IMG/VR virus record: IMGVR_UViG_3300006802_000523
Span: 1 to 24,793 of that record
Origin: a virus
Reading direction: 5' to 3' (one strand)
Length of the DNA stretch: 24,793 bases
The position numbers and the translations under genes are program-made. Positions 1-24,793 of the stretch are shown here, in pieces. The notes beneath the pieces were generated by a model. It ran no database searches. It was not told the origin of the DNA and worked only from the letters and a program-made list of their open reading frames with translations. Numbering within the stretch: the stretch's first letter is position 1; each line of letters begins with the position of its first letter.

Positions 1-1249
1 CGTGTAATCTTATCCTTATTGCGCTGCACTGGTATAACTGGCAATCCTTCTCTGCGCAATGTCTGAATCAATCCGGTTCCTGACACCTTATCTTCGACAT
101 ACATACCACGCAATGTTGCACGTTGCGCAAGCTGTCGCTCATCATGCAAATGCTTCAGCCAAAACGCACGAGCCTGTGTAAGCAATTCTGGAGATTCCCA
201 CTTCCCTCTAATCCTGTCTAGTTTAATCGCCTTGCCTGTTGCTGTTCTTGCCCAGCACTGCAAAACAGAATAATCGTTCTGCTGCCCTGTTTTCTGCGCT
301 GTGTCTACTGTAATAAATCTGAACTCAAGCGCTGGCAATGCTGCCCAGTAATGGAACCATTCAGTCTTGATCGCGCCACCGCCGCGAGGAGCTGGACGCT
401 GCTGCAATTGACCCGCAGTGCCGTATGTTCCAAGCGTCTTCTCAAGTTCGGCAACCTGGGTTTCACTGAACCGCTCTGGAAACATCAATTCGCCTTCAAT
501 CGTGCGAGGGTCTTCCCAGCCAATCTCTGTTACGCACCGCCTGGACGGTTCAAAACGCATTGGGATGCAAAGATGAACATATGGCAACTTCATATCTAAA
601 ATGACGCCAGAAACATCCTTTTCACTCAGTCGCTGCATAATCACAACGATTGCAGATTTCTCGTTGTTTACCCGTGTTGGCAATGTCTCAGTGAAAGCAA
701 TGCGAGCATCCTCAAGAGCAGCCGCACTATTTGCATTGTGCGCCGAGATCGGATCGTCCAGAATAATTCTGTCGCCACGTACACCTGTCATTGATGTAAA
801 CGAACGAGCCTGCCGCACACCCTTGTGCACGTTTCCAAACTCTCGCTTACCATCTAAATCCGCAGCCAATTGCACATGCCAGAGCGATTGATACCACTCA
901 GACTTAATCAAATCACGACACCGACGACTGTCTCGGATTGCGAGTTGCTCCTCATGCGCTGTACCAATGAAGCGCATCTCTTGCATCCCTCTCGGACCCC
1001 ACTCCCATGCAGGCCAAATAACACCAGTCAAAAGCGACTTCATAGAACCTGGTGGTACATTCATCAGCAGGCGAGTGATTGACCGTCTGTGACCGCCTCC
1101 AAGTGCAAGCAAATTGAATCCAATGCCCAGCCCCACTTTAGCTCTGCGCCAGGCTCTAAGATTTTCCAAGCACGTTTTGCGAACTCAGCAAGTGAGCGTC
1201 TGCACAATTCACGCTCAACAGCGATAAGGTCGGCTTCAGTCAGAATCAT
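1..1249 (-). CDS. terL: Terminase large subunit (TerL), frameshifted, open at left edge
   Basis: ATP-driven DNA-packaging motor and headful nuclease. ATG at 1249 overlaps the end of TerS; a TTG at 1264 is an alternative start. The first 57 codons end in VTDGQ, then this frame runs into a TGA at 1064-1066. Moving back one base near 1079 restores a continuous frame to the window edge beginning ITRLLMNVPPGSMKS, the Walker A region. A Walker B follows near residue 165 (RIILDDP). A VDTAQKTG segment near residue 316 fits the first metal-binding Asp of the RNase H-like nuclease, and a VEDK segment lies near residue 386. The rest of my translation is uninterrupted to base 1. The family resembles the TIGR01630 type of terminase. 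The break may be a lost A in an A run (sequencing) or a real mutation. The TGA overlaps an ATG (TGATG), so reinitiation is conceivable but would drop the first 62 residues. Confidence 0.93.
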
Positions 1250-1661
1250 TTTTTGCTGCGACAATCTGCTTTAGAACTTCAGTTGATAACTTGCTCACAT
1301 CAATTGCTGACACAGCAACGTCTGCCTTAACGTCAATCTTTTGTGGCGCATTAAAGCCGTGCATCGCGTTAAGCTCTTTAACTGCACTGATTTTGTCTGA
1401 AGGCTTACCTTCTCGATATGCTGCAACGAGTGCTTTAACGCTCATTTCGCGTGTCCAAAGTGCTTTTGATGCAAGCGCTGACTTCAGCTCATCAACTCTT
1501 ACCGAAACCTTACCATCACGCATTAGCTCAGATGCTTTTACATAAACAACACCTTGCTTTGTAGTTGGCTTTACGTTAAAAGCCGATCGATATGCATCTG
1601 CTTGCGTCATGCCGTCAGCAATAGCCTGCGCAAACTTCTCTTGCTTCGGTGTAAGGCTCAT
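1236..1661 (-). CDS. terS: Terminase small subunit (TerS)
   Basis: 141-residue DNA-recognition subunit of the packaging terminase. The N-terminus has the helix-turn-helix layout of the Terminase_2 family: MSLTPKQEKFAQAIADG, then MTQADAYRSAF, then a KASELMRDGKV segment. A helical region (RVDELKSALASKALWTRE) for oligomerisation and a C-terminal tail ending VAAKNDSD follow. The ATG overlaps the stop of the methyltransferase gene by 4 bases (ATGA), and the stop lies inside the start of TerL, so the three genes are translationally coupled. Length and position directly upstream of TerL support the call. It is expected to bind the pac site, which in many headful phages lies in or near this gene; I see no pac motif I can name. 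Confidence 0.92.
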   Translation of the reverse strand: MSLTPKQEKFAQAIADGMTQADAYRSAFNVKPTTKQGVVYVKASELMRDGKVSVRVDELKSALASKALWTREMSVKALVAAYREGKPSDKISAVKELNAMHGFNAPQKIDVKADVAVSAIDVSKLSTEVLKQIVAAKNDSD

Positions 1662-2842
1662 TTTACACCTGCAATTAAATCAACTGCTAAATCGTCAAAA
1701 GATTGTCCTGTTGCCTCTAGTTTTGCTTTTTTTCCTGTAAATTCTTGCCAACGTTTTACAATCACATCGCAGTATTTTTCATCAAGCTCTATACTGTAAT
1801 TAATTCTATTTGTTTTTTCACATGCTATTAACGTCGACCCAGAACCAGCAAATAAATCAATAACAGATTTTGCTTTATATCCGCTTAAAAGCTTAACTAT
1901 TGAATCAATAGGCTTTGATAATCCATGTTCTTCGTTTGTATTTTTTTTTGCCTCAATGACAGAAGGATAATAACCATTTTCAGAAAACGCACCTTTTGCA
2001 TTGTCGCAACTAAAAATAGAATCATCATTGCTTGATTTTGTTAAATAAAAAACGTTTTTATGATGATAATAAGGAACCTTTTTATTCATCATTGATGAAG
2101 GAGTTTTAAAATATAAAATACAATCAAATTTAAAATCCCATCCTGTACTATTTAATACACTTATTGCTTGCTTAAAAGTTGTCATTAAAACAATATTTTT
2201 AACGTCAATGCACTCAATTACATTCAAAAAACCTTTTGTTTCATCGTTGTACATTGGATCTGTAAAGACAAGGTCTATTTTATTGTTTTTAGTTAACATG
2301 CTTACATTATCAATGTTTGTACTATCTCCGCACATTAACCTATGGCTACCAAGTATCCAAATGTCACCATTCTTTGTAACAGATTCTGCTTTCACATTTG
2401 GTATGTCATCATCGTCAATCAATCCTTCCGAAATTTCATTTCCAAACAAACTGTTAATTTCATCATCATCAAATCCAAGCGTACTTATATCGAAATCAAG
2501 GCTTTTTAAATCTTCAATCTCGATTCGCAACATTTCATCATCCCAGCCAGCATTTAGCGCCAATTTGTTATCAGCTATAACGTAAGCTCGGCGCTGGGTC
2601 TCGCTCAGGTGCGACAGCATAATCGTTGGCACTTCCGTTAATTTCAATTTACGAGCAGCCATCACACGGCCGTGACCAGCGATTATGCTTCCATGCTCAT
2701 CAATCAAAACAGGATTGGTGAACCCAAACTCACGAATACTTGCAGCAATTTGCGAAACTTGAGCATCTGAATGAGTACGGCTGTTTCTCGCATAAGGCAG
2801 CAAATCATCAATATTTTTATAAATTATCTTTAAATTGCTCAT
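1658..2842 (-). CDS. ParB-like nuclease domain fused to a DNA adenine/cytosine-N4 methyltransferase
   Basis: 394 residues in two parts. Residues 5-110 match the ParB/sulfiredoxin-like domain (LLPYARNSRTHSD, NPVLIDEHGSIIAGHGRVMA, ADNKLALNAGW). Residues 155-375 are a beta-class amino-methyltransferase, with motif IV at 195-198 and then the AdoMet-binding motif DLFAGSGST at 329-337, followed by IELDEKYCDVIVKRW. This fusion is common just upstream of phage terminases, where it probably modifies phage DNA and protects it from host restriction. Oddity: the usual (D/N/S)PP(Y/F/W) tetrapeptide reads DPMY, so the central Pro is replaced by Met; the section between the motifs (about 200-300) is also rich in Lys, Asn and Ser. 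Activity may be altered. It starts 2 bases after the MazG-like gene and overlaps TerS by 4. Confidence 0.9.
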   Translation of the reverse strand: MSNLKIIYKNIDDLLPYARNSRTHSDAQVSQIAASIREFGFTNPVLIDEHGSIIAGHGRVMAARKLKLTEVPTIMLSHLSETQRRAYVIADNKLALNAGWDDEMLRIEIEDLKSLDFDISTLGFDDDEINSLFGNEISEGLIDDDDIPNVKAESVTKNGDIWILGSHRLMCGDSTNIDNVSMLTKNNKIDLVFTDPMYNDETKGFLNVIECIDVKNIVLMTTFKQAISVLNSTGWDFKFDCILYFKTPSSMMNKKVPYYHHKNVFYLTKSSNDDSIFSCDNAKGAFSENGYYPSVIEAKKNTNEEHGLSKPIDSIVKLLSGYKAKSVIDLFAGSGSTLIACEKTNRINYSIELDEKYCDVIVKRWQEFTGKKAKLEATGQSFDDLAVDLIAGVK

Positions 2843-2844
2843 TT

Positions 2845-3159
2845 TTACTCTTTTATAAAAACGCCATACTGGTTCAAATAACCTTTTCTGTCTTTAATCT
2901 CGTTGTATGCAGCAGTTAAACAACCTTCTAAACTTCCTATTTTTTCAATCTGCGCAACGTTAATCAAACAAACAATAACATCGCCCAAACCGTCCACAAT
3001 TCCAGCTGTATCACGTTTGTTAATTGCATCCGCAAGCTCTCCTAACTCTGACATTGCTTTTAACATCTGAGTTTTTGAATTGCTGTTTTGAATGATCTTT
3101 CTGTCAGTCGACCATTTAATAATTAAATCCTCTAATTCTAAAAAATTCAAGCTTTTCAT
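2845..3159 (-). CDS. MazG-like nucleotide pyrophosphohydrolase
   Basis: 104 residues of the all-alpha NTP-PPase superfamily, which hydrolyse non-canonical or alarmone-type nucleotides. Residues about 30-65 carry the metal-binding pattern: KAMSELGELADAI (ExxE), then IVDGLGDVIVCLINVA, where GLGD stands for the usual ExxD. Gly at that position is, from memory, also seen in other small phage members. The N-terminus LEDLIIKWSTDRKII and the C-terminal NEIKDRKGYLN are also typical. It is a single-domain phage version, much shorter than bacterial MazG. It lies in the leftward operon with replication genes, consistent with adjusting nucleotide pools or ppGpp during infection. Function from family; substrate unknown. 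Confidence 0.85.
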   Translation of the reverse strand: MKSLNFLELEDLIIKWSTDRKIIQNSNSKTQMLKAMSELGELADAINKRDTAGIVDGLGDVIVCLINVAQIEKIGSLEGCLTAAYNEIKDRKGYLNQYGVFIKE

Positions 3160-3167
3160 ATATTCCT

Positions 3168-3368
3168 TTAAATTTTGTTAAAAAATTCAATTCTTTTCTT
3201 CAATACGTCATCACTGCATTGTTTAAATTTTGTTTCACATTCTTTTTTTTGGTCTTTATAAATATAAAAAAATCTATAATTTTCGTCTTTCTTACATAAC
3301 GAAAACTTTAACACCGTCATTTCTTTTTTTGTCTTAAAGTCGGCGTTTAAACAATTTAAACAATTCAT
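3168..3368 (-). CDS. Small cysteine-pair protein, function unknown
   Basis: 66 residues from the ATG at 3368; a TTG at 3383 in the same frame would overlap the preceding ORF and is less likely. The protein opens MNCLNCLNADFK and has a further Cys at about residue 25 (FSLCKK) and two later (ECETKFKQCSDD). The CxxC plus LCKK spacing suggests a small zinc-binding fold of the sort found in short phage proteins. The rest is basic and aromatic (ENYRFFYIYKDQKK). It sits 8 bases upstream of the MazG-like gene in the same operon. I cannot assign a function. Confidence 0.65.
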   Translation of the reverse strand: MNCLNCLNADFKTKKEMTVLKFSLCKKDENYRFFYIYKDQKKECETKFKQCSDDVLKKRIEFFNKI

Positions 3369-3370
3369 TT

Positions 3371-3445
3371 TTAAACGCAGCAAATCTTTGCTTCAGCTGC
3401 ACTCAAAACCTTTTGCGCCAGCTCTACGACTTTTTGATTATTCAT
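3371..3445 (-). pseudogene. 24-residue remnant of a duplicated accessory gene
   Basis: This short frame opens MNNQKVVE, the same eight residues that start the intact gene at 4286-4600, and it follows an identical upstream junction (end of a gene in GKRMDSKDE, overlapping ATG). After the shared start it continues LAQKVLSAAEAK and stops, resembling the C-terminal helix of its paralogues (ALDAAKENGL, ALAAAKEAGL). I read it as what is left after an internal deletion, or a recombination scar of the cassette. It lies within a 49-bp perfect direct repeat (3421-3469). It could still be translated as a leader peptide. Confidence 0.55.
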
Positions 3446-3469
3446 CTTTGCTATCCATCCGTTTACCAA
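3421..3469. repeat. 49-bp direct repeat, copy 1 (copy 2 at 4576-4624)
   Basis: The two copies are identical by eye and start 1155 bp apart. Each spans the end of one gene (coding GKRMDSKDE) and the start of the next (MNNQKVVE). Recombination between them would remove the genes at 3781-3951, 3948-4289 and 4286-4600. Confidence 0.9.
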
Positions 3470-3788
3470 TCTCCGCAGCAGCACGGACGATTGCACGTCT
3501 GGTTGCGGCGTAGGGGTCATCGGTGTATTTCTCAAATGCTGAAGGTGCTTTCCCATCATAAGCACTAATCCCAACACCTGTTGGTAGGTTGAGTCGGACT
3601 AAATCAATACCCAGCTTCACCGCCAACCGCAGCGCATCGCCGTCATTAATAAGCGGGTTCCAATCTTTGTCGAAATAGAATCCACCAGCATGTCGGATTT
3701 TAGACATGCACCCCCATTTCTCAACATAAGCCCAGTCAGACATACCAGCAGCCTTCGCTGCCAGTTCTAACAGTTCACGGTCACTCAT
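3438..3788 (-). CDS. Conserved phage accessory protein (GDALRLAVKLG type), function unknown
   Basis: 116 residues from the ATG at 3788; the longer frame up to 3893 reads through the upstream gene and lacks family-like sequence. Features: MSDRELLELAAKAAG, then DKDWNPLINDGDALRLAVKLGID, and a C-terminal helix RRAIVRAAAEIGKRMDSKDE. The WNPL..DGDALRLAVKL block is familiar from many small, uncharacterised proteins of proteobacterial phages; I know no function for them. The start overlaps the upstream gene by 8 bases and the end overlaps the remnant at 3371. The last residues are shared with the gene at 4593-4895, showing cassette duplication. Confidence 0.75.
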   Translation of the reverse strand: MSDRELLELAAKAAGMSDWAYVEKWGCMSKIRHAGGFYFDKDWNPLINDGDALRLAVKLGIDLVRLNLPTGVGISAYDGKAPSAFEKYTDDPYAATRRAIVRAAAEIGKRMDSKDE

Positions 3789-3951
3789 CACTGCCCCCCG
3801 TCTGCTTACAGTCTTCACTGATGATTCGACCGCACAATTTGCAATCTCGGTGATACTGCCCGTTGTAGATCCACCCACCGCGCCATGCGCCAAGGTGTCC
3901 TGTTTTTTCGCACAACCACCAACCGATGCGCGTGAAAATGGTTTGATTCAT
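3781..3951 (-). CDS. Small CxxC zinc-ribbon-like protein, function unknown
   Basis: 56 residues from the ATG at 3951 (MNQTIFTRIGWWLCEKTGH), overlapping the stop of the upstream gene by 4 bases. It has a Cys-His pair (CEKTGH) followed about 20 residues later by HRDCKLCGR, a plausible zinc ribbon with the aromatic patch GAWRGGWIYNGQYH between. The C-terminus is ISEDCKQTGGSDE. Base composition is more G+C-rich than the flanking operon. Accessory gene of unknown role. Confidence 0.65.
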   Translation of the reverse strand: MNQTIFTRIGWWLCEKTGHLGAWRGGWIYNGQYHRDCKLCGRIISEDCKQTGGSDE

Positions 3952-4289
3952 AGCCCCGCCTCCTTCGCAGCGGCGAGTGCTGCTCGGACTTTGCGACGAG
4001 CTTCTGACCGTCCATAGGCTTCTACCCATCCGGAGCAGTGTTCCAACGCCTCAACCAACTGCCGCACAACAGCGGGGGCGGGGTGTTCCCATAGAGGGAT
4101 GTTTGGGTAGCTTCTTCCAAAAGCGGACACTTGCGGGACTTCATAAAGAGTGGCTCCACCGTCTAGGCTGAACTTTCCCTGCCAGTAACCCACTGGTTCT
4201 TCGCTCACAGCGGATTTCGCCTCCACATTCTCACGCTCACAACCAGAAGGCTTGCAGAAGCCTCCGCATGATGAACATTGCCTACTCAT
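3948..4289 (-). CDS. Accessory phage protein with a Cys-rich N-terminus, paralogue of 4286-4600
   Basis: 113 residues. The N-terminus MSRQCSSCGGFCKPSGCE holds four Cys in 13 residues (CSSC, C, C), then comes EEPVGYWQGKF, a variable middle and WEHPAPAVVRQLVEALEHC, ending in a basic helix ARRKVRAALAAAKEAGL. The EPV...HP.PAVVRQLVEALE core is shared with the gene immediately upstream, and the DNA of that core (4042-4085) matches 4410-4453 with about four differences in 44 bases. This is therefore a duplicated, N-terminally swapped paralogue. Function unknown. The ends overlap both neighbours by 4 bases. Confidence 0.72.
   Translation of the reverse strand: MSRQCSSCGGFCKPSGCERENVEAKSAVSEEPVGYWQGKFSLDGGATLYEVPQVSAFGRSYPNIPLWEHPAPAVVRQLVEALEHCSGWVEAYGRSEARRKVRAALAAAKEAGL
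4042..4085. repeat. 44-bp imperfect direct repeat, copy 1 (copy 2 at 4410-4453)
   Basis: Encodes the PAVVRQLVEALE segment of two neighbouring paralogous genes. Forty of 44 positions agree by eye. It marks a gene duplication or recombination of a shared module. Confidence 0.8.
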
Positions 4290-4600
4290 AGTCCATTCTC
4301 CTTCGCAGCGTCGAGTGCTTCTTTCACCACCCCGACCAGATCGACAGTGCCGGCCTCCTTGCTGCGTGTGAAATGTTGTTCCAGAAACTCAATAGCAGGC
4401 AGCGTCATCTCCAAAGCCTCCACCAACTGCCGCACCACAGCGGGGGTGGGGTGACGAAACACGGGGCCGATCAACTGCCATCGCGGATTGTTTTTTTGGA
4501 ATCCCCACTCAACCTGTTGTGGGTCAACAAAATCAATCAGTCCAGTATCTTCGTGCTGAAACTCAAACGCCACCGGCTCTACGACTTTTTGATTATTCAT
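4286..4600 (-). CDS. Accessory phage protein (MNNQKVVEPVAF), function unknown
   Basis: 104 residues from the ATG at 4600, which overlaps the end of the preceding gene by 8 bases. It runs MNNQKVVEPVAFEFQ, then a polar middle (DFVDPQQVEWGFQKNNPRW) and FRHPTPAVVRQLVEALEMTLPAIEFLEQHF, ending GVVKEALDAAKENGL. Many phages carry proteins that begin with an EPVA(W/F/Y) segment and end with such a helix, none with a known role as far as I know. It is the full-length relative of the remnant at 3371-3445 and of the gene at 3948-4289. Confidence 0.7.
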   Translation of the reverse strand: MNNQKVVEPVAFEFQHEDTGLIDFVDPQQVEWGFQKNNPRWQLIGPVFRHPTPAVVRQLVEALEMTLPAIEFLEQHFTRSKEAGTVDLVGVVKEALDAAKENGL

Positions 4601-4624
4601 CTTTGCTATCCATCCGTTTACCAA
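4576..4624. repeat. 49-bp direct repeat, copy 2
   Basis: Identical to 3421-3469; see that entry. It covers the junction between the gene ending at 4593 and the gene starting at 4600. Confidence 0.9.
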
Positions 4625-4895
4625 CCTCTGCTGCTGCCACCCTTGCATTTAACATGGCGTCTGCTGTTAGATAGGCAAGCCTTGCTACTTCTTTATGCCT
4701 GTCATAAATTTGAGAAGAAGATAGAGCCTGACAATGCGCCTGCATCGCTTTTGCAGCAAAGTAATCCCTGAGCGTCATGCTCTGTTCGTCGCATGTCATC
4801 ACCGCTCCTTTGACTGGGTGATCTTCGATTTTATGAGGCTCGACGACTGTGTGATATTTAACTCCGTTAATTGTGATTGTATTGTTCATCTTCAT
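4593..4895 (-). CDS. Conserved phage accessory protein (MTLRDYFAAKAMQA type), function unknown
   Basis: 100 residues from the ATG at 4895 (MKMNNTITINGVKYH); a second ATG at 4889 is also possible. An AAGGA ribosome-binding sequence lies just upstream of both. The centre holds MTLRDYFAAKAMQAHCQAL and the end holds VARLAYLTADAMLNARVAAAE, a layout I recognise from numerous uncharacterised proteins of gammaproteobacterial phages (an aligned MSLRDYFAA then YxxADAML motif). The C-terminus GKRMDSKDE is the same as in the gene at 3438-3788. Role unknown, probably a non-essential host-takeover or regulatory protein. Confidence 0.72.
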   Translation of the reverse strand: MKMNNTITINGVKYHTVVEPHKIEDHPVKGAVMTCDEQSMTLRDYFAAKAMQAHCQALSSSQIYDRHKEVARLAYLTADAMLNARVAAAEVGKRMDSKDE

Positions 4896-4935
4896 TTTCC
4901 TTTTGTTATATGAGCTTGCGCCCTTTTTTTTGAAT

Positions 4936-5106
4936 TTAACTTTTTTTCTGCGGATAAACCCGCAGAAGCGCACGCCTACCACCTTTTATGGGGCTTCCGC
5001 TGATAATGAAAACGTGTCCATGCAGAGGCGACCCTGCATTACGGTCAATTCTCCAACCCTCGGGGATGATTTCGAATATTTCCCACCATCTATAAGATAG
5101 ATTCAT
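4936..5106 (-). CDS. 56-residue phage protein (AGSPLHGHVFI), function unknown
   Basis: The ATG at 5106 overlaps the upstream stop by 4 bases (ATGA) and the frame runs to a TAA at 4936-4938. The product begins MNLSYRWWEIFEIIPEGWRI and contains DRNAGSPLHGHVFIISG and GGRRALLRVYPQKKS. The GW.ID..AGSPL.GHVFI...SP..G.RRALLRV pattern is one I know from short phage proteins of unknown function, which makes this a real gene although it is short. The last codons include a perfect CTGCGG-N6-CCGCAG inverted repeat. Confidence 0.75.
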   Translation of the reverse strand: MNLSYRWWEIFEIIPEGWRIDRNAGSPLHGHVFIISGSPIKGGRRALLRVYPQKKS

Positions 5107-5399
5107 TTTGATTTTCCGCTTTTGCTCTTTAATTTAATGTAAATCTTCATACACTCGCTCAAAAGAGCGTCGTAGTCATCTTCATTGAGTAAGTCGTATA
5201 GATCGCTATAATCGCGTTTATACCCGTAAAATGGGGCGTCTGTGAAGTACGTCCCGCCGTCTTCATGAGTCTGCATGTGCAGACTATAGGGTATATCGTC
5301 GAGAGTTACTTTGAACTTGACTGTAAACCCGAGTTCGTCGGGCCAAACTACATCTACTGATTTAATTTTTAAACTGTCATTAATTTTAATTGCATTCAT
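5103..5399 (-). CDS. Hypothetical phage protein, 98 residues
   Basis: First gene behind the leftward promoter at 5438-5466. The sequence is MNAIKINDSLKIKSVDVVW, then a beta-rich stretch (LGFTVKFKVTLDDIPYSLHMQTHEDGG cut here) and an acidic helical end (YSDLYDLLNEDDYDALLSECM) finishing in a Lys/Ser tail. No signal peptide, membrane segment or known motif is seen. The C-terminal Leu- and Asp-rich half could be a protein-interaction helix pair. An AGAGGA ribosome-binding site lies about 10 bases upstream. Unknown function. Confidence 0.65.
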   Translation of the reverse strand: MNAIKINDSLKIKSVDVVWPDELGFTVKFKVTLDDIPYSLHMQTHEDGGTYFTDAPFYGYKRDYSDLYDLLNEDDYDALLSECMKIYIKLKSKSGKSK

Positions 5400-5430
5400 T
5401 TTTACAGATCCTCTGTTGTTACATGCTAAT

Positions 5431-5446
5431 GTTTAACATTGTAAAC
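5431..5446. promoter_or_regulatory. Candidate operator, GTTTA-N6-TAAAC palindrome
   Basis: A perfect 5-bp inverted repeat with a 6-bp centre overlaps the -10 element of the leftward promoter. The same palindrome with the same spacing overlaps the rightward promoter at 8406-8434. The matching location suggests one repressor site; the binding protein is unknown. Confidence 0.5.
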
Positions 5447-5466
5447 CAATTTTTTTAATTTGTAAA
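5438..5466 (-). promoter_or_regulatory. Leftward promoter, TTTACA-17-TACAAT
   Basis: On the minus strand TTTACA (5466-5461) is followed after exactly 17 bases by TACAAT (5443-5438). It precedes the gene at 5399 and would drive the accessory, MazG, methyltransferase and terminase genes separately from the replication genes upstream. About 14 consecutive bases after the -35 hexamer resemble those of the rightward promoter at 8406. Confidence 0.6.
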
Positions 5467-6096
5467 CTATTTTTCTTCTTTTCTTGAAGTTATTAACTTT
5501 AATTTTTCTAAATAAACCGCAGCCAATTCTTTGTTTACAGAAACAGGCGCTGGCAATAAACCTGCAACATATTCACTTTTTAACCGCCCCACCTCTACAG
5601 CTCGATTTAAAGCCTCTTGGCGCGTTTCTTTGCGCGTTCCTATACTTGGATACCACTTTAGCTTATCGTGCGATTCTAGGCCGTTTAAAATTCGTTCGTA
5701 AGCGTTTTTAAATGCCATGCGAGCGCCAACACGATCCGGCAGAACGTCTTTAGCAATTGCGAACGCTTCGCTTATCGCATCGTTCCATACAACTGTATTT
5801 CTTTCGTCAAGCGCTTGCAATGCAATTGCCCAGGCTTCATCAGAAGATAATTGTTTGTTTTTGTTTGATGTTTTTTCTATTTGTGCGATTATGTGCGCAG
5901 GCGTTGGCATAAACCTGCCTGATTCTGAATCTGTTAAATGCGAATAAATCGCTTTTTTGAATGTTTGTATATCGTATTTTTGCATTAAAGCAAACCAAAG
6001 TTTTAGTGTTTGAGCGTCTGTAGTTTTGTTGTATGTAGAAAAAACAGGTTCCAAAATCTCTGCAAATGCTTTTTTGTCTTGATCATTCACTTCCAC
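5467..6096 (-). CDS. Probable replicative helicase loader-type replication protein
   Basis: 209 residues. The N-terminal part (residues 1-75: DQDKKAFAEILEPVFSTY, LKLWFALMQKYDIQTFKKAI, GRFMPTPAHIIAQIEK) is the helical domain seen in phage helicase loader/inhibitor proteins of the G39P type. It is followed by DEAWAIALQALDERNTVVW and RVGARMAFKNAYERIL, widespread in proteobacterial phage replication modules. It would recruit the host DnaB helicase to the phage origin. It overlaps the DUF1376 gene by 10 bases, giving the usual initiator-loader pair. Assignment is from family resemblance and neighbourhood; no ATPase motif is present, which excludes DnaC-type loaders. Confidence 0.7.
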   Translation of the reverse strand: MEVNDQDKKAFAEILEPVFSTYNKTTDAQTLKLWFALMQKYDIQTFKKAIYSHLTDSESGRFMPTPAHIIAQIEKTSNKNKQLSSDEAWAIALQALDERNTVVWNDAISEAFAIAKDVLPDRVGARMAFKNAYERILNGLESHDKLKWYPSIGTRKETRQEALNRAVEVGRLKSEYVAGLLPAPVSVNKELAAVYLEKLKLITSRKEEK

Positions 6097-6845
6097 TCTC
6101 CCGTTTGATTGTTAAATTCAATAACGTTTTGCTCTCCTAAAAACTCATCAAATGCGCCTACATTCTTCTGTTTTTTTATTGATTGAGCATTGCCGTTAAT
6201 CATCCAGTCGGATTTAAAGCCAGTCCATCCGCGTGAGCACATCGTTTCTAAAGCGTCTTGCAATGTCATGCTTGCTTTCAAAGCTTCGCGCTCTATCGTT
6301 TTTAAAACTGTTTCAGTAACAACAGCTTTTTTTAACTTGCGATGCTGCAACCAATCCTTCCAAACTTGTTCATCAACATCATCAGGCTTATGAATTACAG
6401 AAGGCGTAGCGCGTACCGCTTGCTGCTTATCTTTTATATCTTGTTTATTGGTTATTGGTTCTTGGTTATTGGTTAGTTGACGTTCGTTTAACGTTCGTTC
6501 AACGCCTGTTGAGCGTTCGTTCAATCTTCGCGCCGCTGAAGCCTTCCCCGCCTGCGCAGCCTTTTCAGATTTAGACTTGAAGTGCTGAATTTCGCGGTCT
6601 GCTCTGTCATTTACCCATCCGCCTTGTTCATTTTGAGTGAAAAATGAATGCAAAATATATTCGACTTCAGCCTCATGACCTCGCATTCCAATCATTCGTG
6701 CAACAGTTGTTGAACATCCGTTCAACGGTCGTTCAGCGAGATAGTATTCGTCAAGCAATCGCCTATAAGCCAAATCTTCAAGAAGCGTTAACCCCTTGGT
6801 ATGGCTTGCATAATCGCCAATGTTGAATGTGTAGTAGTACATCAT
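6087..6845 (-). CDS. DUF1376 replication initiation-type protein
   Basis: 252 residues. Residues 1-90 match DUF1376 (YdaU-type): MMYYYTFNIGDYASHTKGLTLLEDLAYRRLLDEYY, RMIGM...VEYILHSFF and WVNDRADREI. A low-complexity linker (residues about 95-135, with LNER twice and LTNNQEPITNKQ) leads to a C-terminal helical domain (DEQVWKDWLQHRKLKKAVVTETVL, ALETMCSRGWTGFKSDWM) resembling the end of many phage and bacterial replication proteins. It probably acts as the initiator, like lambda O. The linker DNA carries short tandem and inverted repeats that could be the origin. The ATG overlaps the upstream stop by one base (TAATG). Confidence 0.82.
   Translation of the reverse strand: MMYYYTFNIGDYASHTKGLTLLEDLAYRRLLDEYYLAERPLNGCSTTVARMIGMRGHEAEVEYILHSFFTQNEQGGWVNDRADREIQHFKSKSEKAAQAGKASAARRLNERSTGVERTLNERQLTNNQEPITNKQDIKDKQQAVRATPSVIHKPDDVDEQVWKDWLQHRKLKKAVVTETVLKTIEREALKASMTLQDALETMCSRGWTGFKSDWMINGNAQSIKKQKNVGAFDEFLGEQNVIEFNNQTGEWK
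6445..6524. repeat. Iteron-like repeats inside the replication gene (candidate origin)
   Basis: Two groups lie side by side. Four tandem 7-bp units, TTATTGG with one TTCTTGG, occupy 6445-6472. Three copies of CGTTCGTT(T/C)AA start at 6481, 6492 and 6514, that is at spacings of 11 and 22 bp, one and two helical turns. They encode the low-complexity linker of the DUF1376 protein. Lambdoid phages keep their origin in the same place, within the initiator gene O. Origin function is inferred. Confidence 0.5.
6709..6726. repeat. Perfect inverted repeat GTTGAAC-ATCC-GTTCAAC
   Basis: Seven-base arms with a 4-base loop inside the DUF1376 coding region. The arm shares GTTCAA with the 11-mers at 6492 and 6514, so the same protein could bind here. 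Confidence 0.6.
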
Positions 6846-7036
6846 TACACCGCCTGTTCTTTTGCCTGCTGCAATACTGCGCGTATTTTGTTTCTGTGCC
6901 GATATGTGTTTTCACGCAAACAATGCACACATCCATCACTCACAACATACCTACGAGTTGCACCACATTTTGTGCAAGGCTTGCCGTCATATTGTTTGTG
7001 GCCTTTTTTTGCAGCATCAAATCTTAATTCGTTCAT
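6845..7036 (-). CDS. Small zinc-finger-like phage protein, first gene of the leftward operon
   Basis: 63 residues. It starts MNELRFDAAKKGHKQYDGKPC and contains CTKCGATRRYVVSDGCVHC, two CxxC pairs 15 residues apart, a plausible treble-clef or zinc-ribbon site. It ends with a basic Gln-rich helix (TYRHRNKIRAVLQQAKEQAV). The KPC..CG...RYVS...CV.C pattern is common in small phage proteins located beside replication genes, sometimes annotated as HNH-related, but no HNH catalytic residues are present. A good ACGGAG ribosome-binding site precedes the ATG. The stop overlaps the next start by one base. Confidence 0.7.
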   Translation of the reverse strand: MNELRFDAAKKGHKQYDGKPCTKCGATRRYVVSDGCVHCLRENTYRHRNKIRAVLQQAKEQAV

Positions 7037-7063
7037 TTTTTCTCCGTTTTTTTCGTAGCGTTT

Positions 7064-7092
7064 ATAATACTATCACTATCACAAGAAGTAAA
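7064..7092 (-). promoter_or_regulatory. Leftward early promoter, TTTACT-17-TATTAT
   Basis: On the minus strand TTTACT (7092-7087) and TATTAT (7069-7064) are 17 bases apart. The spacer contains two tandem TGATAG units, a possible regulator site. The first gene starts at 7036. Confidence 0.6.
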
Positions 7093-7108
7093 GCATTTTT
7101 AATATAGA

Positions 7109-7137
7109 TTTAATTTTTTAACTGTTGGTGATATAAT
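7109..7137 (+). promoter_or_regulatory. Rightward early promoter, TTTAAT-17-TATAAT
   Basis: A consensus TATAAT at 7132-7137 with a weaker TTTAAT 17 bases upstream, 27 bases before the first rightward gene. With the leftward promoter it forms the divergent control region between the two early operons. Confidence 0.5.
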
Positions 7138-7164
7138 TTAAATATCTTAACAAAAGGAAAAAAA

Positions 7165-7581
7165 ATGAATGTAGGGAAATTAATTGATATTATCGGTGGT
7201 GCACAAGAAATGATAAAAATCACAGGAATGAGCGCTGGAAGGATATCTCAAATGAGAAGCAAAAATCACATGCCAAAATCGTGGTATATGTTTTTTCAGA
7301 ACAAGTATCCTGACGCGGTTCACGTTGCAACTGAAGAGGTAGAGCTTCAAGAAAAACAGAAAAAAACATTAATTTGCTTAAAAAACAACCTTTTGCTGGT
7401 CGGAGATGCAATTAGCGATAATTTTTTTACAAGGCTTGAAAACGCTCACGAAGTAAAACAAAGCAATAATTCCATTTCAGAAAAAATAGAAAAAGCCTTA
7501 AGTAATACAGCAGAGCTAAAAAAAATTGAAGGTTCTTTAAAAATACCGAATAGCTCAATTGATTTTAGTATTGATTTCTAA
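7165..7581 (+). CDS. Cro-like helix-turn-helix regulator
   Basis: 138 residues, first gene of the rightward operon, preceded by an AAAGGA ribosome-binding site. Residues 1-50 (MNVGKLIDIIGGAQEMIKI, TGMSAGRISQMRSKNHMPKSW, YMFFQNKYPD) have the layout of Cro/YdaS-type helix-turn-helix domains: a GG(A/V) turn, a recognition helix with SAGRISQMR and a following MPKSW. The remainder is helical and polar, with no peptidase domain, so it is not a full CI-type repressor. Its place beside the divergent promoters suggests it represses or balances them. No partner repressor gene is visible. Confidence is good for DNA binding, lower for the precise role. Confidence 0.65.
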   Translation: MNVGKLIDIIGGAQEMIKITGMSAGRISQMRSKNHMPKSWYMFFQNKYPDAVHVATEEVELQEKQKKTLICLKNNLLLVGDAISDNFFTRLENAHEVKQSNNSISEKIEKALSNTAELKKIEGSLKIPNSSIDFSIDF

Positions 7582-7594
7582 AGAAAAAATAAAA

Positions 7595-7768
7595 ATGGAC
7601 GAACAAGATAGCATGATTAACGACATGTGTTGCATTTTAAAATTTACATCTGAAGTTTTAAAACAAATAATAAATAAAACTTCAGACGAAGAATTAGCAA
7701 TAAAGTTAAGCGATCAAGCAATTGAAATCGCAGAATACTTTTTAAAAGACAAAAAAATATTACATTAA
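7595..7768 (+). CDS. Small helical protein, function unknown
   Basis: 57 residues from the ATG at 7595 (MDEQDSMINDMCC). The frame can be extended to 7559 but that would lie inside the preceding gene. Mostly acidic helices: LKFTSEVLKQIINKTSDEELAIKLSDQAIEIAEYFLKDKK. No recognisable motif. It follows the Cro-like gene by 13 bases in the same transcript. Confidence 0.55.
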   Translation: MDEQDSMINDMCCILKFTSEVLKQIINKTSDEELAIKLSDQAIEIAEYFLKDKKILH

Positions 7769-7771
7769 TAC

Positions 7772-7800
7772 TTTACAAAAGTAAAAAGATGATTTAATAT
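7772..7800 (+). promoter_or_regulatory. Rightward promoter, TTTACA-17-TAATAT
   Basis: TTTACA at 7772-7777 and TAATAT at 7795-7800 with a 17-base spacer, between two small genes. It matches the shared promoter pattern of this phage (see 5438, 8406, 10454). The leader contains AACAACTGAAAGG, a motif repeated in front of several early genes. Confidence 0.6.
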
Positions 7801-7837
7801 TACAAACATCAACAACGTAACAACTGAAAGGTAAAAA

Positions 7838-8095
7838 ATGAGAAATAAGACAAAAAAACAATTCGTTAAAATTGTTGGCCCCTTTTTAAATGGTGTAGGC
7901 GTATTTAAATATGCAATAGATGATCTTGTTCAAATATCAATCGAGAATACTCGCGGAAAAACACTTGCGTTTGAAGTGATGACACATGATAAATATGATG
8001 AGCTTGAAGATATTTTATATAAAGATTGCCAATCTAATGATGCTCGTATTGTTCAACGTGCTTTAATGCACTTTGATATGTTTGAAGATAAATGA
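7838..8095 (+). CDS. Hypothetical early protein, 85 residues
   Basis: Follows its own promoter and an AAAGG ribosome-binding site. The N-terminus is basic (MRNKTKKQFVKIVGPF), then beta-rich (GVGVFKYAIDDLVQISIENTRGKTLAFEVMTHD) and acidic-helical (YDELEDILYKD, RIVQRALMHFDMFEDK). No known domain recognised and no membrane segment. Early expression position suggests a regulatory or host-modifying role, but this is only context. Confidence 0.6.
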   Translation: MRNKTKKQFVKIVGPFLNGVGVFKYAIDDLVQISIENTRGKTLAFEVMTHDKYDELEDILYKDCQSNDARIVQRALMHFDMFEDK

Positions 8096-8107
8096 GGAGT
8101 ATTAAAA

Positions 8108-8191
8108 ATGAAAACAGGTGAATTACTTGCAATAATTGGTTTTGGAATTGGCTGGGCAATTTTAATATTTGAAGGAATGAGACTGTACTAA
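8108..8191 (+). CDS. 27-residue small membrane protein
   Basis: MKTGELLAIIGFGIGWAILI followed by FEGMRLY: a single hydrophobic helix of about 17 residues with a charged end. A GAGG-type ribosome-binding sequence lies just upstream, and the TAA overlaps the next ATG by one base (TAATG), which supports translation. Too short for family assignment. Confidence 0.55.
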   Translation: MKTGELLAIIGFGIGWAILIFEGMRLY

Positions 8192-8394
8192 TGGAAACAG
8201 ATAATCACTACAAACAAATGGTCATTGAGCCGTGGGATGTTATAGACTTATGGCCGGATGAGCAAAGAAAAGGCTTCTACAGAGGAAATATAATAAAATA
8301 CGCGATGAGGATTGGCAGCAAAGATCAAGAGCTAAAAGAAGCTATAAAGCTTTTGCATTACGCACAGAAACTTGTAGATGTATTAGAATCATAA
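8191..8394 (+). CDS. DUF3310 family protein (T7 gp1.7-like domain)
   Basis: 67 residues: DNHYKQMVIEPWDVIDLW, then RGNIIKYAMRIGSKD and LKEAIKLLHYAQKLV. This matches the short DUF3310 domain: HY...IEP.DVI, GN.IKY..R.G.K, and a helix with LKKA..YL. The domain also occurs in T7 gp1.7, reported as a nucleotide kinase, but this protein consists of little more than the domain. A link to nucleotide metabolism is plausible beside the recombination genes; function not proven for the short form. Confidence 0.8.
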   Translation: METDNHYKQMVIEPWDVIDLWPDEQRKGFYRGNIIKYAMRIGSKDQELKEAIKLLHYAQKLVDVLES

Positions 8395-8405
8395 ACATAA
8401 ATAGC

Positions 8406-8434
8406 TTTACAAATTAAAAAACATTGTTTATAAT
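8406..8434 (+). promoter_or_regulatory. Rightward promoter, TTTACA-17-TATAAT, with palindromic operator
   Basis: TTTACA at 8406-8411 and a consensus TATAAT at 8429-8434, 17 bases apart. GTTTA-N6-TAAAC at 8426-8441 overlaps the -10 box exactly as at 5431-5446 on the other strand. The leader ends in AACGGAG before the gene at 8464. Confidence 0.65.
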
Positions 8435-8463
8435 ATTAAACATATTAATAACGGAGCAAAAAA

Positions 8464-8649
8464 ATGAAACATCAAATTAAAGCATTTTCTGATCAAGAAA
8501 GTGCAGCAATCTCAAAAATTTTACTTCTATTACAAGAAGTAAAATCAAAAGAAAAAAAAGAAAAAAAAGCCTCTTTGTGGGCTGATATATCTAGTCTGGC
8601 GCTTTCATGCGCAATAAAATACAAAAAAATTCAAAATGAAACAATATGA
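8464..8649 (+). CDS. Small basic hypothetical protein
   Basis: 61 residues with a strong ACGGAG ribosome-binding site. The N-terminal helix is LLLLQEVKSKEKKEKK preceded by QESAAISKI; then comes ASLWADISSLALSCAIKYKK. Highly charged lysine/glutamate middle. No family recognised. Its end overlaps the next small gene by 14 bases. Confidence 0.55.
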   Translation: MKHQIKAFSDQESAAISKILLLLQEVKSKEKKEKKASLWADISSLALSCAIKYKKIQNETI

Positions 8650-8776
8650 TCATATTTTTGTGGTTCTTGAAATTTTAACAAGAGCTACTATAGCTGTATC
8701 GATATTTTCAGCTGCAATATGCTGCATATCTTTTAGCGTATTTTTTTTAGTATTGTTTTTAATCAAATTATTTTAA
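8636..8776 (+). CDS. 46-residue membrane protein
   Basis: Starts MKQYDHIFVVLEILTR and then contains an almost uninterrupted hydrophobic stretch of about 30 residues (ATIAVSIFSAAICC, ISFSVFFLVLFLI) ending KLF. One long or two short membrane segments. It fills the space between the 8464 gene and the ERF gene, overlapping the former. The start has a weak ribosome-binding site, so coupling to the preceding gene is likely. Unknown function; a membrane-acting early protein such as superinfection exclusion is only a possibility. Confidence 0.5.
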   Translation: MKQYDHIFVVLEILTRATIAVSIFSAAICCISFSVFFLVLFLIKLF

Positions 8777-8788
8777 AACGGAGAAAAA

Positions 8789-9358
8789 ATGGAAATGTCA
8801 GAATCAATCGTTGATTTATCTGCTGCGCTGGCATCTGCGCAAGCCGAGCTAAACAACCCCGCTTTCGATTCTAAAAACCCGCACTTTAAAAGCTCATACG
8901 CTTCTTTAGCTTCAGTGCGCAATACAGTTGTCCCTGTTCTTGCGAAGCATGGACTAAGCGTTATACAAGACGTTTCAGCGGTTGAAAACGGTGTTGTATG
9001 CGTTCAAATGCTGCTTCACAAATCAGGCCAGTGGATTAGAACGGCTGGCTTAAAAGTCCCATTTGATAAAGCTAATGCACATGGTTACGGATCAGCGACA
9101 ACATACGCTCGCAGATTCAGCCTTATGGCTTTAGTCTGTGTCGTCGGAGACGACGACGATGACGGTAATGCTGTATCTATTCAACAAAACCAAAGAACAG
9201 AAAAAAAAGTCGAGCCAGATTTAGACTGGATCGCAAAGATAGATGAAGCATCTACGTTAGATGCACTTGCTAGTGTTTGGACTACTATGCCGAAACAGCA
9301 GCAAGAAGTTTTAAGAGTATTAAAAGACAAAAAGAAAAAAGAATTAACAGCCGAATAA
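8789..9358 (+). CDS. erf: ERF-family single-strand annealing recombinase
   Basis: 189 residues, ribosome-binding site ACGGAG. The ERF core spans residues 5-130: IVDLSAALASAQAELNNP, KNPHFKSSYASLASVRNTV, LLHKSGQWIR and the signature GYGSATTYARRFSLMALV, followed by an acidic run GDDDDDGNAVS. The C-terminal part (DLDWIAKIDEASTLDALASVW) is a helical tail often found on phage ERF proteins. It anneals complementary single strands during phage recombination or genome circularisation, as P22 Erf does. It is followed by YqaJ exonuclease and SSB, a complete exonuclease-annealase-SSB set. Confidence 0.93.
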   Translation: MEMSESIVDLSAALASAQAELNNPAFDSKNPHFKSSYASLASVRNTVVPVLAKHGLSVIQDVSAVENGVVCVQMLLHKSGQWIRTAGLKVPFDKANAHGYGSATTYARRFSLMALVCVVGDDDDDGNAVSIQQNQRTEKKVEPDLDWIAKIDEASTLDALASVWTTMPKQQQEVLRVLKDKKKKELTAE

Positions 9359-9398
9359 AAAATGTTATTAAAAAAAACTTACAACTGAAAGAATAAAA

Positions 9399-10028
9399 AT
9401 GGACCTCAAAACAATAACTTATGAATATCCACAAAGAAGCGCTGATTGGTTTAACGTTAGGCTTGGATGTGTAACTGGTTCAGGTGTTACAAATGTTTTT
9501 GCTAAAACAAAAACAGGCGAATCAGAAGCAAAGAAAAAATACAAAACAAAATTAATTGTAGAACGCCTTACAAATGAATCGCAAGATAACGATTTTGTAA
9601 GTTCGGCAATGCTGTGGGGAATCGAAAAAGAGGATATGGCTCGCGTAGCATATCAAGAAGAAAACAAAGTTCTTGTTAAACAAGAAGGCTTTATAAAAAT
9701 AGAAAATGAATTTATAGGTTATTCACCAGATGGCCTTGTAAGTGAAAACGGTTTAATAGAAATTAAATGTCCAAGCAGCGCAAAACACTTTGAATATTTG
9801 GATACACAAGAAATACCAAAAGAATATATAAATCAAATGGTTTTAGGAATGATTGTCACAAAAAGAAAATGGTGTGATTTTATTAGCTATGATCCGCGAT
9901 TTCCAAAAAGCATGCAATTATTTGTAAAAAGAATTTTTGCAAAAGATTATGATACAGAAGGATTTTTAAAAACAGTTAGAGAATTTAATAACGAAGTAGA
10001 GCAATCAATTAGAAAACACATTTTTTAA
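9399..10028 (+). CDS. YqaJ-type viral exonuclease (lambda Exo-like)
   Basis: 209 residues. The PD-(D/E)XK fold of the YqaJ family is visible: an N-terminal RSADWFNVRLGCVTGSGV, a conserved Glu in WGIEKEDMA (about residue 76), GYSPDGLV with Asp 111, and LIEIKCP with Glu 121 and Lys 123, followed by the Gln helix IPKEYINQMVLGM. It resects double-stranded ends 5' to 3' to give substrates for the ERF protein just upstream. The leader contains ACAACTGAAAG. Length is usual for the family and all active-site residues are present. Confidence 0.92.
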   Translation: MDLKTITYEYPQRSADWFNVRLGCVTGSGVTNVFAKTKTGESEAKKKYKTKLIVERLTNESQDNDFVSSAMLWGIEKEDMARVAYQEENKVLVKQEGFIKIENEFIGYSPDGLVSENGLIEIKCPSSAKHFEYLDTQEIPKEYINQMVLGMIVTKRKWCDFISYDPRFPKSMQLFVKRIFAKDYDTEGFLKTVREFNNEVEQSIRKHIF

Positions 10029-10042
10029 AAAAGGAACTTAAT

Positions 10043-10417
10043 ATGTTTAGCAATGTTTTTAGAATCGGAAAAGATGCAGTTGTTCGCAGAACACAAAACA
10101 ATGATGCAGTTTGCACGCTTTCTCTGTGCTATACATTTGGATATAAAGACAAGAAAACAACACAATGGATAGAAGGAACAATTTTTGGGAAAACAGCCGA
10201 AGCGTTAGAGCCTTATTTAACAAAAGGCAAACAGATCTATGCGATGCTTGATGATGTATACAACGAGGAATACGAAGGAAAAACAAGGTTAAAAGGAAGA
10301 ATATTAAAAATCACGCTTTTAAGTGATAACAGCGCAGCAAACAGCACAGCAACAAAAGAAGCTCCGCAACGACAAAAACAAATGCAAGACATTGAAGAGG
10401 ATGACGTACCATTTTAA
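10043..10417 (+). CDS. ssb: Single-stranded DNA-binding protein
   Basis: 124 residues of OB-fold sequence: MFSNVFRIGKDAVVR, FGYKDKKTTQWIEGTIFGKTAEAL, YLTKGKQIYAMLDDVYNEEYEGKTRLKGRI. The Ser/Thr/Gln-rich linker ends in the acidic tip EEDDVPF, the conserved docking peptide for host replication and repair proteins. It lies 14 bases after the exonuclease gene and is followed at once by an intrinsic terminator, so erf, exonuclease and ssb form one transcription unit. Confidence 0.93.
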   Translation: MFSNVFRIGKDAVVRRTQNNDAVCTLSLCYTFGYKDKKTTQWIEGTIFGKTAEALEPYLTKGKQIYAMLDDVYNEEYEGKTRLKGRILKITLLSDNSAANSTATKEAPQRQKQMQDIEEDDVPF

Positions 10418-10422
10418 AAAAT

Positions 10423-10444
10423 GGCGGGGGAAACCCTGCCTTTT
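10423..10444 (+). terminator. Intrinsic terminator after ssb
   Basis: GGCGGGG, a GAAA tetraloop and CCCTGCC form a 7-bp stem with one G-T pair, followed directly by TTTT and more T-rich sequence. Placed 6 bases after the ssb stop codon. Confidence 0.85.
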
Positions 10445-10453
10445 AATTATTTC

Positions 10454-10482
10454 TTTACTTTTTAATTAATTTAATTTATAAT
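10454..10482 (+). promoter_or_regulatory. Rightward promoter, TTTACT-17-TATAAT
   Basis: TTTACT at 10454-10459, a 17-base spacer and a consensus TATAAT at 10477-10482, immediately after the ssb terminator. It would restart transcription for the second half of the early operon. The leader AACAACTGAGGA serves as ribosome-binding site for the gene at 10514. Confidence 0.65.
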
Positions 10483-10513
10483 TAATTTACCTTAACAACT
10501 GAGGAAAAAAATA

Positions 10514-10729
10514 ATGGAACAGACTATTTTTGAATACGAAGGCTTAAAGTTCACGGTCGATTATGAGTTCGACCCAGGAGAAAAGCAAACATTTGTGGAC
10601 CCTGGCTGGCCTGCAAATGTTACTATAAATAGCATTTGGATTAATGAAGTTGATATGTACGACATGCTTAAACAAAGCATCATCCAAGAAATCGAGCATA
10701 GGTTATGCTTGACACACATAGATAATTAA
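10514..10729 (+). CDS. Hypothetical phage protein, 71 residues
   Basis: Acidic protein MEQTIFEYEGLKFTVDYEFDP, then EKQTFVDPGWPANVTINSIWI and NEVDMYDMLKQSIIQEIEHRL. The pattern of a beta-rich N-terminus with PG.P..V.I..I.....D(M/L)YD.L and a final helix ending in EIE is one I have seen in small phage proteins encoded near recombination genes; function unknown. Good GAGGA ribosome-binding site behind the 10454 promoter. Confidence 0.65.
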   Translation: MEQTIFEYEGLKFTVDYEFDPGEKQTFVDPGWPANVTINSIWINEVDMYDMLKQSIIQEIEHRLCLTHIDN

Positions 10730-10750
10730 TATTGACGCATCTTTAAATAT

Positions 10751-10768
10751 AGCTGCATTCTTGCAGCT
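10751..10768. repeat. Perfect hairpin AGCTGCA-TTCT-TGCAGCT in a leader
   Basis: Seven-base arms with a 4-base loop, just before the CTGAGGAT ribosome-binding site of the gene at 10787. It lacks a T run of useful length on either strand, so it is more likely an mRNA structure or a protein site than a terminator. Confidence 0.6.
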
Positions 10769-10786
10769 TTAAAAACTGAGGATAAT

Positions 10787-11020
10787 ATGAATAATATTGA
10801 AAATTTAGTAAAAGAATGGCTCAGAACAAAAGCGAAAGAAGAACTATTGAGCGTTCAAAGAAAAGAAATAGAAAGGCAAATAAATGAATCTTTATCCTCT
10901 GGTGAAGAGGTTAACCCATATATTTTAAATTTATTACACAGAGTTTTAAAAATGATAAAAAAAACCGGCTCAAGGCCGGAGAAAGCAACTAAGGAGAATA
11001 AACATGAAAATGCAAATTAA
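10787..11020 (+). CDS. Small coiled-coil-like early protein
   Basis: 77 residues: MNNIENLVKEWLRTKAKEEL, LSVQRKEIERQINESLSS, then a basic tail (KKTGSRPEKATKENKHENAN). The first 45 residues are amphipathic helix with alternating acidic and basic residues. The tail is read through an intrinsic terminator-like hairpin facing the opposite strand and through the ribosome-binding site of the next peptide, so the true functional part may be the N-terminal helix. No family recognised. Confidence 0.55.
   Translation: MNNIENLVKEWLRTKAKEELLSVQRKEIERQINESLSSGEEVNPYILNLLHRVLKMIKKTGSRPEKATKENKHENAN
10957..10979 (-). terminator. Intrinsic terminator facing leftward, antisense to the early operon
   Basis: Read on the minus strand: CCGGC, loop CTTGA, GCCGG, then eight T residues. 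On the plus strand the run is A before the stem, so it works only for leftward transcripts. No leftward gene lies nearby; the nearest leftward operon upstream of it ends at the holin (14021). Confidence 0.65.
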
Positions 11021-11051
11021 TAATAACAAAGTTATTCATAAAACACAATGA
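11004..11051 (+). CDS. 15-residue leader peptide coupled to a lipoprotein gene
   Basis: MKMQINNNKVIHKTQ, preceded by a strong AAGGAG (10991-10996) at a good distance of 7 bases. Its TGA overlaps the ATG of the next gene (ATGA at 11048). The following lipoprotein gene has no strong ribosome-binding site of its own, so the peptide probably serves to deliver ribosomes to it. Confidence 0.5.
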   Translation: MKMQINNNKVIHKTQ

Positions 11052-11353
11052 AAAAAATAATTATTTTTGTTCTTTTGCTAATCAATGGATGCTCAACAAT
11101 AATAAATGGAACGACACAAGAAATAAAAATTAATGATGGTTGCAATGTCGTTAATAATGAAAATGCTTCTCAAATTAAAGAAGGTTTTATAACTGTCAAA
11201 AGGAGTAAAAAAGATTTAAAAATAATATGCAATGATGTAGAAAAAGTTTACAAAGCATCATTAACAAAAGAGGCTTTAACTTCAATTACTTTTATAGATT
11301 TCGGATTGATTGATTTTTTAACAAACGCGGCATGGGGATATGATGTTGATTAA
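11048..11353 (+). CDS. Small lipoprotein, possible superinfection-exclusion or envelope moron
   Basis: 101 residues with a clear type II signal: MKKIIIFVLLLINGCST, the lipid-modified Cys being residue 15. The mature part starts CSTIINGTTQEIKI, like many bacterial lipoproteins that open with C(A/S)(T/S)I..GT.Q.(V/I).I, and ends with a hydrophobic segment FIDFGLIDFLTNAAWGYDVD. The product is expected to be anchored in the envelope. Phage lipoproteins in early or lysogenic regions often alter the host surface or block infection; that role is inferred. It overlaps the next lipoprotein gene by 14 bases. Confidence 0.7.
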   Translation: MKKIIIFVLLLINGCSTIINGTTQEIKINDGCNVVNNENASQIKEGFITVKRSKKDLKIICNDVEKVYKASLTKEALTSITFIDFGLIDFLTNAAWGYDVD

Positions 11354-11645
11354 TTTTATTTTAGTTTGCTGTGCGCTTGCAGGATGTGCAGTAGTTCCTG
11401 ACGATTCATATTATACGTGGTACAAACAAGGAGAAGAGCTAAAAGATATAAATGTATATAAAGTTGATAAAGAGTTTATAAAAACAATTTGCAGACATAA
11501 TCAGTATGTAATTGCATGTACTTTAATGAACTTCAATGAAGGAATTTGCAACATTTATACTACATACGACACAGATAAAATCCCGAAAAAAATACTTGAT
11601 CATGAAATGAAACATTGCAACGGGATGAATCATTATGAACATTAA
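11340..11645 (+). CDS. Small lipoprotein with a metzincin-type zinc motif
   Basis: 101 residues. Lipobox ALAGC with Cys 16 after a short hydrophobic signal. Close to the C-terminus the sequence LDHEMKHCNGMNHYEH contains HExxHxxGxxH (His 88, Glu 89, His 92, Gly 95, His 98), the exact zinc-binding consensus of metzincin peptidases. Four other Cys occur in the mature part (51, 60, 70, 93), suggesting disulfides in the periplasm. The protein is much shorter than known metzincins, so it may be a minimal peptidase-like domain or a zinc-binding protein. Two tandem ATGs (11340, 11343) are possible starts. The end overlaps the next gene by 11 bases. Confidence 0.7.
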   Translation: MMLINFILVCCALAGCAVVPDDSYYTWYKQGEELKDINVYKVDKEFIKTICRHNQYVIACTLMNFNEGICNIYTTYDTDKIPKKILDHEMKHCNGMNHYEH

Positions 11646-12033
11646 TAAAATTAAACCTGCAACAAGATTTATTTTGAATGAATTACAAGAAAAACATACT
11701 GTTTTTGAATTAGAGAAAAAAGTTAATATTAATTTACAAGCTACAAGGCAAGTTGTTTTTAGACTAATTGAAGATGGATTTGTTTATGTGTGTGAGTCAA
11801 AATTAGATGGAATTAAAAAAAGACAAATAAAATATTACAAAACAACAGAAAAAGGAAAAAAGTTTTTAAAAACAATAGAAGAAACCTTTGGTGAAGAGTT
11901 AAAAAAACCGAAGGAAAAGAAAAATTTTCTCTTTGGTCATCACATATCTTTAGGAATAACAAAAGCATTTATAAAAACACTTAAAGAGAAAGCCACGCCG
12001 TGGGACGCACTTTTAAAGCAAGGAGCAAAATAA
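11635..12033 (+). CDS. Winged-helix DNA-binding protein
   Basis: 132 residues. Residues 1-85 have the layout of a MarR/DUF-type winged helix: TRFILNELQEKHTVFELEKK, NINLQATRQVVFRLIEDGFVYV (recognition helix and wing start), then KRQIKYYKTTEKGKKFLKT, a typical wing followed by a helix. The C-terminal part (FLFGHHISLGITKAFIKTLKEKATPWDALLKQGAK) is helical. Its place in the later half of the early operon fits a regulator of phage gene expression, possibly the late switch, or the binder of the shared operator. Target unknown. Confidence 0.65.
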   Translation: MNINKIKPATRFILNELQEKHTVFELEKKVNINLQATRQVVFRLIEDGFVYVCESKLDGIKKRQIKYYKTTEKGKKFLKTIEETFGEELKKPKEKKNFLFGHHISLGITKAFIKTLKEKATPWDALLKQGAK

Positions 12034-12034
12034 A

Positions 12035-12268
12035 ATGATTAAATCAGCAATGTTAAATACAAAATATTTATTTATTCCAAGTACAAATAATAGACCGTAT
12101 TTATTAAATGAAAAAACAAATACAAATATAAAGGACTCTATAAAGAAACAAGAAAATATTGAGCAAAAATTAGATGGAAAAAACTGGGCTAGAACCATTT
12201 TAAGCAATGAAAGCGCACATAATAAAATAGCCGTTATGTGGGCTAAAGGAATATTAAAAAATGACTGA
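12035..12268 (+). CDS. Hypothetical early protein, 77 residues
   Basis: MIKSAMLNTKYLFIPSTNNR, then lysine- and asparagine-rich sequence (NTNIKDSIKKQENIEQK) and a C-terminal helix (WARTILSNESAHNKIAVMWAKGIL). No motif recognised. It starts one base after the winged-helix gene and overlaps the VRR-NUC gene by 8 bases, so it is probably translationally coupled to both. Confidence 0.6.
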   Translation: MIKSAMLNTKYLFIPSTNNRPYLLNEKTNTNIKDSIKKQENIEQKLDGKNWARTILSNESAHNKIAVMWAKGILKND

Positions 12269-12614
12269 AAAAATTATTATTTCAGAACATCAAGAGCAAA
12301 AAATATTTGTATCGTGGTTTGAGCTTGCATATCCAGATAAATTAATATTTGCAATACCAAACGGTGGGAAAAGAAACATTGTTACAGCTGCAAAATTAAA
12401 AGAAGAAGGCGTTAAGGCTGGAATTCCTGATTTGTTTATACCTGAACATAATGTTTGGATTGAAATGAAAAGGAAATCAAAAGCAAGTCTATCAGAATCT
12501 CAAAAAACAATGATAGAAAAATTAAAAAATTGCGGTCACGTTGTTTTAGTGTGCTACGGTTGTGATGACGCAATATTGCAAGTAACAAATTATTTAAAAA
12601 CAAAGACCAAATAA
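12261..12614 (+). CDS. VRR-NUC domain nuclease
   Basis: 117 residues that consist of just a VRR-NUC domain (PD-(D/E)XK fold): SEHQEQKIFVSWFEL with an early Glu, IPNGGKRNIVTAAKLKEEGVKAG, GIPDLFIP with Asp 57, VWIEMKRK with Glu 68 and Lys 70, then LSESQKTMIEKLKNCGHVVLVCYG. Stand-alone phage VRR-NUC proteins are thought to act as structure-specific nucleases, for example in resolving recombination or replication branches. All catalytic residues are present. Its position after the recombination genes supports a DNA-processing role. Confidence 0.9.
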   Translation: MTEKIIISEHQEQKIFVSWFELAYPDKLIFAIPNGGKRNIVTAAKLKEEGVKAGIPDLFIPEHNVWIEMKRKSKASLSESQKTMIEKLKNCGHVVLVCYGCDDAILQVTNYLKTKTK

Positions 12615-12615
12615 A

Positions 12616-12804
12616 ATGAAAAAAATAATTGATTTTTTAAGAAGTATTTATGTGCTGCCAAGCGCAAGAGTTTTAGCAATTAAAGAGCTTGAAGATTCGA
12701 AAAGAAAGCTTTTGGAAATGGAGTCAAATTTTGATTACGCGCAAAGTATGTGTAATTACTACAAAGCAAAAATAAACAGACTTGAAAAATATGTGTTAAA
12801 ATAA
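12616..12804 (+). CDS. Small coiled-coil protein, function unknown
   Basis: 62 residues: MKKIIDFLRSIYVLPSARVL then a helix (IKELEDSKRKLLEMESNFDYAQ) and YYKAKINRLEKYVLK. Amphipathic, probably a short coiled coil. It starts one base after the VRR-NUC stop codon. No known family. Confidence 0.55.
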   Translation: MKKIIDFLRSIYVLPSARVLAIKELEDSKRKLLEMESNFDYAQSMCNYYKAKINRLEKYVLK

Positions 12805-12831
12805 TTAACAATTAACAACGGAGCAAGAAAA

Positions 12832-13509
12832 ATGAGTTTAATTCAAAATCTTTTTTTTACAGAAGCTAAAAAACCAAAATATTTGGTTATAAAAGATAAG
12901 CCCTTACGCTCTCCTCATGGCATTTTAAAAAAATGCAATCATTGTAATGATGGCCATCTTGAAATCTTTTATTTTAAATTTGTTCTAAGTAGAACAAAAA
13001 TAAATAATTTTGGCGCATTCACATTCTTAGGTTGCGATAAATGCAACACCTACAAAATCCACACAGGAAAGTATAAAGAATTAAACGTCTATGACGTAAT
13101 GCAAACAAAACAATCTGTTAATGAAAAAGAATATAAAGAGTTTTTAAGTCTATATGAAAACTCTAACAATATTGTTAAGTTTCTCGATGATTTCCCGCAG
13201 CGAAGATTCTCAAAAGACCTGACCTTAGCCGGTATAAGAAAAATGCTCAATCATGAGCAAATTTACTCTATGGTTGTTAATGAAATTCAATTTTATAGGC
13301 CAGATATGAAATCGTGCTGTAACAATAATTGCAACCAAGGCAGGAATTGCAAATTAAAACATGATTTAAATTGTTTTGCAAAACTTACATTAAACATATT
13401 AATGCTTGCATTTTTAACAGTGTTTTTATCAATTACATATACATACGCTGAAGACATAACAGGTTACATCAGCAACGTATTAGAAAGTATTGTATTTAAT
13501 TCTTTTTAA
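12832..13509 (+). CDS. Cys-rich protein with a C-terminal membrane segment, function unknown
   Basis: 225 residues with an AACGGAG ribosome-binding site. Residues about 37-80 contain two CxxC pairs (KKCNHCNDGH and LGCDKCNTYKIHTGKY), a plausible zinc ribbon. The middle is helical (EYKEFLSLYENSNNIVKFLDD). Around residue 163 lies a Cys cluster (SCCNNNCNQGRNC), followed by a hydrophobic segment of about 20 residues (LTLNILMLAFLTVFLSITYTY) and a short tail. The topology suggests a cytoplasmic zinc domain anchored to the inner membrane. I do not recognise the family. It lies just before the heptapeptide-repeat gene. Confidence 0.65.
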   Translation: MSLIQNLFFTEAKKPKYLVIKDKPLRSPHGILKKCNHCNDGHLEIFYFKFVLSRTKINNFGAFTFLGCDKCNTYKIHTGKYKELNVYDVMQTKQSVNEKEYKEFLSLYENSNNIVKFLDDFPQRRFSKDLTLAGIRKMLNHEQIYSMVVNEIQFYRPDMKSCCNNNCNQGRNCKLKHDLNCFAKLTLNILMLAFLTVFLSITYTYAEDITGYISNVLESIVFNSF

Positions 13510-13534
13510 CTTTTTAAAGAAAGTGCAAAAACTT

Positions 13535-14002
13535 ATGAAAAAACTTACAGGGATTCATAAAGGTATAACAGGAGATTTTTCTAATATATATGGAGATGTA
13601 ACAAACCTTTATGGTGATGTCAGTAATATACATTGTGACGTTTCTAACATTACAGGAAATTTAATCAATATGAATGTCACTAATATTCTTGGAGACGTTT
13701 CTAATATTAGAGGAGATGTATCAGGCATTACAGGATTTGTATCTAACATTAAGGGAGATGTTTCTAATATTAGAGGTGATATTTCTTTCATTTATGGTGA
13801 TGTCACTAATATTAAAGGCACTGTTATTTATCTTTGGGGTGATGTCTCTAATATTAAGGGAGATGTTTCTAATATCAGAGGTGACGCTTCTAACATTGAA
13901 GGAGATGTATCTGGCATTAAAGGATTTGTATCTGATATCGAAGGAGATGTAACAAATCTTTATGGAGATGTAACAAACATCAAATGTCATGTTGATATGT
14001 AA
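13535..14002 (+). CDS. Heptapeptide-repeat protein (GDVSNIx), predicted beta-solenoid
   Basis: 155 residues from the ATG at 13535; the frame extends upstream to 13490 but only inside the preceding gene. Apart from the first dozen residues the protein is a string of about 20 seven-residue units of consensus G-D-V-(S/T)-N/G-I-x (for example GDVSNIR, GDVSGIK, GFVSNIK, GDVTNLY), ending KCHVDM. The DNA shows the same 21-base period. Alternating Val/Ile and Gly-Asp turns suggest a right-handed beta-solenoid, three units per coil. I recall similar repeat proteins annotated only as hypothetical in other phage genomes. Function unknown; last gene of the rightward operon, converging on the holin gene. 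Confidence 0.75.
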   Translation: MKKLTGIHKGITGDFSNIYGDVTNLYGDVSNIHCDVSNITGNLINMNVTNILGDVSNIRGDVSGITGFVSNIKGDVSNIRGDISFIYGDVTNIKGTVIYLWGDVSNIKGDVSNIRGDASNIEGDVSGIKGFVSDIEGDVTNLYGDVTNIKCHVDM

Positions 14003-14020
14003 TCAACCTTAAAAACTTTT

Positions 14021-14431
14021 TTAGCTTTTTTTAACTTTCTCATATGTTCTAAGTCCAGCTAATCCGAGTAAAGGTAGTAACAAAGCCAAAATTGATTCAA
14101 CATCAATCTGCGGAAACGTTACTATCTTGTTTGTTAATATTAGAAAAATCGACGGTGCGATAGGCTGAAAAATATAATTGTAAAAAAGACCAAATGCACA
14201 TATCCAGCCACATGACGATCTCCATCCTGATTTATAAAAACTTTCACTAGTCGCGTCTATTTTGTTTATTTCTGTTTGATTATTTGATAGCTGAACAGCT
14301 GCTTCTAATTGTTTTGCTTCGCTTTCTTGAGTTAATTTTAAAATCTCAATTTGTGCTTGTGATTTCTTTTCGTTATCTGGAATTAATTTATCAATAATTC
14401 CAAAAACGCCATTTAACAATAAAGGACTCAT
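14021..14431 (-). CDS. Holin, GTA/3TM type
   Basis: 136 residues, last gene of the late operon. A polar N-terminal helix (EKKSQAQIEILKLTQESEAKQLEAAVQL) precedes YKSGWRSSCGWICAFGLFYNYI, the typical start of the hydrophobic part of 3TM holins (GWRP..GW.C). Two or three membrane segments follow up to LLPLLGLAGLRTYEKVKKS. It opens the inner membrane for the GH108 endolysin, whose gene overlaps its start by 4 bases. The family also occurs in gene transfer agents. Confidence 0.88.
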   Translation of the reverse strand: MSPLLLNGVFGIIDKLIPDNEKKSQAQIEILKLTQESEAKQLEAAVQLSNNQTEINKIDATSESFYKSGWRSSCGWICAFGLFYNYIFQPIAPSIFLILTNKIVTFPQIDVESILALLLPLLGLAGLRTYEKVKKS

Positions 14432-14949
14432 TGATCACCCATTAAATTTTTTGCTACTCTGACTGCCCAACCTTTTCCGTAAACACCCCACGAGTTTAAT
14501 TGCGTGAGAAACATTAGGCGATAACCGTTAAACATCATTGCAAGTTTTAAGCCGTTTGCGCTATTTAAAGCTGCAATAGTCTTGTTACCTATGATTCCAT
14601 CAGCGTCAACACCAAGCGCTTTCTGAAGCCAAATAACAGCGCCTTGACGTGTTTTACATCCTGGGCCACTATTTACCAGTGCATCAAAGTAGCTAAAACG
14701 AGCATCAGAAGGAACTTTCTCACAATAAAACTTTAACCAATAATCGCGTTTATATATTTCTTTTGCTTGGTCAAGTGTGATGTTTTTTATATCAATGTTT
14801 GGATATGCTGCGGCACTTATTCCATATTTCGTGCCATTTAATTTACCAATGCCGACTTTTCCGCTTGTCCAGTTTCCTGTGTCTTTTTGGTCATCTGTAA
14901 AGCCGCCTTCATGCCCGACAACCAGTTTAAAAGCCTCATCGAAATTCAT
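14428..14949 (-). CDS. Endolysin, glycoside hydrolase family 108 with peptidoglycan-binding domain
   Basis: 173 residues. N-terminal GH108 domain: MNFDEAFKLVVGHEGGF with the catalytic Glu 14 in the EGG(Y/F) motif, then GKVGIGKLNGTKYGISAAAYP and DQAKEIYKRDYW. The C-terminal part, WLQKALGVDADGIIGNKTIAAL, is a PG_binding_3 repeat. It cleaves the glycan strands of peptidoglycan at the end of infection. No signal peptide is present, so it relies on the holin encoded directly downstream in the operon. It overlaps both neighbours by 4 bases. Confidence 0.93.
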   Translation of the reverse strand: MNFDEAFKLVVGHEGGFTDDQKDTGNWTSGKVGIGKLNGTKYGISAAAYPNIDIKNITLDQAKEIYKRDYWLKFYCEKVPSDARFSYFDALVNSGPGCKTRQGAVIWLQKALGVDADGIIGNKTIAALNSANGLKLAMMFNGYRLMFLTQLNSWGVYGKGWAVRVAKNLMGDQ

Positions 14950-15287
14950 TTCTTAGCCTTTGTTTCAACTTCTGCACGTAATGCGTTAGCAAGTGCTGCG
15001 CCGCGTTTTTCAGCTGGAAAAGAACTTAAATGTAATTCTATTCTTTTTAAAGTATCCCAGCCGACCATTTGCCCCTTGGCCTCTGCTAAATCATATTCTA
15101 GTCGCGCAATTCTCGCATCATGCGATTTATAAATATTAGCAATTTCAACAAATCTTTGCGTTATTTCTTGCTTCATTAAGGTTTGTTCTTTGTAAGTTTG
15201 CCACTGCAGCCCTGCGCTAGCAGTAATTACAGCGCACAAACCCCAAAACAAAAATTTACCTAAGTAATCAGATACTTGCTCAGACAT
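14946..15287 (-). CDS. Membrane-anchored coiled-coil protein, candidate inner-membrane spanin
   Basis: 113 residues from the ATG at 15287, which has GAGG six bases upstream; the TTG at 15299 is less likely. One N-terminal membrane segment (GKFLFWGLCAVITASAGLQW), then a helical periplasmic-looking part (ITQRFVEIANIYKSHDARIARLEYDLAEAKG and LHLSSFPAEKRGAALANALRAEVETKAKK). Position just ahead of endolysin and holin and the N-in topology fit an i-spanin of the Rz type, although I see no nested outer-membrane partner. It could instead be a small DUF-type tail or lysis accessory protein. Confidence 0.55.
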   Translation of the reverse strand: MSEQVSDYLGKFLFWGLCAVITASAGLQWQTYKEQTLMKQEITQRFVEIANIYKSHDARIARLEYDLAEAKGQMVGWDTLKRIELHLSSFPAEKRGAALANALRAEVETKAKK

Positions 15288-15708
15288 TGGCAGCCTCAAT
15301 AATTGAATTTAAAAGAATATATGCTGAATTTGGAGTAAACCTCCAAGCTTCTTTTATATTTAACGCAGACAGGCACGCCTCGCTACAAAAAAACTTTGTG
15401 CGATTTTCAGGCAAGGCGTCTGCAACAAATCTAATTAACCCAGAAAAATCATATTTGCGACCTTTATTAACATCAAACCAAACTCTTGCATCGCGTTCAC
15501 TAAATAATGTTCCTGGTAATTCGATAAAATTCCATCGAGAATCATCAAATTTGATAGATTTAAAGCGTACACCGCCATCCATAAAGCTCGACGACGCGGC
15601 AACTTGATCACTGAATACTAATTCCATGTGAGTATATTTACCATTATCCCACCACGCCGTTAGCTTGTTAAACAATCGGTAATTACCCTTATAAAATGCT
15701 GCCTTCAT
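15280..15708 (-). CDS. Papain-like (permuted NlpC/P60 or YiiX-type) hydrolase
   Basis: 142 residues from the ATG at 15708; a GTG at 15720 is an alternative. His 27 lies in GKYTHMELVFSD and Cys 108 in TKFFCSEACLSALNI. A His before the Cys is the order of circularly permuted papain-like enzymes. In between, SSSFMDGGVRFKSI and ARVWFDVNKGRKYDFSG match a family common next to tail and lysis genes of podoviruses. It may cut peptidoglycan cross-links or an envelope lipid or amide. It sits between the secreted nuclease and the spanin candidate. Substrate unknown. Confidence 0.75.
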   Translation of the reverse strand: MKAAFYKGNYRLFNKLTAWWDNGKYTHMELVFSDQVAASSSFMDGGVRFKSIKFDDSRWNFIELPGTLFSERDARVWFDVNKGRKYDFSGLIRFVADALPENRTKFFCSEACLSALNIKEAWRFTPNSAYILLNSIIEAANV

Positions 15709-15712
15709 ACAT

Positions 15713-16072
15713 TTACTCACATTTGATGTCTTTTTGATATATTACTCGCTCAAACCTATCTTTTCCAGTTTTTTCTTTTGATTTCAATTCGTTTGGTAGC
15801 CATTGCATGTTTGAAACTGCATCACATCCGCCGCACGCAAGCGGTATTACATGATCAATTGCCCACCCTTCGCACGCGCCTTTTGTGCTTCCGTTCGACG
15901 GGCATGGGTGTAACTCTTTAAATTTATTTATTACTTTTGTGTTGCGTTTAATCTTGCCGTTTTTATCGCGTAAAGGCTCACCGCAGTACCTAAACTCAGT
16001 AAATGCTTCTATATGTGCTAAAACATCGATGTAGAAAAAAAGCAACAGTAAATAAATAATTTTTTTTATCAT
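15713..16072 (-). CDS. Secreted HNH nuclease-like protein
   Basis: 119 residues from the ATG at 16072, which overlaps the spike stop by 4 bases. A signal peptide (MIKKIIYLLLLFFYIDVLA) is followed by a mature part with six Cys (YCGEP, PCP, ACEGW, LACGGC, IKCE). The HNH core is WAIDHVIPLACGGCDAVSNMQWLPNELKSKEK, with the Asp-His and the Asn of the beta-beta-alpha-metal fold. The predicted location is the periplasm, with disulfides. Such secreted HNH proteins occur in other phages; the purpose may be degradation of host or rival DNA in the periplasm, or recycling of nucleotides. Location inferred from the signal. Confidence 0.82.
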   Translation of the reverse strand: MIKKIIYLLLLFFYIDVLAHIEAFTEFRYCGEPLRDKNGKIKRNTKVINKFKELHPCPSNGSTKGACEGWAIDHVIPLACGGCDAVSNMQWLPNELKSKEKTGKDRFERVIYQKDIKCE

Positions 16073-18744
16073 GGCTCGGTGGAAATAACAGTAACTACAT
16101 TGCTTGGCCATAAAATACATAATTGCGTTTTACCGCTTCCATTATCTCGTGTAAAAAGCCTTGCGCGATTTGCTAATGGTTGGCTAGGCGTTGCTGCCAT
16201 TTCTTGCATCTCAACAAATTCACGCGCAATTAAACGTCTCGGCCTATTGTTTGTAGTGCCTAAATCATAAATTCCATCATCAACAAATTCAAGGTTGCCG
16301 CGTGCTTTACCTTGCCATAATGATAGCTCACCTTGCGTTGCTAGCGGACTCACAATCATTGACCGCATGGAGAATGCATAACACAAATCTGAAAACATAA
16401 AAGTACCAAGTTGCGGTAAACCTTGACGCAAATGGTGCGCCATTGCATGCTCAAGCGCCACCGCTCCTTTTCGTGGCTCTTGACGATACCGAACAGCAAC
16501 ATAAGCAATCACAAGTGAAGCAAGAGTATCTGGGTGACGATTCCACCATGAAGGAAATACACGGTTCACAAACTCATATCCATGACCGTACATATCAGCA
16601 GTTAATTCCGCAGATGCTCCAACTGGAACTTGGTGCAATTCTGGAAATATTGCAGCCATCATATCTGGATAAAACGCAGAGTTTACTGTCAACGCATTAT
16701 CAGCAAACCGCCATTCTTTTGTTGTTGTCAGATAAAGCCCTTTAACTCCCACGGCAACGCCTGCAGCTATGTTTCCATAGTATGTAGTGTCTGCATCGCC
16801 GATGGCCGCCAGCATGTCTGAAAACGCTTTCAAACCACTATAGTTTTCGCAGTTGTCCTGCAAATAGCACACAGGCCACTTATCCACCGCATTGCTGTGC
16901 AATTCGTTCTGAAATGTCGTAATCAAGCCTTGAGCTAGCGGGTATTGATAACGCCACTGACATGTTCCATCGTTGATAACGATTGTTGGGTCTGTGCTGC
17001 TCGGTCCAGTCCCGCTTGATGCTGATGTGCCAGAAGTAACGCACAGATAAACAGAGTTATTAGCTTCTCGATAAATACCGCGAGTGTATGCAGTAGAAAC
17101 AGACCAAGCAGTATAAGTTTTTTGGCACCTGGCAAGGTTTGCAAACGCAACATTTTTAAGCGTTGTTAAGTTTGTTTGTCCGTGAACATTGGTTAAATTA
17201 AGCCAAGAATAATCATTTTTTATTTTTAACCATTGAGCAACCAATCGGAGCAAAGAGGACGCATAGGCATCGTGAGAATCTGCGGGCCTGACTGTATAAC
17301 GGTCTGTCTGTACGTCATGCACATACCAATCTGAGCCTTGAGAAAATACGCCAATTGGATTTAAAAAAGCCCATGTCACACCACCATCGTTGATGCTGTC
17401 AGATGTTCCAGTTGGTGCTGTTGCTCCTGTTGTGCCTGTTGTATTGGCTTGATATATATTGCCGCTTGAGGTCCTACGCTGTCCTGCTGTTATTGCTTGA
17501 CCGGATGACCATGCCGGATATTCTCCAACGTGCTGATATATATATTTCCACGTTACCGTGCCATCAACAATTGCTGCACCAGTTCCGCTTGGCGCTGTAG
17601 CTCCAGTTGTTCCGGCAATAGTGCATTTGTACACGTTTCCGTTAATGTAACGCTTCATACCTTTTTGAATTGTTACACCTGAAGCCCATCGCGTAATTAA
17701 ATTAAAAATATAAGATTCTAAATATTCTTGTATTCTTGTATTGCTAAGTCGATCTAAAATGTAATAAGCGCCAACGTTAGAAAAATACCAAACAACACCG
17801 TTATTTACGCCCCACCTGTATGCGCCCTGCATGTCAAACTCAGCAATGAAATACCATTTACAAGAGCCATCAACAAATACATATTGCTCCAATACTGGAT
17901 CCCATGTCGGGCCAACATAACCAGACGGTGCACTTGCTGCGCCAGTTGTACCGCTTTGTAAGTTGATATAAAGATTGTCACCAATTTTTACTTTTGCGCC
18001 GTAATTAAAAAATGTATTAGGTGCGTAAGAAAGCGTTGTTTTTGGAATATCAAAATCGCCTAGGATCTTATTAAAATCTAAAGACGCTTCAGGAACATAA
18101 ACGCGGTCAGAAGTAACGCGGTTCCTCATATCTGATAAACCTGTTATTTTAGATGCGTCAGTTTGTACACGGCAAATTTTTGCTTTATCGTTTTCTTCTG
18201 TTAAAAGCCAATAAGTAGCATTTGATTTTGTAAATAACTGGCCAGCTTTGTCTATATACACATCAGTATAAGTATTTGCTGCAAATGTAATAGTCTGGCC
18301 TGGGAATTCAACGCGGATGCCTTCAACCCATGCCACACCAATTTGAAATGTTGCTGTTCTAGTTGTCCATCCGCCGGCTGGTGGAGACGGAAGAAGGCCG
18401 CTAATCACATAAGGATATGAGTTGTTTGCACCGTCTGCCGCTTCTGTCGATTCGACTTCCTCATATAATGAGGATGCAACAAGTTCACCGCGTTTGTTTT
18501 TAATCGTGATTGAGTAATTGCCAGGCACATAAATTTTTGCAGGCGAGCCGTTCAAGTCGGCATAGCCATTTACAGTGCGAATGGGCTGTGATGCAATATT
18601 CGTAAAGCCAGAATCCCAGTAAACTTGAACTTGGTTTGTTTCGGGATTTAGGCCATAAGCGCCGAAATACAAATAACCATTTTCAAGAGGTGTGCCGTTG
18701 ATGTCGTAATAAACTTCGAACGGTGTTTTAGCGAGTTGAACCAT
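16069..18744 (-). CDS. Tail spike/fibre with P22-type head-binding domain and repeated modules
   Basis: 891 residues. Residues about 1-100 resemble the P22 tailspike head-binding domain: FEVYYDINGTPLENGYLYFG, NPETNQVQVYWD, ASQPIRTVNGYADLNGSPAKIYV. From about residue 235 to 600 four related modules of roughly 50-60 residues follow, each with a W/Y start, G..Y at the centre, GT(T/S)G or similar, P and DG...W, like carbohydrate-binding repeats. The C-terminal third (MLAAIGDADTTYYGNIAAG, YEFVNRVFPSWWN, RYRQEPRKGAVALEHAMAH) looks helical and may be the enzymatic or receptor part. The end, GKTQLCILWPSNVVTVISTEP, is typical of podovirus spikes. It probably recognises a surface polysaccharide. Confidence 0.85.
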   Translation of the reverse strand: MVQLAKTPFEVYYDINGTPLENGYLYFGAYGLNPETNQVQVYWDSGFTNIASQPIRTVNGYADLNGSPAKIYVPGNYSITIKNKRGELVASSLYEEVESTEAADGANNSYPYVISGLLPSPPAGGWTTRTATFQIGVAWVEGIRVEFPGQTITFAANTYTDVYIDKAGQLFTKSNATYWLLTEENDKAKICRVQTDASKITGLSDMRNRVTSDRVYVPEASLDFNKILGDFDIPKTTLSYAPNTFFNYGAKVKIGDNLYINLQSGTTGAASAPSGYVGPTWDPVLEQYVFVDGSCKWYFIAEFDMQGAYRWGVNNGVVWYFSNVGAYYILDRLSNTRIQEYLESYIFNLITRWASGVTIQKGMKRYINGNVYKCTIAGTTGATAPSGTGAAIVDGTVTWKYIYQHVGEYPAWSSGQAITAGQRRTSSGNIYQANTTGTTGATAPTGTSDSINDGGVTWAFLNPIGVFSQGSDWYVHDVQTDRYTVRPADSHDAYASSLLRLVAQWLKIKNDYSWLNLTNVHGQTNLTTLKNVAFANLARCQKTYTAWSVSTAYTRGIYREANNSVYLCVTSGTSASSGTGPSSTDPTIVINDGTCQWRYQYPLAQGLITTFQNELHSNAVDKWPVCYLQDNCENYSGLKAFSDMLAAIGDADTTYYGNIAAGVAVGVKGLYLTTTKEWRFADNALTVNSAFYPDMMAAIFPELHQVPVGASAELTADMYGHGYEFVNRVFPSWWNRHPDTLASLVIAYVAVRYRQEPRKGAVALEHAMAHHLRQGLPQLGTFMFSDLCYAFSMRSMIVSPLATQGELSLWQGKARGNLEFVDDGIYDLGTTNNRPRRLIAREFVEMQEMAATPSQPLANRARLFTRDNGSGKTQLCILWPSNVVTVISTEP

Positions 18745-18747
18745 TAT

Positions 18748-20652
18748 TTATCTAAAGCTTTCTTTGTCTTTAATCGGATTATAATTCAAGGCCTTTGTTA
18801 TCCTCGCTTTAATTTTTCTATCTTTTATGTTGTCACGCAAAAACCTTGCGCCTTGAATCACGGGGATTGGAACGCCAAAAGCAGCACCTTGTAACGCTGA
18901 TTCTGTAATCAACGCTGCAATAGTTCTAGCTGTTCCAGAATTATTTATTGATGTTAGCGGCGGCGTTGATTGTATATATTTCAAAACTTGATTTAAATTT
19001 CTTACTTGCTCTGCTGCCTGAACACCTAAAACCAAGTTCAATTTGTTGTTTTTATCAATGTCTTTTAATGCTTTATCTAACTTTGCTGAAGAAATTACAG
19101 GAAGGTTATCAGCGCCAATTCCAGACTCAGCTTGCTCAATCAAATGTCGAACAGTTGCGCCTTGCAGCTCTTTCCATGCCTGCTGGCCTTCGTTGTCTTT
19201 GATTGTAGATAAAACACGCTTTATATGCTGTATTTCACTAGGTCGCGCCAATAAAATTGTTTTTTTAAAAACTTCTTCAATTGGCACTTGCGGGTCTGAC
19301 ATTCCTTTTTTTTCAAGAAGCAAACGAGAAACAATTGCGCGGTTTTCATATTTTTGCGCTTGCCTTTGCCTTTGCAGCCTCATTTCTTTTGTTATACTTC
19401 CTCCGATTTCGTCACCAACAATATCAATATTTTTCTTTAGTAAAGCAGCAAGCCGCTTGTCATTTGGATTTGCTGCATTTATTGCAGAAACAGATTGCCT
19501 AAAATCTTCTAACTGTCCTAATGTTACAGACGGGTTAGTGACAAGGTTTCCAGAATCATCTATTTTTGCAATTCCTAAATTTACTGCGTTTTGCCTTGCA
19601 GTATCAGGAACGCCGGTAACACCAGAAACATTTTTAGCCTGGCTATTCAAGAAATCAAGCACAGGAGATGCATCTACTATTTGCTGAGCTTCTTTTGAGT
19701 TTCTGAATTTTGTATAAAGACTTCCTGTTTTTTCTTTTTCACTTTTCCAGCCGGACATCAATGTATCAACAACTTTAATTCCAGTGTTTGAATAATCGCC
19801 CGTCTCTGCTCCTGTACTATCAAGAACTTGATTTAATTTTGCCAAAGCCGCACGGTTATTCTCTTGCTGCCGTTCTAAAAAAGGCGCTTGATACTCTGGA
19901 GTTTTAGCTTTTTCTTTTTCAAATGCTAATAATTCTGGAGACCTTTTAACCTCACCTTCTGATAGTCGAAGGCCAGCCATTTGTGCTTCAGTTGCTCGTT
20001 GAACTTCTAAAGGCGTTGCAGCAGCACCTACCGATCCACGTTGCGCAGGCGTTACTTTTTCACGCACTGCGGTGACAGCCTTTTGGACTGCTGGCTTGAC
20101 CGCTTGCGCGGCTTGCTGCGCTGCTTCTGCGGCAATGCCTGCTCTTGCCTGTAATGCTGGCCTTGCTGCTCTTGCAGCTTGAGCAATCATACCTAGCTCT
20201 CCTGTTAATGGAGTTATTGGCGCAATTTGCTCAAATACTTTACCGATAGTTTCTAATTGCTCTTGCCCCGCTTGTGTACGTGGTGCATAGGTAAGAGCCT
20301 CAGCGCCTTTTGCTGCAGACTGTTCGACAAGCCTTGCAGCCTGCGGAGTTCCAAACTGACCTGACAAAATCTGCTCTGCAAGCCCTTTTAGTGTGCCGCC
20401 AATCATGCCAACAGTACCGCCAATTGCGCCAGTGCTAGCAGCCAATGCAGCATCACCAGCGCCGATTAACTGTTCACCAATACTTTGCTGAACAGGAGTA
20501 GGTACAGTTTCAGGGACTTGTGTATCTGGTATTTGCAATGACGCATTTTTGCGGGCGCGAGTAATTACTGCAGCAAGTTTACGCGCTGCGTCAGTATCAC
20601 CGGCCTTGTCTGCGTTAATTAACGCGCGCTCAAGTTGTTGCAGAGTAGCCAT
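18748..20652 (-). CDS. Ejection (DNA-pilot) protein, P22 gp16/gp20-like class
   Basis: 634 residues, very rich in Ala, Gln and Lys. It starts MATLQQLERALINADKAGDTDAARKLAAVI, a short segment seen at the start of large phage internal proteins, then has a Gly/Ala hydrophobic region (IGAGDAALAASTGAIGGTVGMIGG) and long helices (AAEAAQQAAQAVKPAVQKAV, LEKEKAKTP region). The C-terminal part has NNSGTARTIAALITESALQGAAFGVPI, which could insert in a membrane. Such proteins leave the virion before the DNA and form a channel across the envelope. It lies between the spike and the other ejection genes in P22-like order. Sequence identity to a named P22 protein is not claimed. Confidence 0.72.
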   Translation of the reverse strand: MATLQQLERALINADKAGDTDAARKLAAVITRARKNASLQIPDTQVPETVPTPVQQSIGEQLIGAGDAALAASTGAIGGTVGMIGGTLKGLAEQILSGQFGTPQAARLVEQSAAKGAEALTYAPRTQAGQEQLETIGKVFEQIAPITPLTGELGMIAQAARAARPALQARAGIAAEAAQQAAQAVKPAVQKAVTAVREKVTPAQRGSVGAAATPLEVQRATEAQMAGLRLSEGEVKRSPELLAFEKEKAKTPEYQAPFLERQQENNRAALAKLNQVLDSTGAETGDYSNTGIKVVDTLMSGWKSEKEKTGSLYTKFRNSKEAQQIVDASPVLDFLNSQAKNVSGVTGVPDTARQNAVNLGIAKIDDSGNLVTNPSVTLGQLEDFRQSVSAINAANPNDKRLAALLKKNIDIVGDEIGGSITKEMRLQRQRQAQKYENRAIVSRLLLEKKGMSDPQVPIEEVFKKTILLARPSEIQHIKRVLSTIKDNEGQQAWKELQGATVRHLIEQAESGIGADNLPVISSAKLDKALKDIDKNNKLNLVLGVQAAEQVRNLNQVLKYIQSTPPLTSINNSGTARTIAALITESALQGAAFGVPIPVIQGARFLRDNIKDRKIKARITKALNYNPIKDKESFR

Positions 20653-20654
20653 TA

Positions 20655-21874
20655 TTAACCACCATATTTTTTGAGTATTGCATCAATATCTTGTGTACTA
20701 GGTTGAACCGCCGGTGTATCTGGAACAGTGTCCGGAACACCGAAGCGAGTAGAAATGTTTTTTCTGGCCTTCAACATTAAACGCTGCGCTTCGCTTAGAT
20801 TCTTTCTGAATTGCTCTTCAGATTGCTTGCGAGAAAGATTCTGCAATGCACTTTGTAGTTTTTCACCTTCAGCATTTGACAAGGCACCCATTCCTTTTAC
20901 GTTTGGAATCTGAGACAAAAAAGCCTGAGATCCGAGCGTGTCAATCAATGCGATAGCATCGTTTGCTTCGTCAGACAACACAGCAGGCAAACGTCCTTGA
21001 ATTGGACCAAGCACAGAATAAGAGACGGGTTTTGGAGAACTCTATCAGCAGTGTTTAGCATGTTATCGATGTTGAACCGTGCAGACTCTACTTCGGAAGT
21101 TTTACTTCTGATTACTTCGTCCCGCTTGTCTTTCAATTCTTGCAGCTTTATTGACATTTCTTCACGCTTCAGCGCATTTCCTTCTCTTGCAATTTGAGCG
21201 TTTAACGCAGCGATACGATTGTTTTCTTTTGAAATCTTGATATCTTCTTGAATTTTAGTAATGTCCCAACCTTTTTTCTGCAAATCGAGCACGGCCTCAG
21301 ACTCGGCAAACTTTGCTTTTGTCGCCGCTTGCGCCGCTTTTGATTTTGCCTCTTCAATCTCAGGCGCAGCTTTGAATGTTTCAGTCCACTTTTTCGGGTC
21401 AATAGAAGCGCCAATTAGCCCGACAGTTGCCTTTGCAGCCTGCGGGTTAGTATTGATCGCCTCAATGATAGAATCGTAATCTTCTGTGTTACGACCTACG
21501 TTTTTTAATGCGTCACGTTTGATTGTGGCAATCCTTAATGCCGCATCTTTATTCCCAGTCTCAAGTGCGTTGAAAATTTTTGAAGCATCATTGAACGCAG
21601 ATATTTGTTGTGCGTCAGTAATCAATTTACCAGACGAAATAATTGCTTCTCGCTGTCCTGGATATTTCAGCGCCAATTGCCCAAATGCTTCCGCAGTAGG
21701 GTTTTGCATCGCAGACTGCAAATCAATCTTATATTGCTCTGCCTGTTGTTGCGCTAACTTTTGCTGCTCTTGCTGCTGCTGAATTTGACGGATTCCAGCG
21801 CCAACTTGAAACATATTTGCAAAATCTTGCAAAAAACTTGCTTGATTCTGTGGAATATAATTTATAGGCTGCAT
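20655..21874 (-). CDS. Ejection protein, interrupted by a -1 frame change
   Basis: Two overlapping frames form one protein of about 406 residues. The first (309 codons) is Gln/Ala-rich and helical: MQPINYIPQNQASFLQDFAN, EEAKSKAAQAATKAKFAES, EVESARFNIDNMLNTADRVLQNP. After residue 283 it changes to nonsense (SLILCLVQF) and stops at 20945. Moving back one base at 21026-21032 restores VSYSVLGPIQGRLP, DTLGSQAFLSQIPNVKG, EAQRLMLKARKNISTRFGVPDTVPDTP, ending LKKYGG, the usual C-terminus of these phage DNA-transfer proteins. Both frames end or begin in mid-domain, so they belong together. The cause may be a lost base in a G/C run, a mutation, or slippage (the site reads A-AAC-CCG). Confidence 0.82.
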
Positions 21875-21880
21875 ATTGAT

Positions 21881-22603
21881 TTATCCTTTACTCGGCATTG
21901 ATGCAGTTGCGGATTTTGAGCCAAACGGATTCCAACCAAGACCGCCAGCAATACCAGCAAGTCCGCCAATATTTCTCAATGTGTTCTGCATTTGCTGCCC
22001 TTGTGCCAATTGACCGCCAGCGATCGCCGCCCCCTGTTGTGACAACAAATTACCAATATTAGCAGCTGATTGCATACCTTGCGCTGCTTGACCTGTTGCT
22101 GACGCTTGTCCTAATTGAGAAATACCGCCAAGATTAACCATTTGTTGCTGAACCATTTGATTTAGCAATCCAGGACGAAATTGAGCCAACGCGCCTTGAA
22201 TATTCCCGCCGCGAAGACCACCTGTTGCGCTAGCCTGCTGCAACAAAGCATTTTCGCCCTGTTGTGCCAAAGCAGAAAAAAATGGTGACTTTTCAATTGC
22301 GCCAATTGCAGCCTGTTGCGCTTGCTCACCGCCGAGACCAAGCAGGGCTTGCTGTTGTTCCATTGCACCTTTCCCTGCCGTCACATAAGGAGACATGAGT
22401 TCGATAAGTTTATCAAATTGTCTGCGCTGTTCTGTAACACCTTCTTGAGCCATTCCAGCCTGAGTAGCAGCCGCTGACTCTGCAGCCTGCGCTTGTTGCT
22501 TCGATGCATCCATAGAACCGCCAATGCCTGCACCAACGGCTGCGCCAACAGGACCACCAACAGCGAAACCAAGAGCACCGCCGACAATACTTTTAACACT
22601 CAT
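21881..22603 (-). CDS. DNA transfer/ejection protein, P22 gp7-like class
   Basis: 240 residues. It begins with a Gly/Ala-rich hydrophobic segment (MSVKSIVGGALGFAVGGPVG, AAVGAGIGGSMDASKQQAQ), followed by Gln-rich helices (EQRRQFDKLIELMSPYVTAGKGAMEQQQALLGL) and a second Gly/Ala/Gln zone ending NIGGLAGIAGGLGWNPFGSK. Small internal proteins of this composition are found in P22-like and other podoviruses, where they are ejected into the periplasm. It overlaps the GNAT-like gene by 4 bases and lies 6 bases before the frame-interrupted ejection gene. Confidence 0.75.
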   Translation of the reverse strand: MSVKSIVGGALGFAVGGPVGAAVGAGIGGSMDASKQQAQAAESAAATQAGMAQEGVTEQRRQFDKLIELMSPYVTAGKGAMEQQQALLGLGGEQAQQAAIGAIEKSPFFSALAQQGENALLQQASATGGLRGGNIQGALAQFRPGLLNQMVQQQMVNLGGISQLGQASATGQAAQGMQSAANIGNLLSQQGAAIAGGQLAQGQQMQNTLRNIGGLAGIAGGLGWNPFGSKSATASMPSKG

Positions 22604-22962
22604 ACATACCCCGCAGAATAAAACGTAACACCGTTTTCCACTTTTTCAACATTAAAACCTAAACGCCTAGAAAGCGCGTGACCTTTTTTGTATTCATTTT
22701 CGACTGTCGATTTAGTAACATTCAGCATTTTTGCAGCCTTGCGTATTGTGGAAATGCCAACTTTTTGATTGGGGCATGCAGCAATATGCGCCGCACCATC
22801 TTTTTCAATTACCACCGCAATTGGGTAATCTTTCTTAATTACATATACCTTCCAATCATAAAGTATCTGTTTGAACAAATCAAAATCAATCTGCAACCGA
22901 CCATTGTGAGCGTCAAAAAACACTTTCAAATCATTTTCATCGCCATTTTCAATGAAAATCAC
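22600..22962 (-). CDS. GNAT-like protein in the virion module
   Basis: 120 residues. MIFIENGDENDLKVFFDAHN, then WKVYVIKKDYPIAVVIEKDGAAHIAACPNQ, a basic helix (STIRKAAKMLNVTKSTVENEYKKGHALSRRLGF) and VEKVENGVTFYSAGYV. The layout, with strands, a central helix and a final RLGF.....NG..F strand, resembles reduced GNAT folds such as T7 gp13, which is encoded beside the internal virion proteins. The acetyl-CoA loop is not obvious, so it may be structural. It overlaps both neighbours by 4 bases. Confidence 0.55.
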   Translation of the reverse strand: MIFIENGDENDLKVFFDAHNGRLQIDFDLFKQILYDWKVYVIKKDYPIAVVIEKDGAAHIAACPNQKVGISTIRKAAKMLNVTKSTVENEYKKGHALSRRLGFNVEKVENGVTFYSAGYV

Positions 22963-23294
22963 GCAATCTCACTCCCTGACGCACTTATTGTGATTGCAGA
23001 TGCAGCACCGGCAAGCGTGGAAATAAATCCTCCAGCCTCCAAAACCTGACCTACTAATTCAGGACATAGATAACATTCGCCTGCCGCAATAACACGAGCA
23101 TTGAGCACTCTGTTTGCCGTGGACGCAGTGCCTCCATTTGGAACAATATTAACACTCAAAGCCGCTGCACTTCCACTGTTATTTGTTGCTGTAAACTTTG
23201 TTATAAACGTTTTGCAATCAACAGCAGTGTATTGAGATGTTTGCACATTTTCTGCAAATTTTCGCGGTATTATATTTTTAACTGTTTCAGTCAT
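22959..23294 (-). CDS. Virion-associated beta-rich protein
   Basis: 111 residues. MTETVKNIIPRKFAENVQTS, QYTAVDCKTFITKFTATNNSG, then NIVPNGGTASTANRVLNARVIAAGECYLCPELVGQVLEAGGFISTLA and ITISASGSEIA. The strand-turn pattern and the VLEAGGFIST...I.ISASG ending are familiar from small structural proteins in podovirus tail modules, whose precise role I do not know. It overlaps the next gene by a single base. Probably a decoration or neck protein. Confidence 0.6.
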   Translation of the reverse strand: MTETVKNIIPRKFAENVQTSQYTAVDCKTFITKFTATNNSGSAAALSVNIVPNGGTASTANRVLNARVIAAGECYLCPELVGQVLEAGGFISTLAGAASAITISASGSEIA

Positions 23295-24481
23295 TACAGC
23301 ACCTGATAAGTGAAAGTAAATTGATATGTAGCGTTAGCAATGTTTGCAGCATTGAAAAAAAACTCGGCTGCATCGTTTGTTACGTTTGCAGCGATTGAGC
23401 CTGTATCTTTTTGCAATGCCGCCCTAGTCGAGAATGTACCGCCTGCCTGTGATGTTGCTGTGAAATTACTAACCACAGGAAGCGACATACGCAACGTACA
23501 ATCGCCAGCGGCCGTTGGGTCAATATCAACAGACCCACTCACTGTAACAACGTCACCAACGCGCATCCATTGGCACACTGCGGCTGTACTAGCAGCGATG
23601 TTCGTTACATTTGTGAGCGTTGGCGTGTAGGTTCCAGATTTGATTACAGGACCTGCCTCCCATCTTGTATTTGTTGCGTTATAAACTAACGCATTATCAG
23701 AAACAGGTGATGGTAGATAAACGTTGTGCAATTCATCAAGCTCATAACCATTATCAATTTTAATGAAAATTTCGCCAACGCTTGCGTGAACACGTACAAC
23801 AAAACCGACGATCACAAGATGATCTGGCGATGTTGGCTTTACTTTTGTGTATCCACCAGAAGTTAACGGAGATAAATATAACGTATCTCCAGCAGCCAAA
23901 GAATTTCCATCAGAGTCTGTAATTGTGTTAATTTTTTTAATTAACCCTGAATTTATTACATAACCTTCAGCACCATTTGCTATTGTTTCAGCAACAAAAC
24001 CAAATGTATGATTAGACGTAGCCTCTGCGTCTGCCTTAGCGCGATCAATTTTGATTCGATTGCCTTGAGCACCTGTAATTTGAACAACAATACCACGAGC
24101 CATTGTTGTTGCAGAACCGTTAAAGCAACGTTGTATCTCGCCTTGCCCAAGCTTAGAAGAAACATTACCACCTTTTAGCACAAGTTCAAGCGTTCCATCT
24201 CCATCGTCGTAAAATATGCGCCTTGCCTGTGATGCAGGAGTCATTGACTCAGGGAAATCAATATAGTCGAATTGCTTGGTATTTCCTGAGTTTGATTCAG
24301 CAATAGCGCGAACTGCCAATGTTTTTAAATAACCGTCTTGAATCGCCTGAGTGAGCGCTGCAACGTCTTCAGGAAGTAAATTATAAACCTCGTCCATTAA
24401 ACGCTCAAATGCTTTGATAGCCTCGTGGTTAGGCAAAAACTCTGCAAGTTGGTTACGAGTTAATGGACGTTTTCTAGACAT
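23294..24481 (-). CDS. Tail or virion structural protein, 395 residues
   Basis: The N-terminal part (MSRKRPLTRNQLAEFLPNHE, AIKAFERLMDEVYNLLPEDV) is helical and common to proteins just downstream of gp10 in podoviruses. The middle (KGGNVSSKLGQGEIQRCFNG, TFGFVAETIANGAEGYVINSG, AAGDTLYLSPLTSGG) resembles the repeated beta modules of phage carbohydrate- or tail-associated proteins. The C-terminal third (SGTYTPTLTNVTNI, WMRVGDVVTVSGSVDIDPTA, LRMSLPVVSNF) looks like the small beta-sandwich tip domain found on many fibres. It probably forms part of the tail or a second fibre. It overlaps gp10-like by 8 bases. Confidence 0.7.
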   Translation of the reverse strand: MSRKRPLTRNQLAEFLPNHEAIKAFERLMDEVYNLLPEDVAALTQAIQDGYLKTLAVRAIAESNSGNTKQFDYIDFPESMTPASQARRIFYDDGDGTLELVLKGGNVSSKLGQGEIQRCFNGSATTMARGIVVQITGAQGNRIKIDRAKADAEATSNHTFGFVAETIANGAEGYVINSGLIKKINTITDSDGNSLAAGDTLYLSPLTSGGYTKVKPTSPDHLVIVGFVVRVHASVGEIFIKIDNGYELDELHNVYLPSPVSDNALVYNATNTRWEAGPVIKSGTYTPTLTNVTNIAASTAAVCQWMRVGDVVTVSGSVDIDPTAAGDCTLRMSLPVVSNFTATSQAGGTFSTRAALQKDTGSIAANVTNDAAEFFFNAANIANATYQFTFTYQVL

Positions 24482-24793
24482 TCAATGCCTCAATATTTGC
24501 TTCTAATCTGATAACAGCAAGATTAGCGTCGCTACTACCTTTAAACCGTTGGATTCGCCAATTTCTCATTGCTCCTTGCTGAAACCAAACAAGACGTTTA
24601 GTGTAATGGCCAACAGTGCTGATGTTGATTGGCTTTTCAACACTCCAAGTCACGCCGTCAAGTGAATACGATGTACGAATCTGCGGATTTGTGCCGATTG
24701 CATTCCGTCCAGGCAACGACACCAATTCAAGCGAATGAATGATTGCGCCTCGACTTTCGTTATACAGAATGTCAGTGGAGAACTCCCACGCAG
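24474..24793 (-). CDS. P22 gp10-like packaged-DNA stabilisation protein, C-terminal part, open at right edge
   Basis: The visible C-terminal 105 or so residues read through to the edge, upstream of the TTG codon at 24725 that might otherwise be taken as a start. They include WEFSTDILYNESRGAII, VSLPGRNAIGTNPQIRTSYS, DGVTWSVEKPINISTVG, and the family ending TKRLVWFQQGAMRNWRIQRF, ARLEAN type. In P22, gp10 plugs the portal after packaging and holds the tail spikes. This is the best marker that the virion module is P22-like. The gene order from here leftward (tail, ejection proteins, spike, lysis) is consistent. Confidence 0.85.
   Translation of the reverse strand, partial: AWEFSTDILYNESRGAIIHSLELVSLPGRNAIGTNPQIRTSYSLDGVTWSVEKPINISTVGHYTKRLVWFQQGAMRNWRIQRFKGSSDANLAVIRLEANIEALNV

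Follow-up and report, generated by a model that had tools for sequence, protein, structure and literature searches.

The GDVSNI heptapeptide repeats of the phage protein reported here appear, from the sequences compared, to define a family not previously described, with members in both phages and Patescibacteria. The protein is encoded in a virus record of 24,793 bases, referred to below as the window. Our best reading, held tentatively, is of a cytoplasmic, early-expressed, rod-shaped repeat protein that would act as a binder in a replication/recombination setting.

The repeat gene occupies positions 13535..14002 on the plus strand, from an ATG at 13535 to a stop codon ending at 14002, and encodes a protein of 155 aa (MKKLTGIHKGITGDFSNIYGDVTNLYGDVSNI...GDVTNIKCHVDM). 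Two close relatives, L005 and L006, carry the gene at the identical position, and the start at 13535 is supported because both retain that ATG and the N-terminus. The protein consists of 19 heptads and a single five-residue unit, flanked by a short N-cap and a short tail. Its N-terminal cap MKKLTGIHKGIT (13535..13570) fits, together with the next unit, the N-cap pattern '[IL]H..I.GDF' of the Patescibacteria orthologues, which is common to the window protein and the Patescibacteria group but not to the C-capped phage group. The repeat array (13571..13984), which begins after the LTGIHKGI of the N-cap, follows the consensus G-[DN]-V-[ST]-[NG]-[IL]-x. It includes the lone five-residue unit VTNIL, which lacks G-D, and some units that depart from the core (CDVSNIT, GNLINMN, GFVSNIK and GTVIYLW). 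The last two units, 'GDVTNLY GDVTNIK' (13943..13984), are followed by the tail CHVDM and the stop codon (13985..14002), without the CEIT-type C-cap that many phage relatives carry.

An earlier sequence-only reading had described about 20 consecutive heptapeptides with a 21-base DNA period, in agreement with these counts. TRF reported a 21-bp array of 13.9 copies at 13680-13971 as well as a 105-bp (five-unit) super-period, and the residue identity of the protein at lag 7 was 0.50, whereas none of 10,000 shuffles exceeded 0.20 at any lag of 2-14. Codon third positions differ from unit to unit in the array, so the repeat is conserved at the protein level more than at the DNA level. Long open frames also run antisense (13609-13990, minus strand) and out of frame (13674-13952, plus strand) over the repeat, and these are by-products of the 21-bp period.

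Length changes among close phage relatives occur in steps of this period. The L005 copy, also 155 aa long, has 98% DNA identity to that of the window. The L006 copy encodes 190 aa and differs from the window by one in-frame 105-bp insertion of exactly five units near the 3' end, at the site of the two C-terminal units; the added units are unlike one another, which speaks against an artefact of assembly alone. In a second comparison set (L016, L018 and L020), the repeat of L018 exceeds that of L016 by 168 and 105 bp while the remaining DNA is identical, and assembly error is possible in this set, tandem repeats being a known source of error in unit number (PMC6868369). Every indel in the compared sets is a multiple of 21. 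The rapid length change foreseen in the sequence-only reading is thus borne out in 21-bp steps, and phages probably alter the length of the predicted rod quickly by gaining and losing 21-bp units.

Within the window, the repeat gene closes the same-strand run of early genes and abuts the holin/endolysin block. The upstream early genes listed here span 8789..13509 on the plus strand and encode an Erf-like annealing protein (8789-9358), a RecE/YqaJ-type exonuclease (9399-10028), an SSB (10043-10417), a VRR-NUC nuclease (12261-12614) and a protein of no assigned function with a hydrophobic C-terminal stretch (12832-13509). A gap of 18 bases separates the repeat gene from the facing, convergent lysis genes on the minus strand (together 14021..14949), namely a holin (14021-14431) and an endolysin (14428-14949). 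This order agrees with the earlier placement of the gene at the end of the early operon, apart from the tail genes; in L006, too, the repeat gene comes last in an early run, which has genes for DNA polymerase, VRR-NUC and helicase. From gene order only, we infer that the repeat gene is expressed early. Predicted promoters near the gene were no more numerous than expected by chance, and none of the three terminator-like sites found lies downstream of it.

Three further observations concern other genes. The two small genes preceding the repeat gene (12616-13509) are separate in the window and in L005, and are fused into a frame of 259 aa in L006 (5229-6008). Several small overlapping frames on the minus strand (3371-4982) have the segments 'VVRQLVEALE' and 'RLVNGWIAKMNNQKVVE' in common, as if duplicated, and two of them match no PHROG. 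A ParB-like domain fused to a DNA methyltransferase (1658-2842, minus strand) adjoins the terminase genes.

A scan with a three-unit DNA pattern returned 28 stretches in IMG/VR and 15 in GTDB genomes, to which C-cap patterns added more, and 92 distinct translations were collected, counting fragments as well as a few antisense or coiled-coil translations. The family consensus, taken from 1,676 regular units chosen for Gly at start and end, reads G, D/N, V, S/T, N/G, I/L, x. Phage members number in the dozens; many have a conserved C-cap (GNLDDCEITEEERKKGIDIKDLI), and several tandem paralogues are often present. In many phage members the C-cap has the form G[DN][LV]DxCEITxEERxxGIxIxDLI, and the N-cap is often 'YYYKDGEKIxGVHxxIxGD'. 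The CEIT-type C-cap occurs in 37 of the 79 members with complete ends and marks a subgroup rather than the entire family; it is absent from the window protein, from L005 and L006, and from the Patescibacteria orthologues. In the window protein, units of the family pattern G-[DN]-V-[ST]-x-[IL]-x follow one another in register as a long array, and the N-cap has the form G-x-H-x-x-I-x-G-D (LTGIHKGITGDF).

Several phages carry two to four tandem copies. The most extensive expansion lies on G008:C56 (48,728 bases; L078, L079, L098 and L080), where 17 tandem heptapeptide-repeat genes on the plus strand cover 16.8 kb, about 35% of the contig. Although binned as Nitrospira japonica, this is a phage contig with terminase, portal, major head protein and endolysin genes, and its structural genes lie on the minus strand, opposite to the repeat genes. 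Two other loci are of separate interest. On the L007 contig (180,374 bases), the gene after a doubly capped repeat gene encodes a protein that was read, from its Cys-rich start, as a possible radical-SAM enzyme and that matches no PHROG at E 1e-6. The podovirus L003 (MW202691.1, 7947-8348) has a Cys version of the repeat (GDCSSLRGDCSSLY), located after an annotated single-stranded DNA-binding protein.

The family is not named in Pfam, NCBIfam or PHROGs, and the literature searched yielded no paper with the motif strings in this sense or with a heptapeptide repeat together with phage or solenoid. The earlier statement that comparable phage proteins are uncharacterised is supported as to names and papers, and such proteins prove to form a family that is large and extends to cells. 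The Pfam and NCBIfam matches that did appear (DUF1664, Baculo_PEP_C, KOW2_Spt5, MSG, RiPP_TigB and others) cover short stretches and reflect either composition or the 3-4 pattern of hydrophobic residues; although KOW2_Spt5, MSG and (in L006) Baculo_PEP_C pass the Pfam cut-offs, nothing else supports them. PHROG 19577, 'minor head protein' (E 3e-16), was read as a convergent repeat in a structural protein, as were tblastn matches in Bacillus, Aeromonas and Lactobacillus. A match of the C-cap to Caulobacter phage CcrSC was attributed to chance, the CcrSC protein being without repeats.

Phage copies of the repeat gene adjoin replication/recombination genes in many but not all loci. Their neighbours are Sak4/SSB/helicase/RecE in L016, ExoVIII/helicase in L055, RusA/exonuclease in L060 and Erf/SSB in L074; some members have other surroundings, L010 for instance being near a peptidase gene. 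In a tally of 150 neighbours, the leading entries were helicases, NinG, RecE, Sak4, NinB and primosomal proteins, and some were terminases or methyltransferases. All this neighbourhood evidence is guilt by association, with no matched control.

In Patescibacteria, a single-copy chromosomal version was found in 3 of 287 genomes across the phylum (the query genome counted), and in 6 of 12 and 10 of 16 genomes of two families, whose membership is that assigned by the search tool. These proteins have the same unit and N-cap as the window protein and likewise 20 or more units, but they are encoded by single-copy genes amid housekeeping genes and are near-constant in length, the extracted open frames measuring 186-202 aa. 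Their alignment is almost without gaps, L046 excepted; Gly is near-invariant and accounts for the most conserved positions. Between orthologue pairs, pS is about 0.63-0.91, with synonymous sites near saturation, and pN is 0.17-0.39, which indicates purifying selection on the protein. The neighbours are ordinary genes, among them those read from their sequences as TypA, phosphoketolase and acetate kinase; chromosomal synteny is shared within a family, but no functional partner was found among them.

The heptads are likely to fold as a beta-solenoid, judging from structure models. For the window protein (43 family rows), AF2 gave a pLDDT of 64 and a pTM of 0.40, the strands being confined to the C-terminal half, from residue 79 on. 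For L033 (32 capped rows), the pLDDT was 67.7 (70-84 in the mid-part) and the pTM 0.51, and the model contains fourteen 5-residue strands spaced 7 residues apart plus a small helical C-cap. Foldseek against the PDB returned weak beta-solenoid matches only, none reaching E 0.001, and its single match in BFVD (E 2e-4, TM 0.14) was judged not credible. On re-scoring of the L033 model with VIA-align, in which repeats score high by arrangement alone, Ag43b came top (Z 10.9, rmsd 2.8 over 129 residues) and the synthetic beta1 solenoid scored Z 9.5. The best fold matches of this model are right-handed parallel beta-helix proteins (Ag43, tailspikes, the synthetic beta1 solenoid); the natural ones are large, extracellular or virion-borne and without a uniform seven-residue unit, whereas the repeat protein is a small one encoded in the early block, and no export signal is evident in it. 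A two- or three-unit structural super-period that would set the size of the coil was sought in the family units and not found. RTX calcium-binding repeats differ in being nonapeptides (GGxGxDxUx), whereas the period here is 7 and the consensus is another.

The hydrophobic positions V3 and I6 lie three residues apart, and a single flat strand would not bury both on one side. The repeat has the 3-4 hydrophobic spacing of phage coiled-coil stalks such as the gp26 needle and fibritin, and V3/I6 could be the a/d core of a trimeric helical stalk that forms a virion or adsorption part. Sequence matches to the gp26 needle, SlaB, fibritin and sigma-1, to PHROG needle and minor-head families, and numerous tblastn matches among phage structural proteins point the same way. 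We nevertheless consider this coiled coil, the main rival fold, unlikely. Gly makes up about 16%, compared with 3-7% in gp26/SlaB/fibritin-type coiled coils, and the helix propensity value of 0.57 denotes a lower propensity than the 0.44-0.53 of coiled coils. Proline, odd-length units and inserted loops occur within the arrays, AF2 predicts strands, and the best-conserved positions of the cellular orthologues are Gly. Coiled-coil stalks are located in the virion, whereas the repeat gene sits in the early block away from the tail genes and has single-copy orthologues in cells. The beta-solenoid put forward in the sequence-only reading gains moderate support from the predicted strands, tempered by a pLDDT of 64-68 and by a 3-4 spacing that a coiled coil could share.

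In a beta-solenoid, the roughly 20 heptads would stack into a rod with one short strand per heptad and a turn at G-D; V3 and I6 would be the hydrophobic positions, and D/N, S/T and N/G would form regular ladders on the surface. Such a rod could offer a repetitive binding surface for a host protein, a phage protein or nucleic acid, and gain or loss of 21-bp units would shift its length fast in phages. A binding role is plausible, though short of probable; binding would take place in the DNA replication/recombination context in which the gene would be expressed, as with pentapeptide-repeat proteins. The latter (MfpA, Qnr, AlbG) resemble the repeat-protein model in their short units, polar ladders and beta-solenoid rod. 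They have a five-residue unit with another consensus, and the unit here is seven residues, with mostly mild charge. Because tandem five-residue A(D/N)LXX units were looked for and not found (lag-5 autocorrelation of 0.03 in the window protein, no Pfam pentapeptide match), the protein is not a member of that family; nor was any significant sequence or fold match to it obtained. As for a four-sided right-handed beta-helix, a beta-solenoid model was obtained at modest confidence. By analogy, the heptapeptide-repeat protein may work like pentapeptide-repeat proteins as an early cytoplasmic rod-shaped binder, a combined proposal that we advance with some reserve.

A wider proposal, which we hold to be possible though not likely, is that an undescribed family of heptapeptide-repeat beta-solenoid proteins, whose chromosomal gene stays near-constant in length in some Patescibacteria families, was recruited by phages, where it would have become an early, slipping and fast-changing binder or decoy against host proteins, multiplying into tandem arrays that can take up a third of a phage contig. 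A counter-defence or decoy protein as such, with unit gain and loss varying its surface fast and tandem paralogues broadening its reach, is somewhat less probable: the presence of multiple paralogues in a phage (as many as 17 genes on a single contig), near-identical genomes differing in repeat length and the early gene position favour it, but no defence gene is obvious among the neighbours of the cellular family.

MfpA is a GyrB-binding DNA mimic (PMC10886550), and an acidic rod imitating duplex DNA could similarly, like Ocr or MfpA, block host gyrase, a restriction enzyme or a RecBCD-type enzyme. Asp recurs every seven residues, the window protein has a pI of 4.5 and a net charge of -8 in 155 aa (-5 per 100 aa), the gene lies amid recombination genes, and there are weak fold matches to MfpA, AlbG and EfsQnr. 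These MfpA-type matches are, however, far from significance (E 0.1-0.4), Asp occupies position 2 in no more than 60% of units (Asn in 24%), and Arg or Lys is frequent at position 7. Family median net charge is -3.6 per 100 aa, ranging from clearly negative up to +3.9, so that acidity is mild and some members are basic. DNA mimicry, raised in the sequence-only reading, finds no support as a family trait, and we regard it as improbable. A low-constraint gene expanded by neutral slippage, with little protein function, would suit the highly variable unit number and the mere 9 changes between the window and L005, which make dN/dS from that pair weak evidence, but is very improbable given caps conserved across diverse phages, the lack of frameshifts among the arrays compared and cellular orthologues of near-constant length under purifying selection.

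If the predicted fold holds, the cytoplasmic binder proposed here would belong to a class of repeats distinguished by unit length and caps, unnamed in the family libraries checked and spanning phages and cells. The 17 tandem copies on G008:C56 suggest that strong selection can act on the repeat protein, and the stable length in cells set against the fast unit turnover in phages offers a direct way to ask what role rod length may play.
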